DNA of 64,000 nt, taken from contig NZ_LT629791.1 of assembly GCF_900105925.1 (NCBI RefSeq), forward strand, positions 4,558,001 to 4,622,000, given 5' to 3'. The position numbers were made by a program, and so were the translations under genes. This document shows, one piece after another, positions 1 to 64,000 of the stretch (positions are counted from its first letter, which is position 1; the number at the start of each line of letters is the position of its first letter). Source of the DNA: Jiangella alkaliphila. Lineage in GTDB: Bacteria > Actinomycetota > Actinomycetes > Jiangellales > Jiangellaceae. The notes under the pieces were generated by a model that saw nothing but the letters and a program-made list of their open reading frames with translations, made no database searches and was not told the origin of the DNA.

Positions 1-750
1 ATCCTGCGCCGCCCGGCGTTCAACGTCGCCTACATCGGGTTCCAGCAGAACGTCCCGCCGTTCGACAACCTGCAGATCCGGCAGGCCATCGCGCACGCGA
101 TCGACTTCGACAACATCATCCAGACCAACTACCCCGAGGGTGCGGTCCGGGCGACGCAGTTCATGCCGCCCGAGCTGTTCGGCTGGGCCGACGACGTCAC
201 GACGTACGACTACGACCCGGATCTCGCCCGTGACCTGATCGCGCAGTCCGGCGTCACGGACCTGACGCTGCCGTTCTGGTACCCGACCGACGTCACCCGC
301 CCGTACATGCCGAACCCGCAGGCCAACTGGGAGCTGATGGCGGCGGACCTCGAGGCGGTCGGCTTCACCATCGAGCCGAACACGGCGCCGTGGAACCCGG
401 ACTACCTGGACGCCACCCAGACCGGCGGGACGCCGATGTTCCTGCTCGGCTGGAACGGCGACTTCGGTGACCCGGACAACTTCATCGGCACGTTCTTCCA
501 GCAGGTGAACCCGCAGTTCGGCAGCTTCGACAACCCGGAGATCTTCGACCAGCTCAACCAGGCGGAGGCGGAGACCGACGAAGAGCGACGGACGGAGCTG
601 TACCAGGAGGCCAACCGCATGATCATGGACTTCGTGCCGGGCATCCCGTACGTCCACAGCGAACCGGCCATCGCCTTCCGGGAGGGGATCGCCGGGTACG
701 TGCCCGACCCGCTGCAGAACGAGAGCTTCGCGACCGTCACGGTTGATTGA
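1..750 (+). CDS. ABC peptide/nickel-type substrate-binding protein, C-terminal part
   Basis: This is the last 249 codons of an extracellular solute-binding protein of the SBP_bac_5 (DppA/OppA/NikA) family; the signal peptide and N-terminal lobe lie before the window. The reading frame is open from base 1. Visible family features are the segment FDNLQIRQAIAHAID near the start, typical of family 5 just before the hinge, and a C-terminal stretch of ELYQEANRMIMDFVPGIPYV type, where the last helix precedes a closing strand. The protein would capture an oligopeptide or similar ligand outside the membrane and deliver it to the permeases encoded 7 bases downstream. The ligand cannot be deduced. Confidence 0.92.
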   Translation: MLRRPAFNVAYIGFQQNVPPFDNLQIRQAIAHAIDFDNIIQTNYPEGAVRATQFMPPELFGWADDVTTYDYDPDLARDLIAQSGVTDLTLPFWYPTDVTRPYMPNPQANWELMAADLEAVGFTIEPNTAPWNPDYLDATQTGGTPMFLLGWNGDFGDPDNFIGTFFQQVNPQFGSFDNPEIFDQLNQAEAETDEERRTELYQEANRMIMDFVPGIPYVHSEPAIAFREGIAGYVPDPLQNESFATVTVD

Positions 751-757
751 CGACTAG

Positions 758-1762
758 ATGCTCAAGTTCGTCGTACGGCGGCTCCTCCAGCTGATTCCGA
801 TCCTGCTCGGGCTGTCGGTGCTGCTGTTCGTGTGGCTGCGCGCGCTCCCGGGAGGGCCTGCCCAGGCCCTCCTGGGGGAGCGCGCGACCGCCGAATCCGT
901 CGCTCGTATCGAGGAGCTCTACGGGCTCAACGAACCCTGGTACGTCCAGTACTGGAAATTCCTCTCCGCAGCAGTGCGGCTCGACTTCGGCAACAGCGCC
1001 AACACCAACCGGCCGGTGACCGAGGAGATGATGCGGACCTTCCCGGCCACCTTCGAGCTGGCGACGGCCGCGCTGATCTTCGCGGTCGGCGTCGGCGTCC
1101 CGCTGGGCTACTTCGCGGCGAAGAAGTACGGCGGCTGGCTGGACAACCTGTCGGTGTCGGGCTCGCTGCTGGGGGTCGCGGTGCCGGTGTTCTTCCTGGC
1201 CTACATCCTCAAGTACGTGTTCAGCGTCAAGCTGGGCTGGTTCCCGACCCAGGGCCGGGACGATCCGCGCATCGACGCGGACCATCCCACGGGCCTGTAC
1301 GTGCTCGACGGCATCCTCACCGGCAATCTCGAGGCCAGCTGGGACGCCATCATGCACCTGGTGCTGCCGGCGATCGCCCTGGGCGCCATCCCGCTGGCCA
1401 TCATCGTCCGCATCACCCGGGCCAGCGTGCTCGACGTCGTGCACGAGGACTACGTGCGCACCGCCGAGGCGAAGGGCCTGTACGAGCGGACGATCACCCG
1501 CCGGCACGTGCTGCGCAACGCGCTGCTGCCGGTGGCGACCGTCATCGGGCTGTCGGCCGGGCTGCTGTTCTCCGGTGCCATCCTGACCGAGACGGTGTTC
1601 GCCTTCGACGGCGTCGGCCGGTTCATCTACGAGGCGATCACCGTGCGCGACTACGCCGTCCTGCAGGGGTTCATCCTGGTGATCGCGGCGATGTACGTCG
1701 TCGTGAACCTGCTCGTCGACGTGTCGTACGGTCTGATCGACCCACGAGTCCGGGTGAGGTGA
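758..1762 (+). CDS. ABC peptide transporter permease, DppB-like
   Basis: A 334-residue inner-membrane permease of the DppB/OppB type. It has an N-terminal membrane anchor (residues about 9-30), then a block of five further membrane segments forming the BPD_transp_1 domain. The EAA loop that contacts the ATPase is visible as DYVRTAEAKGLYERTITRRH. The C-terminus YGLIDPRVRVR matches the family ending. The start codon ATG lies 7 bases after the binding-protein stop, and the DppC-like gene follows after 4 bases, so the five transporter genes form one operon. Confidence 0.95.
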   Translation: MLKFVVRRLLQLIPILLGLSVLLFVWLRALPGGPAQALLGERATAESVARIEELYGLNEPWYVQYWKFLSAAVRLDFGNSANTNRPVTEEMMRTFPATFELATAALIFAVGVGVPLGYFAAKKYGGWLDNLSVSGSLLGVAVPVFFLAYILKYVFSVKLGWFPTQGRDDPRIDADHPTGLYVLDGILTGNLEASWDAIMHLVLPAIALGAIPLAIIVRITRASVLDVVHEDYVRTAEAKGLYERTITRRHVLRNALLPVATVIGLSAGLLFSGAILTETVFAFDGVGRFIYEAITVRDYAVLQGFILVIAAMYVVVNLLVDVSYGLIDPRVRVR

Positions 1763-1766
1763 GCGC

Positions 1767-2681
1767 ATGAGCCTGTCCGAGATCGAGGCGACCACCGAGT
1801 CCGAGCAGGTCGAGCCGGTAGCCGGCAACCTCCGCAAGGAGGCGTGGAAGCGGCTGAAGCGCGACCCCGTCGCCCTTGTCGGGTTCGCCCTGATCGCGTT
1901 CTTCATCCTGGTCGCGATCCTGGCGCCGCTGATCGCGCCGTACGCCCCGGACGCTCAACCCGGCCGCGGGATGATCACGCCGACGAACATCCCCGGCCCG
2001 TCCGCCGACCACTGGTTCGGGCTGGACGCGTCCGGCCGCGACGAGTTCAGCCGCGTCGTCTACGGCGCCCGGCAGTCGCTGCTGGTCGGCGTCGTGGCGA
2101 CGTTGTTCGGCATGCTCGGCGGCCTGATCCTGGGCACCCTCGCCGGCGCGTTCGGCGGCAAGGTCGACACCGTCGTCATGCGGATCGTCGACGTCATGCT
2201 GTCGATCCCCGGCCTGCTGATGGCCATCGCCATCGCGGCGCTGCTGGGTGCCAGCTTCTGGTCGGTCATGATCGCCATCGCGATCATCAACGTGCCGGTG
2301 TTCGCCCGGCTGCTCCGCGGGCAGATGCTGGCCCAGCGCGGCTCCGACTACGTCCTGGCGGCGGTGTCGATCGGGGTGCGGCGGCGGCCGATCGTGTTCG
2401 GGCACATCCTGCCGAACTCGATCTCGCCGGTCATCGTCCAGGCGACGCTGACGCTGGCGACGGCGATCATCGAGGCGGCCGGGCTGTCGTTCCTCGGCCT
2501 GGGCAGCGCCGACCCGCGGGTCCCCGAGTGGGGCCGCATGCTCGCCGACACCCAGCGCTACCTGGCCTCCGCGCCGCACCTGGCGTTCTTCCCCGGCATC
2601 GCCATCGTCATCGCCGCGCTGGGCTTCACCATGCTCGGCGAACGGCTGCGCGAGGCCATCGATCCCAAGTACCGGCGGTGA
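1767..2681 (+). CDS. ABC peptide transporter permease, DppC-like
   Basis: A 304-residue second permease of the same importer. An N-terminal cytoplasmic tail (about 35 residues) precedes the first membrane segment, followed by the periplasmic loop and the five-helix BPD_transp_1 domain. The EAA region [20 protein letters not shown] and the following segment [10 protein letters not shown] are characteristic of DppC/OppC. It ends [13 protein letters not shown], the usual family ending. The stop overlaps the GTG start of the next gene (GTGA), so the ATPase is probably translationally coupled. Confidence 0.95.
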
Positions 2682-3682
2682 GTGTGACGAGTTCCGAACC
2701 CCTGCTCGACGTCCGCGACCTGTCCGTCACGTTCACCCGCAAGGGCGGGCCGACGGTGCACGCCGTCGACGGCGTCTCGTTCACCGTCGCGCCGGGCGAG
2801 ACGGTCGGCCTGGTGGGCGAGTCGGGCAGCGGCAAGTCGGTGACGTCGCTCGCCATCATGCGGCTGCTGGCGCGCCGCGGCGTCCAGGTCGGCGGGCAGG
2901 TGCTGTTCGACGGCGACGACCTGCTGACGCTGCCGCGCGACCGGATGCGCGACATCCGCGGCCGCGACATCGCCATGGTGTTCCAGGACCCGATGTCGTC
3001 GCTCAACCCGGTGGTGCCGATCGGTGTCCAGGTCACCGAGGTGCTGGAACGGCACCAGGACCTCAAGGGCGAGCAGGCCCGCGCCGCGGCCGAGAACCTG
3101 CTGTTCCGGGTCGGCATCCCGGACCCGTCGCGCCGGCTCAAGGAGTACCCGCACCAGCTGTCCGGCGGCATGCGCCAGCGCGCGCTGATCGCAATGGCGC
3201 TGGCCTGCCGGCCGCGGCTGCTGATCGCCGACGAGCCGACGACGGCGCTCGACGTCACCATCCAGGCGCAGATCATCGAGCTGCTCAAGGAACTGGTGCA
3301 GGACACCGGCGCGTCGCTGGTGATGATCACGCACGACCTCGGCGTCGTCGCCGGTCTGTGCGACACCGTCCACGTCATGTACTCCGGCCGGGTGGTCGAG
3401 TCGGCCGGGCGGCGGGAGCTGTTCGGGCAGCCGCGGCACCCGTACACCGGCGGGCTGCTGGCCTCGGTGCCCCGGCTCGACTCGCCGCGCGGCGCTCCGC
3501 TGCACCCGATCCCGGGCTCGCCGACGGACGTGCTGCGCTGGGATCGCGGCTGCGCGTTCTCGCCGCGCTGCCGGAACAAGATCGATGCCTGCGTCGGGGC
3601 ACCGCCGCCGCTGGAGAACCTGGCCGGCCGGTCGCTGCGCTGCCTGAACCCGCTGGAGCTCACCGAGGAGGTACCGGCGTGA
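2678..3682 (+). CDS. ABC peptide transporter ATP-binding protein, DppD-like
   Basis: A 334-residue ATPase subunit. Walker A is GESGSGKS at residues 47-54, the signature is LSGGMRQR, and Walker B is [12 protein letters not shown]. The C-terminal oligopeptide-transporter extension has the family cysteines in [14 protein letters not shown]. The GTG at 2678, which overlaps the permease stop, was chosen; a second in-frame GTG lies two codons later. It pairs with the next gene to power import. The long open frame upstream of 2678 is an alternative-frame shadow of the permease. Confidence 0.94.
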
Positions 3683-4770
3683 GCGGCGACGTGCTGCTGT
3701 CCGTCCGCGGGCTCGAGGTCCACTTCCCGATCAGGTCGGGCATCATCATCGAGCGGCAGATCGGCGCGGTCAAGGCCGTCGACGGCGTCGACCTCGACGT
3801 CCCGCGCGGCGCCACCGTCGGGCTGGTGGGGGAGTCCGGCTGCGGCAAGTCGACGCTCGGCCGGGCGATCCTGCGGCTGGTCGAGCCGACCGCGGGCTCC
3901 ATCACCTTCGACGGCACCGACGTCCGGTCGCTGGCCGGCGAGGAACTGCGCCGCATGCGCCGGCAGATGCAGATGGTCTTCCAGGACCCGATGGCCAGCC
4001 TCGACCCGCGGCAGAACGTCCAGTCGGTGCTCAGCGAGCCGCTGCGGGCGCACGGCATCGGCGGCGACCACCAGGCGCGGGTGCGCGAATTGCTCGACGT
4101 GGTGGGGCTGCCGGCGTCGGCGGCCAACCGCTACCCGCACGAGTTCTCCGGCGGCCAGCGCCAGCGCATCGGCATCGCCCGCGCGATCGCGCTGGAGCCG
4201 CAGCTGATCGTCGCCGACGAGCCGGTGTCGGCGCTGGACGTGTCCATCCAGGCGCAGGTGGTGAACCTGCTGGAGGAGCTGCAGGACCGCCTCGGGCTGA
4301 CCTACCTGGTCATCGCGCACGACCTCGCCGTCGTCCGGCACATCGCCGACGTCGTCGCCGTCATGTACCTGGGCGGGCTGGTCGAGCAGGCGCCGTCGGA
4401 CGACCTCTACGCCACGCCGCTGCACCCGTACACGAAGGCGCTGATGTCCGCGGTGCCGATCCCGGACCCGGAGGTCGAGGACACCCGCCAGCGGATCCTG
4501 CTGCAGGGCGACCTGCCCTCGCCGGCCAACCCGCCGGCCGGCTGCCGGTTCCACACCCGGTGCCCGTTCCGCCAGCAGACCCGCTGCGCCGACGAGCGGC
4601 CGGTGCTGCGCACGGTGACCGGACACCCGGAGGCGCACCGGGTGGCCTGCCACTGGGCCGAGGACATCGAGGCCGGGCGGATCTTGCCCGTCGCCTCAGC
4701 CGTCGTCGAGCCCGAGGCCGAGCCCAAGGCTGAGCCCGACCCGGATCCCGCGCCGGACCCCGCGGCCTGA
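3679..4770 (+). CDS. ABC peptide transporter ATP-binding protein, DppF-like
   Basis: A 363-residue second ATPase subunit. Walker A is GESGCGKS at residues 51-58, the signature is FSGGQRQR, and Walker B is [12 protein letters not shown]. The extension carries [18 protein letters not shown] 3679 overlaps the preceding stop (GTGA). The last 25 or so residues are a low-complexity Glu/Pro/Asp tail ([16 protein letters not shown]) that family members do not need and is probably disordered. The gene ends only 3 bases from the convergent Imm5-like gene, leaving no room for a separate terminator. Confidence 0.94.
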
Positions 4771-4773
4771 TCG

Positions 4774-5316
4774 TCAGGCGCGCAGCAGCGCGTCGAGCTG
4801 ACGGATCAGCTCGCCGACCCGTCCGCCCCCGCTCGGGGCGGGCGGGTAGCGGCGCAGGACGTCCACGACGACGGGGTCCACGAGGTCGCGGGCCCGGGCG
4901 ACGTAGCCGGCGGCGACGGCGGGGTCGTCGCCCGCGGCCAGCTCGAACGCCCGCGCCGTGTGGGCGGCCGCGCCGAGGATGTGCTTGACCTGCGTGGCCT
5001 TGGCCAGTGGGTGCAGGTAGGCGGCGCCGCAGCAGTCGGCCGACGCGCGGGCGGCCTCGCTGGCCGCCGGCCGCCCGGCGTCGCGGGTCTCCTGTGCAGC
5101 CCGGTGCGCCGCGAACGCGTGGTCGCGCAGCAGCTTGGTCCGGTCGGCGCCGTCGGCGAAGGCCTGCGCGGTGTCGAGTGCGGCCCCGGCGCGCTCGTCG
5201 CCGGGGCACTCGGCCTCGAAGATCGCCAGCGCGGGCTGCGCGCAGGCCACCGTGTAACCGGTGACCTGGCGCAGCTCGCTCAGCGTGAGGTCGATCGTGG
5301 CGGTGTCGTCCGCCAT
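4774..5316 (-). CDS. Putative immunity-like protein (Imm5-type helical protein)
   Basis: A 180-residue, Ala-rich, all-helical cytoplasmic protein. It resembles the actinobacterial family often annotated as putative immunity protein or mis-annotated as 'exonuclease SbcC'. Family-like segments are ACAQPALAIFEAECPGDERA, then RTKLLRDHAFAAHRAA, then AAYLHPLAKATQVKHILG, where the HPLA and KHILG blocks are the best conserved. No toxin gene is adjacent, so an immunity role is not supported by context. It lies 9 bases downstream of the FtsX-type permease on the same strand and may be cotranscribed with it. The family call is from recall, not a search. Confidence 0.6.
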   Translation of the reverse strand: MADDTATIDLTLSELRQVTGYTVACAQPALAIFEAECPGDERAGAALDTAQAFADGADRTKLLRDHAFAAHRAAQETRDAGRPAASEAARASADCCGAAYLHPLAKATQVKHILGAAAHTARAFELAAGDDPAVAAGYVARARDLVDPVVVDVLRRYPPAPSGGGRVGELIRQLDALLRA

Positions 5317-5325
5317 GCCGTTCTC

Positions 5326-7881
5326 CTACTCAGTGGTGATGGCGCGCAGCACGTCCAGCTTGGCGGCCCGGCGGGCCGGCCAGACGGCGGCCAGCACGCC
5401 GATGACCGCGGCGAGCACGACGAACACGACCAGCTGCCCGCCCGGGATCGAGAGCACCTCGAGCCCGTCGTCTGCGATGGCGCGCTGCAGCGACACCCCG
5501 AACACCAGGCCCAGCGCGACGCCGAGGACGGCGCCGAGGACGGCGATGGCGATGGACTCCAGCCGGATGGTGCGGCGCAGCTGGCGCCGGCTCATGCCGA
5601 CCGCCCGCAACAGGCCCACCTCGCGGGTGCGCTCCATGACCGACAGCGCCAGCGTGTTGACGATGCCCAGGACCGCGATCAGCACGGCCAGCCCGAGCAG
5701 CGCGTACACCAGGAACAGCAGCTGGTTCACCTGGTCGCGGGAGGACTCCTTGTACTCCTCCTGGTCCTGGACGGTGACCGTCGGGACGTCCGCGGTCACC
5801 TCGTCGAGACCCTCGTGGACGGTGGCGAGGTCGGCCCCGTCGTCGGCGATGACGTAGAGCAGCGAGTCCAGCGCCGGGACCGCGCCGTCCTCGAGCGTCT
5901 GCTGGCTGACGACGACGCCGCCGGACAGCAGCGGCGACTGGCCGTAGATGCCGACCAGCTCGATCTCCTCGTCGGAACCGGGCAGTTGCATGCGGACGGT
6001 GTCGCCGACGGAGAGGCCGTCGGACTCGGCCTGCTGCTCGCCGATGAGGAACCCGCCGCCGCTGAGGTCGTCGCTGCCCTCGACCATCGGCAGGTCGGCG
6101 GCCCGGCCGTACGCGACCGGGTCGAAGGCCTGCACGAACGTCTGGTCGCCGTCGACGACCGCGCCGGAGGCCCGGACCGCGACCACCTCGGAGACGCCGT
6201 CGACCTGGCTCGCCTGCTCGGCGACGGCCGGCGAGAACGGCTGCCCGACGGCGTTGGAGACCACGAACTGGGCGCGGACGCCGTCGTCGAGCGCGCGGTC
6301 GACGGTGGCGTTGGCCGATGCGCCGATGATGGAGATGGCCGTCACCAGCGCCATGCCGATCATCAGCGCCGACGCCGTGGCCGCCGTGCGCCGCGGGTTG
6401 CGCAGCGCGTTCTCGCGGGCGAGCCGGCCGACGGTGCCGAATGCCTTCGGGTACCAGCCGGCCACGACCCGCAGGACCGGCGTCGCCAGCACCGGCGCCA
6501 GCAGCGCCACGCCGATGAACACGGCGAAGATGCCGGCGCCGACCAGCAGCGCGGCGTCGTCGACGGAAGCGAACAGGCCGGTCGCCATGGCCGCGGCGCC
6601 ACCCAGCGTCAGCACGCCGCCGACCCACAGGATGCCGCGCCGGGACGACTCGATCTGGCCGACGTCGTCGCGCATGGCCGCGATCGGCGGGACCTTGGAC
6701 GCCCGCCGGGCCGGGATGAACGCGGCCACCATGGTCACCACGATGCCCACGATGTAGGAGATGACGATGGTGCGCGGCAGCAGCACCAGCCCGCCGGCCA
6801 GCTCCAGGCCGAACGCTCCGAACACCGTCTTGAGCAACTGTGCGACGCCGAGGCCGAGCAGCAGGCCGAGCGTCGACCCGACGATGCCGACGACCAGCGC
6901 CTCGAGCAGGACTGACCGGGTCACCTGGTGCCGGCCGGCGCCCAGCGCCCGGAACAGCGCCATCTCCTGGGCGCGCTGCGCCACCAGGATCGAGAACGTG
7001 TTGAGGATCAGGAACACGCCGACGAACAGGGCGATGGCGGCGAACACCAGCAGGAAGGTGTTGAAGAAGCCGAGCCCTTCCTCGATCGCCGACGCGGTCT
7101 CCTCGTCGACGTCGGCGCCGGTCAGTGCCTCGAAGTCGTCCGGGAGGACCGCGCTGATCTCGTCGCGCACCTCCTCGGCGCTGGCGCCGTCGGCGGCCGT
7201 CACCGAGATGCGGTTGAAGGCGTCCTCACCGTCGAGGAACAGCTCCTGGGCGTAGCCGGTCTCGAACACCGACAGGCTGGCGCCGGCCAGGCTGCCGGAC
7301 TCGCCGAACCGGACGACGCCGACCAGCTCGGCCGAGACGCGCGGTTCGTCGCCGGAGCTGACGAACTGGACCTCGTCGCCGATCTGGTAGCCGGAGTTCT
7401 CGAACGTGCGGTCGTCGAGCGCGACCTCGCCCGGGCCGGCCGGCAGCTCGCCGTCGACCAGCTCGATGACCGGGTCGCCCTCGGCGTTGGGGCCGTCGTG
7501 CCAGTTGACGGCGATGCCGGGGGCGCCCTGCGTGGTCATGACGTCGCCGTCGGTGTCGAGGACGAAGAAGCTCTGGTTCTCGATCTCGCCGTCGGCGCGC
7601 TCGACGCCCGGCAGCCCGCTGACGTCGTCGACCAGGCCGGACGGGATGGTCGTGGTGGTGCCCGTGGCGAACCCGGCGAACAGGTCGGTCTCGCCGGGCA
7701 GGTCGGGCCTGACGACGACGTCGGAGGACAGGCCGCCGAAGATGTCGTCGAAGGTGCGGTTGATCGTGTCGGTGAAGACGTACGACCCGGCCACGAAGGC
7801 CACACCGAGCACGATGGCGAACGCGCTCATGGCCAGCCGCAGCTTGCGCGCGGCCAGGCTCTTGAGAGTCGCGCGGATCAT
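5326..7881 (-). CDS. FtsX-type ABC transporter permease (MacB/SalY class), 851 aa
   Basis: A large permease with an N-terminal membrane anchor (residues about 15-38), a long extracytoplasmic MacB_PCD-like domain, then two FtsX membrane domains. The first begins near FLLVFAAIALFVGVFLILN and the second is at the C-terminus (LLFLVYALLGLAVLIAVLG). The 10-helix, duplicated layout of about 850 residues is typical of actinobacterial exporters that move lipids or peptides, or act in stress signalling. The start at 7881 ([20 protein letters not shown]) overlaps the ATPase stop; the open frame continuing upstream to 8256 is an antisense-type extension inside the ATPase gene. Confidence 0.93.
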   Translation of the reverse strand: MIRATLKSLAARKLRLAMSAFAIVLGVAFVAGSYVFTDTINRTFDDIFGGLSSDVVVRPDLPGETDLFAGFATGTTTTIPSGLVDDVSGLPGVERADGEIENQSFFVLDTDGDVMTTQGAPGIAVNWHDGPNAEGDPVIELVDGELPAGPGEVALDDRTFENSGYQIGDEVQFVSSGDEPRVSAELVGVVRFGESGSLAGASLSVFETGYAQELFLDGEDAFNRISVTAADGASAEEVRDEISAVLPDDFEALTGADVDEETASAIEEGLGFFNTFLLVFAAIALFVGVFLILNTFSILVAQRAQEMALFRALGAGRHQVTRSVLLEALVVGIVGSTLGLLLGLGVAQLLKTVFGAFGLELAGGLVLLPRTIVISYIVGIVVTMVAAFIPARRASKVPPIAAMRDDVGQIESSRRGILWVGGVLTLGGAAAMATGLFASVDDAALLVGAGIFAVFIGVALLAPVLATPVLRVVAGWYPKAFGTVGRLARENALRNPRRTAATASALMIGMALVTAISIIGASANATVDRALDDGVRAQFVVSNAVGQPFSPAVAEQASQVDGVSEVVAVRASGAVVDGDQTFVQAFDPVAYGRAADLPMVEGSDDLSGGGFLIGEQQAESDGLSVGDTVRMQLPGSDEEIELVGIYGQSPLLSGGVVVSQQTLEDGAVPALDSLLYVIADDGADLATVHEGLDEVTADVPTVTVQDQEEYKESSRDQVNQLLFLVYALLGLAVLIAVLGIVNTLALSVMERTREVGLLRAVGMSRRQLRRTIRLESIAIAVLGAVLGVALGLVFGVSLQRAIADDGLEVLSIPGGQLVVFVVLAAVIGVLAAVWPARRAAKLDVLRAITTE

Positions 7882-8639
7882 GCCTGCTGCCCCACGGCGT
7901 CGAAGCCCTTCATGCGCTCGAGCACCTTCTCGGCCGTCGGGTCGGACATCTCGTCGACGATCTGGCCGTCGGCGAGGAACAGCACCCGGTCGGAGTAGGC
8001 GGCGGCGTTGGGGTCGTGCGTGACCATGACGATGGTCTGCCCGAACTCGCGGACCGAGCGGCGCAGGAACGACAGCACCTCGGTACCGGACCGGGAGTCG
8101 AGGTTGCCGGTGGGCTCGTCGGCGAAGATGATCTCGGGCTGGCTGACCAGCGCCCGGGCGCACGCGACGCGCTGCTGCTGGCCGCCGGAGAGCTGGTTGG
8201 GCTTGTGCCCGAGCCGGTCGGCCAGGCCGACTGTCGCGATGACGTTGTCGAACCACTCCTTGTCGATCGAGCGGCCGGCGATGTCGAGCGGCAGCGTGAT
8301 GTTCTCGCGCGCTGTCAGCGTCGGGATCAGGTTGAACGCCTGGAAGACGAAGCCGATCTTGTCGCGGCGCAGCTTGGTGAGCTCTTTGTCGTTCAGCCCG
8401 CTCAGGTCGGTGTCGCCGATGTAGACCTGCCCGGACGTCGACGAGTCCAGCGCGGCCATGCAGTGCATGAGCGTGGACTTGCCGGAGCCGGACGGGCCCA
8501 TGATGGCGGTGTACTGGCCGGCGGCGAACTCCACTGTCACGCCGCCGAGCGCCACCACTCGTGTGTCGTCCTTGCCATAGATCTTCGTCAGGTCAACGGC
8601 GCGGGCCGCCGTGCGCGGCGAACTGGGTTCCGTCGTCAC
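7878..8639 (-). CDS. ABC transporter ATP-binding protein, MacB/LolD type
   Basis: A 253-residue ATPase with Walker A GPSGSGKS at residues 48-55, the segment [20 protein letters not shown] (Q-loop), signature LSGGQQQR, Walker [14 protein letters not shown] and the switch histidine in MVTHD. The EPTGNLDS form is specific to the MacB/FtsE/LolD class, which fits the FtsX-type permease whose ATG overlaps its stop. The two form a complete exporter without an obvious separate adaptor. The 165 bases upstream separate it from the response-regulator gene and probably contain its promoter. Confidence 0.95.
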
Positions 8640-8804
8640 CGGTGCGCTCCTCGTCAGCTGGTTCGTGGATCGCCTTCAACGCTAGGCGGCGCGGCGGCCG
8701 GGGTGATCCGCGAACCGCACGGTCTGCGGGCTCCACCGTGAGGAGTAGGGCGTGCGCCGGGGCCGTCCTGCGGGCGTACGACCGGCGCCGGCGGCCGGCC
8801 CGTC

Positions 8805-9485
8805 TTACAGCGCGCCGGGCTGGACCAGGCCGCTCTCGTAGGCGTAGACGGCGGCCTGGACGCGGTCGCGCAGCCCCAGCTTCGTCAGGACGTTGCCGAC
8901 GTGGGTCTTCACCGTGGTCTCGCTGACGACCAGCTCGGCGGCGATCTCGGCGTTGGAGTAGCCGCGCGCGACCAGCGTCAGCACCTCGCGCTCGCGGTCG
9001 GTGAGGTGCGCCAGGTTGGCCGGCGTGGGGGAGTCGGTGGCGGGGAAGCGGCTGGCGAACATGTCCAGCAGCCGGCGGGTGATGCTCGGCGCGACCACGG
9101 CGTCGCCGCGCGACACCGTGCGGATGGCCGTCACCAGGTCCTCGGCCGGGACGTCCTTGAGCAGGAAGCCGCTGGCGCCTGCCCGCAGCGCCTCGACGAC
9201 GTACTCGTCGAGGTCGAAGGTGGTGAGGACGAGGACGCGCGGCGTGGTCTCGCGGGCCGCGCCGGTGATCTGGCGGGTCGCCTGGACGCCGTCGACGCGG
9301 GGCATGCGGATGTCCATCAGCACGACGTCGGGCTGCAGCGCCCGCGCGTCGGCCACCGCCTGCTCGCCGTCGCCGGACTCGCCGACCACAGCGATGTCGG
9401 ACTCGGCCTCGAGGATCATGCGGAAACCGGTGCGCAGCAGTGGCTGGTCGTCCACCAGCAGCACCCGGATGGGCTGGACCGTCAT
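8805..9485 (-). CDS. NarL/LuxR-family response regulator
   Basis: A 226-residue regulator with an N-terminal receiver domain (acidic pocket VDDQP at 11-15, phospho-acceptor Asp58 in LMDIRMPR, Lys in FLLKDV) and a C-terminal LuxR helix-turn-helix (LTDREREVLTLVARGYSNAE, then ETTVKTHVGNVLTKLGLRDR). Its start overlaps the stop of the histidine kinase gene (ATGA), so kinase and regulator are translationally coupled. The position directly upstream of the MacB-type exporter suggests that the exporter is its target. The stimulus is unknown. Confidence 0.95.
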   Translation of the reverse strand: MTVQPIRVLLVDDQPLLRTGFRMILEAESDIAVVGESGDGEQAVADARALQPDVVLMDIRMPRVDGVQATRQITGAARETTPRVLVLTTFDLDEYVVEALRAGASGFLLKDVPAEDLVTAIRTVSRGDAVVAPSITRRLLDMFASRFPATDSPTPANLAHLTDREREVLTLVARGYSNAEIAAELVVSETTVKTHVGNVLTKLGLRDRVQAAVYAYESGLVQPGAL

Positions 9486-10711
9486 CGTGACATCGCTCCG
9501 TTACTGTCGTACGGGATCTTCGCCCGCACCTCGTAGCCGCCACCGCGGCGCGGTCCGGCCGCGAGGGTTCCACCATAGAGGGCCACCCGCTCGCGCATGC
9601 CCAGCAGGCCATGGCCGGGCCGGCGCCCCTCCAGCGCCGCCGCGACGCCGTGACCGTCGTCGCAGATCTCGACGTGCACCTCCGACGGCAGGTAGCGGAC
9701 GTGGACGGTGGCGGCGGACGGGCCGGCGTGCTTGATGGTGTTCGTCAGGGCCTCCTGGATGACGCGGAACGCGGCGAGGTCGACGCCGACGGGCACGGCG
9801 CCCGATTCGCCGTCGACCGTCACGTCCACCGGCAGCCCGGCGTCGCGCATCTGCTCGGCCAGCTGGGCGAGGTCGCCGAGGCCCGGCTGGGGCGCCAACG
9901 TGGCCGGTTGCGCGCCGCGGTCGTCGCCGTCGGGGGTGCGCAGGACGCCGACGACGCGGCGCATCTCCGCCAGCGCGGACCGGCCGATGTTCTCGATCGC
10001 CTCCAGCGCGACGGCGGTGCGGTCGACGTCGCGGTGCAGCGCTCGCCGCGCGCCGGCCGCCTGCACCGTCATGACCGACACGTGGTGCGCGACGACGTCG
10101 TGCAGCTCGCGGGCGATGCGCGAGCGCTCCTCGGCGATGGCGGCCCGCACCTCGACGTCGTTCGCCCGCTCCAGGCGGCGGGCGCGGTCCTCCAGCTCGG
10201 CCGTGTAGAGCCGGCGGCTCCGCACCGCCCGGCCGATGCCCCACGCACCGAGGATGAGCAGGCCGCTGATGATCACGCTGGGGCCCGTGTCGGGCGTCAG
10301 CTCCTCGTGGCGGGACGCGCTGGCCAGGGTGTACGCGACGGAGACCGCGATCTGCACGGTCACCACCAGCACCGACGCGCTCAGGGTGGCGTAGTTGGCG
10401 GCGGTGTAGACGGCGATGAGCATCACCGCCGCGGCCGTCGGCATGGCGTAGTCGACGGCGATGAAGGGCAGGACGGCCGCGGCGGTGAACAAGCCGACGG
10501 CGACCGGGTAGCGCCGCCTGACGATCAGCGGCAGCGTGACGACCAGCACCACCGCGACCCCCAGCGCGTCGGGCTCGGCGTAGTCGATGCCCCCGGGGTC
10601 GGTGTACACGAACAGCGCGACGACCGCCGTCACCGCCAGCACGACGGTGACCGACGCGTCCAGCAGCCACGGCTCGATGCGTGGGAAGAGCTTGGCGCGC
10701 GCCGTTGTCAC
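9482..10711 (-). CDS. Two-component sensor histidine kinase, HisKA_3 type
   Basis: A 409-residue membrane kinase of the LiaS/DesK type. About five to six membrane segments occupy residues 15-150. A short coiled coil (LEDRARRLERANDVEVR) leads to the dimerisation/phosphoacceptor motif IARELHDVVAHHVSVMTVQA, and the HATPase domain includes RVIQEALTNTIKHAG and GHGLLGMRERV. The GTG at 10711 was chosen because the protein then begins TTARAKLFPRIEPWLLD just before the first membrane helix. An in-frame ATG at 10777 would add 22 non-conserved residues. It has no recognisable extracytoplasmic sensor domain, so it may sense the membrane or its partner exporter. Confidence 0.92.
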   Translation of the reverse strand: MTTARAKLFPRIEPWLLDASVTVVLAVTAVVALFVYTDPGGIDYAEPDALGVAVVLVVTLPLIVRRRYPVAVGLFTAAAVLPFIAVDYAMPTAAAVMLIAVYTAANYATLSASVLVVTVQIAVSVAYTLASASRHEELTPDTGPSVIISGLLILGAWGIGRAVRSRRLYTAELEDRARRLERANDVEVRAAIAEERSRIARELHDVVAHHVSVMTVQAAGARRALHRDVDRTAVALEAIENIGRSALAEMRRVVGVLRTPDGDDRGAQPATLAPQPGLGDLAQLAEQMRDAGLPVDVTVDGESGAVPVGVDLAAFRVIQEALTNTIKHAGPSAATVHVRYLPSEVHVEICDDGHGVAAALEGRRPGHGLLGMRERVALYGGTLAAGPRRGGGYEVRAKIPYDSNGAMSR

Positions 10712-10911
10712 ACGATCAACGGTAGGCCGCCCCGCACCCGCCGCGACTCGTCCTCGACGTGGAGCTGTGGTCTCCACCGGCAGGAGGATCCGCCCGAGGG
10801 ATCAGGGGGTGTCAGACGGTGTCGGACGGCACCAGGCCGAGCTAGGCGAAGACGAACCCGTCGGCAACGTCCCCGGTCGACCCTGGGCGGCACCTCACTA
10901 GGTTGCGAGGC

Positions 10912-10938
10912 TGACTAGATCGCGTTACTGTCTAGTCA
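10912..10938. promoter_or_regulatory. Inverted repeat over padR start: promoter/operator, leaderless type
   Basis: Arms TGACTAG (10912-10918) and CTAGTCA (10932-10938) are perfect inverted repeats separated by 13 bases. Between them is a TANNNT-type -10 box, TACTGT (10926-10931), six bases before the PadR ATG at 10938, so the transcript is probably leaderless. The last base of the right arm is the A of that ATG. A PadR dimer bound here would block its own promoter, the usual autoregulation in the family. The role is inferred; the repeat and spacing are seen. Confidence 0.5.
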
Positions 10939-11285
10939 TGCCCGACGAGAGATGGCCGGCCGAGTGGATGCGGGCCGTGCTGCCGCTCAGCGTCCTGAGC
11001 ATCGTGGCCGACGAGGAGACCTACGGGTACGTCATCGCCCGGCGGCTCGACGACGCCGGCTTCGGCACGGTGAAGGGCGGCACGCTGTACCCGATCCTCG
11101 GGCGCCTCGAGGACGACGGGCTGGTGACGTCGTCCTGGCGCCAGGGCGAGGGCGGGCCGGGCCGCAAGTACTTCGCCGTCACCCCGGCCGGCCGGGCCGC
11201 GCTGGGCGAGCGCACCGAGCGCTGGGCGGCCTTCGCCGCGACGACCAACGGACTGTTCACGACCAGGAAGGCTGACGCCACATGA
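10938..11285 (+). CDS. PadR-family transcriptional regulator
   Basis: A 115-residue winged-helix regulator. It has the PadR hallmark layout: VLSIVADEETYGYVIARRLDD (helix 1), GGTLYPILGRLEDDGLV (recognition helix and turn) and the wing GPGRKYFAVTPAGRAAL. It carries only a short C-terminal helix, so it belongs to the PadR-s2 class. The next gene, a HAAS-domain membrane protein, overlaps by ATGA. PadR plus HAAS-type pairs commonly control membrane-stress or exporter genes; the divergent kinase/regulator/exporter cluster may be a target, but that is inference. Confidence 0.93.
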   Translation: MPDERWPAEWMRAVLPLSVLSIVADEETYGYVIARRLDDAGFGTVKGGTLYPILGRLEDDGLVTSSWRQGEGGPGRKYFAVTPAGRAALGERTERWAAFAATTNGLFTTRKADAT

Positions 11286-11854
11286 TCACCGATGCAGACG
11301 ACTGGGACGCCGGACGCGAAGTCTCGAAACAGCGGCGATCCCCACAAGGGAAAAGAGAACAGTACCGCCGCGAGCTGCTCGCCGCGCTGCGGCTGCGCGA
11401 CGTCGACGCCGACCGCATCGGCGAGGTGCTGGCCGAGGTCGACAGCCACGTCGCCGAGACCGGCGAGGACCCGCGCGACGCCTTCGGGGCGCCCGCCGAC
11501 TACGCGCGCGTCGTCGGCGAGGGGCACCACCGGCTGACGCCGGGGGAGCGGCGCACCCGCAACGCCGGCCACGCCCTGGTGGGTGGCGCGGTCGGTGCCG
11601 TCAGCGCCATCGGCATCATGGCCGTGACCAGCGGCGACGACACCGCACTCGGCGTGCCGTCGTGGCTCGTCCTGACCATCGGTGTCGTGGCCGCCGTCAT
11701 CGGCATCGTGCTGCTCGCCGTCCGGACCCGCGTCGTCCGCGACCCGCGCACCGGCGAGCCGGTCGATCCGTCGCAGCGCTGGTTCGCGCCCATCACGCTG
11801 GCCGTGTACGTCGTCGTGATGGGCGTGTGCGCGGGCATCGGCACCCTGCTCTGA
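11282..11854 (+). CDS. HAAS-domain (DUF1700-like) membrane protein
   Basis: A 190-residue protein. The N-terminal half is soluble and helical (REQYRRELLAALRLRDVDAD, then VDSHVAETGEDPRDAFGAPA), the pattern of the HAAS domain found next to PadR regulators. Three membrane segments follow at about residues 103-120, 128-148 and 170-188. The gene overlaps padR by ATGA. It probably acts with the PadR protein at the membrane; the molecular function is not known. An alternative in-frame start further in (MQTTG) belongs to another frame and was not used. Confidence 0.75.
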   Translation: MITDADDWDAGREVSKQRRSPQGKREQYRRELLAALRLRDVDADRIGEVLAEVDSHVAETGEDPRDAFGAPADYARVVGEGHHRLTPGERRTRNAGHALVGGAVGAVSAIGIMAVTSGDDTALGVPSWLVLTIGVVAAVIGIVLLAVRTRVVRDPRTGEPVDPSQRWFAPITLAVYVVVMGVCAGIGTLL

Positions 11855-12002
11855 CCGGGCGGCGTCAGGCGCCCCGACACTCGACCGCCTTGGCTAGCCC
11901 AGTCGTCCCACGAGGCCGGGCATATCAGGCGCTCTCACGACGGCCAGCCTTGCCAAGGGCGGCGGCGGCCATCGAGGTGTGGCCGGCAGCCGTCAGCCGG
12001 CG

Positions 12003-12905
12003 TCAGGCGTCGACGGGGGAGGTGCGGGGGGACGGGGCCTCGTCGTCGTCGACGGCGTCGACCCGTTCCGGCAGCGGCGGCGGGGTGCCGCCGTAGGCCG
12101 GGCACAGGGCCTGGTGCGCGCACCAGTCGCACAGCCGGCTGGGGCTGGCCCGCCAGTCGCCGGACTCGGTGGCGCGCTCGATGGCGGCCCACAGCGCGGC
12201 CAGCTTGCGCTCGGTGGCCCGCAGGTCGGCTTCGTCGGGCTCGTAGCGCAGCAGCTCGCCGCTGCCGAGGTAGATGAGCTGCAGCAGCCGCGGCACCACG
12301 CCGTGCAGCCGCCACAGCACCAGCGCGTAGAACCGCATCTGGAACATCGCCCGCTGCTCGAACCCGGCCCGCGGCGCCTTGCCGGTCTTGTAGTCGACGA
12401 CGCGGAGGTCGCCGGTGGCCTCGGCGCGGTCGAGGCGGTCGACGTAGCCGCGCAGGCGCAGCCCGGAGTCGAGCGTCGTCTCGACGTACAACTCGCGTTC
12501 GGCCGGCTCGAGGCGGCGCGGGTCCTCGAGCGCGAAGTACTTCTCGACCAGCTCCTCGGCACTGGCCAGCCACGCGGTGAGCGCCGAGCCGTCGGCGTCG
12601 TCGGCGAACAACTCGGCGACCGCGGGCTCGGCCGCGAGCAGCTCGTCCCACACCGGCCGGACCAGCTCGGTGGCGTGGCCGGGGGTGCGCTCGCCGGCGG
12701 GGAGGTCGTACAGCCGCTCCAGCACGCTGTGTACGACGGTGCCGCGGGTCGCCTCGGAGCTGGGCGGCTCGGGCAGCCGGTCGATGGTGCGGAAGCGGTA
12801 GAGCAGCGGGCAGGTCATGAAATCGGCCGCCCGCGACGGCGACAGGCTGGGCACGCGTTCGGCCCCGGGGTCGTCCCCGGGGGCGGTGCGCGTGCGGATC
12901 GTCAT
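12003..12905 (-). CDS. RecB-type PD-(D/E)XK nuclease, Fe-S containing
   Basis: A 300-residue stand-alone nuclease of the PDDEXK_1/RecB family. The helix SPSRAADFMTCPLLYRFRTI carries the first cysteine, HSVLERLY follows, the catalytic strand pair is GYVDRLDR ... LRVVDYKTGK (Asp and Asp-X-Lys), and a C-terminal cluster CDWCAHQALC supplies the remaining iron-sulfur ligands, as in AddB and Cas4. This gene lies beside trmI/arc in many actinobacterial proteasome loci. It probably degrades or trims DNA ends; whether it works with the later helicase or exonuclease genes is unknown. Confidence 0.92.
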   Translation of the reverse strand: MTIRTRTAPGDDPGAERVPSLSPSRAADFMTCPLLYRFRTIDRLPEPPSSEATRGTVVHSVLERLYDLPAGERTPGHATELVRPVWDELLAAEPAVAELFADDADGSALTAWLASAEELVEKYFALEDPRRLEPAERELYVETTLDSGLRLRGYVDRLDRAEATGDLRVVDYKTGKAPRAGFEQRAMFQMRFYALVLWRLHGVVPRLLQLIYLGSGELLRYEPDEADLRATERKLAALWAAIERATESGDWRASPSRLCDWCAHQALCPAYGGTPPPLPERVDAVDDDEAPSPRTSPVDA

Positions 12906-12980
12906 GTTCGTGACTGTAGATCACCCCTCCGACAGAGCGGGGCCGCACACGCCGCGACCTCGGCCACGTAGCCTTGGAAG

Positions 12981-14090
12981 ATGGCAACCGGTCGCGGGCG
13001 GCAGTTGAGTCTCGGACGCATCGCGGGCATCCCCGTGTACGTCAGCCCCACGTGGTTCCTGGTGGCCGCCATCATCACGTTCGGCGGCCGCGACCTCGTC
13101 CTCGACTATCTCCCCGAGCTGAGTGACGGCGGCGCCTACCTCGTCGCGTTCCTGTTCGCCGTGCTGCTCTATCTCTCGGTGTTCGTGCACGAGCTCGGCC
13201 ACGCCCTGACGGCCCTGCGGCTGGGCCTGCCGGTGCGCGGCATCACCCTGCACTTCCTCGGCGGCTACACCGAGATCGAGCGCGACGCGCCCACGCCGGG
13301 CCGCGACCTCGTCGTCTCGGCGGCCGGGCCGCTGCTGTCGCTGGCGCTCGGCGGGCTCGGCCTGCTGGCCGGACAGGCCATCGACGACCGCGTGCTGACG
13401 TTCCTGGTGTGGGAGCTGGCGGTCGCCAACCTGATCGTCGGCGTGTTCAACGTGCTGCCGGGGCTGCCGCTCGACGGCGGCCACATGCTCCGCGCCGCGG
13501 TCTGGCGGTTCACCGGCGACGAGCACCGCGGCACCGTCGTCGCGGCGCGGTCCGGCCAGGTGCTGGCGGGCCTGGTCCTGGTGCTGCCGTTCGCGCTCAA
13601 CGGCGGCCGGCCGGAGCTGTTCACCATCATCTGGGCCGGTCTGGTGGCGGCGCTGCTGTGGAGCGGCGCCACTCAGGCGCTCGCCGTCGGCCGCATGCGG
13701 GCCCGGCTGCCGCGCCTCGACACCCGGACGCTCGCGCGCAAGGCCGCACCGGTCGCGCCCGACCTGCCGGTGTCCGAGGCCATGCGCCAGGCGCACGATG
13801 CGGGCGTGACGTCGCTGGTCATCGTCGACAGCGCCGGCCGCCCCACGGGCATCGTCAGCGAGAGCGCCGTGGCGGCCATCCCCGAGCAGCGCCGCCCCTG
13901 GGTGACCATCGGCCAGTCGGCGCGGTCGCTGCAGCACGGCCTGATCCTGCCGCTCGACGTCCGCGGCGACGACCTCCTCAAGGCGATGCGCGAGATGCCT
14001 GCCACCGAGTACCTGGTGGTCGACGCCGAGAGCCGGGTCTACGGCGTCCTCGTCACGTCCGACGTCGACCACGCGCTGGCCGCCCGCTGA
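12981..14090 (+). CDS. Site-2-type membrane metalloprotease with CBS domains
   Basis: A 369-residue M50 peptidase (SpoIVFB/Rip3-like). Zinc site HELGH is at residues 70-74 and the second motif LPLDGG at 162-167, within about six membrane segments. Two CBS motifs occupy roughly residues 245-365 (PVSEAMRQAHDAGVTSLVIV, later EYLVVDAESRVYGVLVTSDV), probably binding adenine nucleotides and gating activity. The family cuts membrane-embedded substrates such as anti-sigma factors; no substrate can be named. It is divergent from the RecB-type nuclease gene and is commonly found just upstream of trmI and arc. Confidence 0.93.
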   Translation: MATGRGRQLSLGRIAGIPVYVSPTWFLVAAIITFGGRDLVLDYLPELSDGGAYLVAFLFAVLLYLSVFVHELGHALTALRLGLPVRGITLHFLGGYTEIERDAPTPGRDLVVSAAGPLLSLALGGLGLLAGQAIDDRVLTFLVWELAVANLIVGVFNVLPGLPLDGGHMLRAAVWRFTGDEHRGTVVAARSGQVLAGLVLVLPFALNGGRPELFTIIWAGLVAALLWSGATQALAVGRMRARLPRLDTRTLARKAAPVAPDLPVSEAMRQAHDAGVTSLVIVDSAGRPTGIVSESAVAAIPEQRRPWVTIGQSARSLQHGLILPLDVRGDDLLKAMREMPATEYLVVDAESRVYGVLVTSDVDHALAAR

Positions 14091-14128
14091 CGCCGTCCGG
14101 CCGCCGCCCTGTCGGTGCCGGCCGATAG

Positions 14129-15049
<921 letters not shown>

Positions 15050-15142
15050 AGAGGATTCCACGTCCCCCGGACCAAAAGTCAACATCTGGTCACTAGCTGA
15101 TCTCCTGCATGGCGTTCGGCCCGGGCAACTGTAAGGTCTGGC

Positions 15143-15167
15143 TATAGACGACCCCCTTCCGAGGAGG
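15143..15167 (+). promoter_or_regulatory. Probable arc promoter -10 box and ribosome binding site
   Basis: A -10-like TATAGA lies at 15143-15148 and a strong Shine-Dalgarno GAGGAGG at 15161-15167, six bases before the ATG at 15174. This supports the chosen arc start and suggests that arc has its own promoter within the 124-base gap after trmI. No clear -35 box is seen. Confidence 0.5.
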
Positions 15168-15173
15168 TGCGAG

Positions 15174-16859
15174 ATGGCGTCGTACGACGATGGCTTCGAT
15201 CACGGCCGTCGCGGGTCCGGGCGCGAGCCGTCCGACATGGCCGGCGAGGTGGCTTTTCTCGAAGCCCGACTGGCATCGGTGAATGCCCAGAACGAGCGGC
15301 TTGCGGCCACGCTTCGCGAGGCACGCGACCAGATCGTGGCGCTCAAGGAGGAGATCGACCGGCTCGCGCAGCCGCCGTCCGGTTTCGGCACCTACCTCTC
15401 CAAGTACGACGACGGCACCGTCGACGTCTTCACCGGCGGCCGCAAGCTCCGCGTGGCGGTCAGCCCCGACGTCGAGTTCGACGACCTCCGACCCGGCCAG
15501 GAGGTCATGCTCAACGAGGCCCTCAACGTCGTGCGGGCGCTCGAGTACGAGCAGGTCGGCGAGGTCGTCATGCTCAAGGAGCTGCTCGCCGACGGCGAGC
15601 GCGCCCTGGTCATCGGCCACACCGACGAAGAGCGCGTGGTGCGCATCGCGTCGCCGCTGCAGGACACCGGCATGCGGGTCGGCGACTCCCTGCTGCTCGA
15701 GCCGCGCGCCGGGTTCGTCTACGAGCGGGTCCCGAAGTCCGAGGTCGAGGAGCTCATCCTCGAAGAGGTCCCCGACATCGACTACTCCGACATCGGCGGC
15801 CTGACCCGGCAGATCGACCAGATCCGCGACGCCGTCGAGCTGCCGTTCCTGCACGCGGAGCTGTTCCGCGAGCACGAGCTGCGCCCGCCGAAGGGCGTGC
15901 TGCTCTACGGCCCGCCCGGGTGCGGCAAGACGCTCATCGCCAAGGCCGTCGCGAACTCGCTGTCCAAGCAGATCGCCAAGCTCAAGGGGATGTCCGAGCA
16001 CAAGTCGTACTTCCTCAACATCAAGGGCCCGGAGCTGCTGAACAAGTACGTCGGCGAGACCGAGCGGCACATCCGCCTGGTGTTCCAGCGGGCCCGCGAG
16101 AAGGCCAGCGAGGGCACGCCGGTCATCGTGTTCTTCGACGAGATGGACTCCCTGTTCCGCACCCGCGGGTCGGGCGTCTCGTCCGACGTCGAGAACACCA
16201 TCGTCCCGCAGCTGCTGAGCGAGATCGACGGCGTCGAGGGCCTCGAGAACGTCATCGTCATCGGCGCCTCGAACCGCGAGGACATGATCGACCCCGCCAT
16301 CCTGCGGCCGGGCCGGCTGGACGTGAAGATCAAGATCGAGCGGCCCGACGCCGAGGCGGCCCGCGACATCTTCAGCAAGTACCTCACGACCACCCTGCCG
16401 CTGCACCCGGACGACCTCGCCGAGCACGGCGGCGACGCCGTGGCCACCACGGCGGCGATGATCCAGCGGTCGGTCGAGAAGATGTACTCCGAGACCGAGG
16501 ACAACCGCTTCCTCGAGGTCACCTACGCCAACGGCGACAAGGAAGTCCTGTACTTCCGCGACTTCAACTCCGGCGCGATGATCCAGAACATCGTCGACCG
16601 CGCGAAGAAGATGGCGATCAAGGACCTCCTCGACACCGGCGCCAGGGGCCTGCGGGTCCAGCACCTGCTGACCGCCTGCTTCGACGAGTTCAAGGAGAAC
16701 GAGGACCTCCCGAACACCACCAACCCCGACGACTGGGCTCGCATCTCCGGCAAGAAGGGCGAGCGCATCGTGTACATCCGCACGCTCGTCTCCGGCAAGC
16801 AGGGCACCGAGGCCGGCCGTTCCATCGACACCGTGGCCAACACCGGCCAGTACCTCTGA
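15174..16859 (+). CDS. arc: Proteasome-associated AAA+ ATPase ARC/Mpa
   Basis: A 561-residue ring ATPase that unfolds pupylated proteins and feeds them to the 20S core. The N-terminal coiled coil (about residues 25-65) binds Pup, two OB folds follow (about 70-190), then the AAA module with Walker A GPPGCGKT at 246-253 and Walker [13 protein letters not shown]. The C-terminus ends GQYL, the penultimate-tyrosine motif that docks into the alpha ring and opens the gate. The length is about that of known Mpa/ARC proteins. The downstream membrane-protein frame begins at a CTG overlapping its stop. Confidence 0.98.
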
Positions 16860-18121
16860 GCGCACAGCCAGGCCGAGGCGCCGTCCTGCTCGACGCGGGG
16901 CGGCGCCTTCGCCGTTCCTGGCCGGCGCTGGTCGCCCTGGCGGCGGCCGGCCTGGTGGCCCGCGAGTACACGCTCGACGCCGCGGTGTGGGCGGGCCGGC
17001 ACTCGGCGGTGCTCGGCCTGCTGGTGCTGGCGCTGGTGCCGCTCGGCGCCATGCTGGTCACCGTCGCGATGCTGCTGGTCATGCGGCCGTCGACGGTGCC
17101 GCCGGGGCGCCGGGTGCGGACGGTGTTCGCCGTCCTGGGCAGCCTCATCGTCCCGTTCCTCGTCGTCTACGAGCACTACGGCACGTTCGCCGAGGACCAG
17201 CGGCAGTACTACAACCAGGCCGCGCACGACGCCGCCGAGCTGGCCGCCGCGACCGGCGAGGTCACCGACCGGGTCCCGGCCGGCGCGTCGGCGGCGGTGC
17301 TCGGGACGGCGCTCGGCGCGCTGGCGCTGCGGTCGGTGGCCGGGCGGCTGTCGCGCGGGCGGCCCCGGACGTCAGGGCGGCGCACGGTGCTGCAGGTACT
17401 GGCCGGCTACTGCGACGTCGTCTGGATCGTGCTCGGCGTCTTCGTCGTCACGCTGGCCACGCGCGAGGGCCGCGAGTGGTGGTCCGGGCGGGTCGTCACG
17501 GACCGGCTGGAGCGCTGGTGGACGGAGCTGACGGACCGGTTCGAGCTGCTCGACCGGCTCGCCGCCGGACTCGTGCCGACGACGGACCTGCTGGTCGCGG
17601 GGGTGTTCACGGGCCTGGTGGTGCCGATCTCGTGGCTGGCGTTCGGGACCATCGTGTACGGGACGCAGCCGGCCGAGGCGGTCGCGCCGGTGGCCGGCCG
17701 GGTCTCCGTCCGGCTGAGCGCCCGCGTGGGCGAGCAGAACCTCGCCCGGGCCTGGCGGGCCGGCCTGGACGGCGAACGCCGGTTCGGGCCGCTGGCCGCC
17801 GGGCTGGCGATGATCTGGCGGTCCGGCTGGTCGTCGGCGCTGCTGTTCTGCCTGGCCTACGTCGTGGTCGGGCTGAGCGGGCAGCTCGTCTGGGGCGTCG
17901 CGCGGCTGGCGGTCGGACCGGCACCCGTGCTCGACTGGACGGCGCTGGCCGGCCCGCTGGACGCCGTGGCGACGATGCTGGTCCAGGTGCTGTCGGCGGC
18001 GCTGCTGGCGGCCGCGGCGGACGCGCTGGTCAGGCAGCTTCCCGCGGCGCCTGAGCCGGAGGGGGCGCCGGTCACGGCACCGGCAGCGCCCAGTACTCCG
18101 GCAGCAGCTCCAGCGCACTGA
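16856..18121 (+). CDS. Multi-pass membrane protein of unknown function, coupled to arc
   Basis: The reading frame has no ATG before the first membrane helix; the first in-frame GTG is at 16955 and would cut that helix off. A CTG at 16856 overlaps the arc stop as CTGA, the same geometry as the ATGA/GTGA overlaps used elsewhere here, and yields 421 residues starting (M)[19 protein letters not shown] before the helix [15 protein letters not shown]. Seven or eight membrane segments follow, ending in an Ala/Pro-rich tail. The family was not recognised. Its 3' end overlaps the convergent gene by 50 bases. The start choice is inference; the coding character and hydrophobic pattern are clear. Confidence 0.65.
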
Positions 18122-18599
18122 CGCGCACGGCGTCCGGCTCGGCGCCGCCGGGCAGCAGGAAGTACACGACCCCGCCGCCCTCCGGGCCGCCGCACTCGAC
18201 GCCGACCGACTCGTCCTCGTAGGACGGCAGGTGGCGCGACCCGGCCGTGTACCGGTTCCCGTCGGCGTCCTGCAGCTGTGCGGTGCAGGCCAGCGGCTCG
18301 TCCCGGTCGCCGTCGGCGGCCAGTTCCGCGCGCCAGACGGCGTACCCGTCCGGAGGCGGATCGTCCGGCAGCTCGTCCGCGGGGCCGAACGCGGCCAGCC
18401 GCAATGACACGTCGCCCACCGTCGCCCAGCCGTCCCCGGAGCTGGAGTCGCCGGAGCCGCCGGGGGAGACGGGGACGTGCTCGCCGCGCGGCCACCACAG
18501 GTCGCGGGCCGCCTCCGAACCGGGCCAGGCCAGCCCGGCCAGCGCCACCACCATGACCGGCAGCGCGACCCGGTTGCGTCGCCACCACGCCGCGCTCAT
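18072..18599 (-). CDS. Exported single-pass protein, paralogue 1 of 3
   Basis: A 175-residue protein with a basic start (MSAAWWRRNR), one membrane segment (VALPVMVVALAGLAW) and an extracytoplasmic beta-rich domain. A LWWPRGEHVP motif follows the anchor, then a Gly/Ser linker and a domain starting ATVGDVSLRLAAFG. Two cysteines (ACTAQL and VECGGP) could form a disulfide. It is the last gene of a three-gene operon whose members share the anchor plus beta-domain layout (DUF4352-like Ig fold suspected). The function is unknown. Confidence 0.7.
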   Translation of the reverse strand: MSAAWWRRNRVALPVMVVALAGLAWPGSEAARDLWWPRGEHVPVSPGGSGDSSSGDGWATVGDVSLRLAAFGPADELPDDPPPDGYAVWRAELAADGDRDEPLACTAQLQDADGNRYTAGSRHLPSYEDESVGVECGGPEGGGVVYFLLPGGAEPDAVRVSALELLPEYWALPVP

Positions 18600-19183
18600 C
18601 CGGCCTCCGCCGCGTTCGCCAGCTCACGGGAGCGGGGCGTGAGCGGCTCGTCCGCCGCCTCGTCCACCCGCAGCGCCAGCTCGGCCTCGGCCCGTGGCAC
18701 CGTCCGGCCGGGAGCGTCCGGGCTGATCACCAGCGTGAGCCGGCCGAGCGCGTCGGACGGCAGCTCGAACACGACCTCGCCGCGCTCGGGGACCAGCGGG
18801 TCGAACGGGCCGCCGACCATCGGGTTGGTCGCACGGGCGGACGCCGCGTACTCGCGGCCGCGCCGGTCGCGCAGCGCCATGCCGGAGATGGCGGCCGGCC
18901 GGTCCAGCGCCGCCGCCGTGACGTCGACGGCGACCCAGACGCCCTCGCTGCCGAGGTCGTCCAGCCCGTCGGCCAGCACCGTCGCGGCGCGGGCGCCGTG
19001 CACCGTCACTTGGACGGGCTCGACGACGACCGGCTCGCCCACCGTCGCCTCGGTGACGAACGGCCGGGTCTCCGGCCACCAGGTGTCCGCCCGGGAGGCG
19101 ACGGCGCCGGCCGCGACCACGACGGCGGTCATCGCCACCAGTCCGGCCCGGGACGGCCGCCGCACGCGCCGGTGCCGCGCCAT
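18596..19183 (-). CDS. Exported single-pass protein, paralogue 2 of 3
   Basis: A 195-residue protein with a basic start MARHRRVRRPSRAG, a membrane segment (LVAMTAVVVAAGAVAS), then TWWPET (matching the WWP motif of its neighbour) and a beta-rich domain beginning VGEPVVVEPVQVTVHGA. The domain resembles DUF4352-type surface domains in pattern (VAVDVTAAALDRPAAISGMA ... LVPERGEVVFELP). The start at 19183 was chosen because it precedes the anchor and abuts the upstream gene; the stop overlaps the downstream gene by ATGA. The function is unknown. Confidence 0.7.
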   Translation of the reverse strand: MARHRRVRRPSRAGLVAMTAVVVAAGAVASRADTWWPETRPFVTEATVGEPVVVEPVQVTVHGARAATVLADGLDDLGSEGVWVAVDVTAAALDRPAAISGMALRDRRGREYAASARATNPMVGGPFDPLVPERGEVVFELPSDALGRLTLVISPDAPGRTVPRAEAELALRVDEAADEPLTPRSRELANAAEAG

Positions 19184-19821
19184 CACAGCTCGTCCTCCGG
19201 GTTCTCGGCGATCGCGTCGCCGGTGGAGTCGTCGCGGGGCAGCGTCGTGTGCGCCGCGACGCCGTCGGGCCGCCACACCCGGCTGGCGTCGATGGTGCTG
19301 TCGTCCAGCCGGGACCGCAGGTACGACAGGTCCAGCTCGTCGCCCGGGTCGGCGTCGTCGCCGACCGGCCACAGCAGCGCCACGCGAGCCGGCAGGCCGG
19401 GCTGCAGCTGCGGCCCGGACGCGCCGTCGCTGAGCAGCACGACGCGGTCCGGCTCGGTCTCCAGCCGCAGCTCCGGCGGCAGCCGCAGCGCCGCCTGCGG
19501 GAACGTCGTCGTGGCGTCGGTGAGCGCGGTGACCTCGGCCTCGACGATCAGCCAGGCGGCGGCGCCGGAGTACTCCAGGCCGCTCGTGGCGACGTCGTCG
19601 CGGATCGTCCAGCTCTGCGCCGCCAGCCGGACCGGCCCGACGTCGACGGCGTCGCCCGCCGCGACCCGCGCGGGGGCCGGCTCCGACGCTGTCCCGAACC
19701 CGCCGGTCAGCGCGGTGACCAGCACGGCGACCGCAAGGATCAGCCAGGCGGCGCGGCGCGGCCAGGTGCCGGCGAGTGCTGCTGCGGCGGCGCGGGCGGA
19801 CGGTGGCATCGCCCGGATCAT
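19183..19821 (-). CDS. Exported single-pass protein, paralogue 3 of 3
   Basis: A 212-residue protein and the first gene of the tandem trio. The anchor is WLILAVAVLVTALTGGFG, followed by a beta domain opening VAAGDAVDVGPVRLAAQSWT, with the same order of elements as its two neighbours (WLIVEAEVTALTDATTTFPQ). An acidic C-terminus (ENPEDEL) has no equivalent in them. ATGs at 19821 and 19809 are both possible; 19821 is used here. The stop overlaps the start of the next gene by one base. The gene is divergent from the oxidoreductase gene, 30 bases apart. Confidence 0.7.
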   Translation of the reverse strand: MIRAMPPSARAAAAALAGTWPRRAAWLILAVAVLVTALTGGFGTASEPAPARVAAGDAVDVGPVRLAAQSWTIRDDVATSGLEYSGAAAWLIVEAEVTALTDATTTFPQAALRLPPELRLETEPDRVVLLSDGASGPQLQPGLPARVALLWPVGDDADPGDELDLSYLRSRLDDSTIDASRVWRPDGVAAHTTLPRDDSTGDAIAENPEDEL

Positions 19822-19851
19822 ACGAGAACCGGGCCGCGTAGGGTGCACCAC

Positions 19852-20868
19852 ATGAGCACCTCGCAGCGCCCGATCGGCTGGGGCGTCGTCGCCACGGGCG
19901 CCATCGCGCACAACGTCGCCGGCGACCTGCGCCAGCTCGAGGACAGCCGGTTGGCCGCCGTCAGCTCGCGCCGCCTGGACCGCGCCGAGGCGTTCGCCCG
20001 CGAGCTCGGCGTCGAGCGCGCCTACCACGACGTCCGCGCGCTGGTCGACGACCCCGCCGTCGACGTCGTCTACGTCGCCACCCCGCACGCCCAGCACGGG
20101 CCCGTCGTCGAGCTGGCCCTCGACGCGGGCAAGGCGGTGCTGTGCGAGAAGGCGTTCACGACGTCGCTGGCCGACACCACGCGGCTGGCCGAGCTGGCCC
20201 GCGAGCGCGGCGTGTTCTGCATGGAGGCCATGTGGACGCGGTTCAACCCGCTGATCGTGCAGCTGCGGCAGCTGGTCGCCGACGGCGCGATCGGCGACGT
20301 CCGCGCGGTGTCGGCCGACCTCGGGTTCGTCGCGCCGGCCGACCGCACCGACCGGCTGTGGGACCCGGCGCTCGGCGGCGGCGTGCTGCTCGACGTCGGC
20401 ATCTACCCGGTCGCGTTCGCGCAGATGCTGCTCGGCGCGCCGTCCGCGCTCACCGTCACCGGCACGCTGAACGAGCAGGGCGTCGACAACGAGGCCGGGC
20501 TGTTCCTCACCTGGCCCGACGGCGTCCGGGCCCACCTCGACGTGTCGCTGGTGTCGCCGATCCCCGGATCCGCGCTGGTCATGGGAACGACGGGGCGCAT
20601 CGAAGTGCCGCCGCGGTTCCACGCCGCCACGTCCATGCGGCTGGTGCACGCGCCGGCCCGCGGCGTCGAGGAGACGCAGACGTTCGAGTGGGAGAAGGAG
20701 GGCCGCGGCTACGTGCCGATGCTGCGCGCCGTCGCCCAGGCCGTCCGCGAAGGGCGGACCGAGTGCCCGGAGATGCCGCTGGCGCACACCGTCGAGATCG
20801 CCGACATCCTGGAGCAGGCGCTGGCCGGGCTGGGCGTCCGGTATCCGGAGCCCGCGCCGCTGGGGTGA
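19852..20868 (+). CDS. Gfo/Idh/MocA-family NAD(P)-dependent oxidoreductase
   Basis: A 338-residue oxidoreductase. The N-terminal Rossmann fold begins GWGVVATGAIAHNVAGDLRQ, YVATPHAQHG is the nucleotide-binding turn, and CEKAFT contains the family E-K-P-like catalytic lysine (here EKA rather than EKP). The C-terminal substrate domain includes GGGVLLDVGIYPV. The family oxidises sugars, inositols or trans-dihydrodiols; the EKAF and MEAMWTRFNP motifs point to the dihydrodiol dehydrogenase/xylose dehydrogenase branch. The substrate is not determined. Confidence 0.92.
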   Translation: MSTSQRPIGWGVVATGAIAHNVAGDLRQLEDSRLAAVSSRRLDRAEAFARELGVERAYHDVRALVDDPAVDVVYVATPHAQHGPVVELALDAGKAVLCEKAFTTSLADTTRLAELARERGVFCMEAMWTRFNPLIVQLRQLVADGAIGDVRAVSADLGFVAPADRTDRLWDPALGGGVLLDVGIYPVAFAQMLLGAPSALTVTGTLNEQGVDNEAGLFLTWPDGVRAHLDVSLVSPIPGSALVMGTTGRIEVPPRFHAATSMRLVHAPARGVEETQTFEWEKEGRGYVPMLRAVAQAVREGRTECPEMPLAHTVEIADILEQALAGLGVRYPEPAPLG

Positions 20869-21446
20869 GCGCCGTGCGGGTCGAGCCGCTCACCGAGGCG
20901 CTGTGGCCGGCGTTCGAGGACCTCATGTCCGACAGCGGGGGACCGGCGGCGCGCTGCTGGTGCATGGCCTGGCGCGTCGGGCCGTCGTACCGGCACCGTT
21001 CCGCGGCCGAGAATCGCTCCGATTTCCAGGCGGTGGTCGCGGCCGGTCCGCCGCCCGGGTTGCTGGCCTTCTCCGACGCCGACGACGGCCGTGCCGTCGG
21101 CTGGTGCCAGGTGACGCCGCGGTCCGCCGTCCCGGCGCTGGAGCGGCCCTGGCGGGTGCGTCCGGTCGACGACGTCCCCGTCTGGGCCATCACATGCTTC
21201 TACATCCGCAAGGGGCACCGGCGGCAGGGCGTGACGTCGGCGCTGATCTCGGCCGCGGTGGAGTTCGCGCGCGAAGCCGGCGCTTCTGCCGTCGAGGCGT
21301 ACCCGCTGGACGGCGCCGTCTCGCCCAGCTCCACCAGCACCGGGTACGCGTCGACGTTCCTGCGGGCCGGCTTCCGTGAGGTCGCGCGGCGGTCGCCGGA
21401 GCGGCTAGACATGAGGAGACTGACGTCAGACCCAGCGGTCGGCTGA
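20865..21446 (+). CDS. GNAT-family N-acetyltransferase
   Basis: A 193-residue GNAT protein. The N-terminal segment has ARCWCMAWRVGPSYRH, a Cys-Trp-Cys motif seen in a subgroup of actinobacterial acetyltransferases. The acetyl-CoA site is FYIRKGHRRQGVTSALISAA, where the expected RxxGxG/A loop is RRQGVT. GTG 20865 overlaps the upstream stop (GTGA), so it is probably cotranslated with the oxidoreductase. The substrate is unknown. It ends 36 bases before dop. Confidence 0.88.
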   Translation: MSAVRVEPLTEALWPAFEDLMSDSGGPAARCWCMAWRVGPSYRHRSAAENRSDFQAVVAAGPPPGLLAFSDADDGRAVGWCQVTPRSAVPALERPWRVRPVDDVPVWAITCFYIRKGHRRQGVTSALISAAVEFAREAGASAVEAYPLDGAVSPSSTSTGYASTFLRAGFREVARRSPERLDMRRLTSDPAVG

Positions 21447-21482
21447 CACCGCCTCACGCGGCTGCTGCCGTAGGCTCGTTGC

Positions 21483-22994
21483 ATGAGTGCGCGGCGCATC
21501 ATGGGAATCGAGACCGAGTACGGCATCTCGGTGCCCAGCAACCCGGCGGCCAACTCCATGCTGGCGTCGTCGCAGGTGGTCAACGGCTATGCGGCGCAGC
21601 GTGCGCACGCGCGGCGGGCGCGGTGGGACTTCGAGGAGGAGAACCCGCTGCGCGACGCCCGCGGGTTCGAGCTCTCCCGCGGTGGCGCCGACCCCAGCCA
21701 GCTCACCGACGAGGAGATCGGGCTGGCCAATCTCATCCTCACCAACGGCGCCCGGCTCTACGTCGACCACGCCCACCCCGAGTACTCCTCGCCCGAGGTC
21801 ACCTCGCCGCGCGACGCCGTCATCTGGGACAAGGCCGGCGAGGCCATCATGGGCGTCGCGGCGCAGTGGGCCGGCCGGCTGCCCGGCGCGCAGCCCATCC
21901 AGCTGTACAAGAACAACGTCGACAACAAGGGCGCCTCGTACGGCTGCCACGAGAACTACCTGATGAACCGGTCGACGCCGTTCGCCGACATCGTCCGTTA
22001 CCTCATCCCGTTCTTCGTGTCGCGGCAGGTCGTGACCGGCGCCGGGCGCATCGGCATCGGCCAGGACGGCGGCGGGCACGGCTTCCAGATCTCCCAGCGC
22101 GCCGACTACTTCGAGGTCGAGGTCGGGCTCGAGACCACGCTCAAGCGGCCGATCATCAACACCCGCGACGAGCCGCACGCCGACCCCGAGCGCTACCGCC
22201 GCCTGCACGTCATCCTCGGTGACGCCAACCTGTCCGAGATCTCGACCTACCTCAAGCTGGGGACGACCGCGCTCGTCCTGGCCATGATCGAGGACGGCTT
22301 CCTCGGCGGCGACCTCGCGGTGTCCCGGCCGGTCGGCGCGCTGCACGACATCTCGCACGACCCCACGCTCCAGCACCAGGTCGAGCTCGCCGACGGCCGC
22401 CGCCTCACCGCCGTCCAGCTGCAGACCGAGTACGCCGAGCAGGCCCGCAAGTTCGTCGAGGACCGCTACGGCGCCGACGTCGACCCCGTCACCGCCGACG
22501 TCCTGGCCCGGTGGGAGACCACCCTGCAGGCGCTGGCGACCGACCCCATGTCGCTGTCCGACCAGCTCGACTGGGTGGCCAAGCTGTCGCTGCTGAACCA
22601 GTACCGCGACCGCGACGGCATGGACTGGAGCCACCCGAAGCTGCACCTCATCGACCTCCAGTACGCCGACATCCGGCCCGAGCGCGGGCTGTACCGGCGG
22701 CTGGTGGCGAAGGGCCGCATGCAGCGCATCGTCACCGACCAGCAGATCGACGACGCCGTCCACTACCCGCCCGAGGACACCCGGGCGTACTTCCGCGGCC
22801 GTTGCCTCGACAAGTACGCCGAGTCGATCGCGGCGGCCTCCTGGGACTCGGTGATCTTCGACCTCCCCGGCCGCGAGGCGCTGCAGCGCGTCCCCACCCT
22901 CGACCCGAGCCGCGGCACCAAAGCCCACGTCGGCGACCTGCTGGACCAGTGCGAGACCGCCATGGACCTGGTCAGCGCGCTGACGTCCCGCTGA
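21483..22994 (+). CDS. dop: Pup deamidase/depupylase Dop
   Basis: A 503-residue glutamine-synthetase-fold enzyme that hydrolyses the isopeptide bond between Pup and substrate lysines and, where Pup ends in Gln, deamidates it. The start [20 protein letters not shown] is the family signature. The catalytic aspartate region is [18 protein letters not shown]; the equivalent stretch in PafA is [20 protein letters not shown]. The Dop-specific loop lies between LRDARGF-type residues 50 and 75. Because Pup here already ends in Glu (see pup), only the depupylase activity should be needed. Confidence 0.98.
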
Positions 22995-23005
22995 CCGCCT
23001 GCCTC

Positions 23006-23061
23006 CCATGATCATCAACCTTTTGTGTCGTCATAGCAGCTCAAAAGGTTGATGATCATGG
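23006..23061. terminator. Perfect 20-bp inverted repeat after dop (terminator-like)
   Basis: Arms 23006-23025 and 23042-23061 are exact reverse complements of 20 bases with a 16-base loop. The arms contain ATGATCATC next to AACCTTTTG. There is no U-tract, so it would be an actinobacterial-type (U-less) terminator, an RNA-stabilising hairpin, or a dispersed palindrome. It separates dop from pup, which therefore probably has its own promoter. Confidence 0.65.
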
Positions 23062-23182
23062 CGGCGTCGGTTGCGCTGTCGGCGTAAGAAGAAAATCTTC
23101 GGCCCGATCAGGCCTCCCGGGGCGGCAAGATGTCACCACTCCTGGATAGGGTCGTTCCAAGGCGACCAGGTGGAGGTTGGCG

Positions 23183-23392
23183 ATGGCGCGTGAGACGACC
23201 GGCGGTCACAAGCAGCCGCGGAAGAACGAGGACGTCGAGGACACCGAGGCGACCGAGGCGAGCGAGGAGCTCAAGGAGCGGCAGGACAAGATCGACGACG
23301 ACGTCGACTCCATCCTCGACGAGATCGACGAGGTGCTGGAGGAGAACGCCGAGGACTTCGTCCGGTCGTTCGTGCAGAAGGGTGGAGAGTAA
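23183..23392 (+). CDS. pup: Prokaryotic ubiquitin-like protein Pup
   Basis: A 69-residue disordered acidic modifier that is ligated through its C-terminal glutamate to substrate lysines. The ATG at 23183 is used, six bases after GGTGGAGG; a TTG two codons upstream is possible but less likely. The central helix KERQDKIDDDVDSILDEIDE binds the ARC coiled coil. The C-terminus is VQKGGE: it ends in Glu, not Gln, so it is ready for PafA without deamidation. prcB begins immediately after the stop codon. Confidence 0.97.
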   Translation: MARETTGGHKQPRKNEDVEDTEATEASEELKERQDKIDDDVDSILDEIDEVLEENAEDFVRSFVQKGGE

Positions 23393-24235
23393 GTGGTTGA
23401 TGTCTCGCGTATCGGCAGCCTGCCGGCGGAGTTCCTGAATCCGGGGACGTCGTCGTTCACCGAGTTCCTGCGGCAGTACTCGCCCGAGTTGTTGCCGGGG
23501 AACCGCGTTCCGGCGGGCGCCGATCTGGGTGGGCTCACCCCGCACGCCACCACGCTGGTGGCCACCACGTTCGTGGGCGGGGTCGTCATGGCCGGCGACC
23601 GGCGAGCCACCATGGGCAGCATGATCGCCCAGCGCGACATCCAGAAGGTGTTCCAGGCCGACGAGTACTCCGCGGTCGGCATGGCCGGCGCGGCGGGCCT
23701 GGGCCTCGAGCTGATCCGGTTGTTCCAGCTCGAGTTGGAACATTACGAGAAGATCGAGGGCACCGTGCTGTCCCTCGAGGGCAAGGCCAACCGGTTGTCG
23801 CACATGATCCGCGGCAACCTCGGCATGGCCATGCAGGGCCTGGCCGTGGTGCCGCTGTTCGCGGGCTACGACCAGGGCACCGGCCAGGGCCGCATCTTCT
23901 CCTACGACGTCACCGGCGGCCGCTACGAGGAGCACCAGTTCTTCTCCGTCGGCTCGGGCTCGGTATTCGCCCGGGGCGCGCTGAAGAAGCTCTACCGCGA
24001 CGATTTCTCGGCCGACGACGCCATCGCGGTCACGGTCCAGGCGCTGTACGACGCCGCCGACGACGACTCCGCGACCGGCGGGCCGGACCTGCAGCGGCGC
24101 ATCTTCCCGATCGTCGCGGTGGTCGACGAGACCGGCTACCGGCAGCGCGACGAGCAGGCCGTGGCGCAGATCGTCGAAGAGGTCGTCGCCGGCCGCGACA
24201 TCCGGCCCGACGGCCCCGTCGCGCCACTGCGCTGA
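23393..24235 (+). CDS. prcB: 20S proteasome beta subunit PrcB
   Basis: A 280-residue precursor. The propeptide should be cut between Ala52 and Thr53 in [13 protein letters not shown], exposing the N-terminal nucleophile threonine; [13 protein letters not shown] holds the conserved catalytic Asp/Arg region. Propeptide and subunit sizes match mycobacterial and streptomycete PrcB. GTG 23393 directly follows the pup stop, and the ribosome site GGTGGAG lies within the pup 3' end, so pup and prcB are coupled. Confidence 0.98.
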
Positions 24236-24294
24236 CCACGGCCAACGGCTCACGGTCACCCCAGCACCCCAGCAACGCAGGAGAGGAATCGTCG

Positions 24295-25035
24295 GTGTCG
24301 ATGCAGTTCGGATACGTCTCGCCCGAGCAGATCATGAAGGACCGGGCCGACTACGCCCGCAAGGGCATCGCCCGCGGCCGGTCGGTCATCGTGATCCAGT
24401 ACGCGGGCGGCATCCTGTTCGCCGCCGAGAGCCCGTCGCCGTCGCTGCACAAGATCAGTGAGATCTACGACCGCATCGCGTTCGCCGCGGTCGGCAAGTA
24501 CAACGAGTTCGAGAACCTCCGCCAGGCCGGGGTGCGGCTGGCCGACCTGCGCGGCTACTCCTACGACCGCGTCGACGTGTCCGGGCGGGCGCTGGCCAAC
24601 GTGTACGCGCAGACGCTGGGGACGATTTTCACCCAGGACCCGAAGCCGTACGAGGTCGAGCTGGTGGTGGCCGAGGTCGGGCACACCCTCGAGACCGACC
24701 AGATCTACCGCATCACCTACGACGGCTCGGTCGCCGCCGACAGCGGCTACTCCGTCATGGGCGGCGCCGCCGAGCAGGTCGGCCGCTACGTCAGCGAGCA
24801 CTTCACCGCGGGTGCGTCGCTCGAGGGCTCGCTGCGGCTGGCCGTCGACGCGCTGGGCCGCGACACCGACGAGCCGCGGTCGCTGGCGCCGTCGTCGCTC
24901 GAGGTCGCCGTGCTCGACCGCGAGCGGCCGCGGCGCACGTTCCGCCGGCTCACTGGGCCGGTCCTGGACTCGTTGCTCGACCGTGGCGGTTCCGAGACCT
25001 CCGCGCAGGGCGATTCCGAGGGCTCGGGCGACTAG
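24295..25035 (+). CDS. prcA: 20S proteasome alpha subunit PrcA
   Basis: A 246-residue alpha subunit that forms the outer gating rings. The start region [20 protein letters not shown] includes the gate-forming N-terminus; [20 protein letters not shown] is the conserved first helix and strand. GTG 24295 is chosen because it lies eight bases after AGGAGAGG; an internal ATG two codons on is possible. The C-terminus is an acidic, flexible tail (GDSEGSGD). Confidence 0.98.
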
Positions 25036-25044
25036 GCTCGAACC

Positions 25045-26406
25045 ATGGATCGCCGCATCTTCGGTCTCGAGAACGAGTACGGCGTCACGTGCACGTTCCG
25101 CGGGCAGCGGCGGCTGTCACCCGACGAGGTCGCCCGCTACCTGTTCCGCCGGGTCGTCACGTGGGGTCGCAGCAGCAACGTCTTCCTGTCCAACGGCGCG
25201 CGGCTGTACCTCGACGTCGGCAGCCACCCCGAGTACGCGACGCCCGAGTGCGACAGCATCACCGACCTCGTCACCCACGACAAGGCCGGCGAGCGGGTCC
25301 TCGAGGGCCTGCTGGTCGACGCCGAGAAACGGCTGGCCGAAGAGGGCATCGCCGGTGACGTCTACCTGTTCAAGAACAACACCGACTCCGCCGGCAACTC
25401 CTACGGCTGCCACGAGAACTACCTGGTCGGACGGCACGGCGAGTTCTCCCGGCTGGCCGACATCCTCATCCCGTTCCTGGTCACCCGGCAGATGATCTGC
25501 GGCGCCGGCAAGGTGCTGCAGACGCCGCGGGGCGCCGTGTTCGCCGTCAGCCAGCGGGCCGAGCACATCTGGGAGGGCGTCTCCAGCGCCACCACCCGCA
25601 GCCGGCCGATCATCAACACCCGTGACGAGCCGCACGCCGACGCCGAGCGGTACCGCCGCCTGCACGTCATCGTCGGCGACTCCAACATGAACGAGTGCAC
25701 GACACTGCTCAAGGTCGGCGCCACCGACCTCGTGCTGCGCATGATCGAGGCCGGTGTCGGCCTGCGCGACATGACGCTGGAGAACCCGATCCGGGCCATC
25801 CGCGAGATCAGCCACGACCTCACCGGCCGGCGCAAGGTCCGGCTGGCCGGCGGCCGCGAGGCGTCCGCGCTGGAGATCCAGGAGGAGTACTTCACCAAGG
25901 CCCGCGACTTCGTCGAGCGCCGCGAGCTGGCCACGCCGGCCATTCAGCGGGTGCTCGAACTGTGGGAGCGCACCATCAAGGCCATCGACTCCGCCGACCT
26001 CTCGCTGGTCGAGGGCGAGATCGACTGGGTGACGAAGTACCGCCTGATCGAGCGCTACCGCGCCAAGCACAACATGACACTGACGCACCCCCGGGTCGCG
26101 CAGCTCGACCTCGCCTACCACGACATCCACCGCGGCCGCGGCCTGTACTACCTGCTGGAGAAGCGCGGCCAGGTGCAGCGGGTGGCCCGCGACGTCGAGA
26201 TCTTCGAGGCCAAGTCGGTGCCGCCGCAGACGACCCGCGCCAAGCTTCGCGGCGAGTTCATCAAGCGGGCCCAGGAGCGGCGCCGCGACTTCACCGTCGA
26301 CTGGGTGCACCTGAAGCTGAACGACCAGGCGCAACGTACGGTGTTGTGCAAGGACCCGTTCCGCTCCGTCGACGAACGGGTGGCCCGCCTCATCGAGGGC
26401 ATGTGA
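25045..26406 (+). CDS. pafA: Pup ligase PafA
   Basis: A 453-residue ligase that uses ATP to phosphorylate the C-terminal Glu of Pup and join it to a substrate lysine. It opens [20 protein letters not shown], the family signature with the magnesium-binding glutamates; the catalytic aspartate segment is [16 protein letters not shown], and [17 protein letters not shown] sequence lies mid-protein. It is a glutamine-synthetase-fold relative of Dop but lacks the Dop loop. It lies 9 bases after prcA in the same operon. Confidence 0.98.
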
Positions 26407-26518
26407 GCGTAAGCTGCCAGCCGCAGCCCGTTCAGGTAGTTCTCAGGTGCAGCGCTTAGGGTTGCCGTTTTGGACGGAACTCCAGACAGCCCGCGAAGAG
26501 ATGAAGGACTAGTTCACC

Positions 26519-27628
26519 GTGCGCAGACGACAGGCACTGGCCGCTCTGATCGTGTCAACCGCCCTCGCGCTCTCCGCTTGCGGGAGCGACGACGACGGCG
26601 GCGACGGCGACACCGCCTCGACTGACCTGGGCGTCGAGGTCTCCGGCGCGCCGGGCGAGAAGCCGACCCTCACCATCCCCGACGAGGACCCGCCGGAGGA
26701 CCTGCAGATCGAGGTCCTCGACGAGGGCGACGGCGCCGAGGTCGGCGAGAACGACGTCGTGGTCGCCAACTATCTCGGCCAGACGTGGGTGCCGCGGCCA
26801 CCGGCCTCGGAGCTCCCGCCCGAGGACCCGGCCGCCACCGAGCCGCCGGCCGAGGACCCCGCGGCCACCGAGCCGCCGGCCGACGCTCCCGCTGAGACGA
26901 CGCCCCCGGCTGAGGGCGACGTCGGCGGCGTCACCACCGAGGACACCGCCAGCGCCGACCCGTCGGCCGACTCCGGCGAGGCCGAGCCGTACGTCTTCGA
27001 CAACTCCTACGACCGCGGCAGCGCGGCGAGCTTCTCGCTGAACCAGGTCATCCCGGGCTGGAAGGACGGGCTCGCCGGCCAGCGCGTCGGCTCGCGCGTC
27101 CTGCTGTCGATCCCGCCCGACCAGGGCTACGGCACCCAGGAGGGCCACGACCTGCAGAACGACACGCTGGTCTTCGTGGTCGAGATCGTCGACTCCGTCG
27201 ACCCCACCGCGTCCGCGTCCGGTGAGCCCGTCGCCGACCTCCCCGCGGGCCTCCCTGTCGTCACCGACGGCGAGGAGGGCGCGGCGCCGACGCTCGACTT
27301 CGCGGCCGCGACGCCGCCGGAGGCGTCCGACTCCACGCTGGTCGTCACCGGTGACGGTGAGGAGCTGGGCCCGAACCTCGTGGTCAACATGGTGCAGGCG
27401 TCCTACCCCGACGGCGCCGACGTCATCACCACCTGGGACGAGGGCCAGGCGCCGCTGACGCTGGCCGCCGAGCAGCTGGCCGGCATCCCCGGCCTGGCCG
27501 AGGCGCTCACCGGCGCCAGCGTGGGCAGCCGCGTCGTCAGCCGCATCTCCGCGGTCGACAACGCCAACCCCGACGGCACCGAGGGCCTGCCGCTGGTGCT
27601 GGTCATCGACGTCATCGGGAGCTACTGA
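26519..27628 (+). CDS. FKBP-type peptidyl-prolyl isomerase lipoprotein with two FKBP-like domains
   Basis: A 369-residue secreted lipoprotein. The signal RRRQALAALIVSTALALSAC gives a lipobox LSAC, with lipidated Cys at residue 21. The first FKBP domain (about 60-235) is split by a Pro/Glu/Thr-rich insert (about residues 100-155) that includes the tandem repeat EDPAATEPPA, and resumes at VFDNSYDRGSAASFSLNQVI with IPGWKDGLAGQRVGSRVLLS. A second, degenerate domain (about 255-369) retains LTLAAEQLAGIPGLAEALTG. It probably assists folding of exported proteins. GTG start; the next FKBP gene overlaps by TGATG. Confidence 0.9.
   Translation: MRRRQALAALIVSTALALSACGSDDDGGDGDTASTDLGVEVSGAPGEKPTLTIPDEDPPEDLQIEVLDEGDGAEVGENDVVVANYLGQTWVPRPPASELPPEDPAATEPPAEDPAATEPPADAPAETTPPAEGDVGGVTTEDTASADPSADSGEAEPYVFDNSYDRGSAASFSLNQVIPGWKDGLAGQRVGSRVLLSIPPDQGYGTQEGHDLQNDTLVFVVEIVDSVDPTASASGEPVADLPAGLPVVTDGEEGAAPTLDFAAATPPEASDSTLVVTGDGEELGPNLVVNMVQASYPDGADVITTWDEGQAPLTLAAEQLAGIPGLAEALTGASVGSRVVSRISAVDNANPDGTEGLPLVLVIDVIGSY
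26821..26880 (+). repeat. Two tandem 30-bp repeats inside the FKBP lipoprotein gene
   Basis: Two adjacent 30-base copies (26821-26850 and 26851-26880) differ at only a few bases and encode EDPAATEPPA twice. They form part of the disordered insert that interrupts the first FKBP domain and are a likely site of copy-number variation by slippage. Confidence 0.8.
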
Positions 27629-27987
27629 TGGAACGACCCGAGATCGACTTCGTCGGCGGCGAGGCTCCGGCGGACCTCCAGATCAGCGACCTCACCGTCG
27701 GCGACGGCGCCGAGGCCGCCCCGGGCGCGACCGTCCTCGTCCACTACGCGGGCGTGGAGTTCGAGACCGGCGAAGAGTTCGACGCCTCGTGGAACCGCGG
27801 CGCGCCGATCGAGTTCCCGCTGCAGGGCCTGATCAAGGGCTGGCAGGACGGCATCCCCGGCATGCGCGTGGGCGGCCGCCGCCAGCTGGTCGTCCCGCCC
27901 GACCAGGCCTATGGCCCGGCCGGCGGCGGCCACCGGCTGTCGGGCAAGACGCTGGTCTTCGTGATCGACCTGCTGGACGTCAAGTAG
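27628..27987 (+). CDS. FKBP-type peptidyl-prolyl cis-trans isomerase, cytoplasmic
   Basis: A 119-residue single-domain FKBP without a signal peptide. Family residues are visible in VLVHYAGVEFETGEEFDASW, then GLIKGWQDGIPGMRVGGRRQ and PPDQAYGPAG. It should catalyse proline isomerisation in the cytoplasm. The start overlaps the stop of the FKBP lipoprotein (TGATG), so both are expressed together. FKBP genes following pafA are common in actinobacteria. Confidence 0.95.
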   Translation: MERPEIDFVGGEAPADLQISDLTVGDGAEAAPGATVLVHYAGVEFETGEEFDASWNRGAPIEFPLQGLIKGWQDGIPGMRVGGRRQLVVPPDQAYGPAGGGHRLSGKTLVFVIDLLDVK

Positions 27988-28084
27988 CGGCAGTGCCTCT
28001 GTGGACTCCCGTCACCCGGCCATGGGTGGCGGGAGTTCGCGCGTTCCGGGCAACCTTCCCGGCGGCCGTGGTGTCAGGAGGGGT

Positions 28085-28600
28085 GTGCGCAACGACGGGT
28101 TCGACGAGTTCGTAGCCAGGTGGTCCGGGCGGATGCTCCGCTCTGCCTACCTGCTGACAGGGGATCGGGGCCTCGCCGAGGACCTGGTCCAGGACGTGTA
28201 CGAGCGGCTCTACGTGGCCTGGCCACGGGTCGTCGACCCGGCGGCGTACGCGCACCGGGCGCTGACCCGGCAGGCGATGAACCGCTGGCGGACGCGGTCG
28301 CGGCGGCCTGTGGAGGCCGCCCTGGGCGCGGAACACGACCCGCCGGACCACCGCGCCGACGCCACCGAGGCGCTGAACGAGCGCGCCGTCGTGGTGTCCG
28401 CGCTGCGGACGCTGCCGGCGCGGCAGCGGGCGGTGGTGGTGCTGCGGTTCTTCGCCGACCTCTCGGAGGCCGACACAGCGGCAGCCATGGGCTGCTCCGT
28501 CGGCACCGTGAAGAGCCAGACGTCGCGCGCGCTGGCCCGGCTGCGAACGGCGCTGCCGGCCATCGACGACACCCGAGTCCCTTCCGAGGAGAGGTCATGA
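28085..28600 (+). CDS. RNA polymerase sigma factor, ECF/SigE-like family
   Basis: A 171-residue extracytoplasmic-function sigma factor. Region 2 is FVARWSGRMLRSAYLLTGDR ... AEDLVQDVYERLYVAW, and region 4 is LPARQRAVVVLRFFADLSEA ... GCSVGTVKSQTSRALARLR. This composition is that of the short actinobacterial SigE-family group. The GTG at 28085 is preferred because region 2 starts just after it and AGGAGG lies four bases upstream; an in-frame start at 28001 would add 28 unconserved residues. Its stop overlaps the ATG of the membrane partner gene. Confidence 0.9.
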   Translation: MRNDGFDEFVARWSGRMLRSAYLLTGDRGLAEDLVQDVYERLYVAWPRVVDPAAYAHRALTRQAMNRWRTRSRRPVEAALGAEHDPPDHRADATEALNERAVVVSALRTLPARQRAVVVLRFFADLSEADTAAAMGCSVGTVKSQTSRALARLRTALPAIDDTRVPSEERS

Positions 28601-29685
28601 CCCACGACGAGAACGCCCTGCGCGCGGCCCTGACGGCAGCGACGGTGTCGGTGGACCCGGGGGCCGATGTGGTCCGCCGCGCCCGCGACGGCGGTCGCCG
28701 GCGGCTGCGCAGACACCGTGTCCAGGTGGGAGCGGCCTCGGTCCTGACGGCGGCGGCCGTGGTCTCCGGCGTGGTGCCACTGCTCGGCGGCGGCTCTGGC
28801 GGCGAGAGTACGGCGCCCCAGCCCGCCGCGCCGCCGGTGGCGTCGGGCCTGCCGACCGGGGTCGGCGAGGACTGCGAGGATCTGCCCGCCTATGGCCACC
28901 AGATCACCGTGGCGGAGCTGCCGGACACGGTCCGGCTGCTGTGGCCGGACGACGGGCAGCTGGACGTCGACGAAGCCTGGCCGCGGATGGAGACCGGCCC
29001 GTGCGGCGGCAACGGCGAGCTGAGTCTGGCCGGCGTGGACGACGACGGCGTCATCGAGCGGCTGGCGGTCGTGTTCGGCCCGGGGCCCGCCGACGCCGCG
29101 GCCGGGACCGCGCCGGGCACGCTGGTGCCCGGGCCGGAGGACGGGGAAGCGGGCGGCATCGACCTCGCCTGGCTGCTGCCGGACGGGCAGCAGCTGCGGG
29201 TCCAGGCGAACGGCTTCACCCGGGCGGAGCTGGAGGACCTGGCGGCCGTGGCCACCTTGCAGGACGGCGTGGTCGACCTGGGCGGCTGGCCGGAGCAGGC
29301 CGGGATCGAGTATGTCGGCGAGTCCGCGCCCGCGCGGTCGACCCACTATGGCTGGGACGTCGCGGGCCCGCAGGGGTCGCTCAGCGTTCAGATGGCGTCG
29401 GGCGGCATCTACGGCTGGGCACTGGTCGGCGACCGGATCGTCGACAACGACGGCCGACCGGCCGTGCTGCGCGGCACGGACCGCGTGGTGTGGTCGCCGG
29501 AGCCCGGGGTGATCGCGTCGCTCACCGTCGCAGAAGGGCTGGATCCGCTGGACGTCGCAGCCACCGTCGGCACGGTGCCGGCCGACGACCCACGGGTGGT
29601 CGACGCCGCCACCCCCGATCCGGCCGAGCCCTCGTTGGGGCCGGTGGAGACCCCGTCGGCATCGGAGGGTACGCCGACGCCGTAG
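28597..29685 (+). CDS. Membrane-anchored partner of the sigma factor (putative anti-sigma factor)
   Basis: A 362-residue protein. The N-terminal 45 residues are cytoplasmic and helical (MTHDENALRAALTAATVSVD, basic RRRLRRHRVQVG), one membrane segment follows (ASVLTAAAVVSGVVPLLGGG), and about 280 residues lie outside. No HXXXCXXC zinc-finger motif is present, so it is not a classical ZAS anti-sigma factor; the role is inferred from the ATGA overlap with the sigma gene. The external domain has two cysteines early (CEDLP, PCGGNG). Its stop is followed by a strong hairpin. Confidence 0.75.
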   Translation: MTHDENALRAALTAATVSVDPGADVVRRARDGGRRRLRRHRVQVGAASVLTAAAVVSGVVPLLGGGSGGESTAPQPAAPPVASGLPTGVGEDCEDLPAYGHQITVAELPDTVRLLWPDDGQLDVDEAWPRMETGPCGGNGELSLAGVDDDGVIERLAVVFGPGPADAAAGTAPGTLVPGPEDGEAGGIDLAWLLPDGQQLRVQANGFTRAELEDLAAVATLQDGVVDLGGWPEQAGIEYVGESAPARSTHYGWDVAGPQGSLSVQMASGGIYGWALVGDRIVDNDGRPAVLRGTDRVVWSPEPGVIASLTVAEGLDPLDVAATVGTVPADDPRVVDAATPDPAEPSLGPVETPSASEGTPTP

Positions 29686-29694
29686 CTCCACCCC

Positions 29695-29738
29695 ACGGCT
29701 GAGCCGTCGTCTCCGGTCGGAGGCGGCGGCTCAGCCGT
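29695..29738. terminator. Bidirectional hairpin between convergent genes
   Basis: Arms ACGGCTGAGCCG (29695-29706) and CGGCTCAGCCGT (29727-29738) are perfect 12-base complements, with a further inner stem CTCC/GGAG. The right arm covers the stop of the DUF3866 gene (29731-29733). It lies between the convergent putative anti-sigma and DUF3866 genes and could end transcription from both sides. Confidence 0.6.
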
Positions 29739-30819
29739 CGTGCTTGAGCAGGGCGCCGGCGTGCCGCCCGGCGGCGGCCGCGGCCACGAAGTAGGCGGTG
29801 TCGTCGGCCAGGCCGCGGCCCATCGTCGACAGCGAGACGGGGGCCGCGGCCAGCGCGTCCTCCAGCCCGTCGACAGGCACGGACACGACGTTGTGCCGGT
29901 TGCCCAGGCGGGCCGCCTGGGTGCGGACCTTCTCGCCGAACTCGCCGGGCAGGTCCGGGACGACGATGTCGGCCGGCGCCAGCGCGACCCGGCCGTACGC
30001 CGTCAGGCTGTGGTGCGACACGCCGTGGTGCCGGGCCCGCGGGTCGGCCGAGCTGACCCGCAGCGACCCGATCGGCCGCCCGCCCAGGACCACCGCCGCG
30101 TTGACCGCCTCGCCGCACGCGACGCCGGAGAACCCCCAGCGGGTGCCGGTGCCGAGGTTGCCCGGCCCCTGCGTCACGACAGCGACGTCGGCCTCCAGGA
30201 CGTGCTTGGCGGCCAGCAGGGCGGTGTGCAGCGTCACAGCCTCCAGGTCGCCGCCGAACGCCTGCCCGGCGGTGATCGTCCCGGCCAGCCAGCCGGCTTC
30301 GCGCAGTGCCGCCGCGGTCTTGCTGAACCACAGCGGCAGCGCGCCGCCGTCGGTCATGACGTACGCCACCCGCACCTCGCCCGGGAACGACGCCGCGGTC
30401 GTCAGCCCGGCCAGGATCGCCGGCAGCGCCGAGTGCAGGTCGGCCGTCACGACCGGCAACCCCTCGAGGTCGTCGGCCTCGCGCAACAGCTCGTGCCACT
30501 CGGAGTCCTGCTCGTCGACGCCCAGGACGGTGGCCTGCAGCGGCGTGTAGCGGGCCTTGACCAGGTGCCCGGGGCCGGCCGGGGGGTCCGGCGGCAGCTG
30601 GTTCGGCACCGCCACGACCAGCGCGTATCCGCCGGTGCCCAGGCCCATGGCCAGCGCCGTGGTGTTGAGCACGACGATCTCGCCCGGACGTGGCCGCCCG
30701 ACCAGGTGGTCGTACGCCAGGGCGCGCACCTGCTCGCCGTCGACCTCGACACGCAACTGCGTGGCGCCGGGCCAGGAGGCGTCTACTGTTTTCACAACAC
30801 CGTTTCGCCAGCGAATCAC
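29731..30819 (-). CDS. DUF3866 family protein
   Basis: A 362-residue cytoplasmic protein of the DUF3866 family, found widely in actinobacteria near pafBC. It begins MIRWRNGVVKTVDASWPGAT. Glycine-rich blocks such as VVTQGPGNLGTGTRWGFSGV and RARHHGVSHHSLTAYGRVAL (His-rich) are the best conserved parts. The biochemical role is unknown; the His/Asp content could suit metal binding, which is only a guess. It is divergent from pafB with a palindrome between them. Confidence 0.88.
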   Translation of the reverse strand: MIRWRNGVVKTVDASWPGATQLRVEVDGEQVRALAYDHLVGRPRPGEIVVLNTTALAMGLGTGGYALVVAVPNQLPPDPPAGPGHLVKARYTPLQATVLGVDEQDSEWHELLREADDLEGLPVVTADLHSALPAILAGLTTAASFPGEVRVAYVMTDGGALPLWFSKTAAALREAGWLAGTITAGQAFGGDLEAVTLHTALLAAKHVLEADVAVVTQGPGNLGTGTRWGFSGVACGEAVNAAVVLGGRPIGSLRVSSADPRARHHGVSHHSLTAYGRVALAPADIVVPDLPGEFGEKVRTQAARLGNRHNVVSVPVDGLEDALAAAPVSLSTMGRGLADDTAYFVAAAAAGRHAGALLKHDG

Positions 30820-30824
30820 GCGTT

Positions 30825-30847
30825 GAGACTAGCTATTGGCTAGTCTC
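30825..30847. promoter_or_regulatory. Perfect 9-bp palindrome between DUF3866 gene and pafB
   Basis: GAGACTAGC (30825-30833) and GCTAGTCTC (30839-30847) are exact complements around TATTG. The site lies 5 bases upstream of the DUF3866 start (30819) and 27 bases upstream of the pafB start. A -10-like TAGTCT falls in the right arm. It could be an operator controlling both genes, or the stem of a short leader. The half-site GACTAG is also present in the padR operator at 10912-10938. Function is inferred. Confidence 0.45.
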
Positions 30848-30873
30848 GCGCTGGCAAGGGATTGGGGGTAGGC

Positions 30874-31848
30874 GTGTCGCAGGCGGCCAAGAGCGAGCGG
30901 CTGATGAACCTCGTCATCTGTTTGCTCGTCGCGCGCGGGTACGTGCCGAAGAGCCGGATCCGCGAGGTGGTCGGCGGATACGGCGACCAGAGCGACGATG
31001 CCTTCGAGCGCATGTTCGAGCGCGACAAGGAGGAGCTGCGCGAGGTCGGCATCCCCATCGAGACCGGCGGTTTCGACCCGCTCGGCGACGAGGAGCCCGG
31101 CTACCGCATCCTGCGGCACGAGTTCGAGCTGCCCGAGATCCGCCTCGAGTCCGACGAGGCCGCCGTCGTCGGGCTGGCCGCCCGGGTCTGGCAGCACACC
31201 TACCTGTCCGAGGCGTCCAGCAACGCCGTCCTCAAGCTGCAGGCGGTCGGCGTCGAGGCCGACACCGGGTCGCTGGGCGCCGTCGAGCCGCGGGTCGGGG
31301 GAGAGGAGCCGGCGTTCTGGCCGCTCTGGGAGGCCGTCCGCGACCGCCGCCCGGTCGCCTTCGAGCACCGCAAGAGCTCCACGTCCGAGCCGCTGCTGCG
31401 GCACCTGCAGCCGTGGAGCGTGCTGTCCTGGCACGGCCGCTGGTACGTCGTCGGCCTCGACACCGATCGCGAGGCGGCCCGGATGTTCCGCATGTCGCGC
31501 GTCGTCGGCGACGTCCGGCCCGACGGCGCCGCCGGCGGCTACGAGGTCCCGGCCCCCGAGACGGTCCGCGAGGCGGCCGCCAGCCTCGCGCCGCCGGAGC
31601 GTTCGCCCGTCCTGCACGCGCTCATCCGGGTCCGGCACGGCAGCGGGCACGGCCTGCGCCGGCGCGCTACGTTCGTAGCGACGGACGCGATGAGCGGATG
31701 GGACGAGGTGACGGTGCCCTACACGAGCAACCAGGCGCTGGCCGAAGAGCTGGTCAGCCACGGCGCCGACGTCGTCGCCCAGGAGCCGGTGGAGCTGCGC
31801 GACGCCGTCGTCGAGCGGCTGCGCGCCATCCTGGCGGTGCCGGCGTGA
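30874..31848 (+). CDS. pafB: WYL-domain transcriptional activator PafB
   Basis: A 324-residue regulator with an N-terminal winged helix (RLMNLVICLLVARGYVPKSR, IREVVGGYGDQSDDAFERMF), a WYL domain (FEHRKSSTSEPLLRHLQPWS ... GRWYVVGLDTDREAARMFRM) and a WCX extension. With PafC it forms the activator of mycobacterial DNA-damage genes. GTG 30874 is used (GGGGG lies five bases upstream); a TTG at 30862 would add four residues. GTGA overlap with pafC indicates coupled translation. Confidence 0.95.
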   Translation: MSQAAKSERLMNLVICLLVARGYVPKSRIREVVGGYGDQSDDAFERMFERDKEELREVGIPIETGGFDPLGDEEPGYRILRHEFELPEIRLESDEAAVVGLAARVWQHTYLSEASSNAVLKLQAVGVEADTGSLGAVEPRVGGEEPAFWPLWEAVRDRRPVAFEHRKSSTSEPLLRHLQPWSVLSWHGRWYVVGLDTDREAARMFRMSRVVGDVRPDGAAGGYEVPAPETVREAAASLAPPERSPVLHALIRVRHGSGHGLRRRATFVATDAMSGWDEVTVPYTSNQALAEELVSHGADVVAQEPVELRDAVVERLRAILAVPA

Positions 31849-32912
31849 CCCCTCCGGCGAAGAAGGCCGTGGCGAAGAAGAGCGCGGCGAAGAAGACCGC
31901 CCGGAAGCGGGCGGCCGCGAAGACCGCGCCGCCCGCTCGCCGCGCCGACAGCGCTCAGGCGCAGGTCACTCGGCTGCTGTCGATGCTGCCGTATCTGCGT
32001 TCGCACCCCAGCACGAAGGTCTCCGAGGTGGCGGCGCTGTTCGGGGTCACCGAGCGGCAGATCATCCGCGACCTTCAGGTGCTGTGGTTCTCCGGCCTTC
32101 CCGGCCTGCAGATGGGCGACTACATCGAGGTCGACATGGAGGCGGTCGAGGGCGAGGGCATCATCAGCGTCTCCAACGCCGACTACCTCGCCCGGCCGTT
32201 GCGGCTGCGCACCGACGAGGCGGTCGCGCTGATCGTCGCGCTGCGCACGCTGGCATCGGTGCCGGGGACGTTCGAGCGCGGCGCCGTCGAGCGGGCCATC
32301 ACGAAGCTCGAGAACGCCGCCGGCGAGGCCGCCCAGCAGGCCGCCGCCGTGCAGGTGCAGGTCGACGGCGACGCAGTCGCCGACGTCGCGGCAACCATCC
32401 GGGGCGCGCTGGACGACAAGAACCGCCTGCACCTGTCCTACTGGGTGCCCGCCCGCGACGAGGCCACCGAGCGCGACGTCGACCCCATGCGGCTGGTCGT
32501 GGTCGACGGCCGGCTCTACCTGGAGGGCTGGTGCCACCGCGCCGAGTCGGTGCGGCTGTTCCGGCTCGACCGCGTGCTCGACGTCAAGGAGCTCGACGTC
32601 CCGGCCCAGGTGCCCAGCGAGGCACGTCCCCGCGACCTCGACGGCGGCCTGTTCCAGCCGTCTCCCGATGACGAGTTGGTGACATTCGAGCTGACTCCGG
32701 CCGGCCGGTGGGTGGCCGACTACTACCCGTACGAGTCCGCCGAGGAGCTGCCCGGAAGCGCCCTGCTGCTGCGGTTGCGCGCCCGCGACCGCTCCTGGGT
32801 GCGACGGCTCGCGCTGCGGCTGGGCAGCACCGGCCGGGTGGTCGCGCCGGCCGAGCTGTCTGCCGAGGTCACCGCGGCGGCCCGCGACGCGCTGGCCGCG
32901 TACGAGGGGTAG
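31845..32912 (+). CDS. pafC: WYL-domain transcriptional activator PafC, with Lys/Ala-rich N-terminus
   Basis: A 355-residue partner of PafB: winged helix (LSMLPYLRSHPSTKVSEVAA, LFGVTERQIIRDLQVLWF), then WYL domain (LHLSYWVPARDEATERDVDP, GRLYLEGWCHRAESVRLFRL) and WCX domain. An extra N-terminal tail of about 30 residues is almost entirely Lys/Ala/Arg/Pro (KKAVAKKSAAKKTARKRAA), like the tails of actinobacterial HupB and histone H1. It is not part of the usual PafC core and may add non-specific DNA binding. Start GTG 31845 overlaps the pafB stop. Confidence 0.93.
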   Translation: MTPPAKKAVAKKSAAKKTARKRAAAKTAPPARRADSAQAQVTRLLSMLPYLRSHPSTKVSEVAALFGVTERQIIRDLQVLWFSGLPGLQMGDYIEVDMEAVEGEGIISVSNADYLARPLRLRTDEAVALIVALRTLASVPGTFERGAVERAITKLENAAGEAAQQAAAVQVQVDGDAVADVAATIRGALDDKNRLHLSYWVPARDEATERDVDPMRLVVVDGRLYLEGWCHRAESVRLFRLDRVLDVKELDVPAQVPSEARPRDLDGGLFQPSPDDELVTFELTPAGRWVADYYPYESAEELPGSALLLRLRARDRSWVRRLALRLGSTGRVVAPAELSAEVTAAARDALAAYEG

Positions 32913-33039
32913 TGTCAAACCCCGTGGAGGGCCGTGCACACCGGCGGCGACTGGGGGCCGGAGGCTCCCACGAGTCGTTGGTCCAGGCCTGGAGCCGAAT
33001 GGAGCGAGTTAGCATGACGTGCATGGCCCGACACATCGG

Positions 33040-33222
33040 ATGTCGTTGATGTCCGCACTTGCCGTCTGGCTGTTCGTCGCACTGGCCCTCGCGCTGGTGC
33101 TGGCGATCGTGCTCGTCGTGCGGGCGGCGTGGGTGCTCCTGCGCAAGCTCGGGGGCCTGGGCCGGGAGATGAACGCTCTGCAAGACGACCTTGACGAAAC
33201 CGTGGGTTCGAGGTTGAAGTAG
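33040..33222 (+). CDS. Small single-pass membrane protein upstream of tatA
   Basis: About 60 residues: a membrane helix ([22 protein letters not shown]) followed by a short amphipathic segment ([19 protein letters not shown]). Possible starts are GTG 33019, ATG 33040 and ATG 33049; none has a clear Shine-Dalgarno site, and a -10-like TAGCAT lies at 33010-33015. The layout (membrane helix, hinge, amphipathic helix) loosely recalls TatA-like topology but the sequence does not match. No function is assigned. Confidence 0.6.
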
Positions 33223-33307
33223 TCTCCGGCACGCGAAACGGCATGCCAGGCCCGCCCGGTACGGGGGGTACCATCGACGGGACGTCCCCGTCAGGAAGAG
33301 GTCGACC

Positions 33308-33604
33308 ATGGGTAGCATCGGCACCTGGCAACTCGTCATCGTCTTGGCCATCGTGTTCCTGCTGTTCGGGGCCAAGCGACTGCCTGATGCCGCGCGAGGG
33401 CTGGGCCGGTCGCTGAAGATCTTCAAGACCGAGACCGAGGGCCTGATCAACAAGGACGACAAGCGCGACGACCTCACCGGCGAGGGCGCCCCGCAGGCGC
33501 AGCAGCCGGCTCCCCGCGCGGTCGAGCCGCAGGCGACGCCGCAGCAGCCGGCCGCTCCGCAGCAGCCGGCCGATCCGGCGAGCGACCAGCGCCGCGACGC
33601 CTGA
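33308..33604 (+). CDS. tatA: Sec-independent protein translocase TatA
   Basis: A 98-residue pore-forming subunit of the twin-arginine system. The membrane helix [20 protein letters not shown] with the FGAKRLPD hinge is the TatA signature, followed by the amphipathic helix [18 protein letters not shown] and a Gln/Pro/Ala-rich tail ([13 protein letters not shown]). AGGAAGAGG precedes the ATG. It serves Tat substrates such as the amidase at 46952-48589. tatC follows after 20 bases. Confidence 0.96.
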
Positions 33605-33624
33605 CGAACACGCAGTAGACCGAC

Positions 33625-34503
33625 GTGGCGACTGTGATCGGCAGTCGGGGTAAGGGCTCCAAGCCGGAGCGCGACCCCGAGGGCCGCATGACCCTCACCG
33701 AGCACCTGCGCGAACTGCGCAATCGCGTGGTCAAGGCCTCGATCGCGGTGGTGGCGTTCGGCATCCTCGGGTTCGTCTTCCGCGACCCCATCATCGACGC
33801 CCTGGTCGACCCGTTCATGGACGCGGCGGGGGCGAGCGGGCAGGAAGCCAACCTCAACCTGCGCGAGATGATGGACCCGCTGGTGGTCCCGCTGCAGATC
33901 GCGATGCTGACCGGCCTGGTGCTCGGCGCGCCGGTGTGGATCTACCAGCTGTGGGCGTTCGTCACCCCCGCGCTGTACCGCAACGAGAAGAAGTGGGCGC
34001 TGGCGGTCATCGGCGCGGCGGTCCCGATGTTCGGCCTGGGCGTGGTTCTCGCGATCTGGCTGATGCCCCGGGCGATGGAGTTCCTGCTGAGCTTCACGCC
34101 GATGGAGTTCACGAACATCGTCGACTTCCGCAGCTACCTGTCCTTCACCATCCGGCTGGTGCTGGTCTTCGGCATCGGCTTCCTGCTGCCCGTGTTCGTC
34201 GTGCTGCTCAACGCCGTCGGCGTGCTGCGGCACGAGACGCTCGGGGCTGCGCGGCGCTGGGTCATCGTCGGTATCTTCGCTTTCGGCGCGGTCGCCACCC
34301 CGACCGGCGACCCGCTCTCGCTGATGGTGCTGTCCGTCCCGATGTGGCTGCTGTTCGAGGTCGCGGTGCTGGTCTGCCGCTTCATGGACAAGCGTCGCGA
34401 CCGCGTCGCCGGCAGCGGGCTGGCCGACGACGAGGCCACCCCTGACGAGATGCTCGACGACCTCGGCCGCGTCGACGACGACGATGACGACCGCCGGCGA
34501 TGA
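33625..34503 (+). CDS. tatC: Sec-independent protein translocase TatC
   Basis: A 292-residue six-helix receptor of twin-arginine signal peptides. The N-terminal motif MTLTEHLRELRNRVVKASIA contains the conserved Glu of the signal-binding site; a later conserved region is PVWIYQLWAFVTPALYRNEK. The C-terminal cytoplasmic tail ends in an acidic cluster (DDDDDDRRR). It starts at GTG 33625. Its 3' end overlaps the next gene by 20 bases in another frame. Confidence 0.97.
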   Translation: MATVIGSRGKGSKPERDPEGRMTLTEHLRELRNRVVKASIAVVAFGILGFVFRDPIIDALVDPFMDAAGASGQEANLNLREMMDPLVVPLQIAMLTGLVLGAPVWIYQLWAFVTPALYRNEKKWALAVIGAAVPMFGLGVVLAIWLMPRAMEFLLSFTPMEFTNIVDFRSYLSFTIRLVLVFGIGFLLPVFVVLLNAVGVLRHETLGAARRWVIVGIFAFGAVATPTGDPLSLMVLSVPMWLLFEVAVLVCRFMDKRRDRVAGSGLADDEATPDEMLDDLGRVDDDDDDRRR

Positions 34504-35383
34504 GGTCGCCCTCCTGATCAACCCGTCGGCCGGCCGTGGGCGTGGCGCCCGGGCCGGCCGGCGTGCGGCCCACCGGCTGGCCGAGGCGGGCCTGACGCTG
34601 CGTCAGCTGGCCGGCCGCGACGTCCGTGAGGCGGCCGACCTCGCCCGCGAGAGCGTCGAGGAAGGCGTCCGTGCGCTCGTCGTGGTCGGCGGCGACGGCA
34701 TGGTCCACCTGGGCCTGCAGGCCGTCGCCGGCTCCGGCACGCCGTTCGGCGTGATCCCGGCCGGCACCGGCAACGACTTCGCCCGCGCGCTCGGCCTGCC
34801 GCTGCGCGACGCCGACGCCGCCGCTGACGTCGTCGCCGCCGGTCACCTGCGCGAGGTCGACCTCGGCCGCACCGACGGCCAGTGGTTCGCCGGTGTCGTC
34901 GCCGCCGGGTTCGACGCCAAGGTGAACGACCGCGTCAACCGTATGCGGTGGCCGAAGGGGCCGCGCCGCTACGACCTCGCCACCTTCGCCGAGCTGGGCG
35001 TCTTCACGCCGATCCCGTACCACCTGGAGCTCGACGGCGAGGTGCTCGACCTCGAGGCGATGCTGATCGCCGTCGGCAACATCCCGTCCTACGGCGGCGG
35101 GCTGCGCATCACGCCCGGCGCCGAGCTCGACGACGGCGTGTTCGACGTCGTCGTGGTGGCGCCGGTCAGCCGGGCGACGCTGGTCCGGGCGTTCCGCCGG
35201 GTCAAGCACGGCACCCACACCGTGTATCCGTTCGTCACGGTGCACCGGGCCGCCCGGGTCAAGCTCGACGCGCCCGGCATCACCGCCTACGTCGACGGCG
35301 AGCGGCTCGGCCCGCTGCCGCGCACGTTCGACGTCGTACCGCGAGCCCAGCAGGTGTACGCCCCGGTGGCCGGGTTACCGTAG
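34484..35383 (+). CDS. Diacylglycerol/sphingosine kinase-type lipid kinase
   Basis: A 299-residue DAGK_cat protein of the YegS/DgkB class. It has LINPSAGRGRGARAGRRAAH (phosphate loop) and the nucleotide motif VVVGGDGMVHLGLQAVAGSG; the GGDGM variant replaces the usual GGDGT. GVIPAGTGNDFARALGLPL is the family catalytic loop. It probably phosphorylates a membrane diacylglycerol or related lipid. The ATG at 34484 lies inside tatC, implying translational coupling. Confidence 0.93.
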   Translation: MTTAGDEVALLINPSAGRGRGARAGRRAAHRLAEAGLTLRQLAGRDVREAADLARESVEEGVRALVVVGGDGMVHLGLQAVAGSGTPFGVIPAGTGNDFARALGLPLRDADAAADVVAAGHLREVDLGRTDGQWFAGVVAAGFDAKVNDRVNRMRWPKGPRRYDLATFAELGVFTPIPYHLELDGEVLDLEAMLIAVGNIPSYGGGLRITPGAELDDGVFDVVVVAPVSRATLVRAFRRVKHGTHTVYPFVTVHRAARVKLDAPGITAYVDGERLGPLPRTFDVVPRAQQVYAPVAGLP

Positions 35384-35387
35384 CCCC

Positions 35388-38162
35388 ATGAGTTCGCCGG
35401 CGGAACGGTACGCGGCAGCACACCAGCGGCAACGCGATCCGTCCCCGCAGCTCCAGGCCTTCCAGGCCGGGTACGGGTTCCAGCTCGACGACTTCCAGTT
35501 GCGCGCCTGCCGCAGCGTCGAGGCCGGCCGCGGCGTGCTGGTGGCGGCGCCGACGGGTGCCGGCAAGACGCTCGTCGGCGAGTTCGCCGTGCACCTGGCC
35601 CTCGAGGAGGGCCGCAAGTGCTTCTACACGACGCCGATCAAGGCGCTGTCGAACCAGAAGTACCACGACCTCGTCGAGCGCTACGGCGAGGACAAGGTCG
35701 GCCTTCTCACCGGTGACAACACCGTGAACGGTGAGGCGCCCGTGGTCGTCATGACCACCGAAGTGCTGCGGAACATGCTCTACGCCGGCTCCACGACGCT
35801 GCACGGGCTGAGCTACGTCGTCATGGACGAGGTGCACTACCTCGCCGACCGGTTCCGCGGCGCCGTCTGGGAGGAAGTGATCATCAACCTCCCCGAGTCG
35901 GTGAGCGTCATCTCGCTGTCGGCCACCGTCTCCAACGCCGAGGAGTTCGGCGACTGGCTCACCACCGTCCGCGGCGACACCGACGTCGTCGTCGAGGAGA
36001 AGCGGCCGGTGCCGCTGTGGCAGCACGTCATGGTCGGGTCGCGGCTGTACGACCTGTTCGGGCAGGGCGAGGCCGACGGCGAGGGCCGCCGGGTGGTCAG
36101 CCCCGAACTGGTCCGGGCCGGGCGCGACGACCTCCGCAGCTCCCGGCCCGGCGGACGTGCGGGCCGCGGCGGGCGACCGCCACGCCGTCCCCGCGGCACG
36201 TACACGCCGGGCCGGGTCGAGGTGCTGGAGAAGCTCGACGCCGCCGGGCTGCTGCCGGCCATCGTGTTCGTGTTCAGCCGGGCCGGCTGCGAGGCGGCCG
36301 TGCAGCAGTGCCTGAGCTCCGGCGTGCGGCTGACGTCGCCGGACGAGCGGCAGGAGATCCGCGAGCTGATCGAGGAACGCACCTCCGGCATCCCCGAGGG
36401 CGACCTGCACGTGCTCGGCTACCACGAGTGGTCCGAGGGCCTGGAGCGCGGCATCGCGGCCCACCACGCGGGCATGCTGCCGACGTTCAAGGAGGTCGTC
36501 GAGGAGCTGTTCGTCCGCGGGCTGATCCGGGTCGTCTTCGCCACCGAGACGCTGGCGCTGGGCATCAACATGCCGGCCCGCACCGTCGTGCTGGAGCGGC
36601 TGGTCAAGTGGAACGGCGAGACCCACGCCGACGTCACGCCGGGGGAGTACACCCAGCTCACCGGGCGGGCCGGGCGGCGCGGCATCGACATCGAGGGGCA
36701 CGCCGTCGTGCTGTGGCAGCCCGGGTTCGACCCCACAGGCGTCGCCGGCCTGGCGTCGACGCGGACGTTCCCGCTGCGCTCGTCCTTCCGGCCGTCCTAC
36801 AACATGGCCGTCAACCTGGTCGGACGGGTCGGCCGCGGCCCGTCGCGGGAGATCCTGGAATCGTCGTTCGCCCAGTTCCAGGCCGACCGCGCCGTCGTCG
36901 GCCTGGCCCGCCAGGTGCGCCGCGCCGAGGAGGCGCTCGACGGCTACCACGAGGCGATGACCTGCGACAAGGGCGACTTCGAGGAGTACGCCCGGCTGCG
37001 CCAGTCGATCAAGGACCGCGAGACTCAGCTGGCCCGCGAGGGCACCGCGCAGCGCCGGGCGGCGTCGGCGGCGGCGCTGGAGAAGCTCCGTCCGGGCGAC
37101 GTCATCCGGGTGCCGACCGGCAAGTTCGCCGGGCTGGCCGTCGTGCTCGACCCCGGCATGCCCGGCGGCCGGCCGCACACTGGCGGGCCGCACGGCGGCG
37201 ACGGGCCGCGCCCGACGGTGCTGACCGAGGGCCGGCAGGTGCGCCGGCTGTCGCTGATCGACTTCCCGAGCGCGGTCGAGCCGCTGGCTAAGCTGCGCAT
37301 CCCGCGCTCGTTCAACCCGCGGGTCCCAGCGGCGCGGCGCGACCTCGCGGCGTCGCTGCGGGCCAAGGCGCCCGATGAGCCAGGCCGGCAGTACAACGGG
37401 CGGCGGCGCGGCCGGTCCGCCGCGGCCGACGACGAGGAACTGGCCCGCCTGCGCCGCGAGCTGCGCGACCACCCGTGCCACCGCTGCCCGGACCGCGACG
37501 AGCACGCCCGCTGGGCCGAGCGCTGGCTGCGGCTGCGGCGCGAGGCCGACCAGCTGCAGCGGCGGGTCGAGTCGCGCACCAACACCGTCGCGCGGCAGTT
37601 CGACCGCGTCTGCCGGGTGCTGGAGGACCTCGACTACCTGTCCGGCGACGACGTCACGCCGTCCGGCAGGCGGCTGGCCCGGCTCTACGGCGAGCTGGAC
37701 CTGCTGGCGGCCGAGTGCATCCGCCGCGACGTGTGGGCCGGCCTGGACCCGGCCGAGCTGGCCGCCGCCGTCGCCGCCCTGACCTACGAGTCGCGGCAGC
37801 CCGACGACGCCGTGCCGCCGCGGCTGCCGCCAGGTCCGGTCCGCGAGGTGCTGGCCGAGATGGTGCGGCTGTGGGGCGACCTCGACCACGTCGAGTCCAC
37901 CCACCGGCTGGACTTCCTGCGCGAGCCCGACCTCGGCTTCACCCACGCCGCCTGGCGCTGGGCCAGCGGGCACCCGTTGGACTCCGTCCTGCGCGACGCC
38001 GAGCTGGCCGCCGGCGACTTCGTCCGGGCCGTCCGGCAACTGCTGGACCTGCTCGACCAGGTCGCCGACGCCGCGTCCGGCACGCCGCTGCGCGAGACCG
38101 CGCGGCTGGCGGCGGGTGCGCTGCGGCGTGGCGTGGTGGCGTACGCGACGCTGTCGGGCTGA
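35388..38162 (+). CDS. helY: DEAD/DEAH-box helicase HelY (Mtr4/Ski2-like)
   Basis: A 924-residue superfamily 2 helicase. Walker A is APTGAGKT at 54-61, the DEVH box is at 147-150, motif III is SLSATVSN and motif VI is QLTGRAGRRGID. A Gly/Arg-rich insert (GRAGRGGRPPRRPRG, about residue 260) lies between the two RecA domains. The C-terminal part (DSH/DUF3516-like) contains a Cys pair, HPCHRCPDRDEHARWAERWL, typical of this family. It is the actinobacterial homologue of Mtr4/Ski2 and probably unwinds RNA. It starts 5 bases after the lipid kinase gene. Confidence 0.95.
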   Translation: MSSPAERYAAAHQRQRDPSPQLQAFQAGYGFQLDDFQLRACRSVEAGRGVLVAAPTGAGKTLVGEFAVHLALEEGRKCFYTTPIKALSNQKYHDLVERYGEDKVGLLTGDNTVNGEAPVVVMTTEVLRNMLYAGSTTLHGLSYVVMDEVHYLADRFRGAVWEEVIINLPESVSVISLSATVSNAEEFGDWLTTVRGDTDVVVEEKRPVPLWQHVMVGSRLYDLFGQGEADGEGRRVVSPELVRAGRDDLRSSRPGGRAGRGGRPPRRPRGTYTPGRVEVLEKLDAAGLLPAIVFVFSRAGCEAAVQQCLSSGVRLTSPDERQEIRELIEERTSGIPEGDLHVLGYHEWSEGLERGIAAHHAGMLPTFKEVVEELFVRGLIRVVFATETLALGINMPARTVVLERLVKWNGETHADVTPGEYTQLTGRAGRRGIDIEGHAVVLWQPGFDPTGVAGLASTRTFPLRSSFRPSYNMAVNLVGRVGRGPSREILESSFAQFQADRAVVGLARQVRRAEEALDGYHEAMTCDKGDFEEYARLRQSIKDRETQLAREGTAQRRAASAAALEKLRPGDVIRVPTGKFAGLAVVLDPGMPGGRPHTGGPHGGDGPRPTVLTEGRQVRRLSLIDFPSAVEPLAKLRIPRSFNPRVPAARRDLAASLRAKAPDEPGRQYNGRRRGRSAAADDEELARLRRELRDHPCHRCPDRDEHARWAERWLRLRREADQLQRRVESRTNTVARQFDRVCRVLEDLDYLSGDDVTPSGRRLARLYGELDLLAAECIRRDVWAGLDPAELAAAVAALTYESRQPDDAVPPRLPPGPVREVLAEMVRLWGDLDHVESTHRLDFLREPDLGFTHAAWRWASGHPLDSVLRDAELAAGDFVRAVRQLLDLLDQVADAASGTPLRETARLAAGALRRGVVAYATLSG

Positions 38163-38172
38163 GGAGACCTGG

Positions 38173-39157
38173 ATGCGGCTGCTGGTGCTGGGCGGGTCCG
38201 GGTTCGCCGGGCGCGCGGTCGTCGACGAGGCGCTGGCGCGCGGCTGGGACGTGACGACGTTCAACCGCGGCCTGCGCGGGCCGGCCGCTGACGGCGTCGA
38301 GTCGTTGCGCGGCGACCGGCTGTCCCCGTCGTCGCTGTCCGCCGTGCTGGGCGGTGCGCGTGAGTGGGACGCCGTCGTCGACACCTGGTCGGGCGTGCCG
38401 CGGGCGGTCCGCGACAGCGCCGGGTTGCTGGCCGGGCGGGTGGGGACGTACGCGTACGTGTCCAGCCGGTCGGTGTACCGGCCTCCGGTCGCGCCGGGCG
38501 CCGACGAGTCCGCGGCGGTGCTTAGGTCATCACCCTCCGCGGAGGACGGGGACTACGGCGAGCAGAAGGCCGGCGGCGAGCTGGCCGCGGTGGGCGCGTT
38601 CGGCGACGCCGCGCTGATCGCCCGGGCCGGCCGACCTGCCGATCCAGTACATCGACGCCCGCGACCTCGCCGCCTGGCTGGTGTCGTGCGCCGAGGCCGG
38701 GACGGGCGGCGTGTTCAACGCGGTCAGCCGGCCGGGCCACGCGACGATGGGGTCGCTGCTGTCCTCGGTGGTAGCGGTCACCGGCAGGGCGGCCACGCTG
38801 CGCTGGGTCGACCCGCCGGTGGTCCTGGCCGCAGGTGTGGAGCCGTGGACCGACCTGCCGGTGTGGATCCCGCCGGGGCACGAGTACGAGAGCTTCGGCC
38901 TGCACACCGCCGACGTCTCGCGAGCGTCGGCTGCGGGCCTGCGCCCTCGTCCGGTGGAGGAGACGGTCGCGGACACCTGGGCCTGGCTGCGCTCGATCGG
39001 CGGCGCGCCGCCGCCACAGCGGGCGGACCGCCCCGCCGTCGGCCTCGACCCGGAGGTCGAGGCCGCCATCCTGGCTGCTGCGACCACTGACCGCGATCGA
39101 GCGCCGCGTCGTCGCGGCCGCGCGCACGAAGAACCGGCATCGACGCGTTTGCAATGA
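38173..39157 (+). pseudogene. NAD-dependent epimerase/reductase, broken by an internal deletion
   Basis: The N-terminal half reads MRLLVLGGSGFAGRAVVDEA (Rossmann fold) to GDAALIARAG in one frame up to about 38628. The C-terminal half resumes in the +1 frame from about 38630 as PADLPIQYIDARDLAAWLVS and runs to 39157, including TWAWLRSIGG. In relatives a stretch of about 30-35 residues (the LILGP ... WW ... GG segment) lies between these two halves; it is absent here, so a deletion of about 100 bases also shifted the frame. The last codons run into the palindrome at 39147-39220. A sequencing error could give the frameshift but not the missing block. Confidence 0.8.
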
Positions 39158-39220
39158 GCACTCATACGCACCACCTATCGGATATCCCGGCGACGGTGCG
39201 TATGGGTGCTCATTGCAAAC
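39147..39220. terminator. Long inverted repeat between convergent genes
   Basis: Arms 39147-39172 and 39195-39220 (26 bases each) pair at 25 positions, with one A/G difference that would still form a G-U pair in one strand; the spacer is 22 bases. The arms contain TTGCAATGAGCACTCAT. The stop codon of the broken epimerase (39155-39157) lies within the left arm. It probably acts as a bidirectional terminator, but its AT-richer composition and exactness differ from the neighbouring DNA. Confidence 0.6.
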
Positions 39221-39250
39221 GGCCCGGGTCGGCCACCCACCCGGGGCGAG

Positions 39251-40090
39251 CTAGAGGGGCGCGCTCAGCACCGGGACTAGCTGCTGCTCCTCCCAGTCCA
39301 GGTGCGCCTCCAGCTGCTCGATCAGCGCGTCGACGTCGGCGAGGACCGCGGCGCTGTCGCCGTCGTCGTCCGAACGGACCGCCGCCTCGAGCCGGGCGAG
39401 CAACGCCGCGACGACCTCGTGCTCCGCGCGCAGGCGTTCCAGCACCGGCGCGAGCTCCGGGTTGCTGGCGGCGAGGCCGGGGAACAGGTGGGTGTCCTCG
39501 GCGGTGTGGTGGAAGTGCAGGCCGTGGCAGGCGCTCAGGCAGTTGAGCCGCAGCTGCGCGCCCAGGCGCGGGCCGGCCGCCGCGACCTCGGCCCGGACCA
39601 GCGCCAGCTCGCGCCGGAACGACTCGTGGACGGTCGTGAGGAACGCGGCGGGGGAGTCGATGCCGGGGCCGCCGGGCGGGCCGGGCACCGGCGTCAGCGC
39701 GACGACCGGCAGCCGGCGGCCGGACCCTCGCTCGTAGTCGGCCCAGCCGGGATCGGCCTCGACGGCGCGGGCGAAGACCGCCTCGCGCTCCGCCCCGTCG
39801 AGCACCACGGCGTCGGCGTCGTAGGCGAACAGGCCGTCCTCGACGTGCACCCGCGGGTGGGCGACCAGGTTGTGGAACCAGGCCGGGTGGCGGGCCGCGC
39901 CGCCGGCCGAGCCGATGACGATCAGCCGCTCGCCGTCGTCGGGCAGGTAGCCGACGGGGACGGTGTGCGGGGCGCCGGACCGGGCGCCGGTCGTGGTGAG
40001 CAGGAGCAGCCGGGCTCCTTCGAACGGTCCGCCGACCCGTCCGCGGTTCGTGCGGAACTCGTCGACGATCTGCTGGGTGTAGTCGATGAT
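39251..40090 (-). CDS. F420-type nitroreductase domain fused to hemerythrin domain; start codon atypical
   Basis: The open frame encodes about 279 residues. The N-terminal part matches the DDN deazaflavin-dependent nitroreductase family (DEFRTNRGRVGGPFEGARLL, LLTTTGARSGAPHTVPVGYL, HPAWFHNLVAHPRVHVEDGL). The C-terminal part is an HHE-type hemerythrin (CHGLHFHHTAEDTHLFPGLA ... RLRAEHEVVAALL ... HLDWEEQQLVPVL). No ATG, GTG or TTG precedes the nitroreductase domain; the first GTG (39850) lies after it. A Shine-Dalgarno AGGAAGG is five bases from an ATC at 40090, where an ATG would be expected. It is either an ATC-initiated gene or one inactivated by a start-codon change. Confidence 0.65.
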   Translation of the reverse strand: MIDYTQQIVDEFRTNRGRVGGPFEGARLLLLTTTGARSGAPHTVPVGYLPDDGERLIVIGSAGGAARHPAWFHNLVAHPRVHVEDGLFAYDADAVVLDGAEREAVFARAVEADPGWADYERGSGRRLPVVALTPVPGPPGGPGIDSPAAFLTTVHESFRRELALVRAEVAAAGPRLGAQLRLNCLSACHGLHFHHTAEDTHLFPGLAASNPELAPVLERLRAEHEVVAALLARLEAAVRSDDDGDSAAVLADVDALIEQLEAHLDWEEQQLVPVLSAPL

Positions 40091-40225
40091 CGGTGCCTTC
40101 CTACTTCTCCGTGGGTGTCTCGCGTGCGTGGGGGAGAAGGAGGCGACGGCGGGCTGCGGGCCCGCCCGGTGATCACTCGGCGGCCGGGAAACCCGTCCGC
40201 TCGCGGCCCAAGGCCGACCCGGCAG

Positions 40226-40456
40226 TCACGAGGACGACCCTAACACCCGGCGGACGACGCCGGCGAAGGCGGCTGGCGCGTCGATGTACCCGTCGTGTCC
40301 GCCCGGGAACTCCACCAGCGGCGTGCCGAGCCGCTCGGCCAGCACGACGGCGCCGCGTTGCGGCAGCTCACCGGCCGAGGTCGCGCCGCCGCTGCTGCCG
40401 AGCACCGGCGCCGGATCGCTGCCGAGCGCCGTCAGCAGCCGGGCGGCGCCGTCCAT
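40226..40456 (-). pseudogene. Alpha/beta-hydrolase remnant (C-terminal third)
   Basis: A 76-codon fragment corresponds only to the end of an alpha/beta-hydrolase: PAPVLGSSGGATSAGELPQR, LAERLGTPLVEFPGGHDGYI and AAFAGVVRRVL, where the His of GGHDGY is the catalytic histidine. The nucleophile serine region and about 180 N-terminal residues are missing. The lipoprotein gene ends 12 bases away, so the rest was deleted. It is probably non-functional. Confidence 0.7.
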
Positions 40457-40468
40457 CGCCCGCCGAGG

Positions 40469-40816
40469 TCAGCTCTGGCTGAAGTAGACCCGGGTGACGG
40501 TGTCGTCGGGGCCGAAGTCGACCATCAGCAACTCGAAGTCGATCATCGTCGGCTGGGTCGTGTACGTCCAGCTGGTGTCGGTGGGTCCGCCGCCCTCGCC
40601 GAGCAGGTCGGACGTCTCGGCGCGGGTGGCGCCGTCGAGCAGGCCGCAGTCGACGACCATGTCGGCCAGCTCGCCGCGGCGAGCGCCCTGCTCGTCGTCG
40701 GTCGGGTCCAGCTCGGACCACTCGGCGGAGTCGAAGTCGCAGCTGGACGCGTCGTCGTCGCCGGAGCAGCTGGTCACGAGCACGACCAGCGCGGCCGCCA
40801 CGATGGTGGTGCGCAT
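40469..40816 (-). CDS. Small secreted lipoprotein
   Basis: A 115-residue lipoprotein. The start at 40816 gives MRTTIVAAALVVLVTSCSGDDD with lipobox VTSC. The mature part is acidic with one further cysteine pair (SSCDF, VDCGLL) and a beta-rich end (TSWTYTTQPTMIDFELLMVD), resembling small beta-barrel lipoproteins of the SmpA/BLIP-like kind. The longer frame from 40876 would place residues before the signal and is less likely. The function is unknown. Confidence 0.75.
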   Translation of the reverse strand: MRTTIVAAALVVLVTSCSGDDDASSCDFDSAEWSELDPTDDEQGARRGELADMVVDCGLLDGATRAETSDLLGEGGGPTDTSWTYTTQPTMIDFELLMVDFGPDDTVTRVYFSQS

Positions 40817-40875
40817 GGCGCTGACGCTAGCGGCGCCGGGCGAACGACAGGCGTCCGCTTGGGAACCTCCCGGCA

Positions 40876-41805
40876 TCAGGCGGGAGCCGGGCCGAACGCG
40901 TTGAGCACCCGGTTGAGCGACGAGTCCAGGCCCCAGCGGGTGCCCAGCTCGACCAGCGCCTCCGGGTCGGCCGGCGCCGACGGCAGGGTGTCGTCGTAGT
41001 CGGGCAGCGGGACGTCGTGGCGCACCCGCACGACCTCGGGCGCGACGGCCAGGTAGTCGTGCGCGTCGGCGATCTTGCGGCGCAGCGTCGGCGACAGCTC
41101 CGCCTCCGGGTCGTCGACGGCCGCCAGCAGGCCGTCGATGGTGCCGAACCGGGTGATCAGCGTGCCGGCGGTCTTGTCGCCGACGCCGGCGACGCCGGGC
41201 AGGCCGTCGCTGGGGTCGCCGCGCAGGGTCGCGAAGTCGGCGTACGAGCGGCCCGGGATGCCGTACTTCGTAGCCACGACGGACTCGTCGACGACCTCGT
41301 GCCGGCCGACGCCGCGGGCGGTGTACAGGATGCGCACGCCGCGGGAGTCGTCGACCAGCTGGAACAGGTCGCGGTCGCCCGTGACGACGTCGACCGGGCC
41401 GGGGTCGCCCGACGCGAGCGTGCCGATGACGTCGTCGGCCTCGAAGCCCTTCACCCCGAAGTGCGCGATGCCCAGCGCCGTCAGCACGTCGAAGATGATC
41501 GGGAGCTGCGCCTCCAGCGCCGCCGGGACCTCCTCGATGTTGCGAGCCGCGTTGGCCAGCCGATGCGCCTTGTACGACGGCAGCAGCGCCACCCGGAACG
41601 GCGGGCGCCAGTCGGCGTCGAGGCAGGCCACCAGCCGGGCCGGCCGCCGGTCCGTCGTCAGGCGGGCGATGAAGTCCAGCAGGCCCCGCACCGCGTTCAC
41701 CGGCGAGCCGTCGGGAGCCTTGATCGACTCGGGCACGCCGAAGAACGCGCGGAAGTACAGCGAGGCGGTGTCGAGCAGCATCAGGCGGTTCTCGGTGCCA
41801 GGCAT
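40876..41805 (-). CDS. 5'-3' exonuclease (FEN-like)
   Basis: A 309-residue flap/5'-3' exonuclease related to the N-terminal domain of DNA polymerase I. Acidic metal-binding residues are visible in LMLLDTASLYFRAFFG, ACLDADWRPPFR, FEADDVIG and VVTGDRDLFQLVDD; the helix-hairpin-helix is LPGVAGVGDKTAGTLITRFG. It stands alone without a polymerase domain, as in other actinobacteria, and probably removes RNA primers or flaps. Confidence 0.94.
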   Translation of the reverse strand: MPGTENRLMLLDTASLYFRAFFGVPESIKAPDGSPVNAVRGLLDFIARLTTDRRPARLVACLDADWRPPFRVALLPSYKAHRLANAARNIEEVPAALEAQLPIIFDVLTALGIAHFGVKGFEADDVIGTLASGDPGPVDVVTGDRDLFQLVDDSRGVRILYTARGVGRHEVVDESVVATKYGIPGRSYADFATLRGDPSDGLPGVAGVGDKTAGTLITRFGTIDGLLAAVDDPEAELSPTLRRKIADAHDYLAVAPEVVRVRHDVPLPDYDDTLPSAPADPEALVELGTRWGLDSSLNRVLNAFGPAPA

Positions 41806-41895
41806 GGGCGCCAGCCTACTGAGGCTCCACCCCGCACCGTCGTTGACAGGCCCGGACCGCGGTTCTACGTTCGCAGCAGGCGCCGGGGGGCGAAG

Positions 41896-44052
41896 ATGGC
41901 GGATTCAGCGGGGTTGGAACGGCTCGGACGGGGCTGCGCGCGGCGTCCGTGGGTGGTCATCGTCGTGTGGCTGGTGGTCCTGGCCGGCACGGTGGTCGCC
42001 GACCGGGTGTGGGGCGGGACGTACAGCGACGACTTCACCCTGCCGGGCACCGAGTCCGGCCAGGGCAGCGACCTGCTGGTCGGCCACGGCGTCGCGGCCA
42101 GCGCGTACTCGGCGCGACTGGTGTTCCAGGACGACGACGGGCTGGCGGCACAGGACGACGCCGTCGACCAGGCGGTGGCCGATGTCGCGGACGTCGAGCA
42201 CGTGCTGGCCGTGTCCGACCTGGTCGCGGCGCCGGACGGCACCGTCGGCTACGTCACCGTCCAGTTCGACGGCAACCCGGGCGCGTTCGGATCGACGTTC
42301 GTCGATGACGTGGACGCGGCGGTCGAGCCGGCCCGGGACGCGGGCGTCGACGTCGACTACACGGGGGCGCTGGGCCAGGCCGCCGAGCCGGCCCCGGACG
42401 ACCGGCGCTCGGAGGGCATCGGGATCGCCGTGGCGGTCGTCGTGCTGCTGGTGGCGTTCGGCAGCGTGCTGGCCGCGGTGCTGCCGATCGCGTCGTCGGT
42501 CATCGGGGTGCTGGCGGCGCTGAGCCTGCTCGGGCTGCTGGCCGCCGGCGTCGACTTCGCGACGGCGTCGCCGACGCTCGCCGCGATGCTGGGGCTGGGC
42601 GTCGGCATCGACTACGCACTGTTCCTGACGACGCGGCACCGGCAGCGGCTGCTCGACGGCGCCGACCCGGTCGCCGCGGCCGGGCGGACGGTCGCGACCA
42701 GCGGCAGGTCGGTGCTGATCGCCGCGTCGACCGTCGTCATCGCGCTGTCCGGGCTGTGGGCGACCCGCATCGGCTTCATCGGCAAGCTCGGGCTGGCCGC
42801 CACGGTCGCCGTCGTCGTCGCCGGGGTCGCCGCCGTGACGCTGGTGCCCGCGCTGCTCGGCCTGGCCGGACGGCGGATCGACCGGCTGCGGGTGCGGACG
42901 CCGGTGGCCGAGGAGTCCGGCGACGGATCCGCGTCGGGCTGGCGGCGGTACGCGCTGGCTCTGGACCGCCACCCGTGGCGCTACCTGCTGGCCGGCGTGC
43001 TGGTCGCCGGGATCCTGGCGGTGCCGACGCTCTCGCTGCGGCTCGGGCACGTCGACGACGGCGCCTCGGCGCAGGGCAGCACGACGCGCGAGGCGTACGA
43101 CGCGCTCGCGGCCGGCTTCGGGGCCGGCGCGAACGGCCAGTTCACCGTCGTCGTCGAGGTGGGCGACGGCGACGACGGCGCGACCATCGGGGCGAACCTG
43201 CAGAGCGCGATCGCCGGGACCGACGGGGTCGAGGCCGTCACCGACTTCACGCCCAGCCAGGACGGCGCCCTGCAGGTGGCGACGGTGACGCCGTCGACCC
43301 GGCCGCAGGACGCCGCCACCGACGACCTGCTGCACACGCTGCGCGACGACACCATCGCGCCGCTGCTGGCCGGCTCGAACACGACGGCGTACATCACCGG
43401 CCTGACGGCGGCGCAGCTGGACTTCCGCGACCTCGTGGCCGAGCGGCTGCCGGAGATCATCGCGATCGTCGTCGGCGCGGCGTTCGTCGTGCTGCTGCTG
43501 TCGTTCCGCAGCCCGGTGCTCGCGGTGAAGGCGGCCTTGCTCAACCTGCTCTCGATCGCGGCCGCGTACGGCGTGGTCGTCGCGGTCTTCCAGTGGGGCT
43601 GGGGCTCGTCGCTGCTGGGCGTCGACCAGCCGGTGCCGATCGAGTCGTACGTCCCGATGATCATGTTCGCGATCGTGTTCGGGCTGTCGATGGACTACGA
43701 GGTGTTCCTGCTGTCGCGGGTCCGCGAGGCGTGGCTGGCGACGGGGGAGAACCACGGCAGCGTCGCGACCGGGCTGGCCGTGACGGCGCGGGTCATCTCG
43801 TCGGCGGCGCTGATCATGATGAGCGTCTTCTTCGCCTTCGTGGCCGCCGACGACGTCGTCATCAAGATGCTCGCGGTGGGGCTTGGGTTCAGCGTGCTGA
43901 TCGACGCCACCGTCATCAGGCTGCTGGTGGTGCCGTCGGCGATGTTCCTGCTCGGTGACCGGTGCTGGTGGCTGCCACGCTGGCTGGACCGCATGCTGCC
44001 GCACCTGGAGCCCGAGCCGGACCTCAGCCGGTCGGGGGCGTCGGGCCGCTGA
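41896..44052 (+). CDS. MMPL-family (RND) membrane transporter
   Basis: A 718-residue MMPL transporter with two halves of six membrane helices and two outer domains. Blocks include WVVIVVWLVVLAGTVVADRV (helix 1), MLGLGVGIDYALFLTTRHRQ with the proton-relay Asp/Tyr, and the equivalent GLSMDYEVFLLSRVREAWLA in the second half. The family exports lipids or peptides and often imparts drug tolerance. ATG 41896 precedes helix 1. The 3' end overlaps the sortase gene by 29 bases on the opposite strand. Confidence 0.94.
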   Translation: MADSAGLERLGRGCARRPWVVIVVWLVVLAGTVVADRVWGGTYSDDFTLPGTESGQGSDLLVGHGVAASAYSARLVFQDDDGLAAQDDAVDQAVADVADVEHVLAVSDLVAAPDGTVGYVTVQFDGNPGAFGSTFVDDVDAAVEPARDAGVDVDYTGALGQAAEPAPDDRRSEGIGIAVAVVVLLVAFGSVLAAVLPIASSVIGVLAALSLLGLLAAGVDFATASPTLAAMLGLGVGIDYALFLTTRHRQRLLDGADPVAAAGRTVATSGRSVLIAASTVVIALSGLWATRIGFIGKLGLAATVAVVVAGVAAVTLVPALLGLAGRRIDRLRVRTPVAEESGDGSASGWRRYALALDRHPWRYLLAGVLVAGILAVPTLSLRLGHVDDGASAQGSTTREAYDALAAGFGAGANGQFTVVVEVGDGDDGATIGANLQSAIAGTDGVEAVTDFTPSQDGALQVATVTPSTRPQDAATDDLLHTLRDDTIAPLLAGSNTTAYITGLTAAQLDFRDLVAERLPEIIAIVVGAAFVVLLLSFRSPVLAVKAALLNLLSIAAAYGVVVAVFQWGWGSSLLGVDQPVPIESYVPMIMFAIVFGLSMDYEVFLLSRVREAWLATGENHGSVATGLAVTARVISSAALIMMSVFFAFVAADDVVIKMLAVGLGFSVLIDATVIRLLVVPSAMFLLGDRCWWLPRWLDRMLPHLEPEPDLSRSGASGR

Positions 44053-44737
44053 CCAGCGTGCCGGTGGCGTACATGCGGTGCGACGAGCCGAACCGCGGCC
44101 AGCACGTGGTGAGCGTGATGCGCTGCTCGGTCGGCTCGGTGTCGCTCGGCTCGCCGGGCACCGGGTCGACCACCCACACGTCGGAGATGTCGATGCGGTT
44201 GCCGTCGCTGTCGCCGTCGGGGGCGTCGTCGAGCTGGTAGACGTAGACGCCGTCGGCCATCTCGATCTCGATGGTGTCGCCGACGCGCAGGTCGGGGAAG
44301 TCGGCGAACGGCGACAGGTGCCCGGAGCGGTGCGCGGCGATGCCGACGTTGCCCAGCTCGCCGGGGTTCACGGTGTCGGGGTAGTGGCCGGGCCCGCGGG
44401 CGAGGTCGTCGGCCAGCACGCCCTGCACGACGGTGAACTCCCAGTCGTCGCCGAAGCGGGGGATGCGCAGGATGCCGTACGCATCGCCGTCGGCCAGCAG
44501 GTCCGGGTCGGGCGGCGGCGTGCCGGGCTCCACCTGACCCCACTGCACGCCCAGCTCGTCCTCGAGCGCGTCCTGCGCCTGAGCGGTCTGGATGCCGGTG
44601 CCCCAGATGATGTAGACGACGAAGAGCAGGACCAGTGCGCCCGCGGTGAGGAGGAGCTCGCCGATGCCCCCGATGACGACGGCCCAGGCACTGCGGCGGG
44701 GCCGGGTGCTGACGCGCTGGTGCGCGTGTCGTGGCAT
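44024..44737 (-). CDS. Class E sortase
   Basis: A 237-residue transpeptidase that anchors surface proteins to peptidoglycan. It has an N-terminal membrane segment (about 20-45); catalytic His136 in IAAHRSGH, Cys212 in TLTTCWP and Arg221 in SSHRMYAT. The TLTTC motif and length fit actinobacterial class E sortases, which usually recognise LAXTG-type signals. No LAXTG substrate gene was seen in the window. The start is 44737 (MPRHAHQRV). Confidence 0.93.
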   Translation of the reverse strand: MPRHAHQRVSTRPRRSAWAVVIGGIGELLLTAGALVLLFVVYIIWGTGIQTAQAQDALEDELGVQWGQVEPGTPPPDPDLLADGDAYGILRIPRFGDDWEFTVVQGVLADDLARGPGHYPDTVNPGELGNVGIAAHRSGHLSPFADFPDLRVGDTIEIEMADGVYVYQLDDAPDGDSDGNRIDISDVWVVDPVPGEPSDTEPTEQRITLTTCWPRFGSSHRMYATGTLVSGPTPPTG

Positions 44738-44776
44738 ACCCACGACCCTAATAGCGCGGCGGCTAGAGTCGAACAC

Positions 44777-45457
44777 GTGTTGATCGCCGAGGACCTGCTG
44801 CTGCTCGCGTATGACGACGAAACGGGCAAATCGCTCATCGATGCGACGAGGCTCGAGTACGGGCTGGCCGGCGCGCTGCTGCTGGAGCTGTCGCTGCAGG
44901 ACAAGGTGACGGTCGCCGGGCCGGGCGAGGCGGTCAAGCGCGACCGGCTGGTGCTGCGCGACACCGCGCCCGCCGGCGACGACGTGCTCGACCACGCGCT
45001 GGCCCTGCTCTCCGACGACCAGGGCGCCAAGCCGAAGAACGTCCTCGGCCAGTTGCGCAAGGGCACCCGCGACCGCCTGCTGCGCCGGCTCGCGGAGCGC
45101 GGGCTGCTGCGCGAAGAGGCCGGCAAGGTGCTGGGCATCTTCCCGACGACCCGCTGGCCGGCCGCCGACGCGTCGCACGAGGCGGCGGTCCGGCAGCGGC
45201 TGCGGGACGTGCTGGTCACCGGCCTCGAGCCCGACCCGCGCACCGCCGCGCTCGTGTCGCTGCTGCTCGCCGTCGACGGCCTGCGCAAGGCGGTCCCGTC
45301 CGAGGACCGCCGGGCGGTGAAGCGGCGGGCCAAGGAGATCTCCGAGGGCGCGTGGGCCGCCGACGCCGTCAAGAGGGCCGTCCAGGAGGTCCAGGCCGCG
45401 GTGACCGCGGCCATCGTCGCCAGCACCAGTGCCGCGGCGGCGGCCGGCAGCAGCTGA
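44777..45457 (+). CDS. GPP34 (GOLPH3-like) family phosphoprotein
   Basis: A 226-residue protein of the Golgi phosphoprotein 3 family, which in eukaryotes binds PI4P. In actinobacteria it is common and of unknown role. Conserved features are the opening LIAEDLLLLAYDDETGKS, LEYGLAGALLLELSLQDKVT, and LRKGTRDRLLRRLAERGLLR. The C-terminus is Ala/Val-rich. GTG 44777 is the start; the gene is divergent from the sortase, 39 bases apart. Confidence 0.9.
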   Translation: MLIAEDLLLLAYDDETGKSLIDATRLEYGLAGALLLELSLQDKVTVAGPGEAVKRDRLVLRDTAPAGDDVLDHALALLSDDQGAKPKNVLGQLRKGTRDRLLRRLAERGLLREEAGKVLGIFPTTRWPAADASHEAAVRQRLRDVLVTGLEPDPRTAALVSLLLAVDGLRKAVPSEDRRAVKRRAKEISEGAWAADAVKRAVQEVQAAVTAAIVASTSAAAAAGSS

Positions 45458-45471
45458 CTAGAGTTCCACGG

Positions 45472-46578
45472 GTGACCGCCGACCTCGACGACCGCCTCGC
45501 CCGGGCCCGCGCCGCCGCTGCCGCCGCGGGCCTCGACGCCCTGCTCATCACGCCCGGCGCCGGCCTGCGCTACCTCACCGGCTACCACGCCATCCCGCTC
45601 GAGCGGCTCACCTGCCTGGTGCTGCCGGTCGACGGGACGGCGTCGCTGGTGGTGCCCGCGCTGGAGGAGCCGGCCGCCGTCGCGTCCGGGGCGGCCGAGC
45701 TGGCGCTGGAGGTCCGGACGTTCCAGGAGACCGACGACGCCGTGGCGCTGGCTGCTGGGCTGCTGCCGGGCGCCCGCCGGGTCGGACTGGACGACCGGAT
45801 GTGGGCCGAGAAGGCGCTGCGGTTCCGCGGCGCGATGCCGTCGGTCGAGCAGGTCGCCGCCGGGCCCGTGCTCGCGGAGCTGCGCATGCGTCAGTCGGCC
45901 GCCGAGGTCGAGCTGCTGCGCGAGGCGGCCGACGCCATCGACCGCGTGCACGCCCGCATGGGCGAGTGGCTGCGGGCCGGCCGCACCGAGGCCGAGGTGG
46001 GCCGCGACATCGCCGCGGCCGTGCTCGCCGAGGGGCACGCGACCGCCGACTTCGTCATCGTCGCGTCCGGGCCCAACGGCGCCAGCCCGCACCACGAGAC
46101 CAGCGGCCGCGTCATCGCGGCCGGCGACCCCGTCGTCGTCGACATCGGCGGCACGACGGCGGCCGGCTACTGCTCCGACTCCACCCGCGTGTACGCCGCC
46201 GGCGAGCCGTCCGAGGAGTTCCGGACGGCGTACTCGGCGCTGCAGGCGGCGCAGGAGGCCGCGGTCGCGCACGTCCGGCCCGGTGTGACGGCGGAGTCGG
46301 TCGACGCGGCGGCGCGCTCGGTGCTGGATGCGGCCGGGCTGGGGGAGTACTTCATCCACCGCACCGGCCACGGCATCGGGCTGGAGACGCACGAGGAGCC
46401 GTACATCGTCGCGGGCAACGCCCTGCCGCTGGAGCCGGGCATGGCGTTCTCCGTCGAGCCCGGGTTCTACCTGGCCGGACGGCACGGCGCGCGGATCGAG
46501 GACATCGTCGTGACGACGGCGGACGGCGTCGAGGCGCTGAATCGGCGGCCGCACGAGCTGGTGATCCTGGATACGTGA
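45472..46578 (+). CDS. M24-family Xaa-Pro aminopeptidase
   Basis: A 368-residue metallopeptidase. The creatinase-like N-terminal domain (RYLTGYHAIPLERLTCLVLP) is followed by the pita-bread fold with metal ligands in VVVDIGGT, YCSDSTR, HRTGHGIGLETHEEPY, FSVEPGFY and ARIEDIVV. It probably removes N-terminal residues before proline. GTG 45472 lies 14 bases after the GPP34 stop. It is followed by a 74-base gap. Confidence 0.94.
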   Translation: MTADLDDRLARARAAAAAAGLDALLITPGAGLRYLTGYHAIPLERLTCLVLPVDGTASLVVPALEEPAAVASGAAELALEVRTFQETDDAVALAAGLLPGARRVGLDDRMWAEKALRFRGAMPSVEQVAAGPVLAELRMRQSAAEVELLREAADAIDRVHARMGEWLRAGRTEAEVGRDIAAAVLAEGHATADFVIVASGPNGASPHHETSGRVIAAGDPVVVDIGGTTAAGYCSDSTRVYAAGEPSEEFRTAYSALQAAQEAAVAHVRPGVTAESVDAAARSVLDAAGLGEYFIHRTGHGIGLETHEEPYIVAGNALPLEPGMAFSVEPGFYLAGRHGARIEDIVVTTADGVEALNRRPHELVILDT

Positions 46579-46652
46579 CATTGCGGACATAGCGCCGAAA
46601 CCGTTGCGCGCGAGCGTGGTCGCGATCCGTTCCGACCATCTCGAGGAGCGAC

Positions 46653-46955
46653 ATGGCGCCTATCCCACCGACCGATGCGGAGCTCGACGTCATGATCCGG
46701 GCCCGGCTCGCCGCCGTCGGCATCGACCTGGACCAGCTGCCGCCCGGCACGGCCGCCGACCCGGAGACCGGCGCGCCCGGCCGGGCCGCCGTCCTGGCGT
46801 CGTTGCGCTCGTTCGCTCGCTCGTCGCTGGGCGAGATCAGCGCCTGGGTGCCGCCGGCGCCGGCCGGCACGCCCGCTGAGCAGGCCGTCGAGCTGTCACA
46901 GCAGGCGGCGCCGATGCTGTACCCGTCCATCAGCAGCGCCTGGCGGGACGCGTGA
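46653..46955 (+). CDS. Small protein coupled to the amidase gene
   Basis: A 100-residue helical protein without a signal: TDAELDVMIRARLAAVGIDL, then a Pro-rich stretch and PAEQAVELSQQAAPMLYPSI. Its stop overlaps the GTG of the amidase (GTGA), so both are made together. The acidic, short, helical form resembles small subunits found next to amidase-signature enzymes (AtzG/GatC-like), but no sequence motif proves this. ATG 46653 is preceded by GGAG at a good distance. Confidence 0.65.
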   Translation: MAPIPPTDAELDVMIRARLAAVGIDLDQLPPGTAADPETGAPGRAAVLASLRSFARSSLGEISAWVPPAPAGTPAEQAVELSQQAAPMLYPSISSAWRDA

Positions 46956-48589
46956 CGGCGCCGTCGGAGGCGGGCGGCGGCCCGCAGGACGTCCACGTCG
47001 ACCGACGCTCGTTCGTCGCCCGGATGGCCGTGCTCTCCGCGGGCGCGGCCGTCGCCGGGACCGTCGGGCTGCCGCGGGTCGCGTTCGGCGGGCCGGCGGC
47101 GGTGCGGACCCGGACCGGCCCGCACCCGGACGCCTACACGTCGCCGCGGCCGGAGGCGGTGGCCGATCCGACCGAGCTGACCATCGCCGAGGCGGCCTAC
47201 CTGCTGCGTGCCGGGCGGCTGCGGGCCGAGACGCTGGTCGAGGCGTACCTGGCTCGCATCGCCGCGTTCGACGACGTCTACCAGGCGTTCAACCTGGTGC
47301 TGACGGAAGAGGCGGCCGCGGCGGCCCGGAGGCTGCGGCGCGGCCACTACCACGGCCCGCTGCACGGGATGCCGCTGGCGATCAAGGACAACTACTACAC
47401 GGCGGGCGTGCCGACGACGGCGAACTCGTACGTCTTCGCCGACTTCGTGCCGCCGTTCGACGCCACGGCCGTCGCCCGGCTGACAGCGGCCGGTGGGATC
47501 GTGCTCGGCAAGACGCAGATGGGCCCGCTGGCGACCACCCGCGCGACTACGCCGAACGGGGTCGTGACGACGGTGAACGCGTGGACGCCGGATGACCCGT
47601 CGACCAACCCCGGCGGCTCGTCCACCGGGACGGGGACGGCGGTGGCCGGGCGGCTGGCGACGTCGGGCATCGGGACGCAGACCGGCGGGTCGATCACGGC
47701 GCCGTCGAACGCGCAGAACCTCACCGGGCTGAAGCCGACCATGGGCCGGGCGTCGCTGTACGGGATCGTGCCGCTGACGTACTCGCGCGACCACCCCGGC
47801 CCGCTGGCCCGCGACGCCAAGGACGCGGCGATCATGCTGGCGGCGATGGCCGGCTCGGACCCGAACGACCCGCGTACGCAGGGGCTGCCGCCGGTGCCCG
47901 ACCTCGTCGCGGCCGCCACGCCGGCGTACCGCGGCAGGCGACTGAAGCTGCGCTGGCCGACGCGGATCGGCGTCATCCCTGGGTTCGTCTCCGGCACCAG
48001 CGCGACGGCGGCCGCGCGGCGGGCGTTCCTGGACACCCTGGCCGGCGTCGAGGGCGTCTCCGTCGTGGACGTGACGCTGCCGGACGAGTGGGACCTGCTC
48101 ACCGGCCGCTTCAACGACGTCCGGCTGCCCGAGCGGGCCGAGCCGTTCGTGCCGTACCTGCGCCAGGACCTGCGGCTGTTCGGGGTGTCGCTGACCAGCT
48201 GGCTGCAGGGCGCGCTGATGGGCGCCGACGAGTACGTGACGGGGCAGCGGGCCAAACTGGTGCTGCTCGACCGCGTGCTCACCGACCTGTTCGACCAGTG
48301 CGACGTCGTCGTGCAGACGTCGCCGGTGCCGTTCGACATCATCGGGCTGCCGGAGCTGGCGCTGCCGATCGGATTCTCCGGCGGTCAGCCGGTGGGCACC
48401 ATCCTCGGCGGCCGCCCGTACGCCGAGGACCGGCTGCTTGCCGTCGCGGCCGCCTACCAGTCGCTGACCGACTGGCACTGGCAGCGTCCGCCCGATCCCG
48501 CCGCGACGCCCGCCGGGGCGCGGTCGCTGGCCACCGCCGGTGCGCGTCCCCGGCTGACGGCCGAGGAGGCCGCCGAGCAGTCGCAGTAG
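46952..48589 (+). CDS. Amidase-signature family hydrolase with Tat signal
   Basis: A 545-residue amidase with a twin-arginine signal (DRRSFVARMAVLSAGAAVAG) and a predicted cleavage near residue 47. The catalytic triad is visible: Lys145 in PLAIKDNYY, cis-Ser in NPGGSSTGTG (about 223) and the nucleophile Ser247 in GTQTGGSITAPS. The enzyme hydrolyses amides outside the membrane; the substrate is unknown. It would be a client of the TatAC system encoded at 33308-34503. Confidence 0.93.
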   Translation: MTAPSEAGGGPQDVHVDRRSFVARMAVLSAGAAVAGTVGLPRVAFGGPAAVRTRTGPHPDAYTSPRPEAVADPTELTIAEAAYLLRAGRLRAETLVEAYLARIAAFDDVYQAFNLVLTEEAAAAARRLRRGHYHGPLHGMPLAIKDNYYTAGVPTTANSYVFADFVPPFDATAVARLTAAGGIVLGKTQMGPLATTRATTPNGVVTTVNAWTPDDPSTNPGGSSTGTGTAVAGRLATSGIGTQTGGSITAPSNAQNLTGLKPTMGRASLYGIVPLTYSRDHPGPLARDAKDAAIMLAAMAGSDPNDPRTQGLPPVPDLVAAATPAYRGRRLKLRWPTRIGVIPGFVSGTSATAAARRAFLDTLAGVEGVSVVDVTLPDEWDLLTGRFNDVRLPERAEPFVPYLRQDLRLFGVSLTSWLQGALMGADEYVTGQRAKLVLLDRVLTDLFDQCDVVVQTSPVPFDIIGLPELALPIGFSGGQPVGTILGGRPYAEDRLLAVAAAYQSLTDWHWQRPPDPAATPAGARSLATAGARPRLTAEEAAEQSQ

Positions 48590-48597
48590 GCGTTCCT

Positions 48598-48647
48598 TGA
48601 TCATCGGCGATCCCTGGCGCTCCCACGCCAGCGATCGCCGATGATCA
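48598..48647. terminator. Hairpin between convergent amidase and oxidase genes
   Basis: A perfect 15-base stem (48598-48612 with 48633-48647, sequence TGATCATCGGCGATC) is extended after one mismatch by CTGGCG/CGCCAG with a six-base loop. It lies 8 bases after the amidase stop and 15 bases before the convergent oxidase stop, as expected of a bidirectional terminator. The TGATCATC motif is shared with the hairpin at 23006-23061. Confidence 0.7.
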
Positions 48648-48661
48648 TGGGAGCGGGGCGC

Positions 48662-50014
48662 TCAGGCAGCCGGCGGGATGTTGTGGGTGTACTGGAACAC
48701 GTTGTCGGGGTCCCACGTGCGCTTGATGTCCTGCAGCCGCTGGTAGGCGCCGTCGGAGAAGGCCGACTTCACCACCTCGGGCGACGAGCCGGCGGCGAGG
48801 AAGTTGAACGCGCCGACCGGCCGCGTGTGCCCGTCGAGCGCCGCGAAGCCCTCGTCGAGGCGCTGCCGGACGGCGGCCAGCTGCTCCGGCGAGGCGGCCA
48901 GCGCGTTCGCCGCGCCGATGTACGGGGTGTCGCGGTGGGAGAGCGGGCTGTCCTGGTCCTTCGCCGCGGCGCCGCCGAGGTGGCGGACGTCGATGCCCGG
49001 CACCGGCGAACCCGGCGCCACGAGGTCGAGCAGCGCGCCGATGGTGTCGTCGGTCAGGTCGCTCAGCCCGGTGCTGCGCCCGGCCGTCGGCATGGGGTCG
49101 GTGGGCTCGTTGCCCGACAGCGCGGCCTCGAGGTACGTCTGGGTGCGGAAGCCGCCCATCAGCGGGTCGCCCAGCTCGGCCAGCAGCGGGTCGAGCGCGG
49201 AGCCGTCGTCGCCGGCGATGGTGGCCCGGAACATGGCGACGTGCTGGCCGCGCAGCGGCTCGGGCACCGCCGGGATGGGCGGGAACGACATGACCATGAC
49301 GGCGGACGTGACGTCGTCGGAGACCTGGCCGGTCCAGTCGGCCCACGCGCGCAGCACCTCGGCGGCCCGCGCGCCCGGGTAGATCAGCGAGCCGTTGTGC
49401 ACCGCCGGGACGTCGTAGAGCCGCACCTCGAGCGACGTGACGACGCCGAAGTTGCCGCCGCCGCCCTTGAGCGCCCACAGCAGGTCGGGGTTGTCGTCCT
49501 GGCTGGCCCGCACGAGCGAGCCGTCGGCGGTGACGACGTCGGCGGCGACCACGCTGTCGGCGGCGAAGCCGAACCGGCGCATCAGCAGGCCGATGCCGCC
49601 GCCCAGGCTGTAGCCGACGGCGCCGACGGTCGGCGCGGTGCCGGACAGCCCGGCCAGCTGGTGCGGCGCGGCCTCCTCGAGGACGCCCCGCCAGCGCGCG
49701 CCGGCGTCGAACCGGGCGACCTTGCGCTCGGCGTCGACGTCGACCCCGGTCAGCCGGGTGACGTTGAGCACCACGCCGTCGTCGTTGGGCCGCACGGCGC
49801 CGTGGCCGGAGGACTGCACGGAGAACGAGACGTCGTTCTCGCGGGCCAGCCGGACCGCCGCCTGGACGTCAGCGGCGGTCTCGGCCACCACGACGACCGC
49901 GGGGCGCTGGTCGATGAGCAGGTTCCACGGCCGCCGCACGTCGTCGTAGCCGTCGTCGCCGGGCGCGTAGGCCCGGCCGGTGAGCGTCGAGCGGAAGCCG
50001 TCGAGGTCGATCAT
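48662..50014 (-). CDS. FAD-binding oxidoreductase, berberine-bridge-enzyme type
   Basis: A 450-residue flavoprotein with a PCMH-type FAD domain and a C-terminal BBE domain (YQRLQDIKRTWDPDNVFQYT). The histidine in SSGHGAVRPNDDG is the usual covalent FAD attachment site; the cysteine that would give bicovalent attachment is not seen. GYSLGGGIGLLMRRFGFAAD is the conserved glycine loop. The start at 50014 has GGAGAG upstream; ATG 50026 would add four residues. The enzyme oxidises a sugar, phenol or natural product. Confidence 0.92.
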   Translation of the reverse strand: MIDLDGFRSTLTGRAYAPGDDGYDDVRRPWNLLIDQRPAVVVVAETAADVQAAVRLARENDVSFSVQSSGHGAVRPNDDGVVLNVTRLTGVDVDAERKVARFDAGARWRGVLEEAAPHQLAGLSGTAPTVGAVGYSLGGGIGLLMRRFGFAADSVVAADVVTADGSLVRASQDDNPDLLWALKGGGGNFGVVTSLEVRLYDVPAVHNGSLIYPGARAAEVLRAWADWTGQVSDDVTSAVMVMSFPPIPAVPEPLRGQHVAMFRATIAGDDGSALDPLLAELGDPLMGGFRTQTYLEAALSGNEPTDPMPTAGRSTGLSDLTDDTIGALLDLVAPGSPVPGIDVRHLGGAAAKDQDSPLSHRDTPYIGAANALAASPEQLAAVRQRLDEGFAALDGHTRPVGAFNFLAAGSSPEVVKSAFSDGAYQRLQDIKRTWDPDNVFQYTHNIPPAA

Positions 50015-50111
50015 GGGACTCTCCATCCGGGTGCAGTGTTCATGGGTGCCCGGCAACAGTGTGCCGGTCGGGTCCGACAACGGGACGGATGGAACCGGAG
50101 AAGTGTGACAG

Positions 50112-51149
50112 TCAGCTGGTCAGCGCCTTGATGGCCAGGTCGGCGTCGGCCTTGGTGGAGTAGAGGTGGAACGACACCCGCAGCCGCCCGCCGCGCACCG
50201 CCGCCCGCACTCCGGCCGCCGCCAGCCGCTCCTCCGCGCCCGGCACGTCCACGGACACGATCGCGGAGTCGCCCGGCGCCAGCCCCAACCCGGCCCGGAA
50301 CCGGTTCGCCAGGCCGACGTTCCAGCCGTGCACGGCCTCGACGGTCACGTCCGCCAGCAGCTCCAGCGCCGGCGCCGCGCCGACCCACGAGAACCACGCC
50401 GGCGACAGGTCCAGCCGCCGGGCGTCGTCGGCCAGCCGCAGCGGCGGCCCGTAATACGACGCGAACGGGTCGTCGCCGGCGAACCAGCCCGCCTGCGACG
50501 GCACCACCCGCGCCCGCAGCTGCGCCGTCGTCACCAGGAACGCCGTGCCACGCGGCGAGAGCTGCCACTTGTAGCCGCCCGCCACCAGCGCGTCGAACCG
50601 CCGCGCGTCGACCGGCAGCCAGCCCACCGCCTGGGTCGCGTCGGCGACGGTGACCGCGTCGGCCGCCCGGGCCGCCGCCAGCACGCCGTCGACGTCGGCG
50701 ACCACCCCGCTGGCCGACTGCACGACGCTGAACGCGACGACGCCGACGTCGGGCGTGACGTGGGCCGCGAGGTCCGCCGCCGGCACCGTCCGCACCACGA
50801 CGCCGCGATGCGCCTGCGCCAGCCACGGGAACAGCAGCGACGTGAAGTCCTCCTCGGGCGCCAGCACGACCGTCCCGTCCGGCACCGACGCCGCCAGCTG
50901 ACCGACCAGCTGCGACACCTGCGCGCCGGTCGTCACGTCGTGCTCGTCGGCGTCCACCAGCCGCGCGAACGCCGCCCGCGCCCGGGCCGTCGACTCGCCC
51001 CAGCCCTCCCACGACACCCGCCCGTGCCGCCACTCGTCCAGCGCCGCCTGCAGCGCCGTCCACGCCGTCGACGGGGGCAGCCCGTAGCTCGCCGTGTTCA
51101 GCCAGCCCGGCTCAGGGCTGAACAGGGATCGCGCTGCGGCAAGGTCCAT
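50112..51149 (-). CDS. Class V aminotransferase/cysteine desulfurase-like PLP enzyme
   Basis: A 345-residue PLP-dependent enzyme of the class V fold: GWLNTASYGLPPSTAWTALQ, VVQSASGVVADVDGVLAAAR and the PLP-lysine motif LVAGGYKWQLSPRGTAF (Lys in GYKW). VADATQAVGWLPVDARRFDA holds the conserved Asp/Gln that contact the cofactor. The substrate is unknown; it is not a typical desulfurase. The start at 51149 precedes the conserved sequence. It is divergent from the Lrp-type regulator 62 bases away, which probably controls it. Confidence 0.88.
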   Translation of the reverse strand: MDLAAARSLFSPEPGWLNTASYGLPPSTAWTALQAALDEWRHGRVSWEGWGESTARARAAFARLVDADEHDVTTGAQVSQLVGQLAASVPDGTVVLAPEEDFTSLLFPWLAQAHRGVVVRTVPAADLAAHVTPDVGVVAFSVVQSASGVVADVDGVLAAARAADAVTVADATQAVGWLPVDARRFDALVAGGYKWQLSPRGTAFLVTTAQLRARVVPSQAGWFAGDDPFASYYGPPLRLADDARRLDLSPAWFSWVGAAPALELLADVTVEAVHGWNVGLANRFRAGLGLAPGDSAIVSVDVPGAEERLAAAGVRAAVRGGRLRVSFHLYSTKADADLAIKALTS

Positions 51150-51211
51150 GCGGCCATCGTGCCAGCGTGGCGTGGACGGGGTGCGGGGCGGGCCGCCAGT
51201 AGAGTGCACCC

Positions 51212-51652
51212 GTGGAGGACATCGACAGGAAGATCGTGGCGCTGCTGATGCGGGACGGCCGGATGAGCTACACCGATCTCGGCAAATCGACCGGCCTGTC
51301 CACGTCGGCCGTGCACCAGCGGGTCCGCCGGCTCGAGGAACGCGGCGTCATCCGCGGCTACTCCGTCGTCGTCGACCACGAGGCCGTGGGCCTGCCGCTG
51401 ACGGCGTTCATCTCCATCAAGCCGATCGACCCCAGCCAGCCCGACGACTCACCGGACCGGCTGGCCGGCGTCCCGGAGATCGAGGCCTGCTACTCCGTCG
51501 CCGGCGACGAGAGCTACATCCTCAAGGTGCGGGTCGGGCGCCCCGCCGACCTCGAGGACCTGCTCGCCCGCATCCGCTCGTCGGCGAACGTGACCACCCG
51601 CACCACCATCGTGCTCTCGACGCCGTACGAGAACCGCCCGATGACGGCGTGA
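51212..51652 (+). CDS. Lrp/AsnC-family transcriptional regulator
   Basis: A 146-residue amino-acid-responsive regulator with N-terminal helix-turn-helix (EDIDRKIVALLMRDGRMSYT, STSAVHQRVRRLEERGVIRG) and a RAM ligand-binding domain (VAGDESYILKVRVGRPADLE). GTG 51212 is the start. Lrp proteins of this size bind lysine, leucine or other amino acids. Targets are the divergent PLP enzyme and possibly the lysine-degradation operon at 52084-58306. Confidence 0.94.
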   Translation: MEDIDRKIVALLMRDGRMSYTDLGKSTGLSTSAVHQRVRRLEERGVIRGYSVVVDHEAVGLPLTAFISIKPIDPSQPDDSPDRLAGVPEIEACYSVAGDESYILKVRVGRPADLEDLLARIRSSANVTTRTTIVLSTPYENRPMTA

Positions 51653-51719
51653 GTCGCGGCGGGTAGACGGTGAACGGAGAGCTCGCGGTGATCGCGGCCG
51701 TCGCCGCGCACGGCTCACG

Positions 51720-52091
51720 ATGGCTCGCCACACCTGGCACGGAACCGCCGCCCGGTCCAGCCTGCTGGCGGCCCTGGCGGAGATCGGACGGTTCGCCGAG
51801 GACTCCGGCCTCGGCGAATGGTCACCATGGTTCACCAGGGCGCGAGCGCTGCTCGACGACGAGGATCCCGTGCCCCCGTACCACGGGGACCTGCTCCCGG
51901 ATGACAGCCCGCTCGGGCTTCGGCAGCTGGCCGCGGCGGCCGTGCAGGCGTGGGTGTTCGGAGGCATGGGTTCCTGGAACGACCTCGGTTTCGGGGACGA
52001 CGCAGTGCAGGCCGGCTACGAGCGATCGACCCGGAAGCTCTACGACGCGATCCGGGACGCGGTCGCCGCGTCCGCCAGCGGCGTCAGCTGA
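51720..52091 (+). CDS. Hypothetical protein, 123 aa
   Basis: A small soluble helical protein (LLAALAEIGRFAEDSGLGEW, QLAAAAVQAWVFGGMGSWND, STRKLYDAIRDAVAASASGV) with no recognised family. It reads well as a real gene from the codon pattern. The 3' end overlaps the convergent glutaryl-CoA dehydrogenase gene by 8 bases. No function is assigned. Confidence 0.6.
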   Translation: MARHTWHGTAARSSLLAALAEIGRFAEDSGLGEWSPWFTRARALLDDEDPVPPYHGDLLPDDSPLGLRQLAAAAVQAWVFGGMGSWNDLGFGDDAVQAGYERSTRKLYDAIRDAVAASASGVS

Positions 52092-53256
52092 AGGCGCTCT
52101 CACCGGTCAGCGCCTGGCCGATGACGAGTTGGTGCACCTCGCTGGTGCCCTCGTAGGTGAGCACCGACTCCAGGTTGTTGGCGTGGCGCAGCACCGGGTA
52201 CTCCAGGGTGATGCCGTTGGCGCCGAGGATCGTGCGGCACTCGCGGGCGATCGCCAGCGCCTCGCGGACGTTGTTGAGCTTGCCCAGGCTGACCTGCTGC
52301 GGCGTCAGCTTCTCGGCGTCCTTCAGGCGGCCGAGGTGCAGGGCGAGCAGGTAGCCCTTCTGCAGCTCCAGCGCCATGTCGGCCAGCTTGGCCTGGGTGA
52401 GCTGGAACGACGCCAGCGGCCGGTCGAACACCTCGCGGGTCTGCGCGTAGGAGATGGCGGCGGCGAGGCAGTCGCGGGCCGCGCCCAGCGCGCCGAAAAC
52501 GATGCCGAAGCGGGCCTCGTTGAGGCAGGACAGCGGCCCCCGGAGACTGGACACCTCCGGCAGGACGGCGTCGGCGGGCAGCCGGACCCCCTCGAGGACG
52601 AGCTCGCTCGTCACCGAGGCCCGCAGCGACAGCTTCTTGCCGATCTTCGGGGCCGAGAACCCGGGCGTCCCCGCCGGCACCAGGAAGCCGCGCACGGCAC
52701 CGTCGTCACAACGGGCCCAGACGACGGCGACGTCGGCCACGGTCCCGTTGGTGATCCACATCTTGGTGCCGTCGAGCACCCAGTCGTCGCCGTCGCGGCG
52801 GGCGCGGGTGCGCATGCCGGCCGGGTTGGAGCCGAAGTCGGGCTCGGTGAGGCCGAAGCAGCCGATCAGCTCCCCGGCGGCCATGCCGGGCAGCCAGCGC
52901 TGCTTCTGCTCCTCAGACCCGAACTTCCAGATCGCGAACATCGCCAGCGACCCCTGCACCGACACCAGCGAGCGGACGCCGGAGTCGCCGGCCTCCAGCT
53001 CCATGCAGGCCAGGCCGTACGAGACGGCGTTGGTGCCGGCGCAGCCGTAGCCGGTGAGGTGCATGCCGAGCAGGCCGAGCTTCCCGGCCTCCAGCGCGAG
53101 CTCCCGGACGGCGCCTTCGGACAGCCCGTCCTCGTACCAGTCCGCGATCGACGGGCGGACGCGGTCGTCGACGAAGTGGGCGACGGCGTCGCGCAGGTCG
53201 CGCTCCTCCTCGCTGAGCAGGTGCTCGACGCTCAGCAGCTCCAGGGGCGAGGTCAT
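52084..53256 (-). CDS. gcdH: Glutaryl-CoA dehydrogenase (acyl-CoA dehydrogenase family)
   Basis: A 390-residue flavoenzyme that oxidises and decarboxylates glutaryl-CoA to crotonyl-CoA. The start at 53256 (MTSPLELLSVEHLLSEEERD) precedes the family sequence. GCFGLTEPDFGSNPAGMRTR is the FAD/substrate motif, and the C-terminal RTILGANGITLEYPVLRHAN ... LTYEGTSEVHQLVIGQALTG carries the catalytic glutamate in YEGT, as in known GCDH. It lies directly downstream of the 2-oxoacid dehydrogenase E1 gene, which would supply glutaryl-CoA in lysine breakdown. Confidence 0.9.
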   Translation of the reverse strand: MTSPLELLSVEHLLSEEERDLRDAVAHFVDDRVRPSIADWYEDGLSEGAVRELALEAGKLGLLGMHLTGYGCAGTNAVSYGLACMELEAGDSGVRSLVSVQGSLAMFAIWKFGSEEQKQRWLPGMAAGELIGCFGLTEPDFGSNPAGMRTRARRDGDDWVLDGTKMWITNGTVADVAVVWARCDDGAVRGFLVPAGTPGFSAPKIGKKLSLRASVTSELVLEGVRLPADAVLPEVSSLRGPLSCLNEARFGIVFGALGAARDCLAAAISYAQTREVFDRPLASFQLTQAKLADMALELQKGYLLALHLGRLKDAEKLTPQQVSLGKLNNVREALAIARECRTILGANGITLEYPVLRHANNLESVLTYEGTSEVHQLVIGQALTGESAFS

Positions 53257-53257
53257 G

Positions 53258-55405
53258 TCACTCCTTCTCGGCCAACTCGACGGCGGCCCTCTCGATGTCC
53301 TGCTCGCCGAGCAGGACGTGGTTCGCGGCGGCACCCAGCGGCACGAAGCTGTCGTGGCTGGCGACGCGGGCGATGCGGCCCTCGTAGCCTGACTCCACCA
53401 GTGCGGTGACGACGCCTTCGCCGACGCCGCCGGAGTGCCGGGTCTCGTCGGCCACCAGGACGCGGCCGGTGAGGTTGGCCTCGCGGACGATGTCCTCCAC
53501 CGGCAGCGGCGCGAGCCAGCGCAGGTCCAGCACCTGGGCGCTGATCTTCCGGTCGGCCAGCCGCCGGGCCACCCGCAGGCTCATCGGCACGCCGTTGCCG
53601 AACGTGACGATGGTGAGGTCGGCGCCTGATCCGTGGACCCGGGCCCGGCCGATCGGCGCGTGCTCACCCCCGTCGAGCACGAGCCAGCCGCCGTCACCGT
53701 CCTCGTGCAGGTCACGGGTGTGGTAGAGCGCGATCGGCTCGAGGAACGCCGACACCGTCCCGTCGACGGCGGCCGCGGCCAGGCAGGTGCGCAGCATGGC
53801 GGCCGCGTCGTCGCCGCGGGACGGGCAGGCGACCACGAGGCCGGGGATGTCGCGCAGCACGGCGACGCCGTTGTCGTTGTGGAAGTGCCCACCGAAGCCG
53901 CGCTGGTAGGCCAGCCCGGCGATGCGGACGACCAGCGGGTTGCGGTACTGCCCGGTGGAGAAGAAGGACAGCGACGCCGCCTCGCCGCGCAGCTGGTCCT
54001 CGGCGTTGTGCAGGTAGGCGAGGTACTGGATCTCTGGGACGGGCAGCAGCCCGGCCAGTCCCGCGCCGAGCCCGAGGCCGAGGATCGACTGCTCGTCCAG
54101 CAGCGTGTCGAAGACGCGGGCGCGCCCGTGCTTGCGGGCCAGGCCGCGGGTGACGCCGTAGACGCCGCCCTTGCGCCCGACGTCCTCGCCGAACACGACG
54201 ACGCGGTGGTCGCGGCCGAGGGCGGAGGACAGCGTCGCGTTGATCGACTCGGCCAGCGTGGCCGGCTGGTCCGCCCGGGCCTCGTCGTACAGGCCGGCGG
54301 CGGCCCGGGCGACGGCGTCGGGCGTGCGCGGGGCGAGCGGCGCGACGATCTCCGTCGCCGAGCCGAGCGTGCGGGCGCCCCTCAGGTCGTCGGCGACGGC
54401 GTCGACCTCGGCCCGCAGCTCGCGGTACCGGCCGATCAGCTCGGCGGGCGTCGCGGCGCCGGCCGTGACCAGCGCGCGGGCGGTGCCGAGGATCGGGTCG
54501 CGGGCATGGTCGGCAGCGATCTCGGCCGGCGTGCGGTAGCCGATCTCGGCGTCGCTGCCGGCGTGCCCGAGGTAGCGGACGGTGCGCAGGTGCAGGAACG
54601 CGGGCTTGCGCTCCTCACGGACGTAGCCGGCCGCCCGCCGCGCCGCCGTCAGCGCCGTCGCGGTGTCGGCGCCGTCGGCCTGGACGTAGGTGAGCCCGGG
54701 CCGCGCCCCGTACGTCGTCGCGATCCAGCCGGCCGGGGTCGGGACGGAGATGCCGATGCCGTTGTCCTCGCAGACGAACAGGATCGGCGCCGGCAGCCCT
54801 TGGAACGCCGTGTTCAGGGCGGTGTTGACGGCGCCGACGGCGGTCGAGTGGTTGGCCGAGGCGTCGCCGAACGAGCAGACGACGACCGCGTCGTCCGGCC
54901 AGGCCGCCGGCGCGCCGAGCCGGTGCGCCCGGTGCAGCGCGACCGCCAGCCCGACCGCGCGCGGCAGGTGCGAGGCGATGGTGGACGTCTGCGGGACGAT
55001 CGACAGCGCCGCGTTGCCGAACACCTTGTGCCGGCCGCCGGCGATCGGCTCGTCGGCGGCGCCCATGAGGCTCTGCAGCACGTCGCGGACCGGCGTCGAG
55101 CCCTCGACCTGCGCCGCTCGGGCGGCGTAGAAGCCGCCCGAGCGGTAGTGCAGCAGCGCCGGGTCGTTCGGGCGCAGCGCCGTCGCGACGACGGCGTTGG
55201 ACTCGTGCCCGGCCGAGCCGATGGTGTAGAAGCCGCGCCCGGCCGCCCGCAGCTCCCGCGCGACGACGTCCAGGTGCCGGCTGGTCACCTGGGCGTCGAA
55301 GATGCCGCGCAGCACGTCGGCGTCGACGGTGCTGGGGTTCGCGGCGACCGGCAGTGCGTCGATCGCCGCGAGCAGCGACTCCTCGAGCGCGGCCGGCGTG
55401 CTCAC
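53258..55405 (-). CDS. Fused alpha/beta 2-oxoacid dehydrogenase E1; candidate 2-oxoadipate dehydrogenase
   Basis: A 715-residue fusion of E1 alpha and E1 beta domains of the branched-chain/pyruvate type. The alpha half (1 to about 370) has the ThDP site VVVCSFGDASANHSTAVGAV ... FVCEDNGIGIS. The beta half (about 375-715) starts TLAESINATLSSALGRDHRV and includes VVVFGEDVGRKGGVYGVTRG and VADETRHSGGVGEGVVTALV. The GTG start (55405) overlaps the stop of the aldehyde dehydrogenase gene. Being between the semialdehyde dehydrogenase and glutaryl-CoA dehydrogenase genes suggests that its substrate is 2-oxoadipate, though E2 and E3 genes are not in the window. Confidence 0.88.
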   Translation of the reverse strand: MSTPAALEESLLAAIDALPVAANPSTVDADVLRGIFDAQVTSRHLDVVARELRAAGRGFYTIGSAGHESNAVVATALRPNDPALLHYRSGGFYAARAAQVEGSTPVRDVLQSLMGAADEPIAGGRHKVFGNAALSIVPQTSTIASHLPRAVGLAVALHRAHRLGAPAAWPDDAVVVCSFGDASANHSTAVGAVNTALNTAFQGLPAPILFVCEDNGIGISVPTPAGWIATTYGARPGLTYVQADGADTATALTAARRAAGYVREERKPAFLHLRTVRYLGHAGSDAEIGYRTPAEIAADHARDPILGTARALVTAGAATPAELIGRYRELRAEVDAVADDLRGARTLGSATEIVAPLAPRTPDAVARAAAGLYDEARADQPATLAESINATLSSALGRDHRVVVFGEDVGRKGGVYGVTRGLARKHGRARVFDTLLDEQSILGLGLGAGLAGLLPVPEIQYLAYLHNAEDQLRGEAASLSFFSTGQYRNPLVVRIAGLAYQRGFGGHFHNDNGVAVLRDIPGLVVACPSRGDDAAAMLRTCLAAAAVDGTVSAFLEPIALYHTRDLHEDGDGGWLVLDGGEHAPIGRARVHGSGADLTIVTFGNGVPMSLRVARRLADRKISAQVLDLRWLAPLPVEDIVREANLTGRVLVADETRHSGGVGEGVVTALVESGYEGRIARVASHDSFVPLGAAANHVLLGEQDIERAAVELAEKE

Positions 55406-56952
55406 GACTCGTCGAGCCGGAAGCCGAGGTCGGCGTCCAGGTCGGCGACGTCCATCTGCGCCTTCTGCAGCCGGCCGGAGTAGTCCCAGTTCACCGACTG
55501 CCAGCGGGTGAACTGGTCGAGCACCCACATGCCGGACTGCCGCGACCCGTTGCCCGACTTGCCGTTGCCGCCGAACGGCAGGTGCGCCTCGGCGCCGGAC
55601 GTGGAGTTGTTGATGCTCACCATGCCGGCGGAGATGCCGCGCCGGTACGCGAACGCGTCGGCCGGGTTCGTCGTGTAGATGCTGCTGGACAGCCCGTAGC
55701 CGGGCGCGTTGGCGAGGTCGATCGCCTCGTCCAGCGTGCTGTAGGTCGTGACGCCGACGATCGGGCCGAACGTCTCCTGGTCGAACAGCTCGTCGCCGGG
55801 ACGGACGCCGTCGACCACCACCGGGTGGTAGAAGAGGCCCTTCGCGGGGTCGCCGACGAAGCCGTCGCGCGGGTTGGCGCCGGTGATGCGGCCGGTGCGG
55901 CCGAGCACGGTGTGCTGCGGCTGGACCCAGCCGAGGAACTTCTCGTACCGCTCGGCGAACTTGGCGTCGAGCAGCGGGCCCATGAGGACGTCCTGCGACG
56001 GGTCGCCGACGGCGGCGGCGTCGACCGCGGCGGCGTAGCGGCGGATGAACTCCTCGTGCAGCGACTCGTGCACGATGACCGTCCCGAGCGACGTGCAACG
56101 CTGGCCGGCGGTGCCGAAGCCGGAGAACAGCGCCCCCTCGACGGCGAGGTCGAGATCGGCGCTGGGCGCGATGACCAGCGGGTTCTTGCCGCCCAGCTCG
56201 AGGCACGCCGTCTGCAGGTGGCGGCCGGTGAGCGCGCCGATCTCGCGGCCCACCTCCGACGACCCGGTGAACCCGACCTTGTCGATGTAGCCGAGCTCGA
56301 GCGACTCCTGCAGGCCGGCGTACGTCTCGGCGCCGTCGGCGTGCACCAGGTTGAACACGCCGTCGGGCAGCCCGCCGCCCTTGACGAACAGGTCGTGGAA
56401 CGCGTTGGACACGACGGCGGAGTACTCGGCCGGCTTCCACACGATGGTGTTGCCGGCCAGCAGCGCCGGGACGATGTACCAGGACGGCACCGCGACCGGG
56501 AAGTTGCCGGCGGTGATGACGGCGACGGTGCCGACCGGGTTGCGGAACGTGAACAGCTGCTTGTCGGGCATCTCGCTGGGCACCGTCTGGCCGTACAGCC
56601 GGCGGCCCTCGCCGAGGAAGAAGTCGCAGGTGTCGACGATCTCGCGCACCTCACCGAGCGCCTCGGCGTACGGCTTGCCGATCTCGCGGGTGACCAGCCG
56701 GGCCAGCGACTCGGCGTTCTCCTCGACCACCCGGCCGATGTGCGCGATGGCCCGGCCGCGGACCGGCGCCGGGACGTCGGCCCAGGCGCGCTGGGCGTTG
56801 TGGGCGACGACCGCGGCGGCGGTGAAGATGCGCCCCGGCGCGAGGCTCACCTCGCCGACGACGTCGTCGAGGTCGGCCGGGTTCAGGCTGGCGACGGTGC
56901 GATCGCCGGGGACGGCCTTGCCGTCGACGACGGAGGTGACGGTGCGGGTCAC
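55402..56952 (-). CDS. Aldehyde dehydrogenase, probable 2-aminoadipate-6-semialdehyde dehydrogenase
   Basis: A 516-residue NAD(P)-dependent aldehyde dehydrogenase with catalytic Cys in GTAGQRCTSLGT and Glu in CLELGGKNPLVI; the cofactor motif is FTGSSEVGREIGAL. Next to lysine 6-transaminase it should oxidise 2-aminoadipate 6-semialdehyde (in equilibrium with piperideine-6-carboxylate) to 2-aminoadipate. GTG 56952 is the start, with AGGAG upstream; the open frame continuing to 57033 lies inside the transaminase gene. Confidence 0.88.
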   Translation of the reverse strand: MTRTVTSVVDGKAVPGDRTVASLNPADLDDVVGEVSLAPGRIFTAAAVVAHNAQRAWADVPAPVRGRAIAHIGRVVEENAESLARLVTREIGKPYAEALGEVREIVDTCDFFLGEGRRLYGQTVPSEMPDKQLFTFRNPVGTVAVITAGNFPVAVPSWYIVPALLAGNTIVWKPAEYSAVVSNAFHDLFVKGGGLPDGVFNLVHADGAETYAGLQESLELGYIDKVGFTGSSEVGREIGALTGRHLQTACLELGGKNPLVIAPSADLDLAVEGALFSGFGTAGQRCTSLGTVIVHESLHEEFIRRYAAAVDAAAVGDPSQDVLMGPLLDAKFAERYEKFLGWVQPQHTVLGRTGRITGANPRDGFVGDPAKGLFYHPVVVDGVRPGDELFDQETFGPIVGVTTYSTLDEAIDLANAPGYGLSSSIYTTNPADAFAYRRGISAGMVSINNSTSGAEAHLPFGGNGKSGNGSRQSGMWVLDQFTRWQSVNWDYSGRLQKAQMDVADLDADLGFRLDES

Positions 56953-56974
56953 AGTGGTTCTGCTCCTCGGGTGC

Positions 56975-58306
56975 TCAGCTGACACGGGCGACGGCGCGGC
57001 CGAACGCCGCGACGGCGAGGTCGATCTCATCATCGGTCACCGACAGGGCGGGACGGAAGCGGATCGCCCGCTCGCCGCAGGGCAGCGCGATGACCTGCTC
57101 GTTCTCGCGGAGGTCCGCGGTGACGGCGTCGCGCGTGGCGCCGTCGGGCAGGTCGGCGGCGACCATGAGGCCGCGGCCGCGCACGTTGCTGACGGCGCCG
57201 GTCTCGGCCGCGACGGCGCGCAGGCCGGCGACGAACCGCTCGCCCTTCGGGCCGGCCGCGTCGATCAGGCCGTCCTGCTCGATCAGTTCCAGCAGCCGGC
57301 GCGACCGCACCATGTCGGCCAGCCCGCCGCCCCACGTCGAGTTGATGCGGCCCGACACGGCGAACACGTTGTCGGCGACCTCGTCGACGCGGCGGCCGGC
57401 CATGACGCCGCCGATCTGCACCTTCTTCGAGAACGCGACGACGTCGGGCTGCAGGCCGAGCTGCTGGTACGCCCACGCCGTGCCCGTCGTGCCGGTGCCG
57501 GTCTGCACCTCGTCGACGATGAACAGCGCGTCGTGCTCGTGCACCAGCGCCTGCATGGCCTGCAGGAACTCGGGGCGCATGTGGTTGTCGCCGCCCTCGC
57601 CCTGGATCGGCTCGCAGATGAACGCGGCGATGTCGTGCGGGTGGATCTCGAAGGCCTGACGGGCCTGCTCGAGCGCGTGCCGCTCGGCCGCCTCGACCTC
57701 GTCGAGGTGCTCATCGAGCGGGAACGTGATGGCTGGGACGTCGATGCGCGGCCAGTCGAACTGCGGGAACCGCGCCGTCTTGTTCGGCTCGGTGTTCGTC
57801 AGCGACATGGTGTAGCCGCTGCGGCCGTGGAAGGCCTTCGTCAGGTGCATGACACGGGTGCCGAGGGCGGCGTCGCGGCCGTGCGCCTCGTTGTGCCGGC
57901 TCTTCCAGTCGAAGGCGACCTTGAGCGCGTTCTCGACGGCGAGCGCGCCGCCCTCGACGAAGAACAGGTGCGGGAGCTCGGGGTCGCCGAGCACGCGGAC
58001 GAACGTCTCGGTGAACTCGGCGAGGTGGACGGAGTAGATGTCGGGGTTGGCCGGCTTGTTGGCCGCGACCCGGGCGAGCAGATCCATGAACGCGGGGTCG
58101 TCGACGAGTCCCGGCGGGTTGCAGCCCAGCGGCGCGGAGGCGAAGAACGTGTACATGTCCAGGTACCGCTTGCCGTCACGCGCGTCGACCAGCCAGCTGC
58201 CCTGGCTGGCGTCGGTGTCGAGGACGAGCTTGAAGCCGTCCGTGAGCAGATGCTTGCCGAGAATCGCGTGGACCTCGTCCGCGGTGATGGTGAGCTGTTC
58301 GGCCAC
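56975..58306 (-). CDS. lat: L-lysine 6-transaminase
   Basis: A 443-residue PLP enzyme that moves the epsilon-amino group of lysine to 2-oxoglutarate. Features are RYLDMYTFFASAPLGCNPPG, HLFFVEGGALAVENALKVAF, IVDEVQTGTGTTGTAWAYQQ and the PLP lysine in VVAFSKKVQIGG. GTG 58306 follows GAGGAGG by ten bases; the open frame continues upstream without a good start. Its length and motifs match LAT of Streptomyces and Nocardia. It is the first gene of the lysine-degradation operon. Confidence 0.93.
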   Translation of the reverse strand: MAEQLTITADEVHAILGKHLLTDGFKLVLDTDASQGSWLVDARDGKRYLDMYTFFASAPLGCNPPGLVDDPAFMDLLARVAANKPANPDIYSVHLAEFTETFVRVLGDPELPHLFFVEGGALAVENALKVAFDWKSRHNEAHGRDAALGTRVMHLTKAFHGRSGYTMSLTNTEPNKTARFPQFDWPRIDVPAITFPLDEHLDEVEAAERHALEQARQAFEIHPHDIAAFICEPIQGEGGDNHMRPEFLQAMQALVHEHDALFIVDEVQTGTGTTGTAWAYQQLGLQPDVVAFSKKVQIGGVMAGRRVDEVADNVFAVSGRINSTWGGGLADMVRSRRLLELIEQDGLIDAAGPKGERFVAGLRAVAAETGAVSNVRGRGLMVAADLPDGATRDAVTADLRENEQVIALPCGERAIRFRPALSVTDDEIDLAVAAFGRAVARVS

Positions 58307-58443
58307 GATCGGTGAACCTCCTCGAACCCGGGTACGGTGACAGAAGACGTCCCTCGTGAGGCTCGCCTGGACGTAATTCTTGCGTTGATTAGCTGTCAAA
58401 GCAAGAAGACATCCCGTTACGGTCTAGCCCGAATGGGGGCTTT

Positions 58444-58968
58444 TCAGTCGAGATCTCGCTGCAGCAGGACGGTGTCGAGCCAGCGGCCGTGCTTGCGGCC
58501 GACGGCGCCGAGCCGGCCGGCCTCGGTGAACCCGAGCGAGCGGTGCAGCGCGAGCGACGGGTTCGCGCCGCCCTCGTCGACCACGACGGCGATCAGCCGG
58601 CGGAGTCCGGCCGCCGCGCCGGCGTCGATGAGCGACGTCATCAGCAGCCGGCCCAGGCCGCGGCCGGTGTGGGCGGGGGAGAGGTAGACGGTGTTCTCGG
58701 CCGTGTACCGGTAGGCCGGCTTGGGGCGCCAGGGCGCGGCGTACGCGTAGCCGGCGACCGTGTCGCCCGCGGTCGCGACCAGGAAGGGCAGCCCGCGATC
58801 GGTGAGATCGCCCAGCTTCTGTGCCCAGTCGGCGACCGTGGGCGGCGTCTCCTCGAAGGTGACGACGCTGGTCTCGACGTAGTGGGCGAAGATCGTGGTG
58901 ACGGCGGGCAGGTCGGCCGCGGTCGCGGGACGGATGGTCGTCGACGTCGATTCACTATAGAGAACCAC
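58444..58968 (-). CDS. GNAT N-acetyltransferase, phosphinothricin-acetyltransferase-like
   Basis: A 174-residue GNAT of the Pat/Bar type: TIRPATAADLPAVTTIFAHY, TSVVTFEETPPTVADW, YRYTAENTVYLSPAHTGRGL (acetyl-CoA loop GRGLGR) and LHRSLGFTEAGRLGAVGRKH. It could acetylate phosphinothricin, methionine sulfoximine or a related amino compound. GTG 58968 lies five bases after a perfect -10 box TATAAT, so the transcript is probably leaderless. It is divergent from the cupin regulator. Confidence 0.88.
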   Translation of the reverse strand: MVLYSESTSTTIRPATAADLPAVTTIFAHYVETSVVTFEETPPTVADWAQKLGDLTDRGLPFLVATAGDTVAGYAYAAPWRPKPAYRYTAENTVYLSPAHTGRGLGRLLMTSLIDAGAAAGLRRLIAVVVDEGGANPSLALHRSLGFTEAGRLGAVGRKHGRWLDTVLLQRDLD

Positions 58969-58984
58969 ACCTCATTATAGTGAA
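58951..58984. promoter_or_regulatory. Divergent promoters within a 9-bp inverted repeat (operator)
   Basis: TTCACTATA (58951-58959) and TATAGTGAA (58976-58984) are perfect inverted repeats. The right arm supplies TATAGT (58976-58981), a -10 box seven bases before ATG 58989 of the regulator; on the other strand TATAAT (58979-58974) serves the acetyltransferase. Both genes therefore seem leaderless and share one operator, the likely binding site of the XRE-cupin protein. Confidence 0.6.
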
Positions 58985-58988
58985 CGGC

Positions 58989-59549
58989 ATGGATCTCGTC
59001 GCGCTGGGCCGCCGCATCACCGATGCCCGCCTGCAGCGGTCCCTGCCGATGTCCGCCCTCGCCGAGAAGTCCGGCGTCAGCGCCAGCATGATCTGGTCGG
59101 TGGAGCGCGGCCGCAAGGCGCCCACTGTCGTGGTGCTGGACCGCATCGCCAAGGCGCTGGGCACGCCGATGGCGACGCTGCTCGATCCCGGCGACGTGCG
59201 GCGGGTCATCGTGCGCCGGGCGGCCGAGCAGGACGTCGCCGTCGCCCCCGACGGCTGGCGCCGCACGATCCTGACGCCGGTCGTGCCGGGGGTGAACTTC
59301 GAGTGGGTCCGGACCGAGCTGCCGCCCGGCGCCGCGCCCGGCGAGTACCCCGCCTACGCCGCCGGCTCCCACGAGTACGTCGTCGTCGAGACCGGCCGCC
59401 TCCGCCTCACCCTCGCCGACGACGCGCACGACCTCGCCGCCGGCGACTCGATCTACTTCGCCGCCGACGTGGCGCACACCTACGCCAACCCTTGGGACGT
59501 GCCGTGCTCGTACCACGTGGCCGCCCTGATCATGCGGCCGCGGAGTTGA
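58989..59549 (+). CDS. XRE-family regulator with cupin domain
   Basis: A 186-residue protein with an N-terminal helix-turn-helix (LGRRITDARLQRSLPMSALA, SGVSASMIWSVERGRKAPTV) and a C-terminal cupin (YAAGSHEYVVVETGRLRLTL, IYFAADVAHTYANPW with the HXH-type metal ligands reduced to H in VAHTY). Such regulators sense small metabolites. ATG 58989 is preferred over GTG 58980 because it sits seven bases after the -10 box. It probably represses itself and the divergent acetyltransferase. Confidence 0.9.
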   Translation: MDLVALGRRITDARLQRSLPMSALAEKSGVSASMIWSVERGRKAPTVVVLDRIAKALGTPMATLLDPGDVRRVIVRRAAEQDVAVAPDGWRRTILTPVVPGVNFEWVRTELPPGAAPGEYPAYAAGSHEYVVVETGRLRLTLADDAHDLAAGDSIYFAADVAHTYANPWDVPCSYHVAALIMRPRS

Positions 59550-59573
59550 TGGCGCCGCTCGTCCGCGGGGATG

Positions 59574-59704
59574 TTGCCGAGTGGGCCGTCCCCCTGCTGC
59601 CCATTGTCTTAGCCGTGAACGCGCGCCTCAAGTCCGACGCCTTTGCTGGTTGCGGTGGTCTGTGGCTGGGGGCTCTGGACTTGACCCGCGCGTCCCCGGC
59701 CTAA
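59574..59704. repeat. Non-coding palindromic array, left outer arm of hairpin 1
   Basis: This stretch begins 25 bases after the XRE stop. It contains GTCCCCCTG (59588-59596), TCTTAGCC and CTCAAGTCC (59627-59635), then after a loop GGACTTGACC (from 59677) and GGCCTAAG. The partner strand continues after the IS5 element at 60630-60653 (CGGCAGCTATCAGGGGGAC). Joined, 59588-59704 plus 60630-60653 form a long imperfect hairpin of 141 bases. A mirror copy is at 60934-62740. The open reading frame across it is not considered coding. Confidence 0.75.
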
Positions 59705-60626
59705 GTACGTGTTGGGAAAGTGGTTCGGCGTGCCTGCGTGACTGATGTGACGGACGTGGTGATTGTGGTGGTTCATGGACACGTCGTCGACACCGCGGTA
59801 CCCGTCGGATCTGACCGATGCGCAGTGGGAGTTGATCGCGCCGATGGTGCCGGTGAAGCCGGGTGGGCGTCCGGCCAAGCATGCCCGGCGCCGGATCGTG
59901 GACGCGATCTTGTACGTGAATCGGACGGGTTGTTCGTGGCGGCAGTTGCCGCACGACTTCGCGCCGTGGGACACGGTGTACTGGTACTTCAAGACCTGGA
60001 ACGAGGCCGGGGTGACCGACCGGATCCACGACGCGCTGCGCGCTGCGGTTCGTGATGGGAACGGGCGTGACCCGATGGCCAGCGCAGGGATCGTGGACGC
60101 CCAGTCGGTGAAGGGCGCGGACACCGTCGGGCGCGACAGTCGGGGCTACGACGCTGGTAAGAAGGTGAACGGCCGCAAACGCCACATCGTCACCGACACC
60201 CTCGGGCTGCTCATCGTGGTGCTGGTCACCACGGCCGGTCTGCAAGACCGCGTCGGCGCCCGCCCGGTGCTGGCGCGGGCGAAGATGGCCATGCCCTCGA
60301 TCGCGCTGGTCTGGGCCGATGGCGGCTACGTCGGCAAGCTGATCGCCTGGGCCCAGCAGCACTGCCGCATCCTGGTCGACATCGTGCGCAAACCCGAGGG
60401 CCGGCACACCTTCGAAGTCCTCCCGCGCCGCTGGGTGGTCGAACGAACACTGTCCTGGCTGATGCGAACCCGACGCCTGGCACGCGACTACGAACGCCTC
60501 CCCGAACACTCCGAAGCGATGATCAAGTGGGCGATGATCGGCCTCAGACCCGACGCCTGGCACCCGCGCCCGGACGACGCCCATGGCAACCCGCGCACCC
60601 CAGATAGCACCTTTCCCAACACTTAC
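59705..60626 (+). mobile_element. IS5-family insertion sequence (922 bp)
   Basis: Terminal inverted repeats GTACGTGTTGGGAAAG (59705-59720) and, on the opposite strand, GTAAGTGTTGGGAAAG (60626-60611) match at 15 of 16 bases. A three-base duplication TAA flanks the element (59702-59704 and 60627-60629), the TNA pattern of the IS1031/ISL2-like groups of IS5. It carries one complete transposase gene and seems intact, so it may still move. It is inserted in the stem of a non-coding hairpin. Confidence 0.88.
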
Positions 60627-60629
60627 TAA
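59775..60629 (+). CDS. IS5-family transposase
   Basis: A 284-residue DDE transposase in one frame. The N-terminal region is YPSDLTDAQWELIAPMVPVK with the DUF4096-like fold; catalytic residues lie in AGIVDAQSVKGAD (first Asp), ALVWADGGYVGK (second Asp) and WVVERTLSWLMRTRRLARDY (Glu). Start ATG 59775; a TTG at 59763 is possible. The stop codon TAA (60627-60629) lies outside the element, in the target-site duplication. Confidence 0.93.
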   Translation: MDTSSTPRYPSDLTDAQWELIAPMVPVKPGGRPAKHARRRIVDAILYVNRTGCSWRQLPHDFAPWDTVYWYFKTWNEAGVTDRIHDALRAAVRDGNGRDPMASAGIVDAQSVKGADTVGRDSRGYDAGKKVNGRKRHIVTDTLGLLIVVLVTTAGLQDRVGARPVLARAKMAMPSIALVWADGGYVGKLIAWAQQHCRILVDIVRKPEGRHTFEVLPRRWVVERTLSWLMRTRRLARDYERLPEHSEAMIKWAMIGLRPDAWHPRPDDAHGNPRTPDSTFPNTY

Positions 60630-60698
60630 GAACTCGGCAGCTATCAGGGGGACGGGGGAGGTGTGGCGACGGGCGGGTCATGGTCTGGCGTTACGTCG

Positions 60699-60772
60699 TG
60701 GTCTGCCGTTACGCGAAACGGCGGATTCGGGGCTCACGGCGTGACTAGGGACCAGGACGTAACGGCAGACCA
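60699..60772. repeat. Hairpin 2 of the palindromic array
   Basis: A perfect 15-base stem, TGGTCTGCCGTTACG (60699-60713) with CGTAACGGCAGACCA (60758-60772), and a 44-base loop. A near-copy of the left arm (TGGTCTGGCGTTACG) lies just before it at 60681-60695, a tandem imperfect repeat. No gene is seen here. Confidence 0.8.
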
Positions 60773-60792
60773 GGACCCCGGGCGATCACCAA

Positions 60793-60888
60793 CCTGGGTG
60801 TGAGTCGCGTCCTGGGTGTGAGGCGCGTTCCCGGGCCTGTTTCGCCGGTTCAGCGCGACTCAGACCCAGGACGCGACTCACACCCAGG
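60793..60888. repeat. Hairpin 3 of the palindromic array
   Basis: A perfect 25-base stem: 60793-60817 pairs exactly with 60864-60888. The arms contain GTGAGTCGCG and twice CCTGGGT; inside the stem the pairing continues with one mismatch (TGAGGCGCG with CGCGACTCA), giving about 35 paired bases in all. This is far longer than a normal terminator stem. Confidence 0.85.
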
Positions 60889-61011
60889 AAGCCAACGGCG
60901 CATGTCGGGCGTGGCTGTGCCCGGTTCTTCCCCGTCCCCCTGATAGCTGCCAGTTCTTAGCCTCGATCCACCGACAGGTGGAGTGTCGTGGTAGGGCGTG
61001 GGAGCGTGAGA

Positions 61012-61076
61012 ATGCCCTTCTGAGCTGGGAGGATACGACTTGTCTAAGGCACGTATCGCCAGCTCAAGAAGGGCAT
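61012..61076 (+). promoter_or_regulatory. Long hairpin just upstream of the IS1380 transposase start
   Basis: ATGCCCTTCTGAGCTGG (61012-61028) pairs with 61059-61076 (one bulged base), with an inner stem GATACG/CGTATC. It ends eight bases before ATG 61084. Such stems in insertion sequences can hide the ribosome site in transcripts entering from outside and so limit transposase synthesis; that role is inferred. Confidence 0.5.
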
Positions 61077-61083
61077 CTCGTAG

Positions 61084-62490
61084 ATGCAACTCTCTCACAC
61101 CCGACCGGTCGTCTCGGCGGCCTTCGATGAGCCCAACCTCGTGTCGTCGGCGGGCCTGGTCCCGGCGATGGCCCTGGCCGGCGAGGCACGGCTGCGCGAG
61201 CTGGGCGATGAGCACCTGAGCGTGCCGACGGACAAGGGCGCCAACGCCGGGCTGAAGCTGTCGGGCCTGGTCGCCGGCATGACCGCCGGCGCGGACAGCA
61301 TCGACGACATGGCCCTGCTACGCCACGGCGCGATGGGGAAGGTCTTCGCCGGCATCTACGCCCCCTCCACACTTGGCTCGTTCCTGCGCGCCTTCACCTT
61401 CGGCCATGTCCGCCAAGCCGACGCGATCGCCTCTCGGTTTCTGATCAACCTGACCCAGCGCACGGCCCTGCTGGGCGAGACCGCAGACACCGCGACGGTG
61501 ATGGTCGACATCGACGACACCATCGTGGAGGTACACGGCTATCAGAAGCAGGGCGCGGGGTTCGGGTACTCCGGGGTGCGGGGCCTGAACGCCGTGCTGG
61601 CCACCGTTTCCAGCCAGACCTTCGCGCCGGTGATCGCCGCCCAGCGCCTGCGCAACGGCTCGGCCGGGTCCCCACGCGGGGCGACGCGTCTGGCCACCGA
61701 CGCCCTCGCCCTGATCCGCCGCACCCACCTGGCCGGCCGAGACGTGCTGGTCCGGGCGGACTCGGCGTTCTACTCCCACGCCCTGGTCACCGCAGCGTTG
61801 AAGGCCGGCGCGAACGTCTCGATCACCGTGCGGATGGACCCGGCGGTCAAACGCGCCATCGCCGGCATCGCCGAGACCGCCTGGACCACGATCAAATACA
61901 CCGACGCCGTCTACGACGAGACCACCAGAACATGGAACTCTCGTGCCGAGGTCGCCGAGGTTCCCTTCACCGCGTTCACCTCCAAGAACAAGACCGACCA
62001 GGTCCCCGGCCGGCTCGTGGTCCGCCGTATCCCCGATCTCAACCCCCGCAACAGCGAAGGCCAGGACACGTTGTTCGATTCCTGGCGCTTCCACGCCTTC
62101 TTCACCACCACCGACACCACCGAGATGGACACCGTCGCCGCGGACCAGACCCACCGGGCCCACGCGGTCATCGAGAACGTCCACGCCGACCTCAAGGCCT
62201 CCGCGCTGGCCCACCTGCCCTCCGGGGTGTTCAACGCCAACGCGGCCTGGCTCGTCTGCGCGGTCATGGCGTTCAACCTCACCCGCGCCGCCGCGACCCT
62301 GACCAAGACCCCCACTCTGACCAGGGCGACCACCGCGACGATCCGCCGCAAACTCATCACCGTCCCCGCCCGGATCGCCACCTCCGCCCGGCGTCTGACC
62401 CTGCACCTGCCGACCAACTGGCCCTGGCAGACCGCGTGGTCCACGCTCTACAACGCCCTCTTCCCCCGGCCCGCCACGACACACACCTGA
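61084..62490 (+). CDS. IS1380-family transposase
   Basis: A 468-residue DDE transposase of the IS1380 group. Catalytic residues are in VMVDIDDTIVEVHGYQKQGA (first Asp, with the family YQKQGA), VLVRADSAFYSHALV (second Asp) and AHAVIENVHADLK (Glu). The gene is complete and shows no internal stop or frameshift. ATG 61084 is the start. Confidence 0.95.
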   Translation: MQLSHTRPVVSAAFDEPNLVSSAGLVPAMALAGEARLRELGDEHLSVPTDKGANAGLKLSGLVAGMTAGADSIDDMALLRHGAMGKVFAGIYAPSTLGSFLRAFTFGHVRQADAIASRFLINLTQRTALLGETADTATVMVDIDDTIVEVHGYQKQGAGFGYSGVRGLNAVLATVSSQTFAPVIAAQRLRNGSAGSPRGATRLATDALALIRRTHLAGRDVLVRADSAFYSHALVTAALKAGANVSITVRMDPAVKRAIAGIAETAWTTIKYTDAVYDETTRTWNSRAEVAEVPFTAFTSKNKTDQVPGRLVVRRIPDLNPRNSEGQDTLFDSWRFHAFFTTTDTTEMDTVAADQTHRAHAVIENVHADLKASALAHLPSGVFNANAAWLVCAVMAFNLTRAAATLTKTPTLTRATTATIRRKLITVPARIATSARRLTLHLPTNWPWQTAWSTLYNALFPRPATTHT

Positions 62491-62630
62491 CCACCAGCCC
62501 CCGCCGGCACGAGAAGGAACCCCAGTGGAAAGCCGGGCAGACCGGCAACTCACTCACACCCAACGTGATCACAACCACCTCGCCTGAAACCAGACGACGT
62601 CACCAAGCTGGTCGGTGGATCGAGGCTTAG

Positions 62631-62754
62631 GCCGCGTGCGCGCGGGTCAAGTCCAAGCCCCCGGCCACAGCGAGCGCCGACCGCAGAGGCGCGGACTTGA
62701 GGCGCGAGTGCGCGGCTAAGAGAATGGGCAGCAGGGGGACGCCCAACTCGGCAA
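62631..62754. repeat. Non-coding palindromic array, right outer arm of hairpin 4
   Basis: The mirror image of 59574-59704: it contains GGTCAAGTCC (62645-62654), GGACTTGA (62693-62700), GGCTAAGAGAATGGGCAGC and AGGGGGAC (to 62740), followed by GCCCAACTCGGCAA. Joined with 60934-60960 it forms hairpin 4 of 137 bases. Similarity to the left arm extends to 62754, 19 bases before the stop of the next gene. The open frame across it on the minus strand is not considered coding. Confidence 0.75.
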
Positions 62755-62772
62755 ACCCCCGCCGAACTGGCG

Positions 62773-63882
62773 TCACTCGGCCGGCATCACCCGCACCTCG
62801 GCCGCGTCGACGTCGCCCACCGGCAGCGCGAACTCCAGCAGCTCCCGCCCCTCCGCCTCGACGTCCGCGACCTCCGAGGCCGACAGGGGCCGGTACGGCG
62901 TGACCGTCAGCACGGCGTCCTCGAGCCGCCACCAGCCGGCCACCTCGCCGTCGACCAGCAAGGCGTGCGGCACGACGCCGTTGCGGCGGTTCATGCGCTT
63001 GCGGTTGACGTCGTCGATGACGCGGGTGCGGTCGGCGTGGGAGCGCAGCACGTTGTCGAAGTCGGGCAGGAAGCGGACCGGCGCCGGAACGTCGGCGTCA
63101 GGGCGGGGCGCGTCGGGGAGGTCGAACAGCTCGCGGCCGGTCTCGTCGCGGAACACCCGCAGCGACGGGCGCAGCTCGTCGACGACGGCGCGCAGCCGGG
63201 TCAGGCCGCACCACGTCTGTAGGTCGGCGACCGACGCCGGGCCGAAGGCGCCCAGATAGCGCCGCACGAACATGTCCGGCGACGGCGCCGCCAGCGGCCG
63301 GTCGAGCCAGCGCTCGACCGTGGTCAGCCGGGTCTGCCCGCTCTGCCCCCACACGGCCCGCGGCGGTACCTGGACCAGCACCAGCAGGGCCCGCGCCACG
63401 TGCGCCAGGTGCGCGGCGCCCACGGACGGCCACGACGGCGCGAGCAGCGCGCCCAGCTCGGCCATGGTGCGCGGCTCGGCGTCGACCAGCTCGCGCGCGG
63501 CCGCGGCCACCGCCTCGACGTCGACGCCCGCGAGCGGCTTGGCGTGCTCGGCGTTGGTGCGAAGGTCGGCGACGTAGAGCGGCTGCACCCACGGCCGCAG
63601 GGTCAACGCGTCGGGCACGGACAGAAGATGGATGGTGCCGCGCTGGGCCGCGATGCGCACCACCGTGCGGTCGAGCAGCAGCCGGGCCAGCAGCTCGGGC
63701 CGGAACCCGCGCAGCCGCGACCACAGCTGGTAGTACGGCGAGAACGGCTGCTGCGCCTGCAGGCCGCCCAGGTGCTCGACGGTGGCGAGCACGGAGCGGT
63801 CGGCACGATCGGCGCGGTCGAGCAGCAGCTGCCGGGCCAGGGTGGCGCGGTTCAGCTGGCGGCGGGTCAGCACGTCGGACAT
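62773..63882 (-). CDS. AlkZ/YcaQ-like DNA glycosylase (winged-helix HTH_42 family)
   Basis: A 369-residue protein of the HTH_42 (winged-helix DNA-binding) family, whose studied members (AlkZ, YcaQ) excise interstrand cross-links and bulky alkyl adducts. The catalytic QXQ motif is visible as Gln42-Ala43-Gln44 in LGGLQAQQPFSPYYQLWSRL. Later conserved blocks are RGTIHLLSVPDALTLRPWVQ and LPDFDNVLRSHADRTRVIDD. Start 63882 (MSDVLTRRQL). Some relatives give self-resistance to DNA-damaging antibiotics; no such cluster is in view. Confidence 0.85.
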   Translation of the reverse strand: MSDVLTRRQLNRATLARQLLLDRADRADRSVLATVEHLGGLQAQQPFSPYYQLWSRLRGFRPELLARLLLDRTVVRIAAQRGTIHLLSVPDALTLRPWVQPLYVADLRTNAEHAKPLAGVDVEAVAAAARELVDAEPRTMAELGALLAPSWPSVGAAHLAHVARALLVLVQVPPRAVWGQSGQTRLTTVERWLDRPLAAPSPDMFVRRYLGAFGPASVADLQTWCGLTRLRAVVDELRPSLRVFRDETGRELFDLPDAPRPDADVPAPVRFLPDFDNVLRSHADRTRVIDDVNRKRMNRRNGVVPHALLVDGEVAGWWRLEDAVLTVTPYRPLSASEVADVEAEGRELLEFALPVGDVDAAEVRVMPAE

Positions 63883-63942
63883 GGCCCTAGCCTCTCGCGA
63901 CCCACCGACAACGTCGCACCGGTCGAAGTGCAGAATCGCCGG

Positions 63943-64000
63943 GTGACGACGACGCTCTACCGCAACGGACGCATCCACAGCCCCGCCGACCCGTTCGCGA
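63943..64000 (+). CDS. Amidohydrolase (YtcJ-like), N-terminal fragment
   Basis: Only the first 19 codons are present before the window ends: (V)TTTLYRNGRIHSPADPFA from GTG 63943. The LYRNGRIHSP opening is typical of Amidohydro_3/YtcJ-type metal-dependent hydrolases. The rest of the gene and the metal ligands lie outside the window. Confidence 0.6.
   Translation, partial: MTTTLYRNGRIHSPADPFA

Follow-up and report, generated by a model that had tools for sequence, protein, structure and literature searches.

A genus-wide dispersed repeat of Jiangella built from inverted hairpin pairs that are probably related to hairpins of plasmids and integrative elements

The window analyzed here, a stretch of 64,000 nucleotides from Jiangella alkaliphila, contains a non-coding block between two convergent genes. 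The left neighbour encodes an XRE (HTH_3)-cupin regulator (58980–59549, + strand; Pfam PF01381 and PF07883) and the right one an AlkZ-like DNA glycosylase (62773–63882, − strand; PF06224, E 9e-82). The block begins with a left outer arm of the GTTGCCGAGTGGGC type (59556–59586, +), a species-specific quasi-repeat whose inverted copy is the right outer arm (62742–62772, −). Next comes the outer part of the left half hairpin (59587–59705, +), comprising the outer foot (59587–59604), a variable covarying arm and the apex. It ends in CTAAG (59701–59705), the target of an IS5-family insertion (59706–60625, +; transposase reading frame 59763–60629). The inner part (60626–60655, +) resumes with the repeated CTAAG and carries the inner foot (60636–60655), which reads GGCAG-CTAT-CAGGGGGAC and includes a conserved 4-nt bulge. 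The cargo that follows (60656–60931, no strand assigned) is of a species-specific type and consists of the palindromic cassettes A ("hairpin 2", 60675–60778) and B ("hairpin 3", 60793–60888) plus inner arms. The right half hairpin is made up of an inner part (60932–60960, −; inner foot 60932–60951, CTTAG 60956–60960) and an outer part (62626–62741, −; outer foot 62724–62741), separated by an IS1380-family insertion of 1665 bp at CTTAG (60961–62625, +; transposase 61084–62490). The CTWAG motif is repeated on both sides of each insertion sequence, as CTAAG and CTTAG, respectively.

A sequence-only reading of the window had described a mirror-symmetric hairpin block split by two insertion sequences. 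This description is borne out by two inverted repeats, one of 81 nt with 83% identity between 59556–59636 and 62692–62772, the other of 37 nt with 84% identity between 59669–59705 and 62626–62662. The perfect 15-bp stem claimed for hairpin 2 was found as such. For hairpin 3, the perfect core of 25 bp held, whereas the extension to about 35 bp contains two mismatches rather than the one claimed (60793–60827 with 60854–60888, 94%). Likewise, the block encodes no protein as far as third-position GC can tell: only short reading frames enter it, and none is gene-like. The interior genes at this chromosomal XRE/AlkZ gap are solely transposases of insertion sequences, and neither a rep gene nor a rolling-circle replicon was found there.

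The block (59574–62754) is a single copy of a dispersed repeat found genus-wide, with the two insertion sequences sitting at its inner CTWAG sites; the repeat unit is an inverted hairpin pair plus exchangeable palindromic cargo. Allowing up to two mismatches, we counted 74 inner-foot and 80 outer-foot sites in Jiangella genome G000, compared to 0 and 1 for the reversed patterns. The earlier suggestion of a dispersed palindromic element proved correct. At least one foot was present in 52 of the 54 fetched loci and the complete set of four in 28, while BLAST matches occurred in 11 of 12 Jiangella genomes, among them G000. A 200-base stretch of filler in G003 was left out. In every copy, two halves of ~130 nt in inverted orientation form a frame around species-specific palindromic cargo, and uninterrupted copies typically measure ~520–670 bp. 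Cassette A illustrates this specificity, being present in 21 of 29 own-genome cargoes compared to none of 37 from J. rhizosphaerae. As an extragenic, multicopy, inverted pair of palindromes, the family resembles REPINs.

Sister species contain empty sites. At the window site, the XRE and AlkZ matches lie only ~10–45 bases apart in G003, G004, G007, and G011, while the element is present in G009 and, lacking its right half, in G005. At a further site (X), it is whole in G000, G002, and G009, partial in G001, G008, and G010, reduced to a cargo remnant in G004, and missing from G003, G005, G006, and G007. For 11 own loci, the matching gap in another species also holds an element. However, the half at the shared site was the closest one of that species in only 1 of 24 comparisons (rank 1 of 4), and the nearest halves were own-genome paralogues (89–97%). 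Gene gaps that are shared between species and filled with halves closest to other copies of the same genome indicate concerted evolution. The family appears to be a dispersed bacterial repeat whose copies remain in shared gaps and undergo homogenisation of their content genome by genome. Inspection of the flanks by eye revealed no clear target duplication, the outer arms being species-specific quasi-repeats, and we found no enzyme that would spread the frames.

The stems of the half hairpins covary. Further copies with compensatory changes, which the sequence-only reading had set beforehand as its main test, were indeed found. Among 66 non-redundant halves, both sides had changed in 17 of 44 pairs (shuffles 12.8, reached by 3 of 500) and double-change cells numbered 206 (shuffles 89 ± 9, reached by 0 of 500), figures that are not readable as probabilities because the halves are related. 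The signal collapsed when columns were slid by 1–3, and further standard pair types were not in excess (42, shuffles 43.3). The variable arm, read from outer to inner, contained 5 G.T pairs compared to 27.6 ± 3.1 in the shuffles (minimum 16 of 500), while A.C pairs occurred 68 times compared to 71.5. This bias is limited to the variable arm, since all RNAalifold pairs together include 54 G.T and 82 A.C, with a single pair accounting for 35 of the G.T. In the variable arm, G.T is thus tolerated only on the strand read cargo-outward, which shows that this strand is constrained. The same strand is the more stable one in 164 of 201 halves with DNA energies and in 115 of 201 with RNA energies, the latter alone being a weak strand test; a structured RNA, as had also been proposed, is less likely than a fold of one DNA strand. 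Across frames, two features hardly vary, namely the CC/CC mismatches that face each other and the 4-nt bulge. The bulge motif GATAG is conserved in the frames, and (G/C)ATAGC is found in 11 of 20 distant hairpins listed.

Comparison beyond the window shows the two halves to be the conserved unit and the middle to be exchangeable cargo, and it reveals probable relatives of the halves on plasmids and integrative elements. With R1, a covariance model built from the halves, we matched 18 of 393 Actinomycetes genomes, in 3 of 137 genera; the matches in Actinomycetes other than Jiangella include single hairpins inside integrative elements. Over 22 hairpin loci (385 kb), R1 gave 21 matches with E ≤ 0.1, positioned at the hairpins of 13 loci; 18 of them (11 loci) coincide with a separate GNA-loop scan, nine loci were missed, and one match is weak (L356, E 0.035). 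R1 also matched 8 of 17 loci found by an apex pattern, which is only partly independent of R1 because it was derived from hairpins that R1 had first found. GNA triloop runs were present in 10 of 15 scanned loci of distant relatives, which, like the location of several such hairpins in rolling-circle-type replicons, speaks for a fold of one DNA strand over a structured RNA. On six plasmid stretches with filters off, R1 scored the hairpin of pPA43082 at E 0.029 and that of a Prauserella plasmid at 0.18, where a different palindrome scored better (E 0.00017); a Kocuria hairpin and two Streptomyces hairpins were not listed. BLAST with one distant hairpin (L307, genome G165) hit 21 plasmid records, none covering 80% of the query, with coverage of at most 54% among the matches listed. 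It found no plasmid for another (L314), and a frame half gave zero matches to plasmids and phages. A Planctomycete locus (L105) sharing a 20-mer was judged a chance match, as no frame was visible by eye, yet its R1 E value is 0.00093.

RepSA was identified near some of these hairpins, with E values of 4e-93 to 5e-96. Of 32 hairpin loci, 13 contain it, including three that supplied the queries and one with a 50-residue fragment, and in 19 it was not found; among 74 Jiangella control loci, which are shorter (596 kb), none contained it. In 12 of the 13, it is the sense strand of rep that folds, the exception being the fragment locus (L318); these 12, including the three query sources, span few lineages (seven Jiangella loci, four of one sister genus, one other). 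The strands also agree in the Rep_1 plasmid pPA43082. In the Prauserella plasmid, the hairpin lies between prim-pol and SSB genes, upstream of the latter, and the strand that folds runs against the genes on either side. These comparisons support homology of each half to a single hairpin of pSAM2-type (RepSA) integrative elements and of some rolling-circle and other Actinomycetes plasmids. We found no description of the hairpin in the open-access literature searched or in Rfam, whose models did not match the hairpins; the only hit, Ms_IGR-7, lies inside an insertion sequence. A candidate single-stranded DNA hairpin may be common to integrative elements of the RepSA type and to actinobacterial plasmids, among them one with Rep_1.

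Our best reading, to which we give a probability of roughly 0.56, is a REPIN-like repeat made from a plasmid-type single-strand-origin hairpin, with a predicted origin function and spreading mechanism. The hairpin would fold only in single-stranded DNA and prime synthesis of the complementary strand. An inverted pair would present one hairpin in the correct orientation on whichever DNA strand, so that any single-stranded copy could be converted to duplex. Such conversion, together with recombination among copies, might let frames spread and keep converting each other. CTWAG inside the hairpin serves insertion sequences as a landing site. More tentatively, and with considerable doubt, the chromosomal repeats might be domesticated plasmid single-strand origins that make single-stranded DNA arising in replication, repair or DNA uptake duplex from either strand, their recombining copies forming a genome-wide, self-homogenising network of exchangeable palindromic cassettes.

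The conserved ATAG could alternatively mark a nick site. The halves would then be double-strand origins at which Rep nicks within the conserved GATAG, and resident integrative elements would supply the RepSA HUH protein that mobilises the frames in trans as non-autonomous elements, in the manner of IS91 or Helitron ends. The conserved bulge, the (G/C)ATAGC of distant hairpins, the fixed strand of the hairpin relative to rep and the RepSA element of G000, which would provide a mover, agree with this. Nevertheless, we consider it unlikely: the hairpin occurs with two Rep families (RepSA, and Rep_1 in pPA43082), as expected of a single-strand origin read by the host and not of a Rep-specific nick site; it lies ~2–9 kb from rep in RepSA loci, though adjacent to it in pPA43082; and no terminus or integration signature was found. 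Nor is it likely that the family is a REPIN/BIME- or MITE-type selfish repeat moved by a transposase, with incidental or secondary plasmid homology, although inverted pairs, extragenic location, species-specific populations, and compensatory changes are shared with REPINs as portrayed in PMC3116915. The RAYT-type transposase domain (Y1_Tnp, PF01797) is missing from all 12 Jiangella genomes but present in 5 of 14 control genomes, and we therefore rejected RAYT as the mover. The copies far exceed a REP doublet, which is much shorter than ~520–670 bp. An autonomous copy was sought as well, but the mobile-element reading frames, tested in a subset of copies, are of the ordinary IS5, IS1380, IS256, IS3 or HTH_Tnp_4 types.

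Strong covariation would also suit a structured RNA or a bidirectional terminator between genes, and elements with both outer feet that could be classed are convergently placed in 13 of 32 cases compared to 59 of 259 ordinary gene pairs. Over all classed elements, however, the proportion is 17 of 51 (26 codirectional, 8 divergent; p 0.11, not significant), the strand under constraint leads away from the cargo, against the direction in which transcription would enter from neighbouring genes, and is favoured more often by DNA than by RNA energies, and the gene upstream of site X retains a terminator-like hairpin of its own. Together with the lack of an Rfam match, this makes the explanation improbable. 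Least probable is that covariation arose unselected, by intrastrand template switching that re-perfects palindromes and gene conversion that spreads the result. Concerted evolution is evident, but the nearly invariant CC/CC mismatches and 4-nt bulge were left uncorrected, and the mismatches of the variable arm are strand-asymmetric.

Among known systems, MITEs are short, gene-free, dispersed elements with long terminal inverted repeats and a variable middle. The frames resemble them in all of these respects, but no target duplication or autonomous partner was found, and their halves are covarying hairpins. According to PMC3116915, REPINs are extragenic inverted pairs that can fold in single-stranded DNA, show compensatory changes and form genome-specific populations, and they persist long according to PMC8049555. 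The frames share the extragenic pairing, the foldability as single-stranded DNA, the compensatory changes, and the genome-specific populations, yet they come without the Y1 transposase, each half is a multi-helix hairpin with plasmid relatives, and the unit includes variable palindromic cargo. Frpo-type single-stranded promoters of plasmid leading regions, as in the F plasmid, where RNA polymerase reads folded single-stranded DNA (PMC4595007), have a parallel in the Prauserella hairpin upstream of the SSB gene, whereas no leading-region genes were seen near the window frame. Single-strand origins such as sti of pIJ101 and sso1 of ICEBs1 are orientation-specific stem-loops active in single-stranded form, as stated in PMC4595007 and PMC4170104. 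The distant single hairpins appear to fit such a placement, although pIJ101 itself has no such hairpin by GNA-loop scan and the frames, as predicted origins, differ in being inverted pairs that are scattered over the chromosome and lack rep. If the hairpin is a single-strand origin, replicon origins, in addition to transposon ends, could seed REPIN-like families.

The two arms that the sequence-only reading had proposed at 59574-62754 are indeed present, and the block is non-coding as claimed, since no gene-like frame spanning it was found. Its middle consists of two separate palindromes. Both inserts are flanked by repeated CTWAG within the hairpin: an IS5-family copy (59706-60625) by CTAAG and an IS1380-family copy (60961-62625) by CTTAG. 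The J. alkaliphila genome has 13 IS1380-type left ends, nine of them positioned at dispersed elements, and CTWAG borders both sides of all eight copies whose two ends were resolved. Rfam gives a single match in the window, Ms_IGR-7 ('Actinobacteria sRNA'; 60962-61080, minus strand); it falls at the left terminus of the IS1380-family copy, and this Rfam family may represent an IS1380 terminal region. At another locus (L233:4161-6062, minus strand), a single frame fuses an IS256-type transposase (Transposase_mut) with an IS1380-type end (DDE_Tnp_1_4, below cut-off); it probably reflects one insertion sequence inserted in another.

The element belongs to a dispersed family of frames, i.e. inverted hairpin halves around a palindromic cargo. 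BLAST of the left arm against its own genome gave at least 47 matches (40 of 106 candidates scored), and in pattern searches allowing up to two mismatches the inner foot was located 74 times and the outer foot 80 times, against 0 and 1 for the respective controls. With up to three mismatches, 52 of 54 fetched J. alkaliphila loci contained at least one foot and 28 all four; a transposase-length frame lies between or at the feet in 21 of the 54 (length match, some of them also run against Pfam). BLAST matches occur in 11 of 12 Jiangella genomes, J. alkaliphila counted (none in G006, one in G003). Among the named records listed for the element, two belong to other groups, one Kribbella and one planctomycete.

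We sorted 97 cargoes by ten signature motifs, assigned by hand. In J. alkaliphila (29 cargoes), signatures A and B were each present in 21 and D in 13. Of the J. rhizosphaerae cargoes, all 37 carry H, 33 carry I and 30 carry F; G, H and I were each found in 6/6 cargoes of J. anatolica, and G and H each in 11/11 of J. ureilytica. Signature H is a weak marker because it also occurs outside elements (10 occurrences in positions 1-59000 of the window). Other palindromic cassettes, frame-less or beside a frame, lie in gene gaps at L285 (the window site in J. anatolica) and L079; cassettes are thus able to exist alone. Beyond the outer feet, loci L223-L276 show species-specific quasi-repeats at many feet, a GTTSGCC-like heptamer spaced at ~18-21 bases as judged by eye.

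The halves share a common plan. From outer to inner, the outer foot CGTCCCCCTGCTGCCCAT is followed by a CTTAG segment, a ~13-bp arm of variable sequence, the CTCAAG...CTTGA apex, the arm complement, CTAAG and the inner foot GGCAG-CTAT-CAGGGGGACGG. An inverted version of this plan forms the right half. Of 211 extracted halves, 201 had the usual length and were aligned, and 66 non-redundant ones form alignment A1 (a 90% cut listed 67, one being omitted). On the hand-drawn structure, both-side changes occurred in 17 of 44 pairs in A1 compared to 12.8 in shuffles, a value reached by 3 of 500 shuffles. Pairing cells amounted to 90.0% (shuffles, 83.7%) and the covariation score to 0.164 (shuffles, 0.071); further pair types (42) were not in excess over shuffles (43.3). 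Covariation was abolished when the structure was slid by 1-3 columns, a control that favours the hand-drawn structure because it was derived from the same sequences.

The variable arm is subject to a strand bias. Read from outer to inner, it contains 5 G.T mismatches compared to 27.6 expected from shuffles, 68 A.C (71.5 expected) and 45 of other types. As an A.C mismatch reads as G.T on the complementary strand, the constraint lies on the cargo-outward strand. The bias is seen in both loop types (TCC, 23 A.C and 3 G.T; CGG, 43 and 2) and is slight outside the variable arm: the whole RNAalifold structure of 201 halves has 54 G.T, 35 of them at one pair, and 82 A.C. The cargo-outward strand was the stabler in 164 of 201 halves by DNA energies (opposite strand, 35), in 115 by RNA energies (opposite strand, 86), and in 16 and 14, respectively, of 20 distant hairpins; strand and energy counts are non-independent, since the sequences are related.

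Homology of the halves to a plasmid hairpin is supported by relatives in other Actinomycetes. R1, the covariance model of A1, matched 18 of 393 Actinomycetes genomes under strict filters (12/12 Jiangella, 4/5 of one same-family genus, 2/5 of one genus of another family), and also a Kribbella locus (L134, E 1e-10). In the loci read, matched relatives outside Jiangella frames are single hairpins. The apex carries two or three GNA-triloop mini-hairpins in 10 of 15 relative loci; triples were absent from 596 kb of control loci. A sequence pattern of the apex matches 17/393 genomes and 10/137 genera (control, 0), with mini-stems TCGC/GCGA, TCAC/GTGA or GCGC/GCGC and A, C, G or T as the middle loop base. 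Several relatives reside in integrative elements that combine RepSA, an FtsK-like transfer protein and an integrase, or near tRNA genes. A hairpin from the Actinomycetes genome G165 retrieved 21 plasmid records by BLAST; in the 20 listed, query coverage was 30-54%, and 16 matches had no annotated feature beneath, three fell in a gene and one record was unannotated. Among these records, the hairpin of plasmid pPA43082 adjoins a Rep_1-type rep, and that of a Prauserella plasmid sits between prim-pol and SSB genes.

Over 22 hairpin loci, all 21 R1 matches with E<=0.1 fell at hairpins (13 loci matched, 9 unmatched); 18 coincide with a separate scan for GNA loops, and three, in L324 and L326, concern hairpins defined through R1 alone. 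R1 performed poorly on six plasmid stretches with filters off: the pPA43082 hairpin scored E 0.029, the Prauserella hairpin 0.18 (a different palindrome of that stretch, 0.00017), and a Kocuria and two Streptomyces plasmid hairpins gave no entry. L363 (G292 contig) has GNA mini-hairpin clusters near 4.2-4.6 kb and 7.0-7.3 kb. In L366 the single hairpin is repeated three times over less than 7 kb, with genes for ParB_N and ArdC-like anti-restriction proteins close by.

Within Jiangella, element positions are shared between species. At 11 J. alkaliphila loci, the matching gap of another species also holds an element, these other-species loci having been preselected for elements so that absence was unsampled; one of the 11, L254, is reduced to a foot remnant in J. 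alkaliphila. For two sites, orthologous gaps were read after searching all 12 Jiangella genomes. The window site, between the XRE-cupin and AlkZ-like genes, holds an element in G009 and, without right half, in G005; the gap is empty in G003, G004, G007 and G011 (gene matches ~10-45 bases apart). Different palindromes occupy it in G002 and unrelated filler in G001 and G010, and for G006 and G008 the stretch read did not reveal the left gene. At site X (G011 left out), J. alkaliphila (G000), G002 and G009 have the whole element, G001, G008 and G010 have part of it, G004 retains a cargo remnant, and it is missing from G003, G005, G006 and G007. Only one of 24 comparisons had the same-site half as the top match within its species, a species offering only four halves; the 24 include left-versus-right pairs and unlike loop types, two (L271-L177) rest on one matched flank, and three more listed shared-site pairs yielded no comparison. 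The closest halves overall were own-genome paralogues (89-97%). As elements stay in place while their content is homogenised, this is concerted evolution; shared sites arising from independent insertions at the same spots are less likely.

RepSA was detected by tblastn in 13 of 32 hairpin loci (three being query sources) and in none of 74 control loci, which total 596 kb, are shorter and come from Jiangella only. J. alkaliphila has a hairpin element of its own that encodes RepSA (E 4e-93) together with an integrase and a GntR protein. The strand that folds has the sense of rep in 12 of the 13 RepSA loci, the exception being a 50-residue RepSA fragment (L318); strand was called from R1 for L324 and L326 and from the apex pattern for L371. 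Rolling-circle replication normally displaces the strand that has the sense of rep, and the hairpin is therefore placed where a single-strand origin belongs. Such origins are orientation-specific and typically active only when single-stranded, according to PMC4595007. RepSA might instead act in trans on the halves as double-strand origins, which we consider unlikely. We somewhat favour the reading that the frames are REPIN-like repeats built from plasmid-type, putative single-strand-origin hairpins (probability about 0.56, lowered from 0.58 because R1 performed poorly on plasmid stretches). In this single-strand-origin reading, the hairpin of each half would be a candidate origin, the symmetric pair would permit function on either strand, and recombination would be the homogenising force between copies.

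No description of the hairpin was found in an open-access literature library. The nearest known kind are REPINs, as described in PMC3116915. Unlike REPINs, the frames occur in the absence of a REPIN-associated Y1 transposase (RAYT), which none of the 12 Jiangella genomes contains, and they also differ in origin, size and cargo.
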